Below, piece after piece: positions 1 through 64,000 of a stretch of DNA of 64,000 bases. The notes beneath the pieces are model-generated. The model was not told the origin of the DNA and searched no databases. It saw nothing but the letters and a program-made list of their open reading frames with translations. Where the stretch lies: NCBI GenBank assembly GCA_030603445.1, contig JAUVXU010000009.1:1-64000 (forward strand). The letters are read 5' to 3'. Numbering within the stretch: position 1 is the first letter of the stretch; every line of letters starts with the position of its first letter. The position numbers and the translations under genes were made by a program. Source of the stretch: Methanomicrobia archaeon (GTDB lineage: Archaea; Methanobacteriota_B; Thermococci; Methanofastidiosales; NM3).

Positions 1-6
1 AAGTAC

Positions 7-1203
7 TTGCGATTGATACAGTTTGATGAGGCCAAACAGAAAATTGGGGCATTCTTCAAGCCCATAGCGGATGTGGAGCATGTTCCACTTACAGAAGCCT
101 GCGGCAGGGTGCTTGCAAAAGATATACGCTCCAAAGTTGACGTCCCAGCATATGAGAAGTCCCAAATGGACGGGTATGCAGTAATTTCAAAAGATCTTCA
201 TAGCGCCTCTGAATCGTCCCCAGTTTCACTTTTGTGCATAGAGGACATAGATGCAGGAACAACACCAACTAAAGCATTATGCCGCAACTGCTGCTCATAC
301 GTTGCAACAGGGGCACCCCTCCCCAAAGAAGCTGATGCTGTTGTAATGCTTGAGGACACGGTAAGAAAAGGGCAAACGATCATTGCCCATAAGAGCTTGG
401 TGCAATGGGAAAATGTCATGACAAAAGGATATGACCTAAAAGAAGGGGACATCATAGTAAAAGAGAACACTAAGCTTATCCCAAGACATATCGGTGCGAT
501 CTCAGGCACAGGAACAACTACTATTCCAGTATTCAGACGTCCGAAAGTTGCGGTCTTCTCAACAGGAAACGAGATAATCCTTCCAGGCGAATCTCCATTT
601 TATGGGATGACATATGATGTCAACGCTGCATTTCTTGAGGCGCAGCTAAAAGAACTTGGCTGCGAAGTTTGCAATTTTGGGATAGCTAAGGATGAATATG
701 ATGATATCGTAGAAAAGCTGTCTGCAGCTAAAGGGTATGATGCTATCTTGCTATCTGCCGGCGTGTCAAAGGGGCATAAGGACCACGTTTATGACGCAGT
801 CTCCTCATTGGGAACTGTCCATGTCTATGGCATCAATGTAAAACCTGGAAAGCCGACGCTGTTTGCAACAATCGGTTCCGCTAAGGTATTTGGGCTTCCT
901 GGGCATCCAACATCGTGCTACACTATTTTTACTTTGCTAGTAAAACCAAATATATGTTCTATGATGGGAAATACCATTTTCCCTGTAGTTAAGAGATACC
1001 CTTCCACAAAACAACTGAGCGTCCCCAAGGGCAGAATGCAGTTTCTTCCCGTATCCCTTTTGGACGGCGGCGCAACACCTTTATTTAGAGGCAGCGGAGC
1101 AATATCAAGCTTTTTAAATGCTGACGGATTTGCAGTTTTGGATGAGAATACGGAGTATGTGGACGTTGGCGACGAAATTGAGGTATATGTGATAGGTGGC
1201 TAA
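7..1203 (+). CDS. moeA: Molybdopterin molybdenumtransferase MoeA (first copy)
   Basis: MoeA inserts molybdate or tungstate into adenylylated molybdopterin, the last step of cofactor synthesis. The protein has the MoeA N-terminal region (about residues 1-165), then the MoCF domain (about 175-310) with FSTGNE, the loop SAGVSKGHKD, NVKPGKP and GLPGHP, and a C-terminal beta domain. The length of 398 residues is normal. The reading frame begins with a TTG at base 7 and stays open to the window edge, so the true start may lie upstream. It is the first visible gene of a seven-gene cofactor operon; a second MoeA closes the operon. The Ala in SAGVSKG, where SGGVS is usual, is a small departure. Family assignment is firm; the choice of metal cannot be read from the sequence. 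Confidence 0.9.
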   Translation: MRLIQFDEAKQKIGAFFKPIADVEHVPLTEACGRVLAKDIRSKVDVPAYEKSQMDGYAVISKDLHSASESSPVSLLCIEDIDAGTTPTKALCRNCCSYVATGAPLPKEADAVVMLEDTVRKGQTIIAHKSLVQWENVMTKGYDLKEGDIIVKENTKLIPRHIGAISGTGTTTIPVFRRPKVAVFSTGNEIILPGESPFYGMTYDVNAAFLEAQLKELGCEVCNFGIAKDEYDDIVEKLSAAKGYDAILLSAGVSKGHKDHVYDAVSSLGTVHVYGINVKPGKPTLFATIGSAKVFGLPGHPTSCYTIFTLLVKPNICSMMGNTIFPVVKRYPSTKQLSVPKGRMQFLPVSLLDGGATPLFRGSGAISSFLNADGFAVLDENTEYVDVGDEIEVYVIGG

Positions 1204-1204
1204 T

Positions 1205-2101
1205 ATGGTATTAGGAAATGGCGTGCCAGTAAATAACATTCGAATAGCACTTACAAAGAGGTGTAATCTTTCATGTATATTTTGCCATGGCGAGGGAGAG
1301 CCACCAGGCGTGGATAATGGAAGAGAGATAACGTTGCAGGATATAGACGATATGCTTTGTGTGGCAGAAGGTCTTGGCATAACAAAAGTGCGCTTTACCG
1401 GCGGAGAGCCACTCATGCGAGAAGACATAACAGATATCGTAAAATGCGCTTCCAAGTATATGAAAGACATATCCCTTTCTACCAACGGGATTCTTCTTGG
1501 GCCGATTGCACAGGACCTAAAGGATGCGGGCCTTCATCGCGTCAACATAACTCTTAATACCTTAAATCCAGCAGTATACGAATCAATATCCGGCATCAAT
1601 GCGCACGAACAGGTCATGAGGGGAATAGAGGGGGCATACAACGCCAATTTGTTGCCAATTAAACTTAACATGGTCATGTTGCAGTGCAACTATCGCGAAC
1701 TTGAAGAGATGATAAAGTTTCTTAAGGGGGGCATGGTGCTTCAGCTAATAGAGCTTATATCCCCTCGCGAGCACGAGTCCACCAATTTTTACAAAGAAAA
1801 TTATGTCGATATATCCCCAATAGAGAAATACCTTGAGACAATTGCAATAAGTGTGAAAGAGCGTGCCAAGCACCGCAGGAAGAAGTATTTTCTGCCCCAG
1901 GAGGTGGAGGTCGTCCATTCTATGCACAACAGCAGCTTTTGTCAGAACTGCACAAGCATCAGGGTAACAAGTGAGGGTTTTATAAAAAAATGCCTGTTTA
2001 TAAATGATAATTTGCGCAAGGTAAATAACTTTAGGGACCATGAAGAACTACGCGAGGCAATGGTAAAGTCTATTAATGAAAAAAAGCCTTATTGGTGTTA
2101 A
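1205..2101 (+). CDS. moaA: GTP 3',8-cyclase MoaA (radical SAM)
   Basis: MoaA catalyses the radical SAM rearrangement of GTP that begins molybdopterin synthesis. The N-terminal cluster motif CNLSCIFC (C-x3-C-x2-C) follows TKR, and GGEP supports SAM binding. A second cluster site near the C-terminus has CQNC and a third Cys 13 residues later in KKC, as MoaA requires for GTP binding. The ATG at 1205 is preferred over GTG at 1196 because GGTGG lies just before it. The protein ends in PYWC rather than the Gly-Gly tail of many bacterial MoaA proteins. It follows moeA by one base and is followed closely by the MoaD-like gene. Confidence 0.92.
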   Translation: MVLGNGVPVNNIRIALTKRCNLSCIFCHGEGEPPGVDNGREITLQDIDDMLCVAEGLGITKVRFTGGEPLMREDITDIVKCASKYMKDISLSTNGILLGPIAQDLKDAGLHRVNITLNTLNPAVYESISGINAHEQVMRGIEGAYNANLLPIKLNMVMLQCNYRELEEMIKFLKGGMVLQLIELISPREHESTNFYKENYVDISPIEKYLETIAISVKERAKHRRKKYFLPQEVEVVHSMHNSSFCQNCTSIRVTSEGFIKKCLFINDNLRKVNNFRDHEELREAMVKSINEKKPYWC

Positions 2102-2102
2102 T

Positions 2103-2345
2103 ATGAAGGTCATAGTAAGGTATTTTGCAAAAATAAGGGAAATTACCGGCAGATCTGAAGAGGTGCTAGACATTTCCAATAAATCCGTGCTCGGGGATGT
2201 CATCTCACTGGTCTTTGATAAGTACATAATAGAAATAGAGGGGATGCCCCTGCTATACTCTGTCAATTACGAGTACGCTGATACAGACACCGTATTACAG
2301 GACAACGATGAGATTGGCATACTGTTTCCGGCAAGTGGTGGTTAG
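2103..2345 (+). CDS. moaD: MoaD/ThiS-family sulfur carrier protein
   Basis: This is a small beta-grasp sulfur carrier of about 80 residues ending in ASGG. The terminal Gly-Gly is the site that is adenylylated and thiocarboxylated before sulfur transfer. Position directly before moaE supports a role as the small subunit of molybdopterin synthase. The ATG at 2103 is chosen; an upstream in-frame start at 2076 would run into moaA. A MoaD-like carrier for another sulfur pathway cannot be excluded by sequence alone, but the operon makes molybdopterin synthase the best reading. Confidence 0.85.
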   Translation: MKVIVRYFAKIREITGRSEEVLDISNKSVLGDVISLVFDKYIIEIEGMPLLYSVNYEYADTDTVLQDNDEIGILFPASGG

Positions 2346-2750
2346 ATGATTCGCATACAAGAAGAGGATTTCTCAATAGATGAACAAGTTTGCCTGCTAA
2401 AGAGAAATCACTGCGGGGCGATATCTTTCTTTTTAGGAACTGTAAAGTCCCCGTTTGATGGAAAGAACGTCGTTGCCTTGGAACTTGAGGCATATATGGA
2501 AATGGCTGAAAAAAAGCTTGCATTAATAGAAGAAGCTGCAAAGAAGGAATTTAAACTAGAGGATGTATGCATAATACATCGCATCGGAAATCTCCTTCCG
2601 GGGGACAACATATTGTTAGTTGGGGCTGTTTCCGTATCCCGTGCAGATGCAATCTCTGGAGTAAATTACATTTTAGAGAAAATAAAAAAGGATGTCCCAA
2701 TTTTTAAGAAAGAATATCTTGAAGATACTATTTTTTGGCATGGTGAATGA
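2346..2750 (+). CDS. moaE: Molybdopterin synthase catalytic subunit MoaE
   Basis: MoaE transfers sulfur from thiocarboxylated MoaD to cyclic pyranopterin monophosphate. The 134-residue length is typical. The segment [11 protein letters not shown] and the following AVSVSRADA form the family signature, and the C-terminal [10 protein letters not shown] holds the conserved Lys residues used in catalysis. The start codon directly follows the moaD stop, so the two subunits are probably translated together. It belongs to the molybdopterin operon. Confidence 0.92.
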
Positions 2751-2751
2751 T

Positions 2752-3207
2752 ATGCTTACACACGTTTCTGACAAAGGAGTAAATATGGTTGATATATCAG
2801 GTAAAAAGGCCTCAGGCAGAAAAGCAGTTGCGATGGGAACAATATATCTTCGTAAGGACACAATTAAACATATCCAGGATGCAAAGACGAAGAAGGGCAA
2901 CGTGCTTGCTACGGCGCAAGTTGCAGGCATAATGGCTGCAAAAGAGACGTCGAGTCTAATCCCGATGTGCCATCAGATACCTCTTGACCTGGTGTCTTTG
3001 GAGTTTGACGTCACTTCAGATAGCATAGTAGCTACCTGCACAGTCAAGACACAGCACAAAACAGGGGTGGAGATGGAAGCGCTTGTTGGAGTTAACAATG
3101 CCCTTTTGACCATATGGGACATGGTAAAATCAAATGAGAAGGATGAGCGCGGCCAGTACCCTGTAACGCATATAACGGGTGTTCATGTTGTAAGAAAGGA
3201 GAAGTGA
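2752..3207 (+). CDS. moaC: Cyclic pyranopterin monophosphate synthase MoaC
   Basis: MoaC converts the MoaA product into cyclic pyranopterin monophosphate. The signature blocks are clear: [18 protein letters not shown], the MCHQIPL active-site strand, and [20 protein letters not shown] followed by [12 protein letters not shown]. The ATG at 2752 is chosen, two bases after the moaE stop and just after GGTGAATG; earlier in-frame codons overlap moaE and add non-conserved residues. About 151 residues is normal for the family. Confidence 0.93.
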
Positions 3208-3212
3208 AGGCC

Positions 3213-3710
3213 ATGTCTACAGCTAAGCACAAGGAACAATCCCCAAAATCGTTAGCTTTTTGCGTTATTACAATATCTGACTCATGCTCGAAAGGAGAAG
3301 CAATAGATGGGTCCGGAAAAGTTATCGTGGAAATGCTTATGCAAAATAACAGTGTTTTGGCACATAAGATCGTGCCGGATGATAAGGAGGATATAGTAAG
3401 AACAGCTAGAGAGCTTCTTCCTATTTGTGACTGCCTTGTAACTACAGGGGGCACCGGGCTTTCAGCAAGGGACGTGACAATAGAGGCTTTATCGCCTCTT
3501 ATTGATAAGGAAATAATCGGATTTGGAGAACTTTTCAGAAGGCTAAGCTGTGATGAAGTAGGAAGCGCAGCTATAATAAGCGGCGCACTGGCCGGTGTTA
3601 TTGGGGATAAGGTAGTATTTTGCCTTCCCGGAAGCGTGAATGCAGTAAAGCTTGGGACAGGCATAATTCTTAAGGAAGCAAATCACATCATAAAACACGT
3701 GAGGGAGTAG
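3213..3710 (+). CDS. moaB: MoaB/MogA-type molybdopterin adenylyltransferase
   Basis: Proteins of this family adenylylate molybdopterin before metal insertion by MoeA. The MoCF core shows ISDSCSKG near the N-terminus, then TTGGTGLSARDVTIEAL, the adenylylation loop, and a late PGSVNAVKLG. The ATG at 3213 is preferred; a GTG at 3204 overlaps the moaC stop and is possible. The gene sits directly before the second moeA, whose start codon adjoins its stop, so the last two activities of the pathway are coupled in the operon. Confidence 0.88.
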   Translation: MSTAKHKEQSPKSLAFCVITISDSCSKGEAIDGSGKVIVEMLMQNNSVLAHKIVPDDKEDIVRTARELLPICDCLVTTGGTGLSARDVTIEALSPLIDKEIIGFGELFRRLSCDEVGSAAIISGALAGVIGDKVVFCLPGSVNAVKLGTGIILKEANHIIKHVRE

Positions 3711-4904
3711 ATGAGAAAGTTCAAGTCGCTTGTGCCTTATGACGAAGCATTGGAGAAAGTATTGGAATATGTGCCGCCTCCTGGCACAAAAACAATCTTG
3801 TTAGAAGATGCAATGGATGTGGTGATAGCAGGAGATATCTATGCGCCTGTCGACTCTCCCCCTTTTGATCGTTCTGCAATGGATGGGTATGCCGTAGTTG
3901 CAGAAGACACGTATTTAGTTGCAGAAGATTCTCCTGTAACTCTAACTCTTATTGATTCTATCAACGCAGGCGAGGTTTCAAGGCATAAGGTCTCTTCAGG
4001 AACAACCATAAACATCATGACTGGGGCGAAGATGCCTGACGGGGCATCTGCAGTTGTCATGCAGGAGTTTGCAGCCAGGCATGAAGATTTGGTGGACATA
4101 TGCAAGAAGGTTGCACCAAACACCCATATCTCCAATCGCGGAGAGGACTATTGCAAAGATGACCTGGTGCTAAAGGAAGGGGCCACAATAACCCCGCAGG
4201 CAATGGCTTTGTTAAAATCACTTGGGTTCCGTAATATAGAGGCAAAAGTGCTGCGTGTTGGCATAATCGTGACAGGCGACGAACTTTTACAAGAGCATAG
4301 AGAAGGCGATCTTGGGAAGATAATCGATTCTAATTCCATAATGCTAAAAGGCCTTTTGCAAAAGGCACGATGCACGATTAGTTACCATGCACTAGTGCCA
4401 GACAAATCAGACGAGATATCTAAAGCAGTTTCGGATGCATCTATTGTGTCGGATTTTGTGCTTATAACAGGCGGAAGCTCGTTTGGGGAAAAGGACCTAG
4501 TTTCCGGCATGCTTTGCAATTATATTTTTCATGGCGTTGGGATAAAACCAGGAAAACCTATTGGATTTGCAATGATGGGCGTGCCTGTATTCTCCCTTTC
4601 CGGATATCCCGTTGCTGCGTTTACGCAGTTTTATCTGTTTGTGATTCCTTTTATAGAAAAGGCATTTGGGTCAAAGTTGCTTACAACAGTCACGCTTCCG
4701 TTTGGAGACGCGATCGCATCCTCGCTTGGCCGCCGGGAGTTTGTGCGTTGCATTGTGCGAGAAAACAGTGTTCTTCCAGTTCGCTTATCTGGTTCTAGTA
4801 TGCTTTCATCAGTGACAAAGGCTGATGGATTCGTTTTAACAGACAGCTTTTCAGAAGGCATAAACAGTGGGGATGATGTTGCCTTCACATACTTTTTTAG
4901 ATAG
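3711..4904 (+). CDS. moeA: Molybdopterin molybdenumtransferase MoeA (second copy)
   Basis: This is a second full-length MoeA (397 residues), diverged from the copy at the start of the window. It has MoeA_N with FDRSAMDGYAV, the MoCF domain with VTGDELL, TGGSSFGEKDLV, GIKPGKP and SGYPVAAF, and the C-terminal domain. Archaea using tungsten and molybdenum often carry two MoeA paralogues, so the copies may differ in metal. That is inference, since no molybdate or tungstate transporter is encoded here. A seven-T run at 4921-4927 lies just downstream and is probably the operon terminator. Confidence 0.9.
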   Translation: MRKFKSLVPYDEALEKVLEYVPPPGTKTILLEDAMDVVIAGDIYAPVDSPPFDRSAMDGYAVVAEDTYLVAEDSPVTLTLIDSINAGEVSRHKVSSGTTINIMTGAKMPDGASAVVMQEFAARHEDLVDICKKVAPNTHISNRGEDYCKDDLVLKEGATITPQAMALLKSLGFRNIEAKVLRVGIIVTGDELLQEHREGDLGKIIDSNSIMLKGLLQKARCTISYHALVPDKSDEISKAVSDASIVSDFVLITGGSSFGEKDLVSGMLCNYIFHGVGIKPGKPIGFAMMGVPVFSLSGYPVAAFTQFYLFVIPFIEKAFGSKLLTTVTLPFGDAIASSLGRREFVRCIVRENSVLPVRLSGSSMLSSVTKADGFVLTDSFSEGINSGDDVAFTYFFR

Positions 4905-4920
4905 GCGTTTTAGGAACTTC

Positions 4921-4927
4921 TTTTTTT
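4921..4927 (+). terminator. T-run terminator after the molybdopterin operon
   Basis: Seven consecutive T residues occur 17 bases after the stop of the second moeA, in the gap before a convergent gene. Archaeal RNA polymerase commonly terminates at such U-rich stretches without a hairpin. No strong inverted repeat precedes it. Confidence 0.5.
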
Positions 4928-4984
4928 CAGAGTTTATCAAAAATAGTGCTAAAGAAAAGAGATTAAATTATATTCTTTTTGTAC

Positions 4985-6988
4985 TTAAACATCAATTGGA
5001 AGCATTATTGTAAATATTGTTCCTTCCCCTTCCTTGCTTTCCACTTTTATCTCCCCTCTTTGGGATTTTACTATCTTTTCTACGATTGCTAGGCCCAGCC
5101 CGCTATTAGATGGAGACGTTGTGTATCCCCTATCAAATACTTTCTCTATCTCTTTGGGAGGTATGCCTGCCCCATTGTCCTTGACCTTTATCACGTTCCA
5201 ATTTCCTTTTTGCTCGTGCTTTACCCATACCTTGCTTGGCTTTCCGTGCTCGACAGCATTGATAAAAAGATTTTGAAATACCTGTTTCCATCTTTCTGGA
5301 TCGCATTTTATTATTGGGAGTTTGTCTGCCATAAAATCTATATTCTTTGGAATAGTGGTCTTTGCGATGCCATCTATTAGGACATTCAAATCCACGCCCT
5401 GGGCATAGTCATTAGCTTTTCCAGCGTCTGCTAGTGCGAGGTTTCGTCGTATGAACTCATCAAGCTCCCCTATTTGTTTAATGATCTTCGTACTCATTCC
5501 AGTTTCATCGGTCTCCTTGAGCAATTCCGCATATCCCTTTATCACCATAAGGGGATTTTTGATATCGTGGGCAGTGGTGTGTGCAAACTCTGATAATTCT
5601 TCTCTTTGTTTTCTAAGTGCTATCTCCGCCTGCTTGCGTTCGGTGATGTCATGCCCTATAATAATAATGCCTTTCTGCTCACCGTCTGGATGAAAAACAG
5701 GCGCTTTTGTCACATCAAAAATCCGGACTGAACCGTCGGAATCAGGGATAGTCTCTTCCCCGTGAACAAGATTGCCCCTCTCCCAAGCTCTTGCATCGGT
5801 CTCTTTGCAGGTAAGGAAAGAACCTCGAAGCTTACTGTTGAGTTTTGCCAATTCAGAATCTTTCTTTCCCCGATAGTCTATACCCTCAAGCTGGAAAATA
5901 CGGATGCTGGCATCATTAGCTTTGAGCCATCGTCCGTTTCCATCCTTAAAACAAACAAAGTCGGGCATGGTATCAATCAAAATTTGCAACTGTTTCTCAC
6001 TTTCCTCCAGCGTCTTTTCCGACTGCCTTTTTTGAAGAGCTATAGCAGCTTGTTTTACAAATGCTTCAATCATTATTTTATTTTCTAACTCAGCGTTTTT
6101 GGACAAGAATATTACGGCATTTCCAAACATTCTTTTCTCCTTTACAAAACCCATTGCATATATTTTACTTATGCCATAAATTTTTTCAATAGCATTGCAA
6201 ACAGGTTTTGGCAGTGTTTTTAATGAAATGCCATATAGGCCTTTTTCATAATCATGTAATCTGCCGTCAGTTAGATAAGAAATATTTTCATCCTTTGCAT
6301 TGTACGTTATCCCTTCGGGATGCCTTCCGAGAAGTTTTATAATGCCTTTGGAAAGTTTTCCCATTCCTACCACTGTGCGAGTGGTCAAGATTTCTCCAGC
6401 CTCATCAATTGAATTAATGATGACAATTGATTCTCCAACGAATTCTCTTAATTTTTCCCCAATAAAACGATAAATATCTTCATCTGGAGAAAATTCAACA
6501 AATTCCATAGCAGTTTTAGACAACAATTCAATGTTTTTACGTTGTTTCCTTTCGTTCTCTTCTAATTCTTTTCTTTTGTTGCTTGTTTCAAAAAGTTCTA
6601 TTTGGGTCTTTATGGCATTATAGAACCTGTCATAACCGGCAAGCCCAACGTCCTTTGTGAAGTAGTCGCTTGCCCCGTGTACGAACACATTACGGGCGAC
6701 CTGTTCGTTGCCCTGCCCTGTTAGAAATATGATTGGTGTAAAGACATTTCTTTTTCTCGCTTCCTTGAGAACGTCAAGACCATTTCCCCCAATAATCTGA
6801 TAGTCGCAGACTATGCAGTCGTATTTTTTTTCGTTTATCTTTCGAATAGCTTCTTCAACAGAGGGGACAAGAGCAAATGAGAATTCTTCTTCCTGTTTTC
6901 TATTGGATATTAGTTTCATCTGAATTTGAAACATTTCAGAATAGTCTAAATCGTCTTCTATGTGGAGAATTTTAAGCTTTTTAGCCAT
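4985..6988 (-). CDS. Receiver-PAS sensor histidine kinase
   Basis: This is a cytoplasmic two-component signalling protein of 667 residues with no membrane segment. An N-terminal receiver domain (about 1-125) has HIEDD, VCDYQ (phosphoacceptor Asp) and the late FTKD lysine. A region at about 150-320 resembles a GAF-type sensor. A PAS domain follows (about 330-450) with MPDFVCFKDGNGRW. The kinase core has the H-box HTTAHDIKNPL, then HATPase motifs NLFINAVEHG, DNGAGIP and GLGLAIVEK. The receiver lies in front of the kinase, the reverse of classic hybrid kinases, so it may take phosphate from another kinase. No partner gene is adjacent. The signal sensed is unknown. Confidence 0.88.
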   Translation of the reverse strand: MAKKLKILHIEDDLDYSEMFQIQMKLISNRKQEEEFSFALVPSVEEAIRKINEKKYDCIVCDYQIIGGNGLDVLKEARKRNVFTPIIFLTGQGNEQVARNVFVHGASDYFTKDVGLAGYDRFYNAIKTQIELFETSNKRKELEENERKQRKNIELLSKTAMEFVEFSPDEDIYRFIGEKLREFVGESIVIINSIDEAGEILTTRTVVGMGKLSKGIIKLLGRHPEGITYNAKDENISYLTDGRLHDYEKGLYGISLKTLPKPVCNAIEKIYGISKIYAMGFVKEKRMFGNAVIFLSKNAELENKIMIEAFVKQAAIALQKRQSEKTLEESEKQLQILIDTMPDFVCFKDGNGRWLKANDASIRIFQLEGIDYRGKKDSELAKLNSKLRGSFLTCKETDARAWERGNLVHGEETIPDSDGSVRIFDVTKAPVFHPDGEQKGIIIIGHDITERKQAEIALRKQREELSEFAHTTAHDIKNPLMVIKGYAELLKETDETGMSTKIIKQIGELDEFIRRNLALADAGKANDYAQGVDLNVLIDGIAKTTIPKNIDFMADKLPIIKCDPERWKQVFQNLFINAVEHGKPSKVWVKHEQKGNWNVIKVKDNGAGIPPKEIEKVFDRGYTTSPSNSGLGLAIVEKIVKSQRGEIKVESKEGEGTIFTIMLPIDV

Positions 6989-7224
6989 TGCAACGTTATA
7001 TTAAACGGGTTTTAAAAGTTAAAAACTTTTTGTAAAATTGTATAATCAATTTTCTTTAGCCGCCATCCTTCTATTTTTAAGGTGGTTAATAGAAGATTGT
7101 AAAATGCCAGACTAGATGATTAAAAAAATATAATGAAAAGAAATTATAAGAAATATTTTTAAGAAAGGGCGCGTAAATTTATTTCATGTCAATTATTGAT
7201 AAAAACAGGAAGAGGTGAAGTATA

Positions 7225-7413
7225 ATGCCGACGATTACTGTAGAAGGGCCGCCAATAGATATTGGACGAAAGAGGGAGCTTGTGAAAAGACTTACAGAAG
7301 TTGCAATTGAAGTATATAAAATTGAACACATTACTGTGCTTATACGGGAAAATCCCCCTGAAAATGTTGGAGTAAACGGACAGTTGATAGCGGATCGCAA
7401 AAGACCCAAATAA
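7225..7413 (+). CDS. 4-oxalocrotonate tautomerase-like protein
   Basis: This 62-residue protein begins Met-Pro-Thr-Ile. After Met removal Pro1 would be the catalytic base of the tautomerase superfamily. The rest fits a single beta-alpha-beta unit, with IDIGRKRELVKRLTEVA as the helix and ITVLIRENPPENVGVNG near the C-terminus. These small subunits form hexamers. A GAGGTGA ribosome binding site precedes the start. No aromatic degradation genes are nearby, so the physiological substrate is unknown. Confidence 0.85.
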   Translation: MPTITVEGPPIDIGRKRELVKRLTEVAIEVYKIEHITVLIRENPPENVGVNGQLIADRKRPK

Positions 7414-7480
7414 TTGCCTAAAAATTTATTGGGGAAAATGCCTCAATAGACATTTATAAAATTAGGGTTAGTTATTAATC

Positions 7481-8359
7481 ATGGAAAAAGAGAGGCAGGC
7501 TTACGCATACGCCTTAATGGCAGTATTGTTATGGTCAACTATTGCTTCTGCTTTTAAGATCTCATTAAGGTATCTGGATTTTTTGCAACTGTTATTTTTT
7601 GCTTCACTTGCCTCAATTGTGGTTCTTTTCCTAATTCTGCTAATCCAGAACAAGCTATCCTTGCTTAAAAGATATTCAAAAGAAGAGTATATCCATTCTG
7701 CGCTGCTTGGTTTTTTAAACCCATTTCTTTATTATGTTGTTTTACTTAAAGCATACTCACTTCTTCCAGCCCAAGAGGCCCAACCATTGAACTACACATG
7801 GCCTATAGCGCTTGTTTTATTGTCCATTCCACTGTTTAAACAGAAAATAAAGTTCAAAAGCATTGTCGCAATTGTTATCAGTTTTATTGGGGTAGTTATA
7901 ATCGGCACAAGAGGGGATCTGACTGCATTAAAATTTTCAAATCCTTTGGGGGTTTTGCTGGCTGTTGGCTCTTCAGTGATATGGGCGTTGTTTTGGATAT
8001 ATAATACAAAGGATAAGAGGGATGATGTAGCAAAATTATTTTTGAATTTTTTGTTTGGTTTTATCTTTGTTTTAATTGCAACTCTTTATTTTTCAAAAGT
8101 GGAGTTTCCTCAGGCTAATGGAATTTTAGGTGCAGTTTACGTTGGTTTATTCGAGATGGGAATAACTTTTGTTATCTGGTTAAAAGCTTTAAAATTTTCA
8201 AAAACAACTGTAGGGATAAGCAACCTTGTGTTTTTATCCCCCTTTATTTCATTGATATTTATCTATTTTATAGTTGGAGAAAAGATATTATTCTCAACAA
8301 TAATAGGTTTGATCTTTATAGTAACAGGCATAATAATACAGCAACATAGCAGCAGATGA
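7481..8359 (+). CDS. DMT-superfamily (EamA) transporter
   Basis: This is a 292-residue integral membrane protein with about ten hydrophobic helices in two EamA repeats, the layout of drug/metabolite transporters. The first repeat includes ALMAVLLWSTIASAFK, a typical EamA opening, and the second has GSSVIWALFWI. Substrates of this family range from amino acids to nucleotide derivatives, and nothing here identifies the substrate. A TATA-like element lies some 30 bases before the start, and the gene looks monocistronic. Confidence 0.85.
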   Translation: MEKERQAYAYALMAVLLWSTIASAFKISLRYLDFLQLLFFASLASIVVLFLILLIQNKLSLLKRYSKEEYIHSALLGFLNPFLYYVVLLKAYSLLPAQEAQPLNYTWPIALVLLSIPLFKQKIKFKSIVAIVISFIGVVIIGTRGDLTALKFSNPLGVLLAVGSSVIWALFWIYNTKDKRDDVAKLFLNFLFGFIFVLIATLYFSKVEFPQANGILGAVYVGLFEMGITFVIWLKALKFSKTTVGISNLVFLSPFISLIFIYFIVGEKILFSTIIGLIFIVTGIIIQQHSSR

Positions 8360-8459
8360 AAGAGAATTGATGCATTCTGTTGTTAATAGCGCAATAAATC
8401 TTGTAAAATGCTCTATTTAGCAGATATTTATAAAATGGATAAAGGGGTATAAATTTAAT

Positions 8460-9419
8460 ATGTTTGGCAGATTAAGGCGAAAAATTCCATTAATCGTACT
8501 TGTATTACTTTCTCCTGCCATCGCGGAACTGCTTTCTGGTTCTTCTCCTCCGTTGGAATTTATTAATCCTCCCGCTTTTATTATTCTTATAGGCCTTTAT
8601 GGGAGTGGCATTCTTATCGTAAGGGAACTTTCCATAAAATGGGATAAAGGCTGGGGGGGAGTCATTTTGCTTGGAATGGCCTATGGCATTATTGAAGAAG
8701 GCCTTGCAGTAAAAAGTTTCTTTAATCCAAACTGGATGGATTTGAACGTCTTAGGCACTTACGGGAGATGGATTGGTGTAAACTGGGTATGGGTCGTCTG
8801 CCTTACTGTATTTCACGTAGTTTATAGTATTGTTCTTCCAATCCTTCTTTTTGACATGATATTCCCATCCCTGAAAAACAAAAGATTGTTGGGTAGAAAA
8901 GGCCTTGGCATCTGTTTTATTGTTTTATTTTTTATTACCGGATTTTGTTGTCTTCTTTTAGTATCGTACAGACCGGATGATTTTCTTTATCTTGCAACAG
9001 CAATTATTGTTGTTATTCTTTTCATAGGGGCATGGAAAGTTCCGATTGCCTGTGCAGCTGGTAGAAATGTTTACTCTTCTGCACGGCCAAGATGGTTTTT
9101 TATTATTGGAGCAATATTTGGTTTCTTGGTTTTTTTTATAATGTATGGCGTACCGCATATTGTAACAGCTCCATTGATCCCAATAGTTCTTGAAATATTG
9201 TTATGCCTATTGGTATTGCGATTTATTGCCAAACGTTCTGGATATGATAAGAACGCTTACCATGACTTTGCATTTGCAAGCGGCTTGTTGTCCCCTCTAA
9301 TACTTTTATCATTCATTCACGAGAGCAATGGCGCTTATGGAATGTCAATTGTCGGCCTATTTTTTATTGGATTCTTATTCTGGTTAAGAAGGAGGATTAG
9401 AAAAAACATTGACAGATAG
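8460..9419 (+). CDS. Polytopic membrane protein of unknown function
   Basis: This is a 319-residue protein with roughly nine or ten hydrophobic segments. I do not recognise the family. Polar groups stand out: an IIEEGLAVKSFF segment near residue 78 and FHVVYS near residue 120 lie within predicted membrane helices. This faintly recalls the Glu-Glu and His residues of CPBP-type intramembrane proteases, but the usual EExxxR arrangement is absent, so that function is not assigned. The C-terminus is strongly basic (LRRRIRKN) and probably cytoplasmic. It converges with the lipoprotein gene downstream. Confidence 0.6.
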   Translation: MFGRLRRKIPLIVLVLLSPAIAELLSGSSPPLEFINPPAFIILIGLYGSGILIVRELSIKWDKGWGGVILLGMAYGIIEEGLAVKSFFNPNWMDLNVLGTYGRWIGVNWVWVVCLTVFHVVYSIVLPILLFDMIFPSLKNKRLLGRKGLGICFIVLFFITGFCCLLLVSYRPDDFLYLATAIIVVILFIGAWKVPIACAAGRNVYSSARPRWFFIIGAIFGFLVFFIMYGVPHIVTAPLIPIVLEILLCLLVLRFIAKRSGYDKNAYHDFAFASGLLSPLILLSFIHESNGAYGMSIVGLFFIGFLFWLRRRIRKNIDR

Positions 9420-9479
9420 GCAAATATTCATTGTTTATGGAATAAGTGCTCCAAATACGTTCCTTAAAAATAATAAAAA

Positions 9480-9494
9480 GGGGCATCATGCCCC
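9480..9494 (-). terminator. Hairpin terminator between convergent genes
   Basis: A GGGG/CCCC palindrome with the short centre CATCATG lies between two convergent genes. Read on the minus strand it is followed by a T-rich stretch, so it fits a terminator for the lipoprotein gene. It may also slow transcription coming from the membrane protein gene on the plus strand. Confidence 0.55.
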
Positions 9495-9509
9495 CCTTAT
9501 GGCAGTTTT

Positions 9510-10514
9510 CTAAGGAAGTTCAATAGAAAGTGAAACATATGCATTTGGTGCAGAGAATGATTTTAAAGACACAACCCATGGAACCCCTTCTATCAAGTCG
9601 GCGCTTTTAATGTCGTAGGATATGTCTATTCCGCTTGAACCATCTTTTCTGACATAATAGCCAACCTGTTTTGGCCCGTTAAGTATCAAAGACATAGTGT
9701 TTGGTATACCCGTCCATTCTGCGTTAGCACTTACCGTGCCTGTTTTATTTCCTGGGACAAAGAATTTGATTGAACCACGATTGTCGGCTAATATGAAAGA
9801 AAGAGTGATATTATTGTTTGGGTACGCTACGGTGATGTTGCCTGAAGTTGTGGATGTTCCAAAGTTGACAAGGGATACTGTCCAGAGATTCCCTGAATCA
9901 AGATCTGCTTGTGAAACATTATAGCTTACTTCTAGACCACTAGGTCCGTCGCTACGCGCATAATAACCTGTTTGTCCTGGCCCATTAATTATCAGGGCAA
10001 GATTTCCTGCTCCACTGCCCCAAGTTGCACTTGCACTGATTAGTCCTGGTTCATCTATTATCAGATAATGTAGCGCATGATGGGGCGTCATGGCAGTTTC
10101 AAATTCCACTGTTGTTGTTGGAAAAAAGATAAAGGGGGGTATTGTGATTGTAAAGAATGGCGGAAGCACAAAAGATGGTGCTGCAGTAGTTGTTGGAGCA
10201 GCAGTTGTGGTCGGTGGTGGAGTTGTAGTAGGCGCCGCAGTAGTTGTTGGAGCAGCAGTTGTGGTCGGTGGTGGCGTCGTAGTAGGGGCTGCTGTTGTAG
10301 TTGGAGCAGCCGTGGTAGTAGGAGCGGTAGTTATAGGTGGGGGCGTCTCGGTAGGACAGCCTTGATTGCTAGGTTCTCCAGGTATGTCGGGGCAAGCATC
10401 ATACTTGTCTTGAACGCCGTCACCATCTCTGTCGCTTGTTGAGTCGTCTCCCAAAATACATCCTGAAATAATTAGCATCCCAATTATAATAAAGGGCAAG
10501 AAGTGTTTTTTCAT
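9510..10514 (-). CDS. Thr/Pro-rich lipoprotein with TSP3 repeat and duplicated beta domains
   Basis: This is a 334-residue exported protein. The signal peptide ends in a lipobox-like IISGC, with Cys19 as the likely lipid anchor. Residues 28-52 hold a calcium-binding thrombospondin type 3 repeat (DRDGDGVQDKYDACPDIPG). A linker of about 60 residues is built from TTTAAP and TTTPPP repeats, a likely glycosylated stalk. Two similar domains of about 90 residues follow; each contains a NGP block, GYY and DGxSG, and ends in a WxVSL strand, which resembles PPC-type beta sandwiches. The substrate or partner is unknown; a surface binding or adhesion role is an inference. Confidence 0.75.
   Translation of the reverse strand: MKKHFLPFIIIGMLIISGCILGDDSTSDRDGDGVQDKYDACPDIPGEPSNQGCPTETPPPITTAPTTTAAPTTTAAPTTTPPPTTTAAPTTTAAPTTTPPPTTTAAPTTTAAPSFVLPPFFTITIPPFIFFPTTTVEFETAMTPHHALHYLIIDEPGLISASATWGSGAGNLALIINGPGQTGYYARSDGPSGLEVSYNVSQADLDSGNLWTVSLVNFGTSTTSGNITVAYPNNNITLSFILADNRGSIKFFVPGNKTGTVSANAEWTGIPNTMSLILNGPKQVGYYVRKDGSSGIDISYDIKSADLIEGVPWVVSLKSFSAPNAYVSLSIELP
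10170..10345 (-). repeat. Tandem repeat coding a Thr-Thr-Thr-Ala/Pro linker
   Basis: Short related units coding TTTAAP and TTTPPP alternate here inside the lipoprotein gene. The unit order, two Ala-Pro units then a Pro-Pro unit, repeats as a larger block. Such arrays change length by slippage and usually encode extended O-glycosylated stalks. Confidence 0.8.
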
Positions 10515-10669
10515 AAAAATCGCCTGTATAATATTCTTGCATCAACCCTATAAATATGTCGCTTATTTTCAGTGAAAATAAGGCATATCTGCAATTAATG
10601 GAAATATGCAAGTTGCTTATACAGTGATTCTTTAGGTTATATGCCTAGATGGATGAAAGGGATTATGCT

Positions 10670-11167
10670 TCACATATCCAAAAGATTTTTGTTATTGCCT
10701 TTTTCTGCAAACATCTGGTATAAGTTAGCCATCTCAATAGCAGTTTGTGCGGCCTCAAATCCCTTGTTACCTGCCTTTGTTCCGGCCCTCTCGATTGCCT
10801 GATCGATAGTGTCGGTGGTCAAGACGCCAAATATGACTGGAATGTTTGAATCAAGTGCCACTTTTGCAACGCCTTTTGAAACTTCAGAGGAAACATATTC
10901 AAAATGGGGTGTTTCGCCCCTTATGACCGCCCCAAGGCATATGACGCCATCATAGGAATTTTTTGAAACTAACAGTTTTGCTACGCTGGGTATCTCAAAA
11001 GACCCGGGTACCCATATGACCTCTATATTTTCTTTTTGAGCACCATGGCGCATTAAACAATCCAAAGCCCCGTCCATGAGCCTGGATGTGAAGAATTCAT
11101 TGAATCTGCTGATGACAATAGCAAATTTTAATCCATCAGCATTAAGCTTTCCTTCATAAACTTTCAT
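10670..11167 (-). CDS. ribH: 6,7-dimethyl-8-ribityllumazine synthase
   Basis: RibH condenses 3,4-dihydroxy-2-butanone 4-phosphate with the ribitylaminouracil to give lumazine, the penultimate step of riboflavin synthesis. Family motifs are present: [37 protein letters not shown] (active-site His) and [12 protein letters not shown]. At 165 residues it is closer to bacterial than to shorter archaeal versions. Its start overlaps the ribBA stop by one base, with GGAGGT upstream, so the genes are translationally coupled. Confidence 0.93.
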
Positions 11168-12387
11168 CAGATATAACCTCCTTGTAATTTTTCAAGATGA
11201 ATAATATGCCCGAACTTCTCTTTTTTAGTCTTCAGGTAATGTATGTTTTCAAGTCTTGGTTCGACTTCAATAGGCAAACGCTCTACATTCCTTACACCAT
11301 ATTTTCTTAAACCTTCTACTTTCAGAGGATTATTGGTAAGGAGTTTTACATTGTTTATTCCAATATCTTTTATGATCTGTGCAGCTACGTAGTATTCCCT
11401 GGGATCTGGCTTGAATCCTAAGCAAACGTTTGCCTCAAACGTGTCCTTTCCATTATCCTGCAATTCATATGCTTTGAGCTTGTTATGAAGGCCAATTCCT
11501 CTTCCTTCCTGTCGCAGGTAGATAAGCACGCCTGAATCACTTTCTCCTATGATGCGAAGTGATGTTTCCAGCTGTTCCCCGCAGTCACAGCGAATTGATC
11601 CCAGAGCATCCCCTGTAAGGCATTCTGAATGAATGCGAACAATAGTAGAAGGGTCGTTCTTAATATCGCCTTTTATCAATGCTACATGGTGTTCACCTGT
11701 AGTCGTGTCGACATAGCTTACTCCATTGAAATGGCCATGTTTTGTGGGCGAATCAAAAGATGCCTCTCTTCTTACAAAAATTTCTTTTGACCTTCTGTAC
11801 CTGACAAGATCATCGATAGTTATTATCTTTAACCCAAAATTATCGGCGATTTTCTCCAGCTGGGGCAGTCGTGCCATCGTGCCATCTTTATTTAGTATTT
11901 CACATATTACACCAACTGGCTCTAATCCTGCAATTAAAGCTAGATCAACAGCCGCTTCCGTATGCCCCATGCGTTCTAACACGCCTTTTTCACGTGCTTG
12001 CAAGGGGAATATATGACCAGGCCTGCGCAGCATGCCTGCATCTGCATCCGGCCTAACAAGCGTCATGATAGTTTCGTGTCTCTCAAAGGCAGAGATCCCT
12101 GTGGTGGTCTTGACGCCATCAACAGAAACACCAAAAGCTGTATTATGGGGATCCGTGTTCGTGGATGTCATCGGGTGGATGCCTAGCCTATTCATCCCTT
12201 CTTCTTTCATAGGCACACACAGCAGACCTCTTCCGTTAGTGATCATGAAGTTTATTTTCTCAGGGGTAGAATGTCCTGCAGCCATTACAAAGTCCCCCTC
12301 ATTTTCCCTGTCCTCGTCATCGACCACAATGACAATTTTTCCTTTCTTAATATCGTCAATGGCTTCTTCTATAGTGCTTATTTTCAT
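11167..12387 (-). CDS. ribBA: Bifunctional DHBP synthase / GTP cyclohydrolase II
   Basis: The N-terminal half (about 1-200) is 3,4-dihydroxy-2-butanone 4-phosphate synthase with the acidic [11 protein letters not shown] motif. The C-terminal half (about 205-400) is GTP cyclohydrolase II, with zinc ligands in [17 protein letters not shown] and the [10 protein letters not shown] loop. The two supply both branches of the riboflavin pathway. Most archaea make the pyrimidine with a GTP cyclohydrolase III and a separate hydrolase, so this fused enzyme is bacterial in type. The ATG at 12387 is used; the frame extends to a TTG that overlaps ribE. It is the middle gene of ribE-ribBA-ribH. Confidence 0.94.
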
Positions 12388-12395
12388 ATAATCCC

Positions 12396-13025
12396 TCAAA
12401 AACCCTTCTCTATTAGAATGCGAGTGTTTATTTCACTTTTTTTATTTTTAGACGTATATTTCTCAATATATTTTGCTATGATGTCATATTCTATGTTTAT
12501 GTTATCCCCTATCCTCTTTGAAGAAAGAATAGTGGACCTAAGTGTATGTGGTATAAGGGCGACCTCAAATGAAGTATCGTCCACAGACACTACTGTAAGG
12601 CTTGTACCATCGATTGCAACAGACCCTTTCTCCACAACGTAGCGGGTGGAAGGGACTTGAATTCTAAAATGCTTGGAATTTTTTTCATCCCATATGTTAA
12701 CTATCCTGCCTGCCTCGTCTATATGGCCAGTAACGATATGCCCATCGACCCTTCCATCGATTCGTAGAGCGCGCTCCAGATTTAGAGGGCTGTTTTGCTT
12801 TAGGGAGTGAAGGGTGGACCTTCGCATAGTTTCAGGCATAACATCAACGGTCATGCTGCAATCATTTGTGTTGCGCACAGTAAGGCAGACACCATTAACT
12901 GCAACACTGTCTCCAATTTTTATATTTTCCATTACAAAACTTGCTGCGATATTCAAACTATAGTTAGAACCATCATTTTTTATAGAGATTATTTTTCCAA
13001 TTTCTTCAACTATGCCCGTAAACAT
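12396..13025 (-). CDS. ribE: Riboflavin synthase, bacterial (two-domain) type
   Basis: Riboflavin synthase dismutates two lumazine molecules to riboflavin. The 209-residue protein has two lumazine-binding repeats, each with an NGVCLTV-type or DGTSLTV strand, and begins with MFTGIVEEIG, the hallmark of the bacterial enzyme. Archaea usually use an unrelated pentameric riboflavin synthase, so this gene points to transfer. It is the promoter-proximal gene of the operon; an inverted repeat lies just upstream. No ribD is present in the cluster. Confidence 0.93.
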   Translation of the reverse strand: MFTGIVEEIGKIISIKNDGSNYSLNIAASFVMENIKIGDSVAVNGVCLTVRNTNDCSMTVDVMPETMRRSTLHSLKQNSPLNLERALRIDGRVDGHIVTGHIDEAGRIVNIWDEKNSKHFRIQVPSTRYVVEKGSVAIDGTSLTVVSVDDTSFEVALIPHTLRSTILSSKRIGDNINIEYDIIAKYIEKYTSKNKKSEINTRILIEKGF

Positions 13026-13039
13026 GACATTTCCTCAAA

Positions 13040-13071
13040 AAGGTGTTTCTACCTGTATATGGTACAACCTT
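13040..13071 (-). promoter_or_regulatory. Inverted repeat at the riboflavin operon promoter
   Basis: Nested arms AAGGT/ACCTT and TACC/GGTA surround a seven-base centre, 15 bases before the ribE start. A TATA-like element on the minus strand at about 13082-13092 would place the transcription start inside this repeat. It could be an operator for a riboflavin regulator or a short leader hairpin. No regulator gene is adjacent. Confidence 0.45.
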
Positions 13072-13160
13072 TGAGTAGGCATATTAAAAATATTTGGGTA
13101 GTTAATCAATTATGAGTAATTTAATAAGTAAGAGGATATGCACAATAAACTGATAAATTA

Positions 13161-13655
13161 TTAGAAGAACTTATCAAAAAGTTTGTGTTTTTCAATAGCG
13201 TTCACTATTATAAGGGATAATACGGCGCCAGAGACGAACTGCAAGACGTTAAGTGGTATCTCACTTAAAGCGGCAGGGTAACCAAATAGATATACTTCAG
13301 CCAAAAAATAACCTAAAACTAGCACGACCCCTCCACATGAAAGAGCTATTACTTTGTATTGCAGTGTTTTCTTCTTATATGCAATCGTCCCGACGACAAA
13401 TCCTTCTATCCCTTTGACGACAAGTGTTATTGGGGCAAATGCACTAAAACCTAAAAGGAGATCGGCAAGAGCAGAACCAATTCCCCCTACAAAGCCGCCG
13501 ACCACACCACCAAATAACATAGCTGCGATATAAATGACAGTTTCCCCAAGATTAAAATATCCTCCTGTTGCAGGAATTGGAACTACCAAGACCATGGTTG
13601 CCACGCATACAAAAGCAGTAAATAGCGCGCGTATAGCTATATCTTTGGATTGCAT
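13161..13655 (-). CDS. ECF transporter S component (vitamin-type)
   Basis: This is a 164-residue membrane protein with about five or six hydrophobic helices. The opening IAIRALFTAFVCVATMVLVVPIP, then GYFNLGETVIYIAAMLFGG, matches substrate-binding S subunits of energy-coupling factor transporters. S subunits of this type bind vitamins such as riboflavin, thiamine precursors or pyridoxine. Its place just upstream of the riboflavin genes suggests flavin uptake, but it has its own promoter region and the ligand is an inference. No ECF ATPase or T subunit is encoded here, so it must share a module made elsewhere. Confidence 0.75.
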   Translation of the reverse strand: MQSKDIAIRALFTAFVCVATMVLVVPIPATGGYFNLGETVIYIAAMLFGGVVGGFVGGIGSALADLLLGFSAFAPITLVVKGIEGFVVGTIAYKKKTLQYKVIALSCGGVVLVLGYFLAEVYLFGYPAALSEIPLNVLQFVSGAVLSLIIVNAIEKHKLFDKFF

Positions 13656-13731
13656 GGTTTAATAAAAAATATGGATATTAAAAACATTTGTGTTCCTACA
13701 CAATAATGAGTAAGAAAGAAAAATGAAAGGA

Positions 13732-14376
13732 TCACTGCTTAACAGATTTCCAATCATTAAGGAAACTATCAAGGCCTTTGTCTGTTAAAGGGTGCTTGAA
13801 CATCTTTTCAAGAATGGCAGCAGGAATGGTTGCAACATCTGCTCCAAGCCTGGCAGACTCAAGAACATGCAGTGGGTGTCTTATGCTTGCCACGATAACC
13901 TCTGCATCAATGTTATAATTGTTCTTTATTGTGGCGATATCTGAGATTATCTCCATACCATAATGACCGATATCATCAAGTCTTCCAATAAATGGCGAGA
14001 GAAAAGTGGTCCCTGCTTTCATGGCAATCAATGCTTGGCTGACAGAGAAAATAAGCGTTGTATTGGTCATTATCTCCTCATCGCGAAGTATGGGTAGCGC
14101 CTTTACGCCTTCTTTGATGAAAGGGACCTTAACGACAATGTTGTCGGACCAAGTAGAGAATTCACGAGCCTCTGCAAGGATCCCATCAGTGTTTTCACTT
14201 GTGGCCTCAACAGATACAGGTCCATCGACAATAGCGCATATGTCACGTATTATGCTTTTGAAACTTTGCTGTTCTTTTGCAATAAGGGAGGGATTTGTGG
14301 TTACACCATCCACTAAACCCATATCGTTCCAATACTTTATTTCTGAAATATTGGCCGTGTCTATAAAAAACTTCAT
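13732..14376 (-). CDS. tal: Small transaldolase / fructose-6-phosphate aldolase family
   Basis: This is a 214-residue class I aldolase of the short transaldolase family. It begins MKFFIDTANISEIKYW and has DGVTTNPSLIAK, then VKVPF with the Schiff-base Lys region, and SPFIGRLDDIG. Members act as transaldolase or as fructose-6-phosphate aldolase; sequence alone does not separate them with certainty. The neighbours (transketolase halves and pentose epimerase) favour transaldolase in ribose 5-phosphate synthesis. Its start overlaps the stop of the upstream transketolase gene by four bases. Confidence 0.88.
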   Translation of the reverse strand: MKFFIDTANISEIKYWNDMGLVDGVTTNPSLIAKEQQSFKSIIRDICAIVDGPVSVEATSENTDGILAEAREFSTWSDNIVVKVPFIKEGVKALPILRDEEIMTNTTLIFSVSQALIAMKAGTTFLSPFIGRLDDIGHYGMEIISDIATIKNNYNIDAEVIVASIRHPLHVLESARLGADVATIPAAILEKMFKHPLTDKGLDSFLNDWKSVKQ

Positions 14377-15296
14377 TTCACCAACTCCTTAGCTTTTTTT
14401 ACAATGGCATTAGACGAAATGCCATACTTTATATACAGGTCCTTTGGGCTGCCAGATTCTGTGAAGCTACGAACCCCCAAACGAGAAATACGTGTTGGGT
14501 AAGCACTGCTAAGGTATTCACACACCCTGCCGCCCATGCCGCAATACACGCTATGGTCTTCAACTGTTATTATCCTTCCACAGCGTTTTGCAGCAGCAAC
14601 AATGGTCTTCTCATCAAATGGCCGCAATACCTGCATATCTATAACTTGTGCTGATATATTGTCTTGCTTTAGTTTAGAAGCAGCTTTTAATGCATCATGT
14701 GTAGAATAGCCGCATGTAAAAATAGTAACATCCTCTCCTTCGCGCAGGACATGCGATTTTCCTGCATTGAAGTCTTCATTAGGGTCGTATATCTGCTCTA
14801 CACTGTCCCTAAATAAACGTACATAACTGGGTCCTTCTTCATTGTATATGTGGTGGATGGTCGCATATGTAGAAACAGGGTCGCTTGGAACATATATTTG
14901 CATATTTGGAAGTGTCCTCATCATGGCCAAGTCCTCATTGGCATGATGGCTTGCCCCATCTTTTCCAACAGATATGCCTCCATGGGTGGATACTAAGTTC
15001 ACATTAAGATTGGGATATGCTATGCACATACGTATCTGATCAAAAGACCTTCCCGGCACAAATGCACAAAACGTTGAAACGAACGGGTGCTTTCCACAAG
15101 ACGCAAGACCTGCGGCCGTTGCTACCATATCCTGCTCGCAGATGCCCATATTGAAAAATCTATCAGGATATTTTTTGCCAAAGACCGCCGTTTTTGTGGA
15201 ACCAGATAGGTCCGCATCAAGCACGACAACATCTTTATCAGAATCACCCAGCTCTGCTAGAGCCTTCCCATATAAGTCACGTACATTTACTTTCAT
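14373..15296 (-). CDS. Transketolase, C-terminal subunit
   Basis: This is the pyrimidine-binding and C-terminal half of a split transketolase. It shows VVLDADLSGSTKT, NMGICEQDMVATAAGLA (the glutamate that activates thiamine diphosphate) and HGGISVGKDGASHHANEDLAMMR. The ATG at 15296 overlaps the stop of the N-terminal subunit gene in an ATGA arrangement, so the two chains are translated together. Split transketolases are common in archaea. It acts in the non-oxidative pentose phosphate pathway. Confidence 0.9.
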   Translation of the reverse strand: MKVNVRDLYGKALAELGDSDKDVVVLDADLSGSTKTAVFGKKYPDRFFNMGICEQDMVATAAGLASCGKHPFVSTFCAFVPGRSFDQIRMCIAYPNLNVNLVSTHGGISVGKDGASHHANEDLAMMRTLPNMQIYVPSDPVSTYATIHHIYNEEGPSYVRLFRDSVEQIYDPNEDFNAGKSHVLREGEDVTIFTCGYSTHDALKAASKLKQDNISAQVIDMQVLRPFDEKTIVAAAKRCGRIITVEDHSVYCGMGGRVCEYLSSAYPTRISRLGVRSFTESGSPKDLYIKYGISSNAIVKKAKELVK

Positions 15297-16108
15297 AAGG
15301 AACACTCCCTTATGGCCTCTTCGTACTGTTCGGATAGAAGAGGTTTTCCATGCCAGTTGTTTTTGCCTTCCATGCAGGATACCCCTTTTCCTTTTTTAGT
15401 GTGGGCTATAACAAGCGAAGGTTTGTTAGTTACTTCACATGCTTTTCTAAGGACATTTTGCAATGCCCCGACGTTATGCCCGTCTACCTCAAAGACCTCC
15501 CATCCAAAAGACCTGAACTTCTCGTCAAGTGGCTCAAGTGACATTATGCTCTCTGTATTATCATCACACTGCAGCATGTTGCGATCTACGATGGCAACTA
15601 CGTTGGATAAGTTGTAATGCGCAGACGTCATTGCCGCCTCCCATACTTGGCCCTCCTGTAGTTCACCATCCCCCATAAGGACGAAAATATTGGGCGATAG
15701 ATTATCAAGCCTGCATGCAAGCGCCATGCCATTGGCAACAGAAAGGCCCATACCAAGGGAACCTGTGGAAAAATCCACGCCAGGTGTCTTGTTCATATCA
15801 GGATGCCCCTGAAGCCTGCTGTTGATATCCCTAAGTGAACCGAGCTCTTCACGAGGTATAAAACCACGAAGCGAGAGCGCAGAATAATATGTGGGCGCAG
15901 CATGCCCCTTTGAAAGGATAAAGCGATCTCTATCTGCTTTATTGGGGTATGCAGGATCTATTTTCATCATATCAAGTATTAACACACCAATTATCTCTAC
16001 ACAAGAAAGGCAACTGGAAGGATGTCCAGACTCGGCTTTAGTTGTCATTTTTATGGCATCAATACGGATGATGTCACATTTTTTCTTTAGTTCTTTAGTA
16101 TCCATCAT
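15293..16108 (-). CDS. Transketolase, N-terminal subunit
   Basis: This is the diphosphate-binding half of transketolase, about 270 residues. GHPSSCLSCVEI, LSKGHAAPTYYSAL and the thiamine diphosphate motif MGDGELQEGQVWEAAM are clear. The start lies among adjacent ATG codons at 16108 and 16105, both overlapping the end of the epimerase gene. It pairs with the C-terminal subunit gene directly downstream. Confidence 0.9.
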   Translation of the reverse strand: MMDTKELKKKCDIIRIDAIKMTTKAESGHPSSCLSCVEIIGVLILDMMKIDPAYPNKADRDRFILSKGHAAPTYYSALSLRGFIPREELGSLRDINSRLQGHPDMNKTPGVDFSTGSLGMGLSVANGMALACRLDNLSPNIFVLMGDGELQEGQVWEAAMTSAHYNLSNVVAIVDRNMLQCDDNTESIMSLEPLDEKFRSFGWEVFEVDGHNVGALQNVLRKACEVTNKPSLVIAHTKKGKGVSCMEGKNNWHGKPLLSEQYEEAIRECSL

Positions 16109-16739
16109 TATTATCACACATCTTTATCATCTTAAGATATGCTTCGCGTGGGTCATGTTTAAAGATCCCAGCTCCAACAACAAAGTGGTCTGCACCACAT
16201 GATTTTAATTTTGTTATATTGCTCTGCGTAACGCCTCCATCGACAACAATATCATAATTGTAATTTGCTTCAAGACGTGTTGAATGAAACAATTTAACCT
16301 TGTCGAAAGTAGATTCCACGAATGAAGCACCACCAAATCCGGGATACACCCCCATTATGATCAAGAAGTCAATAGACGATAGTATCTCTTGCGAGATATT
16401 ATGGGTGTCCGGATTTACTGCTACACCTATCTTCGATCCTTGTGGTATATCCAGGCTGTGCGGGTGAATCCCTGTCTCGGCATGGTAAGAGATCCATTTC
16501 TGCGGGATGTCCTCAAACAGTTTTATGAATCTTTGGGGGTCTTTTACCATATAATGCACATCAAGATCAAAATCAAACTCATCGTAAATTTCCTTGATAT
16601 ACTTTGGGCCAAAGCTGACATTTGGGATAAACACGCCATCGCCTATATCAATGTGCAACATTGGTGCCACTCCTACTAGTTTTTTTAATTGCTCATGTAA
16701 GTGCAAATGGTTTGTAGAAAGTATTGAAGGCAGTATCAT
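16095..16739 (-). CDS. rpe: Ribulose-phosphate 3-epimerase
   Basis: This TIM-barrel enzyme interconverts ribulose 5-phosphate and xylulose 5-phosphate. Signatures are ILPSILSTNH at the N-terminus, MLHIDIGDGVFIPNVSFG with metal-binding His and Asp, MGVYPGFGGASF, and VDGGVTQSN. The ATG at 16739 is chosen because conserved sequence begins there; the frame extends 14 codons further without conservation. It leads the four-gene pentose phosphate operon and diverges from the PEP carboxylase gene. Confidence 0.91.
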   Translation of the reverse strand: MILPSILSTNHLHLHEQLKKLVGVAPMLHIDIGDGVFIPNVSFGPKYIKEIYDEFDFDLDVHYMVKDPQRFIKLFEDIPQKWISYHAETGIHPHSLDIPQGSKIGVAVNPDTHNISQEILSSIDFLIIMGVYPGFGGASFVESTFDKVKLFHSTRLEANYNYDIVVDGGVTQSNITKLKSCGADHFVVGAGIFKHDPREAYLKMIKMCDNNDGY

Positions 16740-16870
16740 ACAGTAACCTGTGGCATGCAATATATATTGGGCTTGTTGCATCGCTTAAAATATTTTTTGG
16801 TGTGTTGTACGTTTATAATTTCTATAATCATAAACAAAAAATATAAATCCCTAAGTAAATATGTTCTTCT

Positions 16871-18328
16871 ATGGATAAAATACCGCGCTGTATGAGCACC
16901 CAACACCCGGACAATGTTTCACCCCCATTTTTTGCAATAAATCCTGAGTTGGGGGGAGATGACGAGATACAAGAAGCATACTACGTGTTCTCACATCTTC
17001 GTTGCGATGAGCAGATGTGGGATTGCGAAGGAAAAGAAGTGGATAACTTCGTGATAAAAAAACTTCTGTCCCGTTATGAGGACTTCTTTCATGAGCATAT
17101 TATTGGAGAGGATGTCTTTATTACATTTAGGGTGCCAAATCCACAACTAGAAAAAACAGAATCAAAGATATTACTTGAGACTTTAGAATCCATACCGCGC
17201 TCATTTGATACATCCCAATTATTTTACAAGAAAGACATTACACCTATATTTGAGGTAATACTGCCGATGACAACATCCCATGAGGAGTTAAACAACATAT
17301 ATGATTACTATAAGGAGTTTGTGGCAGGAAAACAAGAAAAAAAGATAGGAAATACTACAATAAAAGAGTGGATAGGGGATTTTCAGCCCGAAAACATAAA
17401 TGTTATTCCTTTAGTGGAGGATTATGAGCATATCCTAAATGTTGACACAATTATTAAGAACTATCTTGTGGACAAAGATGTTAGCCACCAACGCGTTTTC
17501 CTTGCACGCAGCGACCCTGCAATGAACTATGGATTTTACTCAGCAATAATACTCAATAAGATAGCGTTGCAGCGCCTTCACAACACATCAAAAGAGTTGG
17601 GGGTAAAGATATGCCCAATAATAGGCGTTGGGACTGCTCCTTTTAGAGGATATCTTTCCCCATATACTGTGGATGACTTCGTAAACGAGTACCCGTCTAT
17701 GCAAACATACTCAATACAATCTGCATTCAAATATGACTATCCCCCTCATGATGTAATAAAAGCAATTGATAAGCTGCATAAAACCAAAGTAAAAAATCCT
17801 AGAACAGTTGATGAGGAAGTTGCGATTGAAGTAATAAAACGTTATTCTAAGTCGTATCGCGAGGAAGTTAAGAAGGTAGCACCCATTGTAAACAAGCTTT
17901 CAAAATATGTCCCGGCGCGAAGGAAAAGAAAGCTACATATCAGTCTTTTTGGTTACTCAAGAAGCATGGATGGTGTAACTTTGCCACGTGCTATTGCCTT
18001 CACATCCAGCTTATACTCTTTAGGATTTCCCCCCGAATTATTAGGTTTTGGCTGTTTGGATGAAAATGATATAGATATCATAAAAAAGATACATATAAAC
18101 TTCAATGAAACTCTCTCTGCGGCGCTTTCCTATTATAATCCAAGTTCTGATTCATTACTAAAAATAGAGATTCGTGACAAACTCGAAAAGCTAGATATTG
18201 ATATTGTCCCTAATAATCAACATATGCAGCTTACAGAAAACATAATAGACTGCATAAAGAAAAATGACTTGGACCAGTTACAGAATCTGTGCCTCCATGC
18301 AGCAAACATACGCAAGTTCTTAGGATAA
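16871..18328 (+). CDS. ppcA: Phosphoenolpyruvate carboxylase, archaeal type
   Basis: This enzyme carboxylates PEP to oxaloacetate for biosynthesis. At 485 residues it is about half the size of bacterial PEP carboxylase and matches the archaeal family. The N-terminus has PRCMSTQHPDN and a later RCDEQMWDCEGKEVD segment; LARSDPAMNYG and GVGTAPFRG hold active-site residues. A TATA-like AT stretch at about 16840-16850 sits so close to the ATG that the mRNA is probably nearly leaderless. Confidence 0.93.
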   Translation: MDKIPRCMSTQHPDNVSPPFFAINPELGGDDEIQEAYYVFSHLRCDEQMWDCEGKEVDNFVIKKLLSRYEDFFHEHIIGEDVFITFRVPNPQLEKTESKILLETLESIPRSFDTSQLFYKKDITPIFEVILPMTTSHEELNNIYDYYKEFVAGKQEKKIGNTTIKEWIGDFQPENINVIPLVEDYEHILNVDTIIKNYLVDKDVSHQRVFLARSDPAMNYGFYSAIILNKIALQRLHNTSKELGVKICPIIGVGTAPFRGYLSPYTVDDFVNEYPSMQTYSIQSAFKYDYPPHDVIKAIDKLHKTKVKNPRTVDEEVAIEVIKRYSKSYREEVKKVAPIVNKLSKYVPARRKRKLHISLFGYSRSMDGVTLPRAIAFTSSLYSLGFPPELLGFGCLDENDIDIIKKIHINFNETLSAALSYYNPSSDSLLKIEIRDKLEKLDIDIVPNNQHMQLTENIIDCIKKNDLDQLQNLCLHAANIRKFLG

Positions 18329-18395
18329 TATTTTGGAACTCTTGTATTAATTTCAAAAGATAGTATTATTAAATGTTAAGTGGGTATTTAGTGTT

Positions 18396-19901
18396 ATGGA
18401 ACTTTCTGTCAAAACATTCGACCTAGAAGCAGGCAAACGATTTACAGTTATAATAAATGAAAAAGATATGTTAAAAGAAAGAATACGCCCTGGTGATAGG
18501 GTCTCAGTTTCTGGGCCGCTAGATACTCTTACAGCATTTGTTAACTCAACTGAGAAGATAGTAAAAGAAGGCGAGATAGGATTGTTTGAAGAAGTGTCAG
18601 AAAAGACGGGCCTAAAGAACAAATCTATTGGAAAAGTAGAATACTCTCCCCCCCCAAATTCTGTGCACTCCATACGGAAAAAGATGAATGGCGGGAAGCT
18701 TTCCAACGAGCAGATATATGAGATTGTGCGAGATATTGTGGAGCAAAATCTAAGTGAGGCAGAAATTGCAGCATTTCTTGTTGCACAACAAACAATAGGA
18801 ATGGAAATGGATGAAGTGGAATCCTTAACGCGCGCTATGGCGGATTCTGGTAAAAAGGCGGATTACAAAAAAACCACTTTTACCAAACACTCTATAGGGG
18901 GCGTTCCAGGGGACTCCAAGGTATCACTCATAAATATCCCTATAGTGGCCGCAGGAGGAATTTTCATTCCTAAGACCTCATCTCGCGCCATAACATCCCC
19001 TTCGGGAACTTCAGATACGATGGAGGTATTTGCAGAGGTGGATTTTTCCATAGACGAAATAAAGGACATTGCAACGAAATGTGGTGCAGCCTTAGTATGG
19101 GGCGGGTCACTTAACATGGCGCCTGCAGATGATTTGCTCATACGAGTAGAGCGGCCGCTAAAGCTTGACCCCCTTTCGCAGATGCTTGCATCTATTATGT
19201 CAAAACAAGTGGCAAACAGCGTTGATTTTATGCTCTTAGATGTCCCTGTCGGGATCGGAGCAAAAGTAGAAACAGAAAAAGAAGGAAAAAAAATTGCAGC
19301 TAAGTTTAGTGAATTAGCAGAAAGACTAGGGATCTCATTCAAAGCAGTCTTAACATATGGAGGGCAGCCCGTAGGGCATGCCGTTGGCCCGGCACTTGAG
19401 GCTATTGAGACGCTTATGGTGTTAAACAACAAAGGCCCACCAAGCGTTACTGAAAAGGCAATAGCACTCTCGGGAATTATGTTTGAGATGGCTGGGCTAG
19501 CCTCATCAGGACAAGGGGATGCTATTGCAAAAGATATACTAACTTCGGGGAGAGCTCTAACAAAGTTCCAAGAAATAGTCGAGCTTCAAGGGGGAGACCC
19601 AAAAGTCAAGCCTTCAGACATACAAGTTGGAGAAAAAAAATTCGATATACTATCAAAAGGTGATGGGTACGTCACCGCGGTGTCAAACGAAAGGATATGC
19701 AAGATAGCACATCTTGCAGGAGCTCCAAAGGACAAGGGTGCCGGGATATATCTTCACAAGAAAGTTGGGCATAATGCGAAAAAAGGAGAACCAATATTTA
19801 CTATCTATTCTGAGAGTGGGAAAAAATTGGATGATGCAATAAAATTTGCACTAAAATATGCGCCATATCAGATAGAAGGCATGATAATAGAGGAGATTTA
19901 G
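18396..19901 (+). CDS. deoA: AMP phosphorylase (archaeal DeoA-like)
   Basis: AMP phosphorylase splits AMP into adenine and ribose 1,5-bisphosphate in the archaeal nucleotide salvage route. The 501-residue length, with an extra N-terminal domain of about 85 residues before the thymidine-phosphorylase fold, is typical of the archaeal enzyme. Motifs are KHSIGGVPGDSK, TSSRAITSPSGTSDTMEV, LVWGGSLNMAPADD and SGRALTKFQEIVE. Ribose 1,5-bisphosphate isomerase and type III RuBisCO, its usual partners, are not in this window. Confidence 0.9.
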   Translation: MELSVKTFDLEAGKRFTVIINEKDMLKERIRPGDRVSVSGPLDTLTAFVNSTEKIVKEGEIGLFEEVSEKTGLKNKSIGKVEYSPPPNSVHSIRKKMNGGKLSNEQIYEIVRDIVEQNLSEAEIAAFLVAQQTIGMEMDEVESLTRAMADSGKKADYKKTTFTKHSIGGVPGDSKVSLINIPIVAAGGIFIPKTSSRAITSPSGTSDTMEVFAEVDFSIDEIKDIATKCGAALVWGGSLNMAPADDLLIRVERPLKLDPLSQMLASIMSKQVANSVDFMLLDVPVGIGAKVETEKEGKKIAAKFSELAERLGISFKAVLTYGGQPVGHAVGPALEAIETLMVLNNKGPPSVTEKAIALSGIMFEMAGLASSGQGDAIAKDILTSGRALTKFQEIVELQGGDPKVKPSDIQVGEKKFDILSKGDGYVTAVSNERICKIAHLAGAPKDKGAGIYLHKKVGHNAKKGEPIFTIYSESGKKLDDAIKFALKYAPYQIEGMIIEEI

Positions 19902-19911
19902 GGGTGCTACA

Positions 19912-21690
19912 ATGCAAATAAAATGGTTGGGGGGCGCCGAAGAGGTCGGACGCTCATGTGTATATGTAAAAGAAAATAATTTCAAATGTATTATTGATTG
20001 TGGGGTAAAGCTATCTTCAGATGATATGTATCCCGACTTATCAGATATCAATTTCTCGGAACTAGATGCAATTATCGTTTCACACGGGCATTTGGACCAC
20101 TGTGGTTATGTTCCCTTCTTTTTTGCCCATGGTTATAATGGGCCGGTGTATGCAACACATCCAACTAGAAGAATATCAAAAGTTATCCAGGAGGATTTTG
20201 CATACATTCAAAAGGAAGAAACAGGATGGGCGCCGTATTGGAGGGATGATGTCCGCAATACAAAAAAGCATACTGTTGCCCTGGATTATAACGAGAAAAT
20301 TGAAATTGGGAAAAACATATTCTTGACGTTTTATAACGCAGGCCACATACTTGGTTCTGCACAGGTGCTTCTTGAGACACCTGCCCAGTCGCTTCTATAC
20401 TCTGGCGACATAAACACCTCAAAAAGCAGGGTCATGCGGGTTGCAGATACTAACATAATTACAGACACCCTCATACTAGAATCCACATATGGAAAGAACA
20501 ACGATGTACACGAACCTATTGAAGACAACGAGAAACGACTTATTGAAATCATTAACGAAACAATAGAACACGGCGGGAAAGTCGTCATCCCTGTTTTTGC
20601 TATAGGCAGGGCGCAAAACATCCTGATGTCATTAAAAAGAGCATGTGAGGCAGGGGATTTGCACTGCCCCATATTTCTTGATGGGATGCTAACCCAGATA
20701 AATCAGATATATGACGATTATCCTGAGTGGATGAATGACGAAATGTATGATCTTTTCAAGAAGGGCAACCCATTTGAAAGCCCTTTCTTTACTAATGTGC
20801 ACCAACGAAAGAAAGTGCTTAACCTAACAGAGCCGGCAGTCATAGTAACAACTGCTGGAATGATGTCTGGCGGTCCTGTTCTCTCATACTTCAAGAAGTG
20901 GGCAGCAGAATCAAGTAACACTTTCGCATTAGTTGGATACCAGGTCGAAGGAACGCTTGGAAGGATGCTTGTTGATGGTCAACGGCGTGTTGTGGTGGAT
21001 GACAAGGAAGTGGATGTCAATGCAAAGATAGCCTCTATTAATTTTTCAGCACACGCAGACAGTAACGGTCTTGTCAGTCATGCGAAAAATCTGAAAAAGA
21101 TGCCGAAAAACATCTTCTTAAATCATGGCGAACCCGAGAGCGTACGTGAATTGGCAGAAGCGTTAGGGGAAAGTGCAGTGGTTGCCAAATTAAATACAAC
21201 ATATACCATAAAAGAAGCTAGGACTGGTTTTGAACCTATAGAACCAACTTTCACAGAGGAAAAAATCCAATTAGTAATCACGACGCCTCGTGATGAGATA
21301 ATAAAAGGATACCTCATCCAGATGATCCGCTCAACAAGAAAACATATGCGTATCTCAGGATATGTTGATACTGCCCTTACTAACGAGCTCATAAAGGCTA
21401 TGCGCAGAGGGGTAAAGCTATCAATACTATTTAGGCATATCACCCGCCCATCTAACAAAGATGCGTTCCAAATATTAAAAAGCCATGGTGCAAAAATAAG
21501 TGAGAACAAAGATATGCACGCACGGATAGTGATATCTGATAATAGGTACGCCTTTATCTCGTCTTCTGATCTCACAAGGGACAGTTTCTACGACCACTTC
21601 GAGGCAGGTTTCCTTGTAAAGGATGAAGATAAGGTGGAAAAAGTTATTTCGTTCTACGAGAAAGTATGGCAAGAGTCATGTGAGCTATAA
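19912..21690 (+). CDS. Beta-CASP metallo-nuclease fused to a PLD-like domain
   Basis: This is a 592-residue protein. Residues 1-430 form a metallo-beta-lactamase/beta-CASP nuclease with SHGHLDHCG, SGDIN, LESTYGKN, IPVFAIGRAQN, the late SAHAD and LNHGEP. The C-terminal 140 residues are different: they contain a half-HKD-like site (HARIVISD) followed by FISSSDLTRDSF, as in PLD-like domains of archaeal regulators and nucleases. The catalytic Lys of HKD is Arg here. No KH domains are seen, unlike aCPSF1. A role in RNA processing or decay is likely; the added domain may bind nucleic acid or pair subunits. It starts ten bases after the AMP phosphorylase stop. Confidence 0.8.
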   Translation: MQIKWLGGAEEVGRSCVYVKENNFKCIIDCGVKLSSDDMYPDLSDINFSELDAIIVSHGHLDHCGYVPFFFAHGYNGPVYATHPTRRISKVIQEDFAYIQKEETGWAPYWRDDVRNTKKHTVALDYNEKIEIGKNIFLTFYNAGHILGSAQVLLETPAQSLLYSGDINTSKSRVMRVADTNIITDTLILESTYGKNNDVHEPIEDNEKRLIEIINETIEHGGKVVIPVFAIGRAQNILMSLKRACEAGDLHCPIFLDGMLTQINQIYDDYPEWMNDEMYDLFKKGNPFESPFFTNVHQRKKVLNLTEPAVIVTTAGMMSGGPVLSYFKKWAAESSNTFALVGYQVEGTLGRMLVDGQRRVVVDDKEVDVNAKIASINFSAHADSNGLVSHAKNLKKMPKNIFLNHGEPESVRELAEALGESAVVAKLNTTYTIKEARTGFEPIEPTFTEEKIQLVITTPRDEIIKGYLIQMIRSTRKHMRISGYVDTALTNELIKAMRRGVKLSILFRHITRPSNKDAFQILKSHGAKISENKDMHARIVISDNRYAFISSSDLTRDSFYDHFEAGFLVKDEDKVEKVISFYEKVWQESCEL

Positions 21691-21786
21691 AAAGATTTTA
21701 TCGTGGCATGTTTTGCTTACGATAATCTAATTTTTCTTTTATTATATGCACCGAATAATATGATGGATGTATCAATGGGCGGATAA

Positions 21787-22254
21787 TTAACGATTTAAAC
21801 ACTCTAAACCGCACTTTTCCATGTTCCAGTATATGCAAGCCTTTGGAGATGAAGCGCATATCTCCATATATTTTCCCGAAACTTTTGATAAAATCAATGG
21901 ATTTTTATATTTATTTAGTATATCCACTGCTTTTTCTTTTGTTACGTACTGGGCTTTTTTTGCATTTACCATCCCTTCGGCCAGTTCATCTATGAAAATG
22001 GCTTCTGTAAATTCTGATTTTTTGTATATTGCCCTACAAACACGTTCTCCTACTGCACATTTATTTGATTGTTGAATCGATTTCGATGCTGTTATCATGT
22101 CGATTTGCCTTGGCTCGAATTTTTTTGTTTTTCCAAGTAATCCTTTTTTAATTAAAGGGCCAACGATTGGTGTTTTTACAAATTTAAGGAGAAAAAAGGC
22201 TAATTTTACATTTCTTAATATCGTGCCTGTAGAATAGCAATTTACATCCGCCAT
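21787..22254 (-). CDS. Small Cys-rich protein of unknown function
   Basis: This is a 155-residue protein that I do not recognise. The middle has CAVGERVC, and the C-terminus has four Cys in the order C-x6-C-x8-C-x3-C, a pattern that could hold an iron-sulfur cluster or zinc. The N-terminal half has a hydrophobic stretch (LAFFLLKFV) but is otherwise basic, so a firm membrane anchor is doubtful. It stands alone between the nuclease and a radical SAM gene, both on separate transcripts. Confidence 0.55.
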   Translation of the reverse strand: MADVNCYSTGTILRNVKLAFFLLKFVKTPIVGPLIKKGLLGKTKKFEPRQIDMITASKSIQQSNKCAVGERVCRAIYKKSEFTEAIFIDELAEGMVNAKKAQYVTKEKAVDILNKYKNPLILSKVSGKYMEICASSPKACIYWNMEKCGLECLNR

Positions 22255-22309
22255 AAATAGTAACTTACTTTAATTCCTTATATATTGTGATGTTAAATAA
22301 TGTGTAGCT

Positions 22310-23851
22310 TCAAGAAATTAATATCTCATTTCCCACAACGCTTCTAAGCATATGGTCTGTTACAGCTACGTCAATAAAGCGATCAAGCCCTATGCGGCCC
22401 TTTATTCCTACAATTAAAGGATACGTTCCTACTTGTCTGGCAAAGGTAGTATTCCCATCATAGATCTCAGTCCGAAGCCCTTTTAATATAGTATCTTTTG
22501 GGGCAATTCGTAAAAGCATCGGATTATCTATTTCATGCCTTATGGCGTTGCGCCATTTCCAATAGTTGCTGCGATTCTTTCGTAAGAATTTATTGCCCGA
22601 CTCATTAGATAGTTGGGTCCCTGGAAAAATAACAACTTCCCGGATGTTTATGCGCCTAAGCATCAGCCCATCATCAAGGATCTTTCGCAACCACTCCATG
22701 TTTGCATCATGCGTGCTTTTCGATTCCCCTGTAAGCCCAAAGAGGATATTAATACCGGGAAGAAACGATGGCATTCCATTTGGGCCGCGCCTTCCCCCCA
22801 CCTCATTTATGAGCTTTACTTTTTCATATACAAGTTCAGGGGATGTTCCTAGATTGTTTTTTTGGATGACAACAGGGTCAAAACTCTCTACCCCCATGCT
22901 AGCAACATTACCTGGTGTGCAGTACTTGACTATGGTCTTTGTTTTTTCCACATCCACATAAAGCGGATTGACATTGTCGATATGGAGTATGTCACAAAGG
23001 GGTTGGAGATTGCTAAGTAAGAACTTAAGCTCGCTATTTGTCCCATAAGAATATATGCAGGTCTGTTTGCCTAATCTTATATTTCGCATTCCTTCCTTAT
23101 AAAGCGCCTTTACCTCATCTATGATATCGTGTGCATCACGTCTCTCAACATTGCCGCTTTTTAGTTTTTCAGTGCAAAATGAGCATGGATTGGCCTTTGC
23201 ACAGCCCCTCATAGTTTCTACTTCTGCGGTATGAAAGCGGAGGTCATGCGGCAGCTGGCGCACCACTGCTGCCCCGAGTATGGCTTTTGATCGCAGGGCG
23301 TCATATGATGGCATTGTCTCTGGAACTTCTGTGAAATTGTTTTCTATCAGTGTGCTAATGGCATATTCCAAATTTGGGACTATTATATCAAACAAAGATG
23401 TGTCATGCGCCATCGGGCGCGCCTTCTTTCCCCCCCATTGCCCTGAACCAACAGATGCGACCGGACCGGTAAGTATGGAAAATGTACGAATGCCTAAAGA
23501 GTCCAAAATCCTGCTCACTTCTTTTGTTGTACCAGGATACGCAGAAAGGTATTTTCCAGGTGTGTGTATACCTGCTATTATTATTAGGACATCTGAAGTT
23601 GAGAGTATTTTTAGTGTGTTTGCCACGTTGGGTGTGCAGTTCCTTACCTTTATGGGCGTCTTTACCGCCGTTTCAAGAGGGGTGGGCCGTTTTATAGTTG
23701 CCCGAAGGTCATCTATAGTGAGATAGAAGATGTCTTTTACACCTTTTTCAATAAACGCTCCAGCAATATAACGAGGATATGTCCCAATGTAAGGCATGAC
23801 CCCGAGCCCGGAAGGTTCATCTGTGTAGCAATCAAGTATGGCCACTCTCAT
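22310..23851 (-). CDS. Radical SAM protein of the COG1031 type
   Basis: This is a radical SAM enzyme of 513 residues from the ATG at 23851; the frame extends 13 codons further without conserved sequence. It opens AILDCYTDEPSGLGVMPYIG, which matches an uncharacterised archaeal family (COG1031). The cluster motif is spaced C-x5-C-x2-C (CAKANPCSFC) instead of C-x3-C-x2-C. An N-terminal part of about 200 residues resembles a cobalamin-binding-like region of related enzymes, and HIDNVNPLY and GVESFDP fit a methylthiotransferase-like barrel. The substrate is unknown. The gene is monocistronic. Confidence 0.75.
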   Translation of the reverse strand: MRVAILDCYTDEPSGLGVMPYIGTYPRYIAGAFIEKGVKDIFYLTIDDLRATIKRPTPLETAVKTPIKVRNCTPNVANTLKILSTSDVLIIIAGIHTPGKYLSAYPGTTKEVSRILDSLGIRTFSILTGPVASVGSGQWGGKKARPMAHDTSLFDIIVPNLEYAISTLIENNFTEVPETMPSYDALRSKAILGAAVVRQLPHDLRFHTAEVETMRGCAKANPCSFCTEKLKSGNVERRDAHDIIDEVKALYKEGMRNIRLGKQTCIYSYGTNSELKFLLSNLQPLCDILHIDNVNPLYVDVEKTKTIVKYCTPGNVASMGVESFDPVVIQKNNLGTSPELVYEKVKLINEVGGRRGPNGMPSFLPGINILFGLTGESKSTHDANMEWLRKILDDGLMLRRINIREVVIFPGTQLSNESGNKFLRKNRSNYWKWRNAIRHEIDNPMLLRIAPKDTILKGLRTEIYDGNTTFARQVGTYPLIVGIKGRIGLDRFIDVAVTDHMLRSVVGNEILIS

Positions 23852-24104
23852 GGAACAAAATAACAGGCATCTAATAAAAATCCTGTCCACCCATACTTGA
23901 ACATATACTCTTTTCGAGTAATTGTGGAGATTTCATTGTTTGTTAAAGGCAAGATATATATACATTTAAAGAGCAATAATTATTGGAAAAACCCTTGTCT
24001 GTAGTGTTTTACTAAAAACATATATTTACAAAATGTTAATAATAATGCAGTGCTTGCAGGGTTCTAATTGTAAAATGTATTAATAGTTTATAGGTGAAAA
24101 ATCC

Positions 24105-25607
24105 ATGTATGGAATAAAATCAATACCAGCACTTTTTCTTATGGGCATGCTACTATTCCAAACAGGCGTTGGAGGACCTGGAGGAGTGACAGAGGGAGAA
24201 TACCTTGGAATCACTTTAAGCGTCGATAATGGGGCCTTGCATAGCTTTGATGAAAATGGTGCCAGAATATGGTGCATGGCACCAGATGTTATATTGTCAA
24301 TAGACGCTTCAGGATTGGAAACTCCTTATGAACTTACAGTTGTATTTGATAACGTTTCAGAAAGAGCTTTCCTTCTTCCCCTTAGTGCCTCAGACTACGG
24401 AAAACACAAAAATGAGATTATCGTAAGCAGGATAATACAACCAATGGAACAATCCGAGCTTGTCATCAACACACTTATTTACTCTCCCGGTAGTTTTAAA
24501 TTCATAGCTTTTGGGGATAACAGGGACGGACCCGAAGTATTTGCAAAAATACTTGAAGAGACCCAGACATATGATGATGCCGTCTTTGGTTTTAATGATG
24601 GGGATATTGTTAGTGGCGGAAGAGAAAGCGAATATGTGGAGTTTTATGGTTGGATTGAGGATTTGTCTTATCCTTTGTACCCTGTTATAGGCAATCACGA
24701 ATTAGGCAACAACGGCAGGGAAGTTTTTGAGAAGTATTATGGCAAGACGTACTACTCTTTTACTTATGACAATACGTACTTCATAATACTTGACGATGCA
24801 GACGATAAAGTCCCAAACAAGATATATGGAGAACAAAAAGATTACCTAATATCAGAACTTGGGAAAGCACAAGCATACGATAATATCATAGTAATTATGC
24901 ATATACCCCCATTTTGGTTAAACATTGCCGCGACATACACAATCGATGAATCACAGGCAATTGACAACGACTTCACAGACCTTATGTCCCAGTATAATGT
25001 AGACCTCGTCCTTCTTGCACATATCCATGGATTTGGAGAAGTGAATTACAAGGGCATAGATTATGTAATAACAGGGGGCGCAGGCGCACCTGTAGACGGG
25101 GCTGAGGACGAGGGGGGATTTTATCACTACCTTATTGTTAGTGTGGAAGGCAAAGATGTAAGCTATGAGGTATTCAAGGTAAATCACCCGGATGATGAAC
25201 CAGGGCTAGTGGCAAAGAATCTGCAGGATGCAAAGGATAGCGTTGCACTCACTAAATCCAAGATGGAAGAGCTCTACAATGAGATACAGTCTGCAAAGGA
25301 CAGGGGAGCAGATATTACAGGAATTAACCAATCCTACAATGAGCTATACAACAGCAATGTCAGCCAGCTTGACACATATATGCAAAGAGCACAAGAAAAG
25401 TTCGATATCAATCATTACAGGGAAACAAACAACATTCTCACGTCTGTCATGTCGTTGACCAACCTCACACAGGTGCTTGCTGACCCGCTCATTGAGGATG
25501 CAAAAAACGCTGAAGGTGCAAGCGGAAATACGATGCTGTATGCTGCTATAGCGCTAATAGCAATCATTGTGCTAGCTGGAGTGGTAATGTCTAAAAGAAA
25601 ACGTTAG
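24105..25607 (+). CDS. Secreted, membrane-anchored calcineurin-like phosphoesterase
   Basis: This is a 500-residue surface enzyme. A signal peptide (IPALFLMGMLLFQTG) precedes a beta-rich region similar to the N-terminal domain of purple acid phosphatases. The metallophosphoesterase core follows: FGDNRD, DGDIVSG, GNHE, IMHIPPFW and LLAHIHG, so all metal-binding blocks are present. After the core comes a helical stalk of about 100 residues, then a C-terminal transmembrane helix and MSKRKR, a cytoplasmic basic tail. It probably hydrolyses phosphate esters outside the cell. Substrate unknown. Confidence 0.8.
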   Translation: MYGIKSIPALFLMGMLLFQTGVGGPGGVTEGEYLGITLSVDNGALHSFDENGARIWCMAPDVILSIDASGLETPYELTVVFDNVSERAFLLPLSASDYGKHKNEIIVSRIIQPMEQSELVINTLIYSPGSFKFIAFGDNRDGPEVFAKILEETQTYDDAVFGFNDGDIVSGGRESEYVEFYGWIEDLSYPLYPVIGNHELGNNGREVFEKYYGKTYYSFTYDNTYFIILDDADDKVPNKIYGEQKDYLISELGKAQAYDNIIVIMHIPPFWLNIAATYTIDESQAIDNDFTDLMSQYNVDLVLLAHIHGFGEVNYKGIDYVITGGAGAPVDGAEDEGGFYHYLIVSVEGKDVSYEVFKVNHPDDEPGLVAKNLQDAKDSVALTKSKMEELYNEIQSAKDRGADITGINQSYNELYNSNVSQLDTYMQRAQEKFDINHYRETNNILTSVMSLTNLTQVLADPLIEDAKNAEGASGNTMLYAAIALIAIIVLAGVVMSKRKR

Positions 25608-26611
25608 CCATCTTCTTTTTTTATTATTAATTTTCTTTTTTCTTCAAAAGCTTTGTCATCTAGAATCATTCTCGTAAGCTTGGCCTTGAGCTCTTGGGTG
25701 CCTAAGGATTCCAGAGAAGATATCTTAACATCAGCATTAACGTCGTCTGAATCGACATCTATCTTGTTTTGAACGATGATTAGTGGCATATCCCCAAGCT
25801 GTGCCTTTACATCCTCAAGCAATGCATACTGCTCATCAAGTGTGTAGTTTCGTGTTTTTGAACCATCTATCACAAATATAAGCACACTTGCCAAGTATTT
25901 TATTGCCGTAGTTGCCTTATGCTCTATCTCATTTCTCTTTGAAGTGGGCCTGTCAAGCAGGCCGGGCGTGTCAATTACATATATGCGCTGGTACTTTAAT
26001 TTGAAAGTGCCTATATTTATGCCACGAGTAGTGAATGGATATGATGCAATCATAGGTTTAGAGGTTGTCAGGTGGGCAAGAATAGAAGATTTTCCAACAT
26101 TAGGATATCCTGCTATAACCACGGTGTAATCGTTTGTAGATATAGGGGGTATCTCCTTTAGGCGTATCTGCGCCTCATTTAATTCATCTATATTCTTGGA
26201 TATGGTGCGAAGGATGGAATTGTATTTGCCGTACGCTTCCTTGCGATATTGGATTATGCTGTCCTTATCCCTGGTTCCTTCCATCCTCTTGAGTATTTTT
26301 CTATCAGTGCGAAAGATCGATGTTATTGCCCAGCGAAGAGCATCAAGATTTTTCCTTGTGTTTCTTACTCCTGCAAGTATGTCTATCATGTTCCAGTTGA
26401 AGTCATCAAGCTCGCTCATCTCGGGATAACGATCGATTACCTTTTGGAGCGAAGAGGCTATTATCTGTGCTGAGCGTTCAACTTTTTCCATTTCCTTGTC
26501 ACGAAGCACCAGGTTTTTAGGCCCATGTGATTTGACCACGGTTTTTGCTGAGCGGGAGAAAGCCTTATTTATTATCTCGTCGATCGATATGTAAGGTATT
26601 TTTTTGAACAT
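25604..26611 (-). CDS. GTP-binding protein of the NOG1 family
   Basis: This is an OBG/NOG1-type GTPase linked to large ribosomal subunit assembly. A helical N-terminal domain (about 1-165) precedes the G domain, with G1 GYPNVGKSS, a TTRG switch I, G3 DTPGLLD and G4 VQNKIDV. Archaeal NOG1 is short and lacks the eukaryotic C-terminal extension, as seen here at 335 residues. Its start overlaps the stop of the DUF2110 gene by one base, so the two are co-translated. Confidence 0.87.
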   Translation of the reverse strand: MFKKIPYISIDEIINKAFSRSAKTVVKSHGPKNLVLRDKEMEKVERSAQIIASSLQKVIDRYPEMSELDDFNWNMIDILAGVRNTRKNLDALRWAITSIFRTDRKILKRMEGTRDKDSIIQYRKEAYGKYNSILRTISKNIDELNEAQIRLKEIPPISTNDYTVVIAGYPNVGKSSILAHLTTSKPMIASYPFTTRGINIGTFKLKYQRIYVIDTPGLLDRPTSKRNEIEHKATTAIKYLASVLIFVIDGSKTRNYTLDEQYALLEDVKAQLGDMPLIIVQNKIDVDSDDVNADVKISSLESLGTQELKAKLTRMILDDKAFEEKRKLIIKKEDG

Positions 26612-27273
26612 TAATATTCACCGACTATACCGAATCGCGCCTTACGCAACATTTTCCCCAGGTAAGAGACAACACCAGGGGGTTCGGTTCTCCCAGAACA
26701 TGTTAGGGTAAATGAGGTGGAACATATCCGCCCGATAACTATAGAATCCCTAAAAGGAGAATGGGCAACAGCATTTTTTAGCAAGTCCTCTTCAATATCG
26801 GCCACAAATATTGTTCCTTCTTTTAGAAATGTTTCTATCCATTCAGAAGAAAGCTCTGCCCACACACGTTCTATGCCCCTTTTGACCTGGGTTAGATTTA
26901 CCTCTACACACAATCCATTTACAAGGCCGTATTTGCTAATGTACTGCCGGGTGGATAGCTTGCCACCAAAAGTTTTTCTAAGTGTGTTAAGGTCTATTAA
27001 GGCATCTTTCTCCGATCCGATGTCACAGTATATGCCATAGCCAAACTTGCCAACATCAACTAATTTTCCGAGATATTTGGTCTGTTTCAAGTTTTTTAAA
27101 GGAAATCCTTGGCGATAGGTAGACAAAAGGTATTGTTTGAATATATCTTTGTCTTCTCCTTCAAAATCAATCTCCATGAATTTCCCAATGGATTTTATTG
27201 AATAGGTGATATTAAGATCTATATTTTCCTCAATATCATTTTTTGTAATTTTATCTATTAATGTAATTTTCAC
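26611..27273 (-). CDS. DUF2110 family protein
   Basis: This is a 220-residue archaeal protein of the uncharacterised DUF2110 family. The central GKLVDVGKFGYGIYCDIG strand resembles an S1-like barrel, and ERVWAELSSEWIETFLKEG and SGRTEPPG are recognisable family blocks. It lies between the TFE and NOG1 genes, a neighbourhood that suggests transcription or ribosome work, but the function is unknown. Confidence 0.7.
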   Translation of the reverse strand: MKITLIDKITKNDIEENIDLNITYSIKSIGKFMEIDFEGEDKDIFKQYLLSTYRQGFPLKNLKQTKYLGKLVDVGKFGYGIYCDIGSEKDALIDLNTLRKTFGGKLSTRQYISKYGLVNGLCVEVNLTQVKRGIERVWAELSSEWIETFLKEGTIFVADIEEDLLKNAVAHSPFRDSIVIGRICSTSFTLTCSGRTEPPGVVSYLGKMLRKARFGIVGEY

Positions 27274-27411
27274 ATATACAAATTATACACGCCATTTAAA
27301 AGCTTAATTATTTGCGGGCTGTTTTTATCAGCTCCTGACAAGAATATTACTTGGATTTTTGAGCAGTCGTGAAAAATAGAGAATAATATTGAAGCAGCAA
27401 GTGGAAAAATA

Positions 27412-27918
27412 TCATGCCACTTCTTCATGTCCTTCATTGACTGCAGTAATTTCATCTTCTAATCGTGCGATTATCTTGGAGTTGTCAAAGTACTCCAAAG
27501 TCTCATTACAAGAAGGGCATTTGAAAGATACCTCTTGTGCGTCCGCAAAGGAAAAACGCATGCATGTATTTTTGCAAACAAAGTACATTGTAGAGGTTTC
27601 ATACTTTAAACGTTCCTCAAGTTTGTTGAGATAATTGGATTCTAGATTTTTGACAACTTCTGGGGCCTTTTCAAAATCAAGTTTCCAGAAATAGATGTAC
27701 CATCCAGTGTTCTTATCCCGTATGCGCCTATACGACGCAAGCCTGTGGTCGTATAGTTTGTATAGGACCTTCCTGACATTATTTATTTTCATGTCAGTTT
27801 CTTCGGCTAATTCCTCTGCTGTAGATTCCTTTTTTCCGATAATAGAAGCAATCTCTACGCCGCCATCGCCCAAGAGGTCTTCTAAAAATTCAAATATAAA
27901 TGTGTTAATATCTTTCAT
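27412..27918 (-). CDS. tfe: Transcription factor E (TFE, TFIIE alpha homologue)
   Basis: TFE helps RNA polymerase open promoters and stabilises the initiation complex. The 168-residue protein has an N-terminal winged helix (about 1-95; NNVRKVLYKLYDHRLASY) and a C-terminal zinc ribbon with CKNTC and CPSC ligands. It is an archaeal and eukaryotic hallmark. It lies upstream of the DUF2110 and NOG1 genes on the same strand, with a 138-base gap. Confidence 0.92.
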   Translation of the reverse strand: MKDINTFIFEFLEDLLGDGGVEIASIIGKKESTAEELAEETDMKINNVRKVLYKLYDHRLASYRRIRDKNTGWYIYFWKLDFEKAPEVVKNLESNYLNKLEERLKYETSTMYFVCKNTCMRFSFADAQEVSFKCPSCNETLEYFDNSKIIARLEDEITAVNEGHEEVA

Positions 27919-28061
27919 TAAATCACCGATAATGAAGCTTAGAATATAAAAAACTTGTCTTTAAATATATAAGCTTTAAGTTATATATACTTTTCTATAT
28001 GCCCAATGCAGTAATAATTATATGAACGTGATTGTTATAAGAATATAAGGGCATATCATGA

Positions 28062-28580
28062 TTATTTTTTATTGTTTCCTTTTACAATTTTGCCTTTTTC
28101 ACTAGGCTTAATTTCAAGTTTAGCTTTGGAAAATTGTCTATTAAACTCATTGCCCTTATAATATCTATCCAGAAACAATGCTAAAGATGAAACCTCCGAA
28201 TGAGGTTGGTTTCCAATCGCCAAATTGTATGTGGCACGTTGGTAAATTTCGGGTGGAACTTTCTCGGCACCCACTATTACGCATATATCACCGCTTATTT
28301 CTCTTATTTCATTGATCTTTTCCTCAAAAGGAATTCCATACATCGTAAGATGAACTATCGTCCCAGAGAAATTAGACAAAAACGATTTCCACCTCTGAAA
28401 CTCAATTGAAAAATCTCCCCCCCAAGATTCAACTACTGATGTGATAGTTTCCTTTATTTTTTGGTCTTCTTCTGAAATAACGATTTTATCGGCTCCAAAG
28501 GCCCTAGCGACCAATGCTACGTGCGTTGTTATACGTTTGTCTCGTTGTGGTCTATGGCCGATTCTCAGAACAGTTATCAT
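28062..28580 (-). CDS. tRNA (cytidine(56)-2'-O)-methyltransferase Trm56
   Basis: This SPOUT-class methyltransferase modifies C56 in the tRNA T-loop and is confined to archaea. RIGHRPQRDKRITTHVALVARAFGA is the N-terminal signature, and VIVGAEKVPPEIY and IGNQPHSEVSSLA form the knotted SAM-binding region. The ATG at 28580 is preferred; a TTG four codons earlier is also in frame. Length is normal for the family. The C-terminus is rich in Lys. Confidence 0.9.
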   Translation of the reverse strand: MITVLRIGHRPQRDKRITTHVALVARAFGADKIVISEEDQKIKETITSVVESWGGDFSIEFQRWKSFLSNFSGTIVHLTMYGIPFEEKINEIREISGDICVIVGAEKVPPEIYQRATYNLAIGNQPHSEVSSLALFLDRYYKGNEFNRQFSKAKLEIKPSEKGKIVKGNNKK

Positions 28581-28641
28581 AAATGTAAACAAAATAATAT
28601 GATATAAAAATTTTGTTATATCTGGTAGAAATAACAGCTCT

Positions 28642-29805
28642 TCAAATAGTATTGGAAATCCAGAAAAAAAGAAGTATGGCGCCCATGGATATGGCTAGTA
28701 TTATAGAACCGATAAAAACAAGGGAAAATCCCCCCGAAGAATATAAAATGCCCATTGCAATAGGGCCAATGCTCTGGCCGATACGAAGTGTGGAAGAATA
28801 AAATGAAGAAATTGCACCCTTTGCTTCAGGGCGTACATAATGCAGTATATATATTTGCAATGCAGGGAGATTTAAACCTTGGCCGGCACCATATATGAAA
28901 ACAGCAACAAGGCCTAACCAGATAGAATCCATAAAAAGCATAATGGTCAGGCCGACACCATATAGCAGAAAACCAGTAATAATGGGCGGCACTAGTCCAA
29001 ATGTTTTAATTATCGCACCTGCCTTAGATGAAAAAATAGCTGTGGATATTGACATGAAAGATAGGATGATTCCAATGGTGAACGCATCAGCACCAAAATC
29101 ATTGCTCAAAAATTGAGTAAAAAAAGTGAGATAAGAACCATATAACAGCACAAAGGTGACAACCCCTGCAAGAAGCGCAATTAACAAGCGTTTTTGCTTG
29201 GCTTCATCGAGGATGTCTGTAAAATATAATTTAAATGACCTCTTCTCAAGAACCTGGGGCGCGTCTAGGAATCTCCACAAAACAAGGCCAATGGGAATTG
29301 CAATGAAAAAAAGATAAAAGGGATACTTCCATCCAAAAACTGCAAGAATGCCGCCTATAAATGGATATGATGCAGTGCCAATAGAGAGAACACTGCCATT
29401 GTATCCCATAACTGTGGCTCGCCTATCACCCTCATATGCATCAGCGATAAGGGCAAGAGAAAGCGTTGATAGTCCAGCTGCAGCACACCCTTGGAAAAAG
29501 CGCAATAACAATATGCTAAAAAAAGAATTCACAAAAATAATAAGCCCGCCTGCTGCCCCAAATATAATAAGAGAAGCTATTAACAAGGGTTTTCTTCCTT
29601 TTCTATCAGATATTATACCGATAATGGGGCTAAATATGATGCCAGGAAGTGTAAAAACTGTCACAAGAAAACCCACTTCTGGCACAGATAGCCCAAAAGC
29701 GTCTCTAATGATTGGGAATGCAGGAGAGATGAGGGAGACCCCAATAACGCCCATAAGCGTCACACAAAAGATCATCTGCAGCGTGCTATCTTTATATTCT
29801 CCCAT
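28642..29805 (-). CDS. MFS transporter
   Basis: This is a 12-helix major facilitator transporter of about 387 residues. The motif A loop GIISDRKGRKPLL lies between helices 2 and 3, and the protein resembles proton-driven drug exporters. The start at 29805 follows conserved spacing. It diverges from the TetR gene across about 190 bases but has no clear copy of the TetR operator near its own start. Substrate unknown. Confidence 0.85.
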   Translation of the reverse strand: MGEYKDSTLQMIFCVTLMGVIGVSLISPAFPIIRDAFGLSVPEVGFLVTVFTLPGIIFSPIIGIISDRKGRKPLLIASLIIFGAAGGLIIFVNSFFSILLLRFFQGCAAAGLSTLSLALIADAYEGDRRATVMGYNGSVLSIGTASYPFIGGILAVFGWKYPFYLFFIAIPIGLVLWRFLDAPQVLEKRSFKLYFTDILDEAKQKRLLIALLAGVVTFVLLYGSYLTFFTQFLSNDFGADAFTIGIILSFMSISTAIFSSKAGAIIKTFGLVPPIITGFLLYGVGLTIMLFMDSIWLGLVAVFIYGAGQGLNLPALQIYILHYVRPEAKGAISSFYSSTLRIGQSIGPIAMGILYSSGGFSLVFIGSIILAISMGAILLFFWISNTI

Positions 29806-29960
29806 AAATACCAACTAATATGCTTGTTTTTTTATATAAAAGGCTTATTAGCATCTGTTAAATAAAAATCTAATTTTATGGAAAAAGATGTATTGTCTCA
29901 TATTAATAAATCGCCTGAAATGGACAAGAACCAAAAGATTTATATACTCATTAATTAATT

Positions 29961-29977
29961 TGACTGACAATCAGTCA
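29961..29977 (+). promoter_or_regulatory. Operator palindrome for the adjacent TetR regulator
   Basis: A perfect inverted repeat, TGACTGA-CAA-TCAGTCA, lies 20 bases upstream of the tetR start. A TATA-like element (TTTATATA) lies about 20 bases before it, so a bound dimer would cover the transcription start. This is the expected arrangement for autorepression of the tetR-ABC operon. Confidence 0.75.
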
Positions 29978-29997
29978 GTAAATGAGATGTAAACAAA

Positions 29998-30681
29998 ATG
30001 AAGAGAATAACAAAGGATCCAGAGGAAAGAAAAAGCGAGATTTTAGATGCTGCGGAGGAATTGTTCATAGAAAAAGGATTCAATAAAACTTCTGTAAATG
30101 AAATAACTCGCAATATGAAAGTGGCGCACGGTCTGTTCTATTACTACTTTAAATCAAAAGAAGATCTCTTAAATGCTATAATTGAGAGATATATGAAATA
30201 TTATGAAACAGAGCTTCGTGCCATATCCGAAGATAAGACTCTTTCGGCATTGGAGAAGTTTGAACGTGTATTTACAAAATCCCTTTATTATAAGAAAGGA
30301 AAAGAAAAGCTTATGGTTTCATTTATTAAAAACAAAGATTTATTGATGGGGGAGAAGTTGCGAAGGGAAGGACTCCAAAAAATCGTCCCTCATTTAACGC
30401 ATATTGTTAAACAGGGAGTAAAGGAAGGCGTTTTTGATACAGATTATCCTAAAGAGGCTGTGGAAGTATACTACATTAGTTCAACACATTTTGAAGAAGC
30501 TTTCATCAAAAATGACCCGGATGATCCCAAAAGAATTCTAAACATAACAATAGATGTGATGGAGCGGCTTTTTGGGACAAAAAAGGGCACATTTGCTAAC
30601 ATGTTTGATAAAATGCAAAAAGATATGCAGGAAATGATTGACACTTTTCAGAATGCGTATGAAGTGGAGGGTATGAAATGA
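29998..30681 (+). CDS. TetR family transcriptional regulator
   Basis: This is a 227-residue repressor with an N-terminal helix-turn-helix: AEELFIEKGFNKTSVNEI followed by HGLFYYYFKSKEDLL, the classic TetR signature. The C-terminal ligand-binding part is not assignable to a known effector. The gene overlaps the ABC ATPase start by four bases (ATGA), so it probably controls its own operon through the palindrome just upstream. Confidence 0.9.
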   Translation: MKRITKDPEERKSEILDAAEELFIEKGFNKTSVNEITRNMKVAHGLFYYYFKSKEDLLNAIIERYMKYYETELRAISEDKTLSALEKFERVFTKSLYYKKGKEKLMVSFIKNKDLLMGEKLRREGLQKIVPHLTHIVKQGVKEGVFDTDYPKEAVEVYYISSTHFEEAFIKNDPDDPKRILNITIDVMERLFGTKKGTFANMFDKMQKDMQEMIDTFQNAYEVEGMK

Positions 30682-31589
30682 AAATAATTGAAGTGGATTC
30701 ACTTACGAAATACTATGAAGAAAGGACAATGTTCAAGAAGAAAAGAAACAGAGGAATTGAAAATATCACATTCGATGTTAATAAAGGAGAGATATTTGGA
30801 TTCCTTGGACCAAATGGGGCAGGAAAAACGACGACGATGCGAATATTGCTTGACCTGTTAAGGCCAACTTCTGGAAAAGCGAAGATATTTGGCAAAGATA
30901 GCGTTGAGGAATCAAAGATTATAAAGGAACAGTTAGGTTACATACCGGGTGATATAAATTTTTACAAGGCAATGACCGGTGGAGAACTTTTAGCATATTA
31001 TGAGCAGTTGTATGGTTTACCTGCTCCACTCAAGGACGAGTTAGTAAAATACTTTGATATACCACTTAATAGAATCGTGAATGGATATTCAAAGGGGATG
31101 AAGCAAAAACTTGCAATAATCCAAGCTTTTATGCATGACCCAGATCTTGTCATCATGGATGAACCAACAACCGGGCTTGATCCATTAGTGCAGCAGAAGT
31201 TCTATGATTTTCTTATTTCTCAAAAGAAGCGTGGAAAAACAATATTTCTTTCAACCCACATATTAGCTGAAGCGCAAAAAGTTTGCGATCGTGTTGCCAT
31301 TATAAGAAATGGCAAGATAGTTGCTATTGAAAATGTAGCAGAGATACTGGCAAGAAGTGGAAAGATAATCAAAGTAAGGTTCAAAGAAGCAGTCACAATA
31401 GATGATCTAAAGACAAATGACGTTAGGGGCATAATAGAGGAAGACGGCACATTTACAATTCATGTATATGGTGACATAAACTCAACATTAAAAAAGATAT
31501 CATCGCATCCTGTTGAGGACATTAAGATTGGAGAATCAACGTTAGAAGACATATTTATTACATTTTACAATGGTGAGAGAAATGATTGA
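30678..31589 (+). CDS. ABC exporter ATPase subunit
   Basis: This is a 303-residue ABC ATPase of the multidrug/antibiotic export class. Walker A is GPNGAGKTTT, the signature region reads YSKGMKQKL (SKGMKQ in place of SGGQ, common in this class), Walker B is LVIMDEP, and the switch His lies in FLSTHIL. The extra C-terminal 80 residues are typical of two-component exporters. It is translated with the upstream TetR gene and the downstream permease. Substrate unknown. Confidence 0.9.
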   Translation: MKIIEVDSLTKYYEERTMFKKKRNRGIENITFDVNKGEIFGFLGPNGAGKTTTMRILLDLLRPTSGKAKIFGKDSVEESKIIKEQLGYIPGDINFYKAMTGGELLAYYEQLYGLPAPLKDELVKYFDIPLNRIVNGYSKGMKQKLAIIQAFMHDPDLVIMDEPTTGLDPLVQQKFYDFLISQKKRGKTIFLSTHILAEAQKVCDRVAIIRNGKIVAIENVAEILARSGKIIKVRFKEAVTIDDLKTNDVRGIIEEDGTFTIHVYGDINSTLKKISSHPVEDIKIGESTLEDIFITFYNGERND

Positions 31590-32379
31590 AATTAGTATCA
31601 GGACATTTAATGAAAGACGGAACGGATTGTTTGTGTTTTCATTGTTCATGTTCCTTTTTGGAGTAATTATAGTGGCGATGTTTGATTCGGTCATACAAAG
31701 CTTTGATCTAGATGAATATCTAAGGCAGTTTCCGGAAATTTTCGGTGAAATGTTCGGAAAATCAGTAATTAGCATGGGGGAGTTTGGCGGATTCATTACA
31801 ATGGAATATTTCCAGTGGTCATGGTATCTTATCATCCCTATATACTTTGCATTGTACTGCTCAAGCTTCATTGCAGGCGAGGTCGAAAGCAAGACTGTAG
31901 ACATACTGTTTGCTTATCCTATCAAGCGCTATGCAATTGTGGTTGGAAAATACCTCTCAGTAACAGCATCCATAATACTTCTAAATGTTGTAGCGCTTGC
32001 TGCGATATATATCGGGATAATTTGGAAAGGCATTGATTATGATATATACTGGGTGGTATGCGCATGTGTACAGGCAGCACCATTTCTCTTTGCGTTTGCT
32101 GCTCTATTTACTTTAATATCTGTGCTTGAAAGCGAGTCCCGCAAGGCGGCCACATACTCGATGTGCATAGTATTTGTCATGTTCATGCTTGATACTCTTT
32201 CTGCCTTGTCGGATAAGCTAAATACGCTTTCCTACTTAAGTTTCATGAAGTACTATGACCCGGGGAAGATCCTTTCGCAAAATATTGTATCATGGGGCAA
32301 TACTGCGGCACTTCTTGTCGTAACGATTGCATTACTGGGATTATCGATTTATGTATTCCAGAAAAAGGATATTTTGTAA
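31582..32379 (+). CDS. ABC-2 type permease subunit
   Basis: This is a membrane permease of about 265 residues with six hydrophobic helices, matching ABC-2 exporters. The segment CSSFIAGEVESKTVDILFAYPI is the typical coupling region after the second helix. The ATG at 31582 is preferred because GGTGAG lies just upstream; an in-frame ATG at 31570 lies further inside the ATPase gene. With the ATPase it should form a dimeric exporter controlled by TetR. Confidence 0.85.
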   Translation: MIEISIRTFNERRNGLFVFSLFMFLFGVIIVAMFDSVIQSFDLDEYLRQFPEIFGEMFGKSVISMGEFGGFITMEYFQWSWYLIIPIYFALYCSSFIAGEVESKTVDILFAYPIKRYAIVVGKYLSVTASIILLNVVALAAIYIGIIWKGIDYDIYWVVCACVQAAPFLFAFAALFTLISVLESESRKAATYSMCIVFVMFMLDTLSALSDKLNTLSYLSFMKYYDPGKILSQNIVSWGNTAALLVVTIALLGLSIYVFQKKDIL

Positions 32380-32456
32380 GGAGAATTTTCTCCTGTTTGT
32401 TTTTATCATAGCAAAGTTTAAAAGATTGGGCGCTCCTACACTAAAACGTGCGTGGA

Positions 32457-32660
32457 ATGGCCATGATAAGAATTTCGGAAGAGTATTGCAAAGGGTGTGG
32501 ATATTGCGTGTTTGCATGCCCAACTGATGCACTAAAAATATCAAATAAGATCAACTTCCGCGGGGTATCAATCCCCCTAATAGATGAGAAGGCATGCAAG
32601 ATGTGCCGGCTTTGCGAGATGATTTGCCCTGATTTTGCTATTGTTGTGGAGGAAGAGTAA
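32457..32660 (+). CDS. korD: 2-oxoacid:ferredoxin oxidoreductase, ferredoxin subunit KorD
   Basis: This is a small ferredoxin of about 67 residues with two 4Fe-4S motifs, CKGCGYCVFACP and CKMCRLCEMICP. It passes electrons from the catalytic subunits to free ferredoxin. It is the first gene of a D-A-B-C set, the order typical of 2-oxoglutarate-type enzymes. The start could be ATG 32457 or ATG 32463. Its stop overlaps the korA start region. Confidence 0.88.
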   Translation: MAMIRISEEYCKGCGYCVFACPTDALKISNKINFRGVSIPLIDEKACKMCRLCEMICPDFAIVVEEE

Positions 32661-33808
32661 TGGATATTAATACTATTCTGGGGCCAAGGGAACAGTTTAT
32701 ACAAGGGGACACGGCATGCGTGTATGGGGCACTGCTTGCAGGGTGCAGCTTTTTTGCAGGGTATCCCATAACACCGGCAACAGAGATTTCTGAAGGGATG
32801 TCACGGCTTCTACCAAAAATAGGTGGCACATACATTCAGATGGAGGATGAGATAGCATCCCTTGGCGCAATTATAGGGGCTTCGTGGACTGGAAAAAAGA
32901 CCATGACAGCAACTTCTGGACCTGGATTTTCACTTATGCAGGAAAATTTAGGATATGCACTAATGACGGAGACTCCCTGCGTTATAGTTAATGTGCAACG
33001 TGGAGGCCCATCAACAGGACAACCCACGCGTGCATCCCAGGGAGATGTTATGCAAGCACGTTATGGTAGCCATGGCGACTATGAAATAATAGTGCTATCT
33101 CCTTCAAGTGTTCAGGAAATGTTAGATCTTACCATACGCGCATTTAATCTTTCAGAAAAGTATCGCGTTCCAGTGATATTACTTGCTGATGAGTCTATAG
33201 GGCATATGAGGGAGAAGATAACAATCCCCGAACACACTTTAATAATTAATAGGACTTTGGTTGATATTGATTATACAGAATATAAACCGTTTAGGGCGGG
33301 ATATCTGCATGCAACAAAAATCCCGGAATTCGACACATTTGGTTCAAAGTATAATACCTACGTCACCGGCCTTACACATAACAAAGATGGTTTTCCAGTA
33401 ACAGGTGACTGGAAGGTGCATAGTGACCTAATAAAAAGATTATCTCGCAAGATAACCGACAACATCGATGATATCTGTGAGATGGATTGTCGTTTCCTAA
33501 ATTATGCAGAGAGCGTCATTATTTCATATGGGATCTCTGCGCGTCCAGCACTATCTGCTGTTGAGATGGCCCGGACTATGGAAAAAAATGTTGCATACAT
33601 AAATCTTAAAACCATTTGGCCTTTCAATTATGAGTTTATATCCGAGGTATCTAAACAAGTAGATAAGATCGTGGTAGTTGAGATGAACATGGGGCAAATC
33701 TACCATTGTGTGAAAGAGGCTGTCGAAGGCAGATGCGATGTTGAGCTTGTATCTTCTTTGGGGGGCAGAGTTCCAACACCAAAAGACATACTAGAGGTGT
33801 TGAAATGA
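32660..33808 (+). CDS. korA: 2-oxoacid:ferredoxin oxidoreductase, alpha subunit KorA
   Basis: KorA provides the substrate and pyrimidine side of the thiamine diphosphate enzyme that oxidises 2-oxoacids with CoA. Features are GCSFFAGYPITPATEI, MEDEIASLGAIIGASW, ATSGPGFSLMQE and QRGGPSTGQPTR, all family hallmarks. The length of 382 residues is normal. In methanogens the enzyme generally runs in the reductive direction to make 2-oxoglutarate; that is family knowledge. Gene order favours 2-oxoglutarate over pyruvate as substrate. Confidence 0.9.
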   Translation: MDINTILGPREQFIQGDTACVYGALLAGCSFFAGYPITPATEISEGMSRLLPKIGGTYIQMEDEIASLGAIIGASWTGKKTMTATSGPGFSLMQENLGYALMTETPCVIVNVQRGGPSTGQPTRASQGDVMQARYGSHGDYEIIVLSPSSVQEMLDLTIRAFNLSEKYRVPVILLADESIGHMREKITIPEHTLIINRTLVDIDYTEYKPFRAGYLHATKIPEFDTFGSKYNTYVTGLTHNKDGFPVTGDWKVHSDLIKRLSRKITDNIDDICEMDCRFLNYAESVIISYGISARPALSAVEMARTMEKNVAYINLKTIWPFNYEFISEVSKQVDKIVVVEMNMGQIYHCVKEAVEGRCDVELVSSLGGRVPTPKDILEVLK

Positions 33809-34611
33809 TATCAAACAAGGAGTTGCATGATAAATACATAAAAAAAGCCATGATGCCTTCAATATTATGTGCTGGTTGTGGCAATGGGACGGTCCTAAAT
33901 GCAACATTGCGCGCTATTGATGTCCTCGATATGGATTTGGATAATATGGTGTTTGTTTCTGGAATCGGGTGTTCCTCTAGATTAAATGCGTATATCAATG
34001 CAGATGCGCTGCATGCCACACATGGGAGGGCGCTAGCATTTGCCACAGGTATAAAGGCAGGTAATCCTAAACTTGACGTGGTGGTGTTCACTGGAGACGG
34101 GGATTGCGCAGGCATTGGGGGCAATCACTTTATCCATGCAATTAGAAGAAACATTGGCTTAACGGTAATTGCAATAAACAACTACACATATGGGATGACC
34201 GGAGGACAGATGTCGCCGACAACACCTCAAAAATCCATTTCCACTACCTCCCCTTATGGTGCTATTGATCATCCTTTCGATCTTGCCGAGCTTGCAAAGG
34301 CTGCAGGCGCCCCTTATGTTGCGCGTTGGACTATAGCACACCCATTACAATTACAGCGAGCTATAAAAAAAGGATTGAAAAACAATGGTTTCTCCTTTAT
34401 TGAAGTGCTTTCTCCATGTCCTACATCTTTTTGGAGAAGAAACAAGGTCAGGAATTTTGAAACAATATATAATTGGTATAAGGAAAACACAGTCACTATC
34501 AAAAAAGCAAAAGAACACCCTGATAAGATCCCTATAGGGGAACTTAAGAACATCGATAAGGATGAATGGACCGATTTGTGGAAATCTCTTGTAAGTGAGG
34601 TGAGAATCTGA
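33805..34611 (+). CDS. korB: 2-oxoacid:ferredoxin oxidoreductase, beta subunit KorB
   Basis: KorB binds thiamine diphosphate. CAGCGNG near the N-terminus, GDGDCAGIGGNHFIHAIRRN and NNYTYGMTGGQMSPTTP are the cofactor-binding blocks. Its ATGA overlap with korA shows translational coupling. At 268 residues it is the size expected for a separate beta subunit. Confidence 0.91.
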   Translation: MISNKELHDKYIKKAMMPSILCAGCGNGTVLNATLRAIDVLDMDLDNMVFVSGIGCSSRLNAYINADALHATHGRALAFATGIKAGNPKLDVVVFTGDGDCAGIGGNHFIHAIRRNIGLTVIAINNYTYGMTGGQMSPTTPQKSISTTSPYGAIDHPFDLAELAKAAGAPYVARWTIAHPLQLQRAIKKGLKNNGFSFIEVLSPCPTSFWRRNKVRNFETIYNWYKENTVTIKKAKEHPDKIPIGELKNIDKDEWTDLWKSLVSEVRI

Positions 34612-35141
34612 GAGAGGAGATTCGAATTGTAGGCAATGGGGGCCAAGGAATCATCCTGGCAGGAGTAGTGCTTGGCAAAGCTGCTACAATCTACAATGGA
34701 TTGATGGCCACACAGACACAGTCTTACGGCCCCGAGGCCCGCGGCGGTGCATCAAAAACAGAAGTTATACTTTCTGATGAGGAAATAAACTATCCTTTTA
34801 TCGGCATGGCAGATGTTCTTGTATCACTTTCTCAGACATCATATACCAAATACATCCATGAGGTAAAAAAAGAAGGCATTATGTTAGTAGATACAGACCT
34901 TGTGTTGCATCATGCAAATAAGTGCATTGAGATCCCTGCAACTAAAATAGCTATCGAATTGGGGTCTGTAATGATAGCAAACATGGTAATGCTTGGTGCA
35001 TTGTCATCCCTTACAGAACTTGTGACTTTAGAAGCCTTAACCAAGGCCGTGAAAAGTTCTGTGCCCCCCATGTACTTCGATATGAATGTAGCAGCACTTA
35101 AGCGAGGGCAAGAATTTGTCGGTGCTATTGAAAAAGATTAG
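34608..35141 (+). CDS. korC: 2-oxoacid:ferredoxin oxidoreductase, gamma subunit KorC (non-standard start)
   Basis: KorC is the gamma subunit. The first usual start codon in frame is GTG at 34668, but that would remove the conserved glycine loop VGNGGQGIILAG, which is plainly encoded from about 34626. The frame is open upstream only to a stop at 34596-34598, and no ATG, GTG or TTG exists in that stretch. CTG at 34608, overlapping the korB stop and preceded by GGTGAG, is the best candidate; ATT codons at 34620 or 34626 are alternatives. QSYGPEARGGASKTEV further on is a family hallmark. Confidence 0.8.
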   Translation: MREEIRIVGNGGQGIILAGVVLGKAATIYNGLMATQTQSYGPEARGGASKTEVILSDEEINYPFIGMADVLVSLSQTSYTKYIHEVKKEGIMLVDTDLVLHHANKCIEIPATKIAIELGSVMIANMVMLGALSSLTELVTLEALTKAVKSSVPPMYFDMNVAALKRGQEFVGAIEKD

Positions 35142-35142
35142 G

Positions 35143-35598
35143 GTGGCGAGATACATAGGGCAAGAAGAATGCAAGATATATTTTGATTCCCAAGATGATT
35201 TAAGCGATAAGGACATCAAACGCATACTAAAATATAAAACGATAGCAATAGTGGGGCTTTCTACAAATACAGAAAAAGCATCAAATAACGTCGCGCGCTA
35301 TATGATTGATAAAGGTTATGATGTCATACCCATAAATCCAAATCATGACACCATACTGGGAATTCCTTGCTACAACTCTCTAAAAGAACTGCCTAGAAAA
35401 GTGGATATAGTGAACATCTTCAGAAGGCCCAACGAGGTTGGCCCAGTTGTGGATGAAGCTATAGCTGTGAAGGCAAAGGCCGTATGGCTACAGCTGCAAA
35501 TCGTAAACTTTGAAGCTTATAACAAAGCCCGCGGTGCCGGGCTTGACGTTGTCATGAATCGATGCATAAAGGTAGAACACAGCCGTCTCTTTGACTAA
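35143..35598 (+). CDS. CoA-binding domain protein
   Basis: This is a protein of about 151 residues with a Rossmann CoA-binding domain: TIAIVGLSTNTEKASNNVARYMIDKGYDVIPINPN, then VDIVNIFRRPNEV and AVWLQLQIVN. This matches the YccU-like CoA-binding family. GTG at 35143, two bases after the korC stop, is taken as start; the frame is open earlier but inside korC. Its position after the oxidoreductase genes fits a CoA-linked role, but no reaction is known. Confidence 0.8.
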   Translation: MARYIGQEECKIYFDSQDDLSDKDIKRILKYKTIAIVGLSTNTEKASNNVARYMIDKGYDVIPINPNHDTILGIPCYNSLKELPRKVDIVNIFRRPNEVGPVVDEAIAVKAKAVWLQLQIVNFEAYNKARGAGLDVVMNRCIKVEHSRLFD

Positions 35599-35629
35599 GC
35601 AATATAAGGCCATATTTATAAAATAGGAT

Positions 35630-36199
35630 TTATTCTAATTCTATACGGCCCTTATCCATACTTTTTATCCTAACAAGAGAGAAGATTGGCACCCCTGGGC
35701 GCTCGAATCTCTTCCTCCCGTTTAAGAATGTTTTTTCTATCACAGTTCCAATACCAACAAGTGTTGCTCCTGCCTGATCAACTATGTCGCACATAGCCTT
35801 TGTAGCATATCCTTCTGAAATAAAATCATCGATTATAAGGACCCGATCCTTAGAAGTCAGATAAGCTTTTTTTACCATTATCTCTAATGTCTGTTCAGTT
35901 GTTGCGGATCTTGCAATACCCTTGTAAACATCATTTCCCATTGTCAAAGGTTTAGTTTTACGTGCATATATGATGGGAATTGAAAGTTTCATTCCAGTTG
36001 CCAAAGCAGGAGGTATGCCACTTGCTTCTGCAGTAAGTATCTTAGTTGCCTTCATATCTTTGAAAAGCTCAAAGAATTCGTCCCCTATTTCGTCCATCAT
36101 TTTTGAGTCAATCTGGTGATTGAGAAAAGAGTTCACGACAATTATCTTTTCAGATAGAACAGTTGCCTCGTTAAGTATCTTTCTCTTTAGCGATTCCAT
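35630..36199 (-). CDS. xpt: Xanthine phosphoribosyltransferase (bacterial Xpt type)
   Basis: This enzyme makes XMP from xanthine and PRPP. The protein resembles Bacillus-type Xpt along its length: MESLKRKILNEATVLSEKIIVVNSFLNHQID at the N-terminus, ASGIPPALATGMKL, YARKTK, and the PRPP loop VLIIDDFISEGYA. VIEKTFLNGRKRFE near the C-terminus is also shared. XMP is the substrate of GMP synthase, encoded directly upstream, so the pair forms a short xanthine-to-GMP salvage route. A hypoxanthine or guanine specificity cannot be ruled out by sequence alone. Confidence 0.82.
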   Translation of the reverse strand: MESLKRKILNEATVLSEKIIVVNSFLNHQIDSKMMDEIGDEFFELFKDMKATKILTAEASGIPPALATGMKLSIPIIYARKTKPLTMGNDVYKGIARSATTEQTLEIMVKKAYLTSKDRVLIIDDFISEGYATKAMCDIVDQAGATLVGIGTVIEKTFLNGRKRFERPGVPIFSLVRIKSMDKGRIELE

Positions 36200-36208
36200 A
36201 TCGACAAC

Positions 36209-37720
36209 TCAGCAAGGTTCTATCGTTTGAGGAGGTTTATGGGAGATAAAGTATGACACTGCAACAACTTCTCCAATCTCATTGGTAATGCGCGTGCTGA
36301 TGCGTTCAAGTAGGTCCCAGGGAAGCTTCACGAAGTTGGCTGTCATAGCATCAACAGACTGCACCACGCGCAAAGCAACCACGCGGCCGAACTTTCGCTG
36401 ATCTCCTACAACACCCACAACACGGTCCTCAAGAAGAACTGCAAAGGACTGCCACACTTTATCATGCCATCCTGAATTCTTAAGTTCTTCATCCAGTATG
36501 GCTGATGCATCACGAACTATGCGTATGTTCTCATCATTGACAGCCCCGGTGATGCGCACAGCTAGGCCTGGCCCCGGGCAAGGGTGCTGAAGCACTACTT
36601 CAGGCGGAAGCCCAAGAGTAGAACCGACAATTCGTACCTCATCTTTATATAATTCCCGTAATGGTTCAATTAATTCGTCAAAATCAAAGGATTCTGGAAG
36701 GCCGCCAACATTATGGTGCGATTTTATGGTCTCAGAGTTGCAGGTAGAACCACTTTCTATCACGTCAGGGTATATTGTTCCTTGAATGAGATACCGGGCA
36801 CCTATCTTTTTTGCTTCTTCCTCAAATACTTTAATGAACTCATTTCCAATAATCTTGCGCTTTTGTTCAGGATCGGTAATTCCTTCTAATTTTTTAAAAA
36901 AGCGCTCCTTCGCATCCACAACGATAAGCTTGAGTGAATCACTAAATGTATTTTCGACAAATTCGCGCTCATGTTTTCGCAATAATCCGTGATCAACAAA
37001 AACAGCATAAAGATTTTTCTTAATTACCTTGGCAGTTATCATAGCGGCTACCGACGAATCAACTCCTCCTGAAAGGGCGATTATAGCTTTTTTGTCACCT
37101 ATTGATTTCTTTATTTTTTGTTCAGCCTCAATCACAAAATCTTCCATTTTCCAATCCCGAGAAATTTCTGCCAGATCTAAAAAGTTATCAAGCAGTTGGA
37201 TGCCATGCTCAGTATGATTTACCTCTGGATGGAATTGTAGTGCATAGATCATTCTATCTTTTAATCGGATGGCTGCTGGGCACTTATCTGAAGTTGCAAT
37301 GATATCAAAACCTTCCGGGAGATGCTCAACAGAATCCCCATGGCTCATCCAAACGCGCTCATGCTTGTTAAGGTTTTTAAACAAAGGGTCGTCTTTTACA
37401 GTAATAGTTGATATGCCATACTCTTTTTTCCCTTTGTTTATGCTGCCTTTGAAGTAATGAACAATGTGGTGCATGCCATAACATATGCCCAAAGTTGGAA
37501 TATTATGTTTGACAAGATATGCAATTAACGTATTGTTAAGGGGGGCATTTTCATCATATATGCTAGATGGGCCTCCTGAAAGAATCACTGCATCTGCATC
37601 GATATCTTTTGGATTAATATCACTACTCACCACTTTAGAATATACATTTAGCTGCCGTATCCTGCGAGCTATCAAATGTGTGTACTGACTTCCAAAATCA
37701 ATTATTAGAACAGTGCTCAT
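36209..37720 (-). CDS. guaA: GMP synthase, fused glutamine-hydrolysing form
   Basis: GMP synthase aminates XMP. Here the glutaminase domain (about 1-185; TLGICYGMHH nucleophile Cys, QFHPEVNHTEHG His and Glu) is fused to the ATP pyrophosphatase (ALSGGVDSSVAA P-loop) and the dimerisation domain (GPGLAVRITG). Many euryarchaea have two separate subunits, so the 503-residue fused enzyme is bacterial in layout. It is upstream of xpt by nine bases and diverges from a regulator-like gene. Confidence 0.93.
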   Translation of the reverse strand: MSTVLIIDFGSQYTHLIARRIRQLNVYSKVVSSDINPKDIDADAVILSGGPSSIYDENAPLNNTLIAYLVKHNIPTLGICYGMHHIVHYFKGSINKGKKEYGISTITVKDDPLFKNLNKHERVWMSHGDSVEHLPEGFDIIATSDKCPAAIRLKDRMIYALQFHPEVNHTEHGIQLLDNFLDLAEISRDWKMEDFVIEAEQKIKKSIGDKKAIIALSGGVDSSVAAMITAKVIKKNLYAVFVDHGLLRKHEREFVENTFSDSLKLIVVDAKERFFKKLEGITDPEQKRKIIGNEFIKVFEEEAKKIGARYLIQGTIYPDVIESGSTCNSETIKSHHNVGGLPESFDFDELIEPLRELYKDEVRIVGSTLGLPPEVVLQHPCPGPGLAVRITGAVNDENIRIVRDASAILDEELKNSGWHDKVWQSFAVLLEDRVVGVVGDQRKFGRVVALRVVQSVDAMTANFVKLPWDLLERISTRITNEIGEVVAVSYFISHKPPQTIEPC

Positions 37721-37774
37721 ATAATCACATTTAAGATAAAAGAGAAACCTTTAAAAAGTTTATTAATCAAGAAT

Positions 37775-38494
37775 ATGTTTATGAATATGCTTGAGAGTAT
37801 GAAGTTTAGGATGAAGTCAATACAAGTCCTAAAGATGTTGAAAAGATGGCATACATACAGCGAGCTATCTAAAAAACTTGGATTGCCAACAACAGTTTTG
37901 AATAGGTATATAATGGGGCGCGTCTTGCCAAACGAGGAACGTGCTCGTGAATTCATCATGTTTTATGAGAAATACTTTAAGCTTGAGGATGAAATTCTAA
38001 AACGAATCACGTTTGATGAGTTCGGATATTTTGATAATTCAGGCATATTATATGATACGCAACTACTTAATAGAATTGCTACTCGGGCATTAGACCGATT
38101 CGAAAACGTTAACAAAGTCATGACATCTGAGACAGACGGGATACCTATTGCATGCCATATTGCACAAGCATTTGATATAGATATGATCTTTACAAGAAAA
38201 GAGAAGGAAGTTGGACGCCTCGATTATGTGGAGGAAACCTACATCCCATCATCAATGGGAAAACTTATGTCTCTTTACTTACCAAAGCGCTCAGTTAAAA
38301 AAGGGGAAAGAGTACTCATCGTAGATGATGTCATACGCAGCGGGGAAACACAACGCGCCCTCTTGCGGCTAGCAAAGAAAATGAATGCAGATATTGCCGG
38401 ATTATTCGCAGTGGTATCTATAGGCGACAAAGGCATTGTGGCACTTGAAAATGAGATACATCCTGATGATCTAGAGATATTGGTGAAGTTATGA
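37775..38494 (+). CDS. HTH-phosphoribosyltransferase regulator (GfcR/PurR-like)
   Basis: This is a 239-residue protein with an N-terminal helix-turn-helix (about 20-55; TYSELSKKLGLPTTVLNRYIMGRVLP) joined to a type I phosphoribosyltransferase domain with the PRPP loop RVLIVDDVIRSGETQRAL. Such fusions in archaea (GfcR and relatives) act as PRPP- or metabolite-responsive regulators. It diverges from xpt-guaA across 54 bases, so control of purine salvage is plausible. Several in-frame ATG codons (37775, 37787, 37799) leave the start uncertain. Orotate phosphoribosyltransferase activity is the alternative, given the pyrK-like gene overlapping its end. Confidence 0.78.
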   Translation: MFMNMLESMKFRMKSIQVLKMLKRWHTYSELSKKLGLPTTVLNRYIMGRVLPNEERAREFIMFYEKYFKLEDEILKRITFDEFGYFDNSGILYDTQLLNRIATRALDRFENVNKVMTSETDGIPIACHIAQAFDIDMIFTRKEKEVGRLDYVEETYIPSSMGKLMSLYLPKRSVKKGERVLIVDDVIRSGETQRALLRLAKKMNADIAGLFAVVSIGDKGIVALENEIHPDDLEILVKL

Positions 38495-39234
38495 TAGATG
38501 CAAGGATCACTAAGGTGATACAAGAAATACCTAAAGTGACCACTCTTTTCTTTGATACTGATTTAGGGGCTAAACCAGGTCAATTTGGCATGTTCTGGCT
38601 TCCAGGAGAAGGGCAGCGCCCGATGTCATTCTCATATGGTAATGCCATAACTGTTAAAAATGTCGGTCCATTTTCAGCAAAACTTTCTGCATTGCGACCA
38701 GGCGACATGATATCCATTGAGGGGCCATATGGAAATAGTTTCGATATTTCAGGCAGTTCTGTGGTGCTCATAGGCGGCGGATTCGGAATTGCGCCTCTTC
38801 GATTCGTGGCCCAGGAATGTTACAAAGAAAACATTGCCATCACTTCATTATTGGGTTTTAAATCGTTAGAAGATGTGTTTTTTGAGAAGGAGCTTAGTAA
38901 ATATGGTGATGTATATATTGCAACAGAGGATGGAAGTTGCGGTGAAAAAGGCATGATAACATGCCTATTTAACACAGTAAAACACGAATTTGACAAAGGG
39001 TATTGCTGTGGGCCTGAACGCATGATGGCAGCAGCCATGGAGCATTTCGGAAAGCATATGCCGCTGCAGTTATCGCTGGAGAGGTATATGAAGTGTGGCA
39101 TGGGGCTTTGCGGGTCGTGTGAAGTTGATGGGCTATTAGTTTGTAAGGATGGGCCTGTGTTTTATCAGGAGCAACTTGGGCCGTCATTTGGAAAGTTCAA
39201 ACGAGACAAAACCGGCCGTAAGATCCCTATATAA
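38491..39234 (+). CDS. pyrK: Dihydroorotate dehydrogenase electron transfer subunit-like (PyrK)
   Basis: This is a flavoprotein of the ferredoxin-NADP reductase family. The FAD region has GQRPMSFSYGNA, the NAD region has VLIGGGFGIAPLRF, and the C-terminal 2Fe-2S site is ERYMKCGMGLCGSCEV followed by a last Cys in VCKDGP. PyrK carries electrons between NAD and dihydroorotate dehydrogenase B. No pyrD is adjacent, so a partner is encoded elsewhere. It overlaps the upstream regulator gene by four bases. Confidence 0.85.
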   Translation: MIDARITKVIQEIPKVTTLFFDTDLGAKPGQFGMFWLPGEGQRPMSFSYGNAITVKNVGPFSAKLSALRPGDMISIEGPYGNSFDISGSSVVLIGGGFGIAPLRFVAQECYKENIAITSLLGFKSLEDVFFEKELSKYGDVYIATEDGSCGEKGMITCLFNTVKHEFDKGYCCGPERMMAAAMEHFGKHMPLQLSLERYMKCGMGLCGSCEVDGLLVCKDGPVFYQEQLGPSFGKFKRDKTGRKIPI

Positions 39235-39253
39235 TCATACAAGGGAGAAGACA

Positions 39254-40318
39254 ATGCACGAACCCCCCTATTCTCTTGGTAAAATAAGAACACCCCATGG
39301 CACAATAAGAACACCTGCCTTGATACCAGTTATTGCAACATCCTACGGGATTTGGGACAAGTGGATAAATGGGGAGTTTACTGCCCCTTGGGAACTGGCG
39401 CAATCTGCTATTCTATCGCTTTACCATGTTTTGCAGTACGGACGCAAAGATGAGGTGCTCCAAAAAGGCATACATGACGTTCTCCACACTAAAAATCCGA
39501 TATGGATGGACAGCGGAGGATTTCAATACATGAAAAAAGGCGCCGAGCTTGAACCATTGGATGTGTTGCATTATCAGGAGTTAAGCGGGTGCGACATAGG
39601 TGTTACATTCGACTACCCCATTACGCCTTCGCTTGATAACGATGAAAAGTTGGGCCGCCTGAAGCGCAGTGTGGAAGCTGCCAATCTTATGTTGTCACAC
39701 AACAAGGAAATGAAGCTTTACGGTGCCATACATGGTAGCACGCCTAACGAGATAGAAGAGTATTCTACTAATCTTGATAGTGGGTTTGATGGATATGCAG
39801 TTGGTTCTCTTGTTCCGAGAAAATCCCAGTATGTTCATCTGATAGATATTATTCATGCGTCAAGAAATACCACAAATAGCCCATTGCATGCTTTTGGCAT
39901 AACAGGATTTCCTGCACTATATGCCTTATCGTATCTTGGCGTTGATACGTTTGATTCATGGACCTACGTGGTCGCCGCAGCCTATAAGGAGTATATTCAC
40001 CCAGAAAAGCTTACCAGGGTAAAGAACCTAAAAACTCTCTCATCACTGCCCGAATGCAATTGTAGCATCTGCCAGGAATATGGGCTTATGGACTTCTTGC
40101 AACCCACTAGCGAAGGAGAGATACTGCTGGCGCTTCATAATCTCAATATATTTTTGCAGGAAATGAAAAATATTAGGGAAGCAATGGAAGAGAACGAATT
40201 GGAGTCTTATATTGTCCAAAAAGGAAAAGTAGGTAATAGGAACATAAATATTGCATTCAAACTTGCACAAAAAAAGGAAAAAGAAGGAAAAGAGATTATA
40301 CATCATACAGGTACGTGA
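39254..40318 (+). CDS. tRNA-guanine transglycosylase paralogue (DpdA-like candidate)
   Basis: This is a 354-residue TGT-fold protein. DSGGFQ, FDGYAVGSLV and the zinc site CNCSIC with a later LHNL histidine are clear, and the second Asp is kept in DTFDSW. However, the PTRNAR segment after that Asp is replaced by TYVVAAAYKEY, and the C-terminal PUA region of archaeosine TGT is absent. It is therefore not a standard tRNA enzyme; 7-deazaguanine insertion into DNA or another RNA is possible, as for DpdA. The ATG at 39254 follows GGGAGAAG; the frame extends into pyrK without conservation. No other dpd genes are nearby. Confidence 0.7.
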   Translation: MHEPPYSLGKIRTPHGTIRTPALIPVIATSYGIWDKWINGEFTAPWELAQSAILSLYHVLQYGRKDEVLQKGIHDVLHTKNPIWMDSGGFQYMKKGAELEPLDVLHYQELSGCDIGVTFDYPITPSLDNDEKLGRLKRSVEAANLMLSHNKEMKLYGAIHGSTPNEIEEYSTNLDSGFDGYAVGSLVPRKSQYVHLIDIIHASRNTTNSPLHAFGITGFPALYALSYLGVDTFDSWTYVVAAAYKEYIHPEKLTRVKNLKTLSSLPECNCSICQEYGLMDFLQPTSEGEILLALHNLNIFLQEMKNIREAMEENELESYIVQKGKVGNRNINIAFKLAQKKEKEGKEIIHHTGT

Positions 40319-40973
40319 ACCTTATGCCTAGTCCTTTTGGTGTTTTGTAACGTATGTTCATCCCTATTATGAGTGCAGTCATCGCTTCTATAATCCTGCA
40401 GTTGCATAAAAGCCCCCCATTGAGCCCCCTAATCCCATCTATCTTGTTTGCAATCTCCATGACTGCTGCACGTGCTTCTTTATTATCAGAGCAGACCAGG
40501 ACGTCATTGTCTACTGTATTTTCCAAATCCAAGAGCCGTTCTGCACAAACATTTTGAAATGCGCCTACAACAGGTGCGTTATTCTTCAAAATTGCCTGCG
40601 CCTGTTCAGCAGCAGATCCTTCCCAGGGAGTAATTATCTGTGTAGGTTTTCCACCAATTGCATTGGCCAAAGGAACACAAAGAGATACAACTATCTTATC
40701 TGGGTCTAAGGCACCTTTCAATGATTTTATGGTATCTGCCATATACTTGTAAGGAACTGAAACTATTATTATTTCCCCATTTTTTACTGCACCCAAATTA
40801 TCGCTTCCTTCAATATCTGCAGAAGGAAATTTGTCTTTGATACTATCGACTGCAATCTTGGCCTTTGATTCATCACGAGACCCAATTATAACTGGTATGT
40901 TGGATTGAGCAAAACGCATTGCAAGACCAAGGCCTTGGTCACCTGTGCCGCCTATTATTGCTATCTTCTTCAT
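40296..40973 (-). CDS. npdG: F420H2:NADP+ oxidoreductase NpdG
   Basis: This enzyme moves hydride between coenzyme F420 and NADP. The N-terminal dinucleotide fold has IIGGTGDQGLGLAMRFAQS and GSRDESKA, where the Arg/Ser contact the NADP phosphate. The block VPYKYMADTI and the C-terminal NCRIIEAMTALIIGMN are family typical. Its presence implies F420 use, common in methanogens and relatives. The gene ends 23 bases inside the convergent TGT-like gene. Confidence 0.88.
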   Translation of the reverse strand: MKKIAIIGGTGDQGLGLAMRFAQSNIPVIIGSRDESKAKIAVDSIKDKFPSADIEGSDNLGAVKNGEIIIVSVPYKYMADTIKSLKGALDPDKIVVSLCVPLANAIGGKPTQIITPWEGSAAEQAQAILKNNAPVVGAFQNVCAERLLDLENTVDNDVLVCSDNKEARAAVMEIANKIDGIRGLNGGLLCNCRIIEAMTALIIGMNIRYKTPKGLGIRFTYLYDV

Positions 40974-41136
40974 ATCTTCACCATGTTTTGATAATCAATA
41001 AAAGAATTAAAAAGCTTATGGTAATAAAAATTGTACAAAAATCGAAATTTATATAGCCCAGATTGTTCAGATGTCACCTTTCATGACATTTAAAAATAAC
41101 AAAAAGATATTAAACTTTCACATTCAAAGGTAGGGC

Positions 41137-42807
41137 ATGATTACAGGCATAAGACAAAATGTTACACATATCAATAGATCTAGGCAAATTGCACATGTCA
41201 TGGCAAAACATGGATTAGGATATTATGTTGACCAAATGGGCATAAGCAATCTGCTTCCACGCCTGCGCCGAAAAGATCTATCAACACAAATGCCCAAGAA
41301 GTCGCTTGCTGTGACATATCGCATAATATTCGAAGAACTAGGGCCAACATTCATAAAATTAGGGCAGATACTTTCCACACGCCCTGACATCATCTCAAAA
41401 GAATATGTTGAAGAATTCTCAAAATTACAAGACAGCGTCGCACCAATATCTTTTGACAAAATAAAAGAGGTCATAGAAAAGGAATTAAACGCCCCAATTG
41501 ATACTGTCTTCACTTTTTTGGATGAAGTGCCAATTGCATCAGCTTCTATTGGGCAGGTGCATCGAGGAATCTTGCTTGACGGCAATGAAGTTGCTATCAA
41601 GGTTCAAAAACCTAATATCGAGAGGATAATAAACACCGATACAGAGATAATGAGGAATCTTGCAAAGCGCTCCAAAAATCTGTTTGGACAGCGTTCACCC
41701 TACGACCCCGAGGAAATTGTTGAAGAGTTCGCAAAGGCAATAAAAAAAGAACTTGACTATAATATCGAAACAGCAAATGCTGAAAGATTCGGGCGAGAGT
41801 TTTACAATGATCCAACAGTTAAAATCCCAAAAATATTCAAACGGTTTGGAACAAAGCGATTACTTGTTATGGAGTATATAGATGGAATTAAAATATCAGA
41901 TGTTCTCCATTTAGAATACACAGAAAAAGAAAAAGCACATCTGGCCGAGATTGGGGCTAATGCTGTACTTAAGATGATATTTGAATTTGGATTTTTTCAC
42001 GCAGACCCCCACCCTGCCAACATATTTGTAGTAGACAAGAATACTATAGCGTTTCTTGATTTTGGAATAATTGGCAGGATAAACAAGAATGCAAAACGAA
42101 ACTTGACAAGTCTCCTAATAGCAATCATAAATAAAGATGCAGAAAAGATAGGGGATATCTTAGTGCACATGATGAGTGCAACTGATGTAAACAAGGATGA
42201 ACTGGTGTATGAGTTAGAAGACCTTATAGATGTGTATTATAACAGGTCGTTAGAAGAAATAAATATGGGGGAATTCTTGCAAGATCTTACATTATCTGTT
42301 AAGCGCCATGGGATGAAAATGCCGAAAAACTACGCACTGCTTGGAAAAACACTCATTATGATAGAAGGCGTTGGAAGACAACTTAATCCCAACTTTAATT
42401 CTGTACAATACACCAAACCTTACGTCAAAAAAATTATAATGGAACGAATGGGACCAAAAAATATTGTTAAAAGATGGTATGAAATGCTGTCTCAGACAAG
42501 TGGCATGGCCGTTGACATTCCTAAAAAAATTGATAATATCATGACTAGGCTAAGCAAGGGGGAGTTTAGGGTCGGAGTTGAGAGCAAGAGCATGGAATAT
42601 CTTACACATAGCTTTGAGCGTTCTGTTAATAGATTATCTTTTTCTATAGTAATCGCAGGGATGATACTATCATCCTCTGTGCTCTTTATGACAAATATAG
42701 GGCCAAAAATATATAATCTCCCATTGTTTGGGTGGATAGGTTTTATTATTTCCTTCACACTTGGCATATGGCTTATTAGCGGAATAGTTAAGACGGGAAA
42801 ACTATGA
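41137..42807 (+). CDS. UbiB/ADCK-family atypical kinase
   Basis: This is a 556-residue UbiB-type protein. The family KxGQ helix is FIKLGQILSTRPDIIS, the Ala-rich loop reads SASIGQVH, VAIKVQKP holds the ATP Lys, and FFHADPHPANIF and LDFGIIG form the catalytic and metal sites. Two C-terminal membrane helices (FSIVIAGMILSSSVLF and FIISFTLGIWLIS) anchor it. In bacteria and mitochondria it supports quinone synthesis; in an archaeon it may serve isoprenoid lipid or quinone-like metabolism. It appears monocistronic. Confidence 0.88.
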   Translation: MITGIRQNVTHINRSRQIAHVMAKHGLGYYVDQMGISNLLPRLRRKDLSTQMPKKSLAVTYRIIFEELGPTFIKLGQILSTRPDIISKEYVEEFSKLQDSVAPISFDKIKEVIEKELNAPIDTVFTFLDEVPIASASIGQVHRGILLDGNEVAIKVQKPNIERIINTDTEIMRNLAKRSKNLFGQRSPYDPEEIVEEFAKAIKKELDYNIETANAERFGREFYNDPTVKIPKIFKRFGTKRLLVMEYIDGIKISDVLHLEYTEKEKAHLAEIGANAVLKMIFEFGFFHADPHPANIFVVDKNTIAFLDFGIIGRINKNAKRNLTSLLIAIINKDAEKIGDILVHMMSATDVNKDELVYELEDLIDVYYNRSLEEINMGEFLQDLTLSVKRHGMKMPKNYALLGKTLIMIEGVGRQLNPNFNSVQYTKPYVKKIIMERMGPKNIVKRWYEMLSQTSGMAVDIPKKIDNIMTRLSKGEFRVGVESKSMEYLTHSFERSVNRLSFSIVIAGMILSSSVLFMTNIGPKIYNLPLFGWIGFIISFTLGIWLISGIVKTGKL

Positions 42808-42814
42808 CATGTTG

Positions 42815-43507
42815 CTAGGAAATAAGCTCTATAGTCGTATTTACGCAAGTACGTTGTGAATTATCAAACAAATCATCAAGTATGTCCCTAATCTCAAGAA
42901 GATTATCCACATTTACATCTGCAATTCCCCGAAGGCATTCCTTTGCACAAAACGCGATTCCAAGGTCTGCTTCATGTATCATGGAGATGTCGTTTGCCCC
43001 GTCACCTACTGCAACTGCCATCGTGGCCCCAGATTCCTTCTTAAATTTACTGAGCCAATAATCTTTGTTGCCATCTACCCTAAGATCAAATCTGCCTGTA
43101 AGCATGCCGTTTTGTAACTCAAGCTTATTTGCAGCTATATAGCTGATGCCAAGATGCTTTGCATGGCGCTGCGCTATAACATCAAATCCTCCTGTGATTA
43201 TGGCAGTCTTTGCGCCATCTTCATGAAGGGACTCAATAAGCTCTTCTGCCCCGTCGGTAATATGTGATTCTTTGAATACTTTGTCTAGATTATTAATATG
43301 TAATCCTTTGAGAAAATTTAGGCGTTTGCCTAATGCTTCCTCGAACGTTATCTCACCACACATCGCCTGTTCTGTAAGTTCTGCAACCTCATTGTGGCAA
43401 CCTTGTACTCTTGCCACTTCATCGAGAAATTCACAATCAATAAGTGTCTTGTCCATATCAAATGCTACAATAACCTTATCGTTGCCTTTCCATAATTTAC
43501 CACTCAT
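42815..43507 (-). CDS. serB: Phosphoserine phosphatase-like HAD hydrolase
   Basis: This is a 230-residue HAD phosphatase with AFDMDKTLIDCE (nucleophile Asp), IITGGFD, and VAVGDGANDISMIHEADLGIAF. This order and the YIAANKLELQNGMLTG segment match SerB, which makes serine from phosphoserine. The N-terminus has a short Lys-rich extension before the core. No other serine genes are nearby, so the substrate is assigned by family only. Confidence 0.8.
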   Translation of the reverse strand: MSGKLWKGNDKVIVAFDMDKTLIDCEFLDEVARVQGCHNEVAELTEQAMCGEITFEEALGKRLNFLKGLHINNLDKVFKESHITDGAEELIESLHEDGAKTAIITGGFDVIAQRHAKHLGISYIAANKLELQNGMLTGRFDLRVDGNKDYWLSKFKKESGATMAVAVGDGANDISMIHEADLGIAFCAKECLRGIADVNVDNLLEIRDILDDLFDNSQRTCVNTTIELIS

Positions 43508-43762
43508 ATAATCTACACTCCCTTTTTAGTTAAAACTGACCAAAACAAACACATTAGGGAAGTGTATTGGAGTTCACACACGAAATATTCATGAATTTTA
43601 ATTATGTATACTACTTAAAAAACTATCGCAGGATTAGGCATTATAATGTCAATCATAAAACTAGAATATTGATGAAAATAATAGAGAAGTGTGGCTTTTC
43701 TATGCCAATAGTCATATTTTTCTCAAAAACCTTTAAAAATTAATATATTTATTTTCAATACC

Positions 43763-44788
43763 ATGATTGAAACATTGGTACGACAGGATATTGAATCGTT
43801 GCGTTTTGCACAGCCATATGTTCCGAAAAAATATCTTAATCTGTCACAAAATGAACCTATTAGAAAGATTATAGGAGATAAATACTCTGCTAAGTATATA
43901 GGGCCCCATTACTATGAGCTAAAGAATAAACTTGCCGAATTTTTTGGGCTCAAACAAGAAAACTTCACTATAACAAACGGAGCTAACCATGGTATAGACG
44001 TATGTTGCCGCTGTTTTTTGGGGCCAGGTGACTGCTCAGCATTGTATGATCCAACATATGGGCCATATTACATGATACCCAGGATAAATGGAAAAGATGT
44101 TGTTCGTTTTCAGCTTGACGAAAACTTTGAACCAGATTGGCAACAGTTCAAAGATAGCAACGCAAAAATGGTGTTTATAGCAAATCCAGGGAATCCTACA
44201 GGAAATCTATTATCTCTAAAGAAGATAGAAGAAGGTCTGGAAACCGGAAAAGTTGTTGTAGTTGATGAAGCATATGCTGAGTTTACCGATGTCACTGCTA
44301 TTGATCTTATAGGCAATTATGAGAACCTAGTTGTGCTACGCACCTTCTCAAAAGTATGGGCGCTCCCTGGGGCAAGGGTGGGATACATCGTTGCTAATGA
44401 AAAGACAAGTGACTATTTAGAGCTCTCGCATATCCCATACCATATGGCAAATCCATCCTTGAAATTGGCATACGACGTTATTGACCATAAAGAGGATATG
44501 GAACGATTGGTCAAGGAGACTGTTAACATTCGTGAAGATCTGCGTATCGGTTTGCAGGCACTTGGACTTTATGTATATCCTTCATATACTAATTTTCTGC
44601 TCGTAAAGTTTCCAGAACAGATAAATGCGAACACTATATTCCAAAAACTATGTGAGAATGACATATGCGTCAACAACGTATCAGGACAGGCAGGCATAGA
44701 AAATTGTTTAAGGATAAGTGTGGGATTGCAAGAAGAGAACGCAATGTTTCTTGCAGTTCTTAAAAAGCTTCTCGAGACGCATATATAG
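43763..44788 (+). CDS. PLP aminotransferase, histidinol-phosphate type
   Basis: This is a 341-residue class I/II aminotransferase. NLSQNEP, TNGANHGIDV, ANPGNPTGN, VVDEAYAEF and the PLP Lys site RTFSKVWALPGARVGY are present. The family includes histidinol-phosphate aminotransferase (HisC) and threonine-phosphate decarboxylase (CobD). The HAD phosphatase gene just downstream resembles a clade found next to HisC-like genes, so an aminotransferase/phosphatase pair is likely. The TATA-like element is so close to the ATG that the transcript may be nearly leaderless. Confidence 0.85.
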   Translation: MIETLVRQDIESLRFAQPYVPKKYLNLSQNEPIRKIIGDKYSAKYIGPHYYELKNKLAEFFGLKQENFTITNGANHGIDVCCRCFLGPGDCSALYDPTYGPYYMIPRINGKDVVRFQLDENFEPDWQQFKDSNAKMVFIANPGNPTGNLLSLKKIEEGLETGKVVVVDEAYAEFTDVTAIDLIGNYENLVVLRTFSKVWALPGARVGYIVANEKTSDYLELSHIPYHMANPSLKLAYDVIDHKEDMERLVKETVNIREDLRIGLQALGLYVYPSYTNFLLVKFPEQINANTIFQKLCENDICVNNVSGQAGIENCLRISVGLQEENAMFLAVLKKLLETHI

Positions 44789-44805
44789 CATCTATTGTGG
44801 TAGAT

Positions 44806-45507
44806 ATGGTAAAAGCAATATTGTTTGATATGGACGGCACATTAATTGAGGTACAAAAAAGCTACAAAGAGGCTATTGTAAGGACCGTTCAATATTTTGT
44901 TCCTACAGTCAGACGGGAAGATATTGCAAAAGGAATCAAATCCTTAAGAGGAATTTCAAACTTCAACAATGACTGGGACGCATCTTATTACCTCATAAAA
45001 AAGTTATCAGGGGACGCTCCAATCGTAGTTCGTGATGCATTCTGGAACCAAATGCAAGGTGTGTTTCAAAGCTTTTATCTTGGGTCCACCCTTTATAAAA
45101 AGGCTTATGGCACTAATTCACCGATACACATAGAACATGGACTAATAGAACAAGAAACCCCCCTTATAACTGAGGAAACGTTAAAAAATCTAGAAGAATA
45201 CCCTTTGGGGATAGTAACGTCTCGCCCAAGGTTCGAAGCATTATATACGCTCTCATTTGGATTCTTTCCTAAATATTTTTCATTAGAACACCTAATAGCA
45301 TTAGACGACGTGAAGCATGAAAAACCGCATCCAGAACCGCTACTAAAGCTAAAAGAAAAGATAAAGGCAGATACCTACTTCTATGTTGGGGATACTATTG
45401 ATGATGCCGAGGCGGCCAAATTAGCAGGATGCATAAGTATTATAGTTGGTGGAAACTGGGGAGATATTAACATAGGCTCTATAAATGAACTGCCAAGGGT
45501 CATTTAG
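44806..45507 (+). CDS. HAD-superfamily phosphatase paired with the aminotransferase
   Basis: This is a HAD subfamily IA hydrolase of about 233 residues: LFDMDGTLIEV, VTSRPRFEA and YVGDTIDDAEAAKLAG. The cap region is unusual (KGIKSLRGISNFNNDWDASYY) and matches a small HAD clade known from haloarchaea and cyanobacteria. It follows the HisC-like gene by fewer than 20 bases. A histidinol-phosphate phosphatase role is an attractive inference, as archaea often lack a recognised one. GTG 44797 is an alternative start. Confidence 0.75.
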   Translation: MVKAILFDMDGTLIEVQKSYKEAIVRTVQYFVPTVRREDIAKGIKSLRGISNFNNDWDASYYLIKKLSGDAPIVVRDAFWNQMQGVFQSFYLGSTLYKKAYGTNSPIHIEHGLIEQETPLITEETLKNLEEYPLGIVTSRPRFEALYTLSFGFFPKYFSLEHLIALDDVKHEKPHPEPLLKLKEKIKADTYFYVGDTIDDAEAAKLAGCISIIVGGNWGDINIGSINELPRVI

Positions 45508-45875
45508 CTGATTTTATAATACATTATTTTCTCGATCTCTACAGAGACTTCTTTTCCTACTTCCTGTTTTATTACGTCCATTAATTTTGCAGTCCTGATT
45601 AACATTAGTTGAACGCGTGCAGTTGTTACTTCAAATTCATCGTATTCAAGAGATTGTCTTTTTTTCTGTAAAGAGATATATTTTACTCTTGCAATAATGC
45701 CTTCTGTTTTTTTATTTAGGTCTTCTGTAGTCTTGTAGGTAACGAAAATATAGTCTCCCTCTTTGACATTTACAAGGGAATTTATATTGTGGGAACTTCG
45801 TAGCTCCATCGTTTTTATTCCGTCTGTTAGAAGCTCTTTATACGCATAGGGGGTTATACATGTCAACGCATACAT
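45504..45875 (-). CDS. ASCH-domain protein
   Basis: This is a protein of about 123 residues starting MYALTCITPYAYKELLTDGIKTMELR, which matches the ASCH/PUA-like fold associated with RNA binding; the rest holds a beta-barrel with GDYIFVTYK. The ATG at 45875 is preferred; the frame runs upstream into the PAC2 gene without conserved sequence. It lies ten bases after that gene, so the two are co-transcribed. Function unknown. Confidence 0.7.
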   Translation of the reverse strand: MYALTCITPYAYKELLTDGIKTMELRSSHNINSLVNVKEGDYIFVTYKTTEDLNKKTEGIIARVKYISLQKKRQSLEYDEFEVTTARVQLMLIRTAKLMDVIKQEVGKEVSVEIEKIMYYKIS

Positions 45876-45885
45876 TGTTTTCACC

Positions 45886-46596
45886 TCACATATACATAGC
45901 GTCGAATTCATCGCGCTTTGTCTGATCTTCAACGTCCTTGCTTAGCTTTGAAAGAGCGGATTCTAGCTGCTCAGCTTCTTTTATCAGCATTTTCGTATCT
46001 ATTTTCTTGTTAATAAGCTTGCCAATAATATTAAGCAAGCCTGATGCAGAGCGCGGGTCTGGTCTATTTCCGTAGGTCTCTGCAAGCAATGCTATTGAGG
46101 GTATGTCCTTATGGTGGCATTCAAGCAAGAGTGCACCACTGCCCCCAGAAATACTTCCCATAGGCAATATTTCAATGCCTATTTTGCTTAGATTTAATAA
46201 AATATCCTCACTTGAACCAACACCAAATATTTTTCCAGTAGGCGCGCTCGTGCCAATCCCTGCAAGAGAAATAGATTTAGATACATTATGTTTTTTCATA
46301 AAATCTCCAAGAGCCATGGCCATGGGATATGTTTTGATATCTGGAAATGCTAAATCAGAGATAAAAACAATAAGTTTTTCATTTCCATAGATGCGGGCAG
46401 GTGGAACTACCTTTCCATTAAACACCATAGAGACTTGTGGTAATAGGTCTGTGCGTATGAAACCAATTTGGGGGATTTTGAGTTCAGATACAAGATATGT
46501 TGCAGCTATATGCCCCACAAGTCCAACACCAGGGAACCCCTCAATAACTATTGGATTTTTGAATTTTACCTCTTCTTTTAGAACAATATCTATCAT
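45886..46596 (-). CDS. PAC2-family protein (proteasome assembly chaperone-like)
   Basis: This is a 236-residue PAC2 family member: VIEGFPGVGLVGHIAATYL at the N-terminus, then IGTSAPTGKIFGVGSSE and GSISGGSGALLLECHHKDIPSIALLAET. Archaeal relatives assist proteasome assembly. A C-terminal coiled segment of about 40 residues follows. It is upstream of the ASCH gene on the same transcript. Confidence 0.85.
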   Translation of the reverse strand: MIDIVLKEEVKFKNPIVIEGFPGVGLVGHIAATYLVSELKIPQIGFIRTDLLPQVSMVFNGKVVPPARIYGNEKLIVFISDLAFPDIKTYPMAMALGDFMKKHNVSKSISLAGIGTSAPTGKIFGVGSSEDILLNLSKIGIEILPMGSISGGSGALLLECHHKDIPSIALLAETYGNRPDPRSASGLLNIIGKLINKKIDTKMLIKEAEQLESALSKLSKDVEDQTKRDEFDAMYM

Positions 46597-46676
46597 AACA
46601 TCGCCTTTAAAAATATGTTATTAGCCAAAATATTAATAGTTTTCGGGAGAGATGACTTTGCATTACTGTATGAAGT

Positions 46677-47288
46677 TTATTTCCACGAAAAAAGGAAATA
46701 CTTAGGAATATCCAAAAATGCACCCACATATTTTATTATGGCAGAATCAGCCGTTGCTGCAACCATTCCTGATTCTTTTATTTCATGGTCCGGACTGTCG
46801 CATAATTTTATCTCCATCTCTACTGGCCATGAATGATTTCTAATGCGGCATGCTAGTTCACCGCTGTGAGAAACATGCTTATCAATAAAGAATTTTACAA
46901 AGAGGGGGCGCGTCTTTACAAAAAACTCCTCAAGCATTGAGAGTGCTTTATTAGTATCGTCTCCAAGAATATATTTTCCAAACACCCCTTTGTCATCACG
47001 AACAACGCCATCATCACATACTAAAGGATGCCCGCATACAACACTCTCCAATGTAATAAGGACATTGTACGTATCAACTGCAAGAGATTTGCCAGTAACA
47101 TCTTCTGCACGAACATTCTTTTTTGTTGTAGATTCACTTTCACTATCAGAATAGGTGGTCCTTGTCAATAAATTACGTTGTGCTTTTGTAAGTTCATAGT
47201 GATTTCCAACAAAATCTAGCGCAACCTTTTTTTTGTAACCTTTGTTGAGCAAGTAACGCAATTCCTCACGTGCATCATGCAGCGACAT
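46677..47288 (-). CDS. DUF434 family protein
   Basis: This is a 203-residue protein of the uncharacterised DUF434 family. ELRYLLNKGYKKKVALDFVGNHYELTKAQRNLLTR is the N-terminal signature; VDTYNVLITLESVVCG, DDGVVRDDKGVFGKY and the C-terminal ADSAIIKY resemble a PIN-like nuclease arrangement of acidic residues, but activity has not been assigned. The gene stands alone near the 5S rRNA gene. Confidence 0.72.
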   Translation of the reverse strand: MSLHDAREELRYLLNKGYKKKVALDFVGNHYELTKAQRNLLTRTTYSDSESESTTKKNVRAEDVTGKSLAVDTYNVLITLESVVCGHPLVCDDGVVRDDKGVFGKYILGDDTNKALSMLEEFFVKTRPLFVKFFIDKHVSHSGELACRIRNHSWPVEMEIKLCDSPDHEIKESGMVAATADSAIIKYVGAFLDIPKYFLFSWK

Positions 47289-47415
47289 GTGTAAGTATTT
47301 ACTATAATCAATTAATAAATATTGGGATGTATTTTTATATAAACTGGAATCAACAGAGGACGAGCAAGAAAACTAAAGCTATTGAAAATACAAACACACA
47401 AATATAAAAGAAAAA

Positions 47416-47532
47416 GTGGCCGGCAGCGTCTCGGGGTTCCCACCAAAGGCAGTACAACCCGAATCGCAAAGAGACTTTACTTCTGGGATCGGAACGAGAC
47501 CAGGTGTAGCCCTCTTGCTATGACCGCCGTAC
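47416..47532 (-). rRNA. rrf: 5S ribosomal RNA
   Basis: The minus strand carries the conserved 5S blocks: GGCGGTCATAGC at the 5' end, TCGTTCCGATCCCAGAAGTAAAG in loop C and helix III, and a terminal GCTGCCGGCCACT that pairs with the 5' end over seven pairs, followed by a T-rich terminator. A TATA box (TTTATAAA, near 47553-47562) lies about 25 bases before the start. No 16S, 23S or tRNA gene is adjacent, so this is an unlinked 5S gene. Ends are accurate to a few bases. Confidence 0.9.
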
Positions 47533-47552
47533 CGAACATATTAATCCAAAAC

Positions 47553-47562
47553 CCTTTATAAA
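47553..47562 (-). promoter_or_regulatory. TATA box of the 5S rRNA gene
   Basis: The minus strand reads TTTATAAAGG about 21-29 bases before the 5S start, the normal archaeal TATA distance. The rest of the gap up to 47845 holds AT-rich sequence, a small CTGC/GCAG hairpin near 47623-47634 and a TGATGA box near 47618 without a matching D box; I see no gene in it. Confidence 0.7.
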
Positions 47563-47845
47563 GCTTTCTACAGCCGTATCGTATTGCACAAATAGCCCTA
47601 AACAATTTATATTTGTTTGATGACTGCACAGGCAGCAAATGGGTGTTTTTCAGGAGAGCACAACACAAAAGAAAATGCAGCAAGCGCCGGCATTATGTTA
47701 GATTCTTGAGACTTTTTCGATGAATTTTGTTGATGGCCCTTTGATGTTAGGAAAAAAATATATTTATGAACATATTATATTTATATTAGTAATATAGGTT
47801 AAAATTGTAATAATCACATAAAAACTAAGCTTTAGGTGGTAATAA

Positions 47846-49285
47846 ATGGAATTTAACATACTTGATATGGTAAGTTACATTTCGAAAACCAAAATAAGCA
47901 AGTTGCTTATAAAAAAATTATCTTATTATGATGAAAAGAGCAATGAAAGAAGAATAGAGAAAATTTTGAAGTACTATGTCGGAGAGAAAACGAATCTTGA
48001 CATAACATGCAGGGCCTATTATCCTCTTGTAAAAAAAGTGATACAAAGCGGAAGACGAAAATTTGGGGCCACCGATGCACAAATGCGTTCATTTTTCTCA
48101 TCCTCCATAAAAAGAAAAGGTTTAAGCAATGTGATCTTGAGCATCGCAAATTATGGCATGACAAAACCCCAGATGCTATCGGCCCCTTTTTTAGTGGTAT
48201 GGGACATCACTCGAGGATGCAACCTGAAATGCCAACATTGTTACTCATCATCAGGGGTAAGATCTAGCGACGAGCTTCCAAAAGATAAGGTAATTGACAT
48301 AATAGATGAATTAGAGCGGGCAGGAGTTGTTGCAATCGCTTTTTCTGGTGGAGAGCCCCTAATGAGGAAGGATTTTTTTGAAATCGCCAAATATGCATCC
48401 AAAAAGAATATTTATGTTGCAATGGCAACAAATGGAACACTTATAGACCGTAAAATTGCATCAAAAATAAAGCTGGCAGGAATAAAATATGTTGAAATAT
48501 CAATTGATGGGGCAACTCCACTTACCCATGATACGTTTCGTGGCGTCGAAGGTGCTTGGGAACGAGCCGTTGAAGGGATTCAAAATTGCGTAAAAGAAGG
48601 AATCATGACAGCAATGGCAACTACTATAACAAAGAACAATTATAATGAGATTGGAAAAATAATCGATTTTGCAGAAAAATTAGGCGTGAAAAGATTCTTA
48701 GAATTCAATTTTATACCCACAGGAAGAGGTAGATTCACGTGTGCATCAGATCTTACTCCCGAAGAAAGAGAATACATACTCACATACCTGTACAAGCGTT
48801 CAAAGGATTCGAAAATAGAGATATTCTCAACAGCTCCCCAGTATGCACGTATTGCCATGCAGTCCATAATGCGACAAGGTGAGGGGGACATGTCATTTTC
48901 ATTCTATGGGGGGCATGTTAGTGGGGAGATATTAAAGCTTGCAGAGTTTATAAGCGGGTGTGGCGCAGGAAGGCTGTATTGTGCCATCTCTGCTGAGGGA
49001 AAGGTTACACCGTGTGTTTTTCTCCCAATAGAAGCAGGAGATCTAAGAAAAGAACGATTCGAGGATATTTGGAAAAATTCCAAAATATTACAAATGCTGC
49101 GCACTCGAAACAACCTGAAAGGAAATTGTTCTGTTTGTGAATACAAATATGTATGCGGTGGTTGCCGCTCAAGGGCTTATGGTTATTATGGGGATGTAAA
49201 CGAATCAGATCCTGGCTGCATAAGAAATCAGGATGCATTCGATAAGATATGTGAAAAAAATGTGATAAAAGAAGGGAAGAAATAG
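47846..49285 (+). CDS. Radical SAM/SPASM-domain protein
   Basis: This is a 479-residue enzyme. An N-terminal helical extension of about 110 residues precedes the radical SAM core with CNLKCQHCY and FSGGEPLMRKD. The C-terminal SPASM region has CGAGRLYCAIS, CVFLP, CSVCEYKYVCGGCRSRA and a last Cys in PGC, for auxiliary clusters. This architecture occurs in AhbC/AhbD heme enzymes and in peptide-modifying maturases. No heme genes and no small precursor peptide gene are visible beside it, so the substrate is open. AGGTGGT precedes the ATG. Confidence 0.85.
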   Translation: MEFNILDMVSYISKTKISKLLIKKLSYYDEKSNERRIEKILKYYVGEKTNLDITCRAYYPLVKKVIQSGRRKFGATDAQMRSFFSSSIKRKGLSNVILSIANYGMTKPQMLSAPFLVVWDITRGCNLKCQHCYSSSGVRSSDELPKDKVIDIIDELERAGVVAIAFSGGEPLMRKDFFEIAKYASKKNIYVAMATNGTLIDRKIASKIKLAGIKYVEISIDGATPLTHDTFRGVEGAWERAVEGIQNCVKEGIMTAMATTITKNNYNEIGKIIDFAEKLGVKRFLEFNFIPTGRGRFTCASDLTPEEREYILTYLYKRSKDSKIEIFSTAPQYARIAMQSIMRQGEGDMSFSFYGGHVSGEILKLAEFISGCGAGRLYCAISAEGKVTPCVFLPIEAGDLRKERFEDIWKNSKILQMLRTRNNLKGNCSVCEYKYVCGGCRSRAYGYYGDVNESDPGCIRNQDAFDKICEKNVIKEGKK

Positions 49286-49315
49286 AAAATATACTGGGAC
49301 TTCTCGCTAATTTAG

Positions 49316-50455
49316 CTAGAAACCTAGATTTTTGAAAAATCCCTTTTTCTCTTCTGCAGGTGTTTTTCCAAAAGAGTCCCCGAGCTTGCGTATAAGGTCT
49401 TTTTGTTCCTCAGAAAGAGATGTTGGTATATCAATAAAAATGCGGACATGCTGATCCCCCCGCCTGCCCGTGCGCAAATCCGGCATGCCTTTCCCCTTAA
49501 GCCGTAGCACTTTTCCATGCCGGGTGCCTGCTGGTATTTTCATCTGCACCTTTCCATCTATGGTATTTACTGTAATAGTATCTCCAAGTGTAGCTTGAGG
49601 AAATGAGATTATTTGATCATATAAAAGCTCAGTCCCCTCACGGTAAAAATTAGAATCATTCTTTATATGTACAACGATGTACAAATCTCCTGAAGGCCCG
49701 CCTGTCGTGCTGGGATTACCTTCCCCAGGTATCCTAATATGCGATCCATCCTCTATCCCTGCAGGTATTTTTACCTTGATCTTCTTTTTGCCACGAACAC
49801 TTCCCTTCCCTCTGCATTTTAAGCATGGATCGTTGATTATTTGGCCAGAGCCATGGCATGAATCACAAGTAGTAATTGTGGCGAACTGCCCGAAAGGCGT
49901 AGCTCGTACTTTTTGTACCTGGCCAGATCCATTGCACGTGTGGCAAGTGGAAGGTGACGATCCGCTCTTGGAACGAGAGCCTTTGCACTCGGGGCATACA
50001 ACCATTTTTTCCATATTTATTGTACGCTCAATGCTATCAAATGCATTTTTTAGGCTTATGGTGATATCATAACGAAGGTCATTTCCTTTTTTGGGGCCAG
50101 TCCTTCTACTGCGCCTGTTTCCCCCAAAAAACATGTTGAAAATGGATCCACCAAAGTCACCGAATATATCTTCTACGTCTTGATAGTGGGTGAAGTCTGA
50201 CCACTGAAATCCTCCTGCTCCCTGATTAAAGACGCCAGAATGTCCAAATTGATCATAGCGCGCTCGTTTGTCCTTGTCCATTAGCACCTCATACGCTTCG
50301 GATACCTCTTTGAACTTTTCTTCTGCATCACTTTTAGTATCTGGATTGAGATCGGGGTGATGTTTGCGTGCAAGCTCCCTATAAGATTTCTTTATCTTCG
50401 CATCGGTTGCATCCTTAGTTACCCCAAGGATTTCATAGTAGTCCCTCTTTGTCAA
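49316..50455 (-). CDS. dnaJ: Chaperone protein DnaJ
   Basis: This is a full-length DnaJ of 379 residues. The J domain (1-70) has the HPD motif in RKHHPDLNP; a Gly/Phe-rich region follows; four CxxCxGxG-type zinc repeats lie at about 145-215 (CPECKGS, CHTCNGSG, CDSCHGSG, CLKCRGKG); the C-terminal substrate-binding domains complete it. It stimulates DnaK ATPase. It is the last gene of grpE-dnaK-dnaJ. Confidence 0.95.
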   Translation of the reverse strand: MTKRDYYEILGVTKDATDAKIKKSYRELARKHHPDLNPDTKSDAEEKFKEVSEAYEVLMDKDKRARYDQFGHSGVFNQGAGGFQWSDFTHYQDVEDIFGDFGGSIFNMFFGGNRRSRRTGPKKGNDLRYDITISLKNAFDSIERTINMEKMVVCPECKGSRSKSGSSPSTCHTCNGSGQVQKVRATPFGQFATITTCDSCHGSGQIINDPCLKCRGKGSVRGKKKIKVKIPAGIEDGSHIRIPGEGNPSTTGGPSGDLYIVVHIKNDSNFYREGTELLYDQIISFPQATLGDTITVNTIDGKVQMKIPAGTRHGKVLRLKGKGMPDLRTGRRGDQHVRIFIDIPTSLSEEQKDLIRKLGDSFGKTPAEEKKGFFKNLGF

Positions 50456-50477
50456 TTACTTCACCAAAACGCATTAC

Positions 50478-52298
50478 TTATTGGTCTTCGTCAACAACCG
50501 TATAGTCGGCGTCTACAACATCGTCTTTTTTTGGTACATCTTCAGGGGATTCAGCCTGCTCTTGTTGTGCTTGCTGTTGATAGAGTTCAGCAGACACTTC
50601 ATAAAGAGCGTTGGTAAGCTCCTCTGATGCAGTTTTCATCTCTTCTACATTCTCGCTTGCAAGTTTGGATTTTAGCACATCTATCTTGTTGTTGATGTTT
50701 TCTTTCTTTGATGCATCTATCTTGTCCCCAAGCTCATTGAGGGTCTTTTCGCTAGTGTAAATAAGGGCGTCAGCATTGTTGCATGCTTCCACAAGTTCCT
50801 TTCGTTTCGTATCCTCCTCTGAATACTTCTCGGAATCTTTGACCATATTATCAATTTCCTCTTCGCTAAGGCCAGAGGAAGACTTTATCGTTATAGCCTG
50901 TTCCTTTCCCGTGCCCAAGTCTTTTGCATTTACGTTAAGAATTCCATTTGCATCCAGATTAAAGGTAACATCGATTTGAGGAACTCCCCTTGGCGCTGGA
51001 GGTATGCCGATTAGTTGGAATCTGCCCAATGATGTGTTATCATTAGCCATTTGCCGTTCTCCTTGTAGAACATGGATCTCCACTGAAGTTTGGCTGTCGG
51101 CTGCTGTAGAAAATATTTGCGATTTTTTCGTTGGTATGGTAGTATTTCGTTCAATTAGTTTAGTAAATATACTGCCAAGTGTCTCAATCCCAAGTGATAG
51201 GGGGGTCACATCAAGAAGCAGCACATCTTTTACTTCTCCAGCTAGTACTCCTCCCTGAATGGCTGCGCCCATAGCAACACATTCGTCAGGATTAATGTTC
51301 TTGAAAGGTTCTTTGGCAAAGTATTTTTTAATGAGGTCGCGCACTGCTGGAGCACGTGTCTGCCCACCTACAAGAAGGATCTTGTCGATTTTTTCTGGCT
51401 CTATCTTGGCATCGGCCATGGCCTTTCGTATGGGGGTCAAAGTTCGTTCCAGAAGATCCTCTGTAAGCTTTTCAAGCTTTGACCTTGTCAAAGTAATGTC
51501 AATATTTTTAGGGATATTTCCCTCCATGGCTATGAATGGCAAATTGATATTTGTTTGCATAAGTGTTGAAAGCTCTATTTTTGCCTTCTCTGCGGCATCA
51601 TATATGCGCTGAAGAGCGACTCGGTCATTTGAGAGATCTGTTCCTGAATCTTTTTTGAATTCCTCTATGATCCAGTTGCTAATGCGTTTATCCCAGTCAT
51701 CCCCGCCAAGGCGCGTGTCACCGGATGTAGATTTCACTTCAAATATTCCTTCGCCCATCTCAAGAATTGAAACATCAAATGTTCCTCCTCCAAGGTCGTA
51801 GACAAGAATGGTCTGATCATTTGCATCGTTAAGCCCATATGCAAGAGTTGATGCCGTAGGTTCATTTATTATACGAAGTACGTTAAGCCCTGCTATCTGG
51901 CCTGCATCTTTTGTGCCTTGTCTCTGAGCATCATTAAAATAAGCAGGAACTGTTACAACTGCATCAGTTATTTTTTCTCCAAGATAATTCTCAGCATCAG
52001 CTTTAAGCTTAGCAAGGATCATCGCAGATATTTCCTGGGGAGTATAATCCTTGTCATCAATTTTAATCTTCTTGTTAGTTCCGATTAACCTCTTTATTGA
52101 ACTAATTGTTTTATCTGGATTGGTAACAGCTTGCCTTTTTGCAATTGAACCGACCAATCGTTCATCGCCTTTGAAAGCGATAACTGATGGCGTAGTTCTT
52201 TCCCCTTCTGCATTAGGAATAACAGTGGGTTTTCCTCCTTCCACAATAGCCATGCACGAATTTGTAGTGCCAAGATCAATACCTAAAACTTTACCCAT
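50478..52298 (-). CDS. dnaK: Chaperone protein DnaK (Hsp70)
   Basis: This is a 606-residue Hsp70. The ATPase domain has [22 protein letters not shown] and [10 protein letters not shown]; the substrate-binding domain begins after [16 protein letters not shown]; the C-terminal lid ends in the acidic [13 protein letters not shown]. The ATG at 52298 is used, and the gene overlaps the end of grpE. Archaeal DnaK sets are generally held to come from bacteria and occur mainly in mesophiles and moderate thermophiles. Confidence 0.96.
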
Positions 52299-52812
52299 TT
52301 TTCTCACTATCCTCTTCAGATTTTTGTTTTTTTACTTTAACTCTAGAATGCCTCATGACTTTATTTTTGTATATGTATCCTTTTTGGAACTCCTCGCATA
52401 CTATCTCTTTGTCCCCATCAGAACCATTGTCCATGATAAGCGCCTCATGGTAATAAGGGTCAAAGTTCTTGCCGACACATTCTATCTCTTCAATTCCCTC
52501 TTCAAACAGTAGTTTTTGGAGTTGTTTGTATATCATATCGAATCCTTTAGCATATTCGGCAGGGACCTTGTCAACACCTTCTGCTAAAAGGGACCTTTCA
52601 AAATTATCCTTTATATCTAAAAGCTTCATAAGTATGCCCTCGTTTGCAAAGGTTAATATATTTTTATTATCACGTTCGACACGTTTTTTAAAGTTCTCAA
52701 AGTCCGCCTGAGTCCGCTGCATCGTATTTAGATAGTCTTCAATTACAGCTTCTTTTTCTTCAAGCTTTCCTTTTAGCCCCTTTATTTGCTCCTTATAAGA
52801 TTTCTTTGTCAT
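52291..52812 (-). CDS. grpE: Nucleotide exchange factor GrpE
   Basis: GrpE releases ADP from DnaK. About 173 residues from the ATG at 52812: a long N-terminal coiled coil ([20 protein letters not shown]) and a C-terminal beta domain with [20 protein letters not shown] and [10 protein letters not shown]. It leads the chaperone operon. No CIRCE inverted repeat lies upstream; the region is AT-rich. Confidence 0.93.
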
Positions 52813-52984
52813 AGAGCATCCTCTCATCATAATAAAAAGTTAAGTTAATAAAATGTGAATTTATTCCGATATAAAAAGTTTTCGGTTGTAGTGCTTGGTT
52901 GCATAAATTAAACAAATCATTTATATTTTATGAACTGTATAATTATATTATTGGATAATTTTTTAAGTAAAGGAGTGTCTTGTC

Positions 52985-53917
52985 TTGGGTGAGTATCAGC
53001 ATGTTTTTGGTCCTATTTTTTCTCGCAGGCTGGGATTATCTTTGGGGATTAGCCCTATTACAGGTAAATCTTGTAGCTGTTCTTGTATATATTGTCAACT
53101 TGGACGAACAAAATCATTATCAATGGAAAGAAAGAGCTTTTTTCCTGTAAAAGATATTATTAATGAGTTTAAAGATTACTTGTCACAAGGTGCAGACTTT
53201 GATACGGTTACAATTGTGGGCGAGGGTGAGCCAACTTTATCTTTGGATTTAAAAGAGCTTATAATGGAATTGAAGAAATATACTGATAAGCCGATTGCTG
53301 TTATTACAAACGGAACTTTAATGATCAATGAAAGCGTAAGAGAAGCTCTTTTTGAAGCAGATATCGTCTTACCATCTCTTGATGCTTTTAATGAATTATC
53401 ATTCAGAGAGATAAATAGGCCGCATGAAGATGCCACCTTTGCTAATTTAGTTAACGGGTTGAAGGAATTTTCTAATAATTATTCTGGACAACTTTGGCTA
53501 GAAGTAATGCTAGTAAAAGATGTCAATGATGGGGAGGCAGACTTAATAGCAATTAAAAAGATTATTGATGATATTAATTGTGATAAGGTCTATATTAATA
53601 CCCCTGTTAGACCACCTGCAGAAGGATTTGTTAAAGAACCAACTAAAGATACGGTGGAAATGGCCATTGAAATATTAGGTGGTATTAGTCTTGATAATTT
53701 GGTTACGGGCACTTTTTATAGTAATATAGAAGATGATTATGAGGCAGTTCTTGCAATTATTAAAAGACACCCTATGAATCAATATGAAATAAGAGAATTT
53801 TTAAAAAGCAGAAATTGCTCTAAAAAACAAGAGATTGACGTATTTAAACAACTTGAAAGTAACAATGAATTAGATATAGTGCGTTTTAAAAATTGTAGTA
53901 ATTATAGGTATAAATAA
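52985..53917 (+). CDS. Radical SAM protein (COG0731-like)
   Basis: This is a 310-residue radical SAM enzyme with a Cys-rich cluster loop CSCSCIYCQLG that contains C-x3-C-x2-C, then GEGEPTLS and ITNGTL. The family (COG0731-like) is broad and mostly uncharacterised. The C-terminal 70 residues form a small helical domain (MNQYEIREFLKSR). It starts with TTG, preceded by a strong bacterial-looking AAAGGAG. Codon choice is visibly more AT-rich than in its neighbours, which suggests recent transfer. It is alone on its transcript. Confidence 0.8.
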   Translation: MGEYQHVFGPIFSRRLGLSLGISPITGKSCSCSCIYCQLGRTKSLSMERKSFFPVKDIINEFKDYLSQGADFDTVTIVGEGEPTLSLDLKELIMELKKYTDKPIAVITNGTLMINESVREALFEADIVLPSLDAFNELSFREINRPHEDATFANLVNGLKEFSNNYSGQLWLEVMLVKDVNDGEADLIAIKKIIDDINCDKVYINTPVRPPAEGFVKEPTKDTVEMAIEILGGISLDNLVTGTFYSNIEDDYEAVLAIIKRHPMNQYEIREFLKSRNCSKKQEIDVFKQLESNNELDIVRFKNCSNYRYK

Positions 53918-53921
53918 TTTA

Positions 53922-54983
53922 TTAATACTTTTTAAGTTGCACTATCTTATCTTCCAAAAATGAGTTTAATTTATCTTTTAACGTATCAAATGGGATATCA
54001 AGTTTCAAATTACTATTAAAAATTATATCATAGACTGCTTCACCAACTGCATCGTCGTGTTCTACCTCCACTACCACGGACCCAGGGAAGAAACGTTCTT
54101 TGATTATCAATTTGTCCCAATCCCCATCTGTGATAGCATACACGGGCATGCTAAAACGATACAATATGTCACCAACTATGCGCGAGGTATCATCACCCAC
54201 AGCAACTGCACCCTCGCAATGCCTTGTTAGATCGTATACATCTGCAGCACAATGATTGACAAATGCAACGCCTTTTCCCTCCTTCCTAGTGACGCGGGGG
54301 CATATTGAATCGTCACGTAATTGCTGTGTAGAACAGCACTTTGCGGTAAGTAAATTGATTTTTCCAAGTTTCTCTAATCCATGTTCCTTAACCTCTAACC
54401 CAGATGTTGTTATTATATTACCCTCATTTGTGGATATTGTAACATTCTCGGAAGTTGCCTTGCCTATTATAAGATTATTACATAACACAAAATCCCCTAC
54501 TTCACACGCCTGAAGATGGCGCGTGGTAAGATTATTTTCAAAGGAAAATAGTTTTGAAGGAGAAATAGCGTTGCCTTGTACAAATCCAAGTTCTTCCAAA
54601 GATTTTATTATTTCATCATGAAACTTTCCTTGCCACACCACATACATTCCGGTTCTGCAATCAACATGCATTACAGGGATTGAAAGTTTTGCATTATCTA
54701 AGATTATTCGAACAAAACTTTGGCCCGAGAATTCACTTTTTGGATATATGACTATCATAAGCGCGTCGCATTCAATGGATTCGCGTATAACTTTTCCCGG
54801 AAGGTCTGGTATCGAAATAACATTTTCTAAATTATGGTCATATGCGGCCGTGCGGCCCATGGTGCCCGCCTGGTAAAAACTAGCTTCAGGAATAAGGTCT
54901 ATTATTCTTTTTGCATATCCTTTATCAAAGACTTCGGGGCCATGAAAAAGAACTGCAAATTTATTCCCTATATAATGTTTCAT
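53922..54983 (-). CDS. DUF2117 family protein (methanogen-associated)
   Basis: This is a protein of about 353 residues from the ATG at 54983. VLFHGPEVFDKGYAKRII and AGTMGRTAAYDHNLE match DUF2117, an uncharacterised family known mainly from methanogens. The middle has paired Cys (KCCSTQQ, DDSICPRV, NHCAAD), and HDDAVGEAVYD lies near the end. Function unknown. It overlaps the end of the upstream TPR gene by 23 bases, so the two are expressed together. Confidence 0.72.
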   Translation of the reverse strand: MKHYIGNKFAVLFHGPEVFDKGYAKRIIDLIPEASFYQAGTMGRTAAYDHNLENVISIPDLPGKVIRESIECDALMIVIYPKSEFSGQSFVRIILDNAKLSIPVMHVDCRTGMYVVWQGKFHDEIIKSLEELGFVQGNAISPSKLFSFENNLTTRHLQACEVGDFVLCNNLIIGKATSENVTISTNEGNIITTSGLEVKEHGLEKLGKINLLTAKCCSTQQLRDDSICPRVTRKEGKGVAFVNHCAADVYDLTRHCEGAVAVGDDTSRIVGDILYRFSMPVYAITDGDWDKLIIKERFFPGSVVVEVEHDDAVGEAVYDIIFNSNLKLDIPFDTLKDKLNSFLEDKIVQLKKY

Positions 54984-55539
54984 AGAATCGCTTTCGTTCT
55001 TTTGACCACTTTGCATCATCCTTCTCTCCTTTATCGTCCCAGTACTGTGAGTTCTTACTCCAAGCTTTTTGTGGCAATTCATACTCTTTTGTAGGTTTTC
55101 CTAATGCATAACGAAGTTCTGCCGCATGCTCAAATGCGTCAGCTGCCAGAAAATAATTTCCAAGTTTTTCTTGTAAGAATCCAATATCCTCATAGCATTC
55201 TAAAGCATCCTTGAGTGCACCGTCCATCTCAAACTTGAATGCTAGTTCATAACTGAAAAAAAGGGATGTTGGGATGTCCGTCTTTTCAGAGTAATTTCGT
55301 GCTTTTTGCATCAGATCTGCACTTTTGCCGTATTCTCCTATGGAGGCAAGTAGTCTACTAGTATGGCAATATCCATATGCTGCAAGAAAGTATGAACCTT
55401 TTTTTATCTTAAGCTTAGCATAATTTTCCCAGTATTCGATTGCTTTTTCTATTTCTCCAACTTTTTCATACCTTTTCGCTATGAATTCGTATTCTCGTGC
55501 TTTATAATAAGCATCCTTGTTGACCTTGTCCCATCGCAT
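54961..55539 (-). CDS. TPR-like helical repeat protein
   Basis: This is a protein of about 192 residues made of helical pairs with TPR-like spacing: AREYEFIAKRYEKVGEIEKAIEYWENYAKL, then SYFLAAYGYCHTSRLLASIGEYGKSADLMQKA, ALECYEDIGFLQEKLGNYFLAADAFEHAAEL. Tetratricopeptide arrays bind other proteins. The ATG at 55539 is chosen over upstream in-frame codons. The close overlap with the DUF2117 gene suggests that the two proteins interact. The C-terminal 30 residues are highly charged. Confidence 0.72.
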   Translation of the reverse strand: MRWDKVNKDAYYKAREYEFIAKRYEKVGEIEKAIEYWENYAKLKIKKGSYFLAAYGYCHTSRLLASIGEYGKSADLMQKARNYSEKTDIPTSLFFSYELAFKFEMDGALKDALECYEDIGFLQEKLGNYFLAADAFEHAAELRYALGKPTKEYELPQKAWSKNSQYWDDKGEKDDAKWSKERKRFYETLYRE

Positions 55540-55893
55540 AAGAAGCCACCAACACAAGACATAAATTTGTGTTATTTTTAAAGATTATGGTATTAGATAA
55601 AATTTTTAATATATTCGCATTGAATTAGAATTTTAATAAACTAACATTAGGTTGACCGTGTCTTATCATCCTTGATATATTTTTGTGTCATTTATCATGT
55701 TTTATAGTTATTTTTTCTTTAATTTTGGGATAATTTATCAAAAAAAATAAAATATTCATATATATTTAACAATTATAAATTTATTGATATTTTAATGGTT
55801 TACATGTATATGATTATATAAAACTCAATACACAAAAATATCTAATATTTATGTCAAGAAAACTATTTATACTCTGTTTGTATATGTACTTTT

Positions 55894-56107
55894 AGCAACG
55901 GCATATGGGAGTGACAGGACAGGCTTGTACCGTTCCTGAAGCGTCGATCATATGTGTTTCATGAGCAGAAATGCAAAAAAACTGCCAGTTTCGAAAGAAA
56001 GGAAGCGGGGGACTGTTGCACGAGCCAGTACCTGAAAAGAAAAGGTGAATGTACTGAACAAACACCTTCGAATCCAACTCTGTTGGAGGTGCTGACTCAC
56101 CTTTTTT
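55894..56107 (+). ncRNA. Structured small RNA gene, unidentified
   Basis: A GC-richer island of about 210 bases lies in a 1-kb AT-rich gap without credible ORFs. TATA-like sequences at 55866-55886 and six T residues at 56102-56107 frame it on the plus strand. Helices seen: 55901-55907/55949-55955; GCAG/CTGC (55965-55968/55982-55985); TTTC-GAAA-GAAA with a GNRA loop at 55989-56000; CAGTAC/GTACTG (56026-56031/56051-56056); CACCT/AGGTG with CCAAC/GTTGG inside (56063-56091); GGTGA/TCACC before the T run (56044-56048/56097-56101). The last helix crosses the CAGTAC helix, so a pseudoknot or alternative folds are implied. I could not match it to RNase P, SRP RNA, tRNA, a box C/D RNA or a known riboswitch. 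Confidence 0.6.
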
Positions 56108-56138
56108 ATTAGGCTAGTGTTAACATATGGTTTTATAA

Positions 56139-56164
56139 TTTTAGATATTTTTATAAATCTAAAA
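56139..56164. repeat. Eight-base inverted repeat in the AT-rich gap
   Basis: TTTTAGAT and ATCTAAAA face each other across ten bases, just after the structured RNA gene. It may be a second weak terminator or a chance AT palindrome. Confidence 0.35.
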
Positions 56165-56278
56165 TATGTCTTATATTTTCCTCTTAAACTCGTTGCATTG
56201 AACAAAAGTCAATATGGGAATATTAGATTATATAATAAATTCAAAAACAAAATTTACGTCCATATAGAAGTAAAAAAA

Positions 56279-56332
56279 GGTAGGGTTATAGGAGGTATAT
56301 GTTATTATTTTATATGTTTATATTGCCCTACC
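56279..56332. repeat. GGTAGGG/CCCTACC inverted repeat
   Basis: Seven-base arms GGTAGGG (56279-56285) and CCCTACC (56326-56332) enclose 40 AT-rich bases, with A and T runs continuing the pairing outside. The rest of the gap from 56108 to 56588 shows no credible gene. The repeat could be part of a second small RNA or a relic of a mobile element; I cannot decide. Confidence 0.4.
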
Positions 56333-56588
56333 CTTTCTTGATGCCACTGCTAGCTTTTTTGTAAAATATAATAAGGTATTGTAACAATTAATATGAAATC
56401 GTGCCACTTTTATTCTTAATTAAATTAAGTTTAAGTGTTAACAATGCCCCAAAAAGTATAAGATTATATATGTATTAGCTACAGTAGTGTAATTAGACGT
56501 AGGATTTGTCATAGTCCTTAAATATTATTGGCAGATAATAATTTATATTCTCCCTATGAACAAATAACATCTCTATAAGGTGATATGT

Positions 56589-57815
56589 ATGAAAATGATA
56601 CTAATTATCTCAGATGGCATTGGTGATGCACCAATTTCTAAATTACAATCAAAAACGCCTCTTGAATATGGTTCTTTCCCAAGTTTAGACCGGCTGGCCA
56701 GGGAAGGTATTACAGGCATTATGGACCCATTGCGTCCAGGTATTCCTGCCGGAAGCGACACGGCACACATTTCACTACTTGGTGAGAATCCATATTCTGT
56801 ATACAAAGGAAGGGGTTTTTTGGAGGCACTAGGCGTTGGATTAGAATTAGAGGACGGGGACATAGGATTTCGCGTTAACTTTGCAACATTGAAAAATGGC
56901 ATTGTCATTGACAGGAGGGCTGGGAGGGCCCCAGATGGAATACATGAACTTGCAGATGAGATAAATAACTCTATCACACTAGATGTACCCTTCTTGTTCA
57001 AGGAAGCAACTGGCACGCGCGCTGCCCTTGTATTAAAGGGCGATGGATTATCTTCTAATATTTCAGATAGCGATCCACATTCCACAGATGTTCGCCCTCT
57101 TGAAGTTAAACCATTGGACAGCTCCCGGGAAGCTGCATTCACAGCTGAATTGATCAATGATTTTATTTCTAAGACACATATGTTACTAAATGATCATAAG
57201 ATTAATTCCAAACGAATTGGGCAGGACATGCTTCCTTCAAACTATCTGTTGGTTCGTGGTGCTGGCGTGCGCCCCCCAGTACTTACTCTTAAGGAGAGAT
57301 ATGGTATATCTGCCGCATGTATAGCGGCTACAGCCCTTATACGCGGCGTGGCTAAGTGCTATGGGTTTGATATTCTTGAAGTGGAGGGCATGACTGGAGA
57401 ATACAATACAAATGAGGAAAATAAGGCCAAAGCTACTATCAAAGCACTCGATTCGTATGATTTTGTTTTTATGCATTTCAAACCTACTGATACTGCATCA
57501 CACGATGGCGACCCCCTCATGAAGATCAAGATGTTAAAAAAGTTAGATAGGATTGTTGGAATTATTCTTGACAAGCTATCTCCTGATGATGTTATTATAG
57601 CATTAACAGGCGATCATTCATCCCCCTGCTCCATAAAAGATCATTCGGGCGAGCCTGTGCCTGTGGCACTATGGGGTGGCAGGGTCCGCATTGATGATGT
57701 GTCATGTTTTGATGAGCGCATATGTGCTAAAGGGGGATTAGGGCGGATAAATGCTACAGATATTATACCTATGTTGCTTAATCAGGCAAATAGGATAAAG
57801 AAGTTTGGAGCGTAG
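56589..57815 (+). CDS. apgM: 2,3-bisphosphoglycerate-independent phosphoglycerate mutase, archaeal type
   Basis: This enzyme interconverts 3- and 2-phosphoglycerate. About 408 residues; IISDGIGD holds the first metal Asp, PAGSDTAHISLLGENP the phosphorylated Ser region, and HFKPTDTASHDGDP and TGDHSSPC further metal sites. It belongs to the archaeal alkaline-phosphatase-fold branch. ATG 56589 is preferred, close behind AAGGTGAT; GTG 56580 and ATG 56595 are alternatives. It is followed after three bases by the 2-phosphoglycerate kinase gene, so its product feeds the next enzyme. Confidence 0.9.
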   Translation: MKMILIISDGIGDAPISKLQSKTPLEYGSFPSLDRLAREGITGIMDPLRPGIPAGSDTAHISLLGENPYSVYKGRGFLEALGVGLELEDGDIGFRVNFATLKNGIVIDRRAGRAPDGIHELADEINNSITLDVPFLFKEATGTRAALVLKGDGLSSNISDSDPHSTDVRPLEVKPLDSSREAAFTAELINDFISKTHMLLNDHKINSKRIGQDMLPSNYLLVRGAGVRPPVLTLKERYGISAACIAATALIRGVAKCYGFDILEVEGMTGEYNTNEENKAKATIKALDSYDFVFMHFKPTDTASHDGDPLMKIKMLKKLDRIVGIILDKLSPDDVIIALTGDHSSPCSIKDHSGEPVPVALWGGRVRIDDVSCFDERICAKGGLGRINATDIIPMLLNQANRIKKFGA

Positions 57816-57818
57816 GCC

Positions 57819-58688
57819 ATGTTATATGTTCAAAAGGACGGATTTAGGGAACCATACTCAAGATGGAAACTTACAGAATCCATGACATCAGCAGGATTGG
57901 ACAGCCATAGGGCGTATAAAATCTCGATAGTTATCCAGGAGAAACTAAAGAAAGAACGGGGCAGATCAATAAAGGAAGATGACATTAGGGATACTGTTCA
58001 CAAACACTTACTTGATATTGATAGTTCTTTAGCGGAGCGCTATATTATATGGAGCCAGATACGAAGAAAAAAGATACCGGCAGTAATGCTTATTGGCGGA
58101 TCTACTGGTATAGGTAAATCCTCCATAGCGCTAGAGTTTGCCCATAGGATGGGAATAAAGCAGGTCATAGGCACAGATACAATACGCGAGATCATGAAAA
58201 ATGTCATTGCCCCAAATCTTATACCATCCGTCCACTACTCCAGTTTCGAGGCTTGGAAAACCATTTCGCATTCTGTAAAAGAGGACAAAGTCATCGTTGG
58301 GTTTAGGGAACAAGCTAAAGTGGTCTCAATTGGCATAAATGCAGCTATAGAGCGCTCTCTTAAGGAAGGGATATCATTGATAATTGAGGGCGTTCATATT
58401 GTTCCAGAGTTCGTGTTAATAAACTCAAATGTTGTGCCGATCATGCTATGTCTTGATGATATTGAAGCCCATAAATCCCGTTTTATATCCAGAGCATCAG
58501 CGACACATGTTCGCAGGGATGCTCACCATTATACAGATTCCATGGGCCCCATACACACCATACAGGACTACTTGAAGGAATCTGCAAAGAATGCAGGCGT
58601 CCCAATCATAGAAAATGTGGACTTTGACAAGACCATAGTGCAAATATTGGATGTAGCTGCCCAAAGAATGAAAAAACTAGTCAAATGA
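57819..58688 (+). CDS. pgk2: 2-phosphoglycerate kinase
   Basis: This kinase phosphorylates 2-phosphoglycerate to 2,3-bisphosphoglycerate, the first step towards cyclic 2,3-diphosphoglycerate, a methanogen solute. The N-terminal 85 residues resemble an ATP-cone (FREPYSRWKLTESMTSAGLD); the kinase part has the P-loop GGSTGIGKSS, then GTDTIREIMK and EGVHIVPEF. The ATP-cone suggests nucleotide control. The cyclising synthetase is not in this window. It overlaps the convergent CBS gene by eight bases. Confidence 0.85.
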   Translation: MLYVQKDGFREPYSRWKLTESMTSAGLDSHRAYKISIVIQEKLKKERGRSIKEDDIRDTVHKHLLDIDSSLAERYIIWSQIRRKKIPAVMLIGGSTGIGKSSIALEFAHRMGIKQVIGTDTIREIMKNVIAPNLIPSVHYSSFEAWKTISHSVKEDKVIVGFREQAKVVSIGINAAIERSLKEGISLIIEGVHIVPEFVLINSNVVPIMLCLDDIEAHKSRFISRASATHVRRDAHHYTDSMGPIHTIQDYLKESAKNAGVPIIENVDFDKTIVQILDVAAQRMKKLVK

Positions 58689-59082
58689 ATCCTACGCGCT
58701 GGCGCTCTAGGTCCAAGAAGTTCTTGAAGGAAAACATACCTACAAGCTTACCGTTCTCCTCAACAAGAAGGTGGCGTATATTTTCTCGTGCCATTATCAT
58801 CAGCGCTTCTTTCACAGTCATCCTAGCATCAATTGTTATGGGTTTTATAGTCATTATATCTTTTATTAGCGTCTTGTTGACATCATTTTCAGATGCTACA
58901 TGCTTGATTATGTCCCTTTCTGTTATGATCCCTAACGGTTTGTTGTCCTCCTCAACTATAAGGGAACCTATATTTAGTGATGACATTAGCTTTGCTGCTG
59001 CAAGAAGTGTCTTTGTTCCCGCAACCGTAAGCAGATTGGGTGTGAGAAATTCTTTGACAGATGCAAATAGTTTTGACTCCAT
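58681..59082 (-). CDS. CBS-domain pair protein
   Basis: This is a 133-residue protein consisting of two CBS domains: AAKLMSSLNIGSLIVEEDNKPLGIITERDI and KEALMIMARENIRHLLVEENGKLVGMFSFKNF. Such pairs bind adenosine nucleotides and control partner proteins. No catalytic domain is attached, and no clear partner is next to it. Confidence 0.88.
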   Translation of the reverse strand: MESKLFASVKEFLTPNLLTVAGTKTLLAAAKLMSSLNIGSLIVEEDNKPLGIITERDIIKHVASENDVNKTLIKDIMTIKPITIDARMTVKEALMIMARENIRHLLVEENGKLVGMFSFKNFLDLERQRVGFI

Positions 59083-59178
59083 AAATATTAATTGCAGAGC
59101 ATGAATTTAATTCTTTTTGAGTTTTCCAATGATGCATCCTTCGTATAACTTATAAGGATAGAATGCATATCTGTTTTA

Positions 59179-60675
59179 ATGGTTCGTATCTTGCAGCTCT
59201 CTGACACACACATTTCAAACACTTATCATTTTGATACAGAGGCATTTCATCGCGGAATTGATATCATGAACACAATTCCTCGTGACATTGTCATGCATTT
59301 GGGGGATATTACAGAGCATGGTTTTGAGAGCGAATACCAAATTGCAGAGAAACTGCTTAATATATCCGATATAAAATTTGTTCTTGGAAATCATGATTCG
59401 CGTAATGTTGGTTACACACTTTTTGAGAAGTACCTTGGAAGTCCCAGGACTATATTTGTGACAAAAGATATTGCATGTGCAACGTTTGACTCCACAATCC
59501 CTGATAAAAACGAAGGCAGGATGGGAAAGAACGAGATACGCATGCTAAGGACGTTCCTAGACGAGTACTCCGACCTTTTCACTGTAGTTGCATTCCACCA
59601 TCACCTCTTGCCACCACCACGCTCAGGCAGGGAACGCGGACTTCTCACCGATGCGGGAAATGTCTTGAAGGTCATACTGGACTATCGTGCAGACCTCGTT
59701 TTATCTGCTCATAGACACTCCTATAATGTCTATAAGGTAGAAGATACTGTAGTTGTAAACTCAGGCACTTTCTCCTCTTATAAGACGCGTGCAGGAGATG
59801 CGCATTCATTTAACTTGATCGAGAAAAAAGATGGCAGCATTCATGTGCGCCGTTTTGATATAGATACGTCTAGCCAAGCGCTGGAAACGAGAACATACAA
59901 AGGAAACTGCCTTGTCCCTGCATGCAAGCTGGAGCATAGGATAGTGCACCTATCAGATAGTCATTTTGGTTCTGGGGGCGACTTCCTGCCAGAGGTCTAC
60001 AATTCTGCTGTAAAAAAGATAGTTGAACTTTCGCCGAATGTCTTGGTGCATGCAGGCGACGTGACACATGATGGTTTGCAGGAATCATATGAGGCCGCAA
60101 AAGGACATCTTGATATGTTGCCTTTTGAAAAAGTTGTGGTTCCAGGGGCGCGAGATTATATGCACCTAGGAGAAGAGCTTTTCCCGGCGTATTTTCCTGC
60201 GAAAAACACCACAATTGGAAAACTCAATATCATATGGGCCGATAGTGTAAAGTTTGATGAGTCAGAGGGATATATAGGTAGACGCCAGTTAAGAAGAATA
60301 CTTGATTCTATACACCAGGAAATGATAAACATAGTGGTCTTTCACCACCATATTGTTCCAGTTCCGCATACAAGAGAAAGGGATGTGATAGAGGATGCAG
60401 GTGATGTGCTAAAATCCCTATGCAACAAGGTCCATCTTATTCTTAATGGAAATAGGCATGTCTCATTCTCCTGTAAAGTGGATGGCACCATAATAGCCAA
60501 CTCCAACACCATATCCTCAAAGCGCGTGCATTGCAGGTATGGCAATACGTTTAATATTATAGACATCCTTGACAACAATAATATCATTATTAGTGAAATG
60601 GGCGCAGTTAGTGGCGTTCGCAGGGTGCTTGGAGTCTATTCTCCACTTGATACGAATGAAAAAGAAACAGGCTAA
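59179..60675 (+). CDS. Tandem metallophosphoesterase with degenerate second domain
   Basis: This is a 498-residue protein with two calcineurin-like domains. The first (about 1-235) has intact blocks: LSDTHIS, LGDITEHG, LGNHDS, FHHHLLPPP and AHRH. The second (about 255-490) keeps LSDSHFG, AGDVTHDG and FHHHIVPVP but has GARD instead of GNHD and GNRH instead of GHxH, so its metal site is probably crippled. The halves are clearly homologous and stem from an internal duplication. A TATA-like ACTTATAAG sits about 25 bases before the ATG, which suggests a leaderless transcript. Substrate unknown. Confidence 0.85.
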   Translation: MVRILQLSDTHISNTYHFDTEAFHRGIDIMNTIPRDIVMHLGDITEHGFESEYQIAEKLLNISDIKFVLGNHDSRNVGYTLFEKYLGSPRTIFVTKDIACATFDSTIPDKNEGRMGKNEIRMLRTFLDEYSDLFTVVAFHHHLLPPPRSGRERGLLTDAGNVLKVILDYRADLVLSAHRHSYNVYKVEDTVVVNSGTFSSYKTRAGDAHSFNLIEKKDGSIHVRRFDIDTSSQALETRTYKGNCLVPACKLEHRIVHLSDSHFGSGGDFLPEVYNSAVKKIVELSPNVLVHAGDVTHDGLQESYEAAKGHLDMLPFEKVVVPGARDYMHLGEELFPAYFPAKNTTIGKLNIIWADSVKFDESEGYIGRRQLRRILDSIHQEMINIVVFHHHIVPVPHTRERDVIEDAGDVLKSLCNKVHLILNGNRHVSFSCKVDGTIIANSNTISSKRVHCRYGNTFNIIDILDNNNIIISEMGAVSGVRRVLGVYSPLDTNEKETG

Positions 60676-61298
60676 AATGATTTAAACGCATATTTTATGG
60701 TGTCATTTATGAGGATGTCCGCATAATATCCTTTGAAGTAAGGGCCTGGATTTAGCAAAAGTGTCTTTCCAATTTTATCAGCACCTCTTGCCTCATGGAC
60801 ATGGCCACAGATATGCAGGTCAGGCTGATATTTTTGAATAAAATCATAAACAGATCTTGAACCAATATGGCCTACGTGGGAAATGTCAAGTTTTGTTCCA
60901 TATGCAGGCACGTGTGTAAGGATTATGGTGCGTTTCCCTGTTGCAATCACGATACCTGCGCCTATTTTATCGTCTTCAAACTCCCCCGGGGTCCTAAAAG
61001 GAGATATGGGGGCACCAGAAAATCCGCTTATTATAACTCCATTTACAATGGACGCCTTATTGTGCACCGAGATGCCTTGTTCGTTTAGGTATTCGCCGAC
61101 ACCTATATTGTCGCAATTTCCAAAAACTGCCCTTACATCGTGATTCTTTATAAGATCATAGAGGACATCATTTGCCGCGGCGTATCCACCAAAATGGGTT
61201 ATATCTCCTGCAATGAGAACAAGGTCGTAATCACTCGCAACATCATTGGCATTTTCAAGAGATGTCCCATGAATGTCACTTAGTACTAATATTCGCAT
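60672..61298 (-). CDS. Metallophosphoesterase, YfcE/MJ0936-like
   Basis: This is a 208-residue compact phosphoesterase: LVLSDIHGTSLE, LIAGDITHFGG, FGNCDNIG (GNCD in the GNHD place, usual for this subfamily), LTHVPAYG and CGHVHEARG. It probably cleaves phosphodiesters or phosphomonoesters in the cytoplasm. It converges with the tandem phosphoesterase gene and shares four bases with it. Confidence 0.85.
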   Translation of the reverse strand: MRILVLSDIHGTSLENANDVASDYDLVLIAGDITHFGGYAAANDVLYDLIKNHDVRAVFGNCDNIGVGEYLNEQGISVHNKASIVNGVIISGFSGAPISPFRTPGEFEDDKIGAGIVIATGKRTIILTHVPAYGTKLDISHVGHIGSRSVYDFIQKYQPDLHICGHVHEARGADKIGKTLLLNPGPYFKGYYADILINDTIKYAFKSF

Positions 61299-61352
61299 AT
61301 ATGCACCATTATATTTTTAAGCATTGTTTTTTTAAAAAGTTGTGGTGGCACG

Positions 61353-61577
61353 ATGTGTTTGGCTATTCCTGGAAAGATTATCAAAAAGCATGGAAGTAAG
61401 GGTATAGTAGATTATGATGGGGCTCAGTTTGAGGTCAGGCTGGATTTGGTCAATGTAGAAGTTGGCGACTATGTAATAGTTCACACCGGATTTGCAATAG
61501 AGAAGCTATCTGAGGAGGATGCCAAAGAATCTATTGATATATGGCGCCAGATAGGGGAGCTGCAAAATGGAGGATAA
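61353..61577 (+). CDS. hypC: Hydrogenase maturation chaperone HypC
   Basis: HypC carries the iron-cyanide-carbonyl group with HypD during NiFe-hydrogenase assembly. The 74-residue protein begins MCLAIPGKI with the essential Cys2 and ends with FAIEKLSEEDAKESI. It overlaps hypD by 11 bases. Together they imply a NiFe hydrogenase elsewhere in the genome. Confidence 0.94.
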   Translation: MCLAIPGKIIKKHGSKGIVDYDGAQFEVRLDLVNVEVGDYVIVHTGFAIEKLSEEDAKESIDIWRQIGELQNGG

Positions 61578-62646
61578 GTTAAGAAATGACCCACATTTCA
61601 TACGCTTGCTTGCACAGAAGATACACGATTTAAGTGAGGGATTGGAAAAGATAAAGATAATGCACGTTTGTGGTACACACGAGCATACAATAGTCGCATC
61701 GGGACTGCGCTCACTTTTGCCAAAAAACATCTTTTTAGTATCTGGGCCAGGCTGCCCTGTATGCATAACCCCCCAAAAAGACATAGAGAGGATGATTTTT
61801 CTTGCTGAGCATGGCCTTACCATAACTACTTTTGGAGATATGCTAAACATACCAACAACATCAGGATCCTTGGCCGATGCCAAGGCACGCGGGGCTGACA
61901 TTAGGGTGGTATATGGAATTAGTAACGCTTTGGCCATAGCTAAAAAAGAAGAAAAAGAGGTTGTTCATTTCGGCATTGGATTTGAGACCACAGTACCAAC
62001 TTCTTCCGTGGCCTTGCTTTCTGAACCAGATAACTTCTCTATACTGTCCGTACACAGGACAATTCCCGAGGCACTTGAATTTCTTATGAAAAATGATCTA
62101 AAGGTCGATGGACTAATAGACCCAGGGCACGTATCCTCAATTATAGGGGTGCGGCCATACGTCCCTGTTTCTAAGAAATATAAAATTTCACAGGTAATTT
62201 CAGGGTTTGAGCCGGGCGATATCATGCTTTCTGTATATATGCTGCTTTGCCAGATATCTGAACAAAGGGCGGATGTGGAGAACGAATACGTTAGGGCCGT
62301 GAGGGAAAATGGGAATAAAAAAGCAAAAGATATGATTAATCAAACTTTCGAGCATGTGGATGCAGCGTGGCGCGCTTTGCCGATGATTCCTAGCTCCGGT
62401 CTTGCAATACGAAAACGTTTTGAGGACTGGGATGCCTTATGCCGCCATGAGGATATTCTTTCTGATTTTGTATATGAATTCAAAGAAGATAGTGCCTGCC
62501 GCTGCAAGGAAATACTTCTTGGGGTCTGCTCTTCAGAGGAATGCCCACTTTTTAGAAGCGTATGCACGCCGGATTCGCCCATAGGGCCATGCATGGTCTC
62601 TGCAGAAGGCACTTGCAACATCAGCTACATATATGGCCAATCATAA
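61567..62646 (+). CDS. hypD: Hydrogenase maturation protein HypD
   Basis: HypD, an iron-sulfur protein, assembles Fe(CN)2CO with HypC. Family motifs are VCGTHEHTI, SGPGCPVCITP, TFGDMLNIPT, GIGFETTVPT and a Cys-rich C-terminus with CRCKEILLGVCSSEECPLF that holds the 4Fe-4S cluster. Length of 359 residues is normal. Co-translated with hypC. Confidence 0.95.
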   Translation: MEDKLRNDPHFIRLLAQKIHDLSEGLEKIKIMHVCGTHEHTIVASGLRSLLPKNIFLVSGPGCPVCITPQKDIERMIFLAEHGLTITTFGDMLNIPTTSGSLADAKARGADIRVVYGISNALAIAKKEEKEVVHFGIGFETTVPTSSVALLSEPDNFSILSVHRTIPEALEFLMKNDLKVDGLIDPGHVSSIIGVRPYVPVSKKYKISQVISGFEPGDIMLSVYMLLCQISEQRADVENEYVRAVRENGNKKAKDMINQTFEHVDAAWRALPMIPSSGLAIRKRFEDWDALCRHEDILSDFVYEFKEDSACRCKEILLGVCSSEECPLFRSVCTPDSPIGPCMVSAEGTCNISYIYGQS

Positions 62647-62689
62647 TACATAAATACCTTGCAGAACACTTCTTTTTCGGTGATAACTT

Positions 62690-63223
62690 ATGGATGAAAT
62701 GTTAAATGATGCTGCTAAGACCATAGCACAGCTTATGTGCGCCTCAGCTCGTACTGCTCCAAAGGCAAAGGGGGAAGACACGCTTTTCTTGCATATCCTT
62801 GAAGGGGATGAGAAAGAGAGCGTTGTTAAGGAGATGGAGAAGATAGCAGAAGAGAAGGGCTGGCCTTATTACGTGAGGGATGCAAACAACTTGCGCGCTG
62901 CAGCATGCGCTGTACTAATGGGGATAAAGAACAAGCCTGTGGGGTTGCGTTGTGGTGGGTGTGGCCATGATTGTGACTCGATACTTGACAATATGAATAA
63001 AGACACAGACTTCTCTGGCCCGATGTGTATTTTTAAGACTATAGATTTAGGTATTGCACTTTCAAGTGCCGCAAAAACTGCATCAATACACAATGCAGAT
63101 AGTAGAATGATGTATACTGTTGGATTATCTTCAAAACGATTAGGTATTATCAAAGGCGATGTTGTAATTGGCATACCTATCTCTTTGAAAGGGAAAAATA
63201 TATTCTTTGACAGGCAGCGATGA
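62690..63223 (+). CDS. DUF2148 ferredoxin-like domain protein
   Basis: This is a 177-residue protein of the DUF2148 family. AAKTIAQLMCASARTAPKAKGEDTL is the N-terminal signature, and GLRCGGCGHDC followed by PMCIFKTIDLGIALSSA marks a Cys cluster site that may bind iron-sulfur. Function unknown. It lies 43 bases after hypD on the same strand, which hints at redox or hydrogenase-linked work. Confidence 0.8.
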   Translation: MDEMLNDAAKTIAQLMCASARTAPKAKGEDTLFLHILEGDEKESVVKEMEKIAEEKGWPYYVRDANNLRAAACAVLMGIKNKPVGLRCGGCGHDCDSILDNMNKDTDFSGPMCIFKTIDLGIALSSAAKTASIHNADSRMMYTVGLSSKRLGIIKGDVVIGIPISLKGKNIFFDRQR

Positions 63224-63271
63224 GTTAATATATTGTCTAGCCTTAAAAAAATAAAAATGGAAAAATCCTGA

Positions 63272-63676
63272 TTAGTCGAGCAGTCGTTTATTCCCTTCTA
63301 ATTTTTGTATCTCAGATATATTCTGGGATGCCTCTAGCACGCCAAGGTATGTTCCTTCATTATTCCTGAGTGCGTAGTATTCTATCATTACTTTTTCCAT
63401 TTCCTCTTCTTTTCCTAATGGAAGGTCTATCCAAAATCTTGCCTTGTCGCGCGTCCCTGCTTTCATTTCACTTATTATTTTCTCTACTTTATGCACGCTT
63501 TTATTGGGGTGGCAGTCGTGGACATCCTTTCCTATAACAGCTTCTGGTCTTTTGAATATGCGCGTCTTGTGCTTGTTCCATGCAAGCACTTTGTCGTTGC
63601 AATCCACAACAGATATTTCCAAAGGTATGGTTTCTAATATGGCATCTAACACTTCTTGGGATATCTTTCCGATCAT
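63272..63676 (-). CDS. PAS-domain protein (DUF438-type PAS)
   Basis: This is a 134-residue single PAS domain starting at ATG 63676. The segments ISVVDCNDKVLAWNK, GKDVHDCHPNKSVHKVEKII and YLGVLEASQNISEIQKLEGNKRLLD match the PAS part of DUF438 proteins, which in those proteins follows a hemerythrin-like region that is missing here. The conserved DCHP is a candidate heme or ligand contact. Probable small sensor; partner unknown. Confidence 0.78.
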   Translation of the reverse strand: MIGKISQEVLDAILETIPLEISVVDCNDKVLAWNKHKTRIFKRPEAVIGKDVHDCHPNKSVHKVEKIISEMKAGTRDKARFWIDLPLGKEEEMEKVMIEYYALRNNEGTYLGVLEASQNISEIQKLEGNKRLLD

Positions 63677-63769
63677 AAAAACACCTATACAATCATGATT
63701 TAAAAACATATAAATTTATCTTGCCATATGTGAGATATTACCGATTAATGGACGATTTGCAAGTATATT

Positions 63770-63967
63770 TTAATCTCGTTCAAAAATGAACAGTTCATCT
63801 ATGGTAGTATGAAGGGCTCTTGAGATGTCATGTGCTAATTTTAGGGAGGGATTATATTTTCCTTTTTCAAGAAAAAGAATGGTTTCCCTGCGCACGCCTA
63901 CCTTTTTTGCAAGCTCTTCTTGTGTTAAGTCATGCCTTGCCCGAAGTTCTTTGATCCTTGTTTTCAT
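63770..63967 (-). CDS. XRE-family helix-turn-helix regulator
   Basis: This is a 65-residue DNA-binding protein with a complete Cro/CI-type fold: [45 protein letters not shown]. These short regulators (YgzD-like) occur widely in archaea and bacteria. It lies upstream of the PAS gene on the same strand with a gap of about 90 bases, so the two may or may not be co-transcribed. Confidence 0.88.
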
Positions 63968-64000
63968 GTTAACCCCTTGGCTGTGTGTAATAAAATAAGG

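Follow-up and report, generated by a model that had tools for sequence, protein, structure and literature searches.

The window, by which we mean the whole stretch of 64,000 nucleotides of Methanofastidiosales DNA that was analysed, carries at positions 55893-56102 (+) a stand-alone gene of 210 nt with its own promoter. Judged by sequence comparison, it is a multicopy gene, free-standing, for a non-coding RNA that belongs to a new family, and we regard the existence of this new structured RNA family as close to certain. The likeliest mechanism, which we favor with some reserve, is that the RNA would serve as a trans-acting scaffold bound by L7Ae.

Extent, promoter and copies of the RNA gene

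On one side of the gene is a TPR-like ORF (54961-55557, −), on the other the phosphoglycerate mutase gene apgM (from 56580 or 56592, +), and the gap that separates these two measures about 1 kb. The GC content is 41-49% over positions 55850-56100 versus 11-25% in the flanks, and the gap is AT-rich outside 55890-56105. A preliminary description, made from the letters of the window, had placed a structured RNA in a 1-kb gap of AT-rich DNA, and both the GC profile and the gene map bear this out. Of the span it had given, 55894-56107, the end is exact, since the T-run occupies 56102-56107, while the start is off by one base (55893). A coding function was rejected because the overlapping ORFs (52-85 aa) clash with the compensatory changes and the indels found between copies. 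A lone hairpin at 56279-56332 (GGTAGGG...CCCTACC, −18.6 kcal/mol) lies between the RNA and apgM, beyond the stretch common to the second copy described below. The features of the gene, in order of position, are the following.

55858-55871 (+): BRE/TATA promoter element GAAAACTATTTATA, read from the sequence; sole exact match in the window
55893-56102 (+): structured RNA of about 210 nt, whole gene by model match; covariance-model match of 193.9-250.5 bits, with homologues and covariation
55895-55899 (+): P1, 5′ strand, closing the four-way junction of domain I; 100% paired, four of five pairs changed on both sides
55902-55907 (+): P2, 5′ strand (NC helix of the kink-turn); 100% paired, two pairs changed on both sides
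55908-55912 (+): kink-turn short strand, N-GA-GU; GA invariant in 10 of 10 intact copies
55916-55937 (+): P3, apical hairpin of the kink-turn arm; stem 55916-55919/55934-55937, three of four pairs changed on both sides
55941-55948 (+): kink-turn long strand, GC-(3-nt bulge GUC)-GA-U; bulge and GA invariant in 10 of 10 intact copies
55949-55954 (+): P2, 3′ strand; covariation
55957-55973 (+): P4, variable hairpin region, from single-sequence folds; weak in the window copy, strong in the G001 and G002 copies
55982-56008 (+): P5 hairpin with C-GAAA-G tetraloop (55993-55996); pairs covary
56015-56019 (+): P1, 3′ strand; covariation
56022-56033 (+): P6, 5′ strand, 12-bp helix of domain II; seven of 12 pairs changed on both sides
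56042-56068 (+): P7 hairpin, loop UACUGAA conserved; inner stem covaries and is 100% paired
56074-56086 (+): P8 hairpin; four of five pairs changed on both sides
56087-56098 (+): P6, 3′ strand; covariation
56102-56107 (+): T-run, likely terminator, from the sequence; clear in three of 10 copies

The BRE/TATA box stands about 25 nt upstream of the RNA gene, and the genome has similar elements in front of its SRP, RNase P and 5S genes. In all 10 copies listed, a TATA-like box is found about 25 nt before P1 at near-constant spacing, in agreement with the promoter proposed in the preliminary description; the terminator proposed there corresponds to the T-run, which directly follows the RNA and is clear in both copies of the source genome (G000) and in that of G004, and weaker in the others. 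The 3′ ends of the copies are mostly CACCU or CACC. Transcription would start at about 55893-55895 from the gene's own promoter and stop at the T-run.

A DNA search of 61 genomes (the source genome and 60 relatives) revealed a second copy in the same genome (G000:C36:17609-17852), 92% identical over the RNA with the promoter region included; another genus yielded a diverged copy (G004:C35). A covariance model, R1, built from these two and the window copy detected eight further copies in G001, G002 and G003 (E about 5e-16 to 3e-27), so that the genomes G000 to G004 carry 2, 3, 2, 3 and 1 copies, 11 in all, covering five of the five genomes of the family. A second model, R2, built from nine copies, returned the same 11 copies and no others at E ≤ 0.05 among 115 genomes of the class and phylum; the 110 phylum genomes outside the family gave no match, nor did the order's remaining 16 genomes even at E ≤ 1. 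One weak, insignificant partial match, to domain II only (G000:C16:3605-3665, L087; E = 0.42), is probably due to chance. When a degenerate pattern was run against 85,462 species genomes, only three contigs matched, all from Candidatus Methanofastidiosia MAG 293 R3_Bin_00208 and at positions that agree with the G003 copies. The host lineage of the RNA is Candidatus Methanofastidiosia, and the family that carries it consists of uncultured methanogens; a search of the literature on Methanofastidiosa non-coding RNAs returned nothing relevant.

Two of the G001 copies are arranged in tandem (L067 7075-8233), about 700 nt apart, each with its own promoter and with a flavodoxin-like ORF on the opposite strand between them. 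The G003b copy (L072 374-650) has long insertions in domain I, which bring it to 277 nt, and a near-identical truncated copy of it stands at the start of contig L073.

Secondary structure and covariation

The single-sequence fold of the window copy has an energy of −66 kcal/mol (z = −2.48), and 3 of 200 shuffles fold as well. Taken alone, this support is modest, suggestive and no proof. Comparison of the nine full copies supports eight helices: 96.2% of cells are standard pairs, both sides have changed in 26 of 45 pairs, and covariation scores 0.645, compared to 0.284 ± 0.023 for shuffles and at most 0.144 when partners were slid. Three of the nine copies had also supplied the model to which this alignment was fitted, which gives weight to two additional checks. 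RNAalifold, run with no structure supplied, recovered the same helices with 51 pairs, 28 of them with compensatory changes. In a tree-aware null, where substitutions were redistributed along the tree, the outcome was 59% paired, with 6.8 double-change pairs and a covariation of 0.154, and none of 1000 trials reached the observed values of 96%, 26 and 0.676. The covariation among homologues that the preliminary description had named as a check is therefore very strong (26 of 45 pairs; 0 of 1000 trials), and its suggestion of a stable functional RNA with at least six helices is supported by the homologues, which bear out eight helices. P1 illustrates the pattern, being GCAAC/GUUGC, GUAGC/GCUAC, GUGGU/GCCAC or GCUCA/UGAGC in different copies.

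As the covarying helices show, the RNA folds into two domains. In domain I, P1 closes a four-way junction from which the P2/P3 arm, the variable P4 and P5 extend; the GAAA tetraloop of P5, already noted in the preliminary description, is kept in all 10 intact copies. Domain II is a three-way junction in which the 12-bp P6 closes P7 and P8. The unpaired stretches most conserved in sequence are the P7 loop UACUGAA, near-invariant but altered in the two G003 types, and the CCUKAAA joint that links P6 to P7. We also considered whether the loops of P3 and P7 kiss, and rejected this: 6-8 complementary bases are present in three copies and 4-5 in the others, no better than in shuffles.

The conserved unpaired stretches bear on a first alternative, a trans-acting base-pairing sRNA that would pair with mRNAs or rRNA through the UACUGAA loop or the 3′ CACCU, the folded body merely stabilizing it. 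In its favor are the conservation of these stretches and the CACCU with which several copies end. Yet a two-domain structure under strong constraint exceeds what a pairing sRNA needs, and the P7 loop varies in the two G003 types. No target was identified either, and the assembly of the source genome contains no detectable 16S gene. We therefore consider this alternative unlikely, while giving it more weight than the others discussed below.

The kink-turn and the proposed particle

In all 10 intact copies, the internal loop of the P2/P3 arm is formed by a short strand N-GA-GY and a long strand RC-NYC-GA-Y and is flanked by P2 pairs. The published kink-turn layout consists of a C helix, a 3-nt bulge, two sheared G-A pairs and an NC helix (PMC4245976), and the loop, although recognized as a kink-turn only after the alignment was seen, satisfies this sequence pattern in each of the 10. 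The 3b.3n position shows varying non-Watson-Crick combinations (G/U, U/C, C/C) and both GA steps are constant; in the G004 copy the C helix is short, with one Watson-Crick pair followed by an A/C mismatch. The kink-turn, the multicopy nature of the gene and its restriction to one lineage had all been missed in the preliminary description.

Kink-turns are purely structural in some RNAs, such as the SAM-I and lysine riboswitches. The source genome has L7Ae-family genes, with candidates at G000:C33:40327-40605 and C2:94644-94922, and from the motif we infer that this kink-turn would be bound by L7Ae. Many archaeal non-coding RNAs are bound by L7Ae via kink-turns, and an L7Ae pull-down in Sulfolobus recovered C/D RNAs, RNase P, SRP and several unknown sRNAs (PMC5539422). 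The nearest precedent is found in the sister lineage, where the orphan RNAs sRkB and sRkC of P. abyssi are of similar size (211-216 nt), multicopy and equipped with a BRE/TATA of their own that precedes the 5′ end by 24 nt; their two kink-turns, in P1 and P4, were shown to bind L7Ae, they are reported to be P. abyssi-specific, and the 3′ end of an OrfB element is related to them (PMC3124441). They show that orphan L7Ae-bound RNAs of such a size exist in the sister lineage. For the 210-nt RNA described here, R2 finds no match among the 110 phylum genomes outside the family.

On the mechanism that we favor, L7Ae would grip the kink-turn, fix its sharp bend and start assembly of an RNP, in which the P7 loop, the CCUKAAA joint and the GAAA loop may be contact sites for further protein or RNA partners. 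The particle would act in trans, as a scaffold and not as a modification guide. Because the kink-turn is of the kind gripped by L7Ae, the RNA probably forms the core of an RNA-protein machine not described so far. Only tentatively do we go further and propose that this L7Ae-containing machine is confined to one Methanofastidiosales family and has a catalytic or regulatory role unlike those of RNase P, SRP or modification guides.

Genomic context and comparison with known RNAs

The dispersed and tandem copies, including the pair whose identity extends into the promoter, could also point to a mobile-element remnant or guide spread by duplication, like TnpB ωRNA or the OrfB-related sRkB and sRkC, which provide a precedent (PMC3124441); TnpB-type domains occur in four of the five genomes. 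However, the RNA never shares a contig with a TnpB hit, R2 has no match at TnpB loci, and G004 carries the RNA with no TnpB hit. No match to the RNA was found in viral contigs, phages or plasmids. Since base-pair conservation is strict and the promoter is the gene's own, we judge an origin of this kind improbable.

The genes downstream of the copies are functionally unrelated, and for 8 of 11 copies the next gene shares the strand of the RNA, whereas for the other 3 it is opposed. That neighboring genes vary among copies argues that the RNA acts in trans. A conserved gene neighborhood was looked for and rejected, sharing among copies being only loose, and no partner protein could be tied to the RNA in this way. 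Three copies have a gene encoding a protein of 150-160 aa at most about 3 kb away, its orientation not being constant (L031 6144-6599, L068 6903-7373 and L073 3155-3643; 54-55% identical), and the one protein of these that was tested has no Pfam match. A membrane-protein gene is present near two copies.

A cis-acting leader or riboswitch controlling the next gene would fit the same-strand majority, as well as the RNase III-like gene that directly follows one copy, on the same strand, in G001 (L068 7584-8345) and in G002 (L069 2559-3320). It would also fit a general likeness to the SAM-I riboswitch, where P1 closes a four-way junction and one arm carries a kink-turn. But unlike SAM-I, the 210-nt RNA has an additional domain II, its own promoter and no tie to methionine genes, and is free-standing; the Rfam SAM models gave no match at E up to 10 for the window copy or at E = 1 for five relatives. 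The T-run and then about 470 nt separate the window copy from apgM. Considering in addition that neighbors are unrelated and that the next gene is opposed in 3 of 11 copies, a leader or riboswitch role is very unlikely. The other copies of the RNA are not near an RNase III-like gene.

The Rfam library that we searched comprises 4227 families. With gathering thresholds, the only hit in the whole window was 5S rRNA, whose gene lies at 47418-47531 on the minus strand. A permissive search of 55600-56400 (E up to 10) produced only chance-level hits far below the cut-offs, and five loci of relatives had no Rfam match at E ≤ 1, so the failure to match a known family reported in the preliminary description extends to the relatives. 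Separate, full-length genes for archaeal RNase P RNA (RF00373; G000:C5:148460-148776, 110.6 bits) and archaeal SRP RNA (RF01857; G000:C41:41608-41921, 195.7 bits) are present in the same genome, and neither model hits the locus. Archaeal RNase P RNA is, like this RNA, stable, and its kink-turns are L7Ae-bound, where here the kink-turn is recognized by sequence; archaeal SRP RNA is likewise stable and free-standing and is a reported L7Ae ligand (PMC5539422), but its architecture differs. Unlike modification guides, the 210-nt RNA lacks C/D boxes, a guide pocket and an ACA tail: the kink-turn, internal to the P2/P3 arm, has no RUGAUGA or CUGA, and domain I, a multi-branch junction, offers no pocket. 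Although these known archaeal RNAs are stable and often contain kink-turns, a divergent RNase P, SRP, box C/D or H/ACA RNA is thus the least credible of the alternatives.

The fold of the RNA matches no described family in the library searched, although its mode of action may prove familiar after all. Few non-coding RNAs are large and highly structured, and when one has come to be understood, its task has usually proved to be a basic one. This one has been retained in all five family genomes examined, with one to three copies each and several diverged copies per genome, and its base pairing is strictly conserved despite strong sequence divergence between copies. The kink-turn offers, through L7Ae, an immediate handle on the rest of the particle. 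The RNA would constitute a new Rfam family and, for a methanogen lineage that has been little studied, the core of a new L7Ae RNP.
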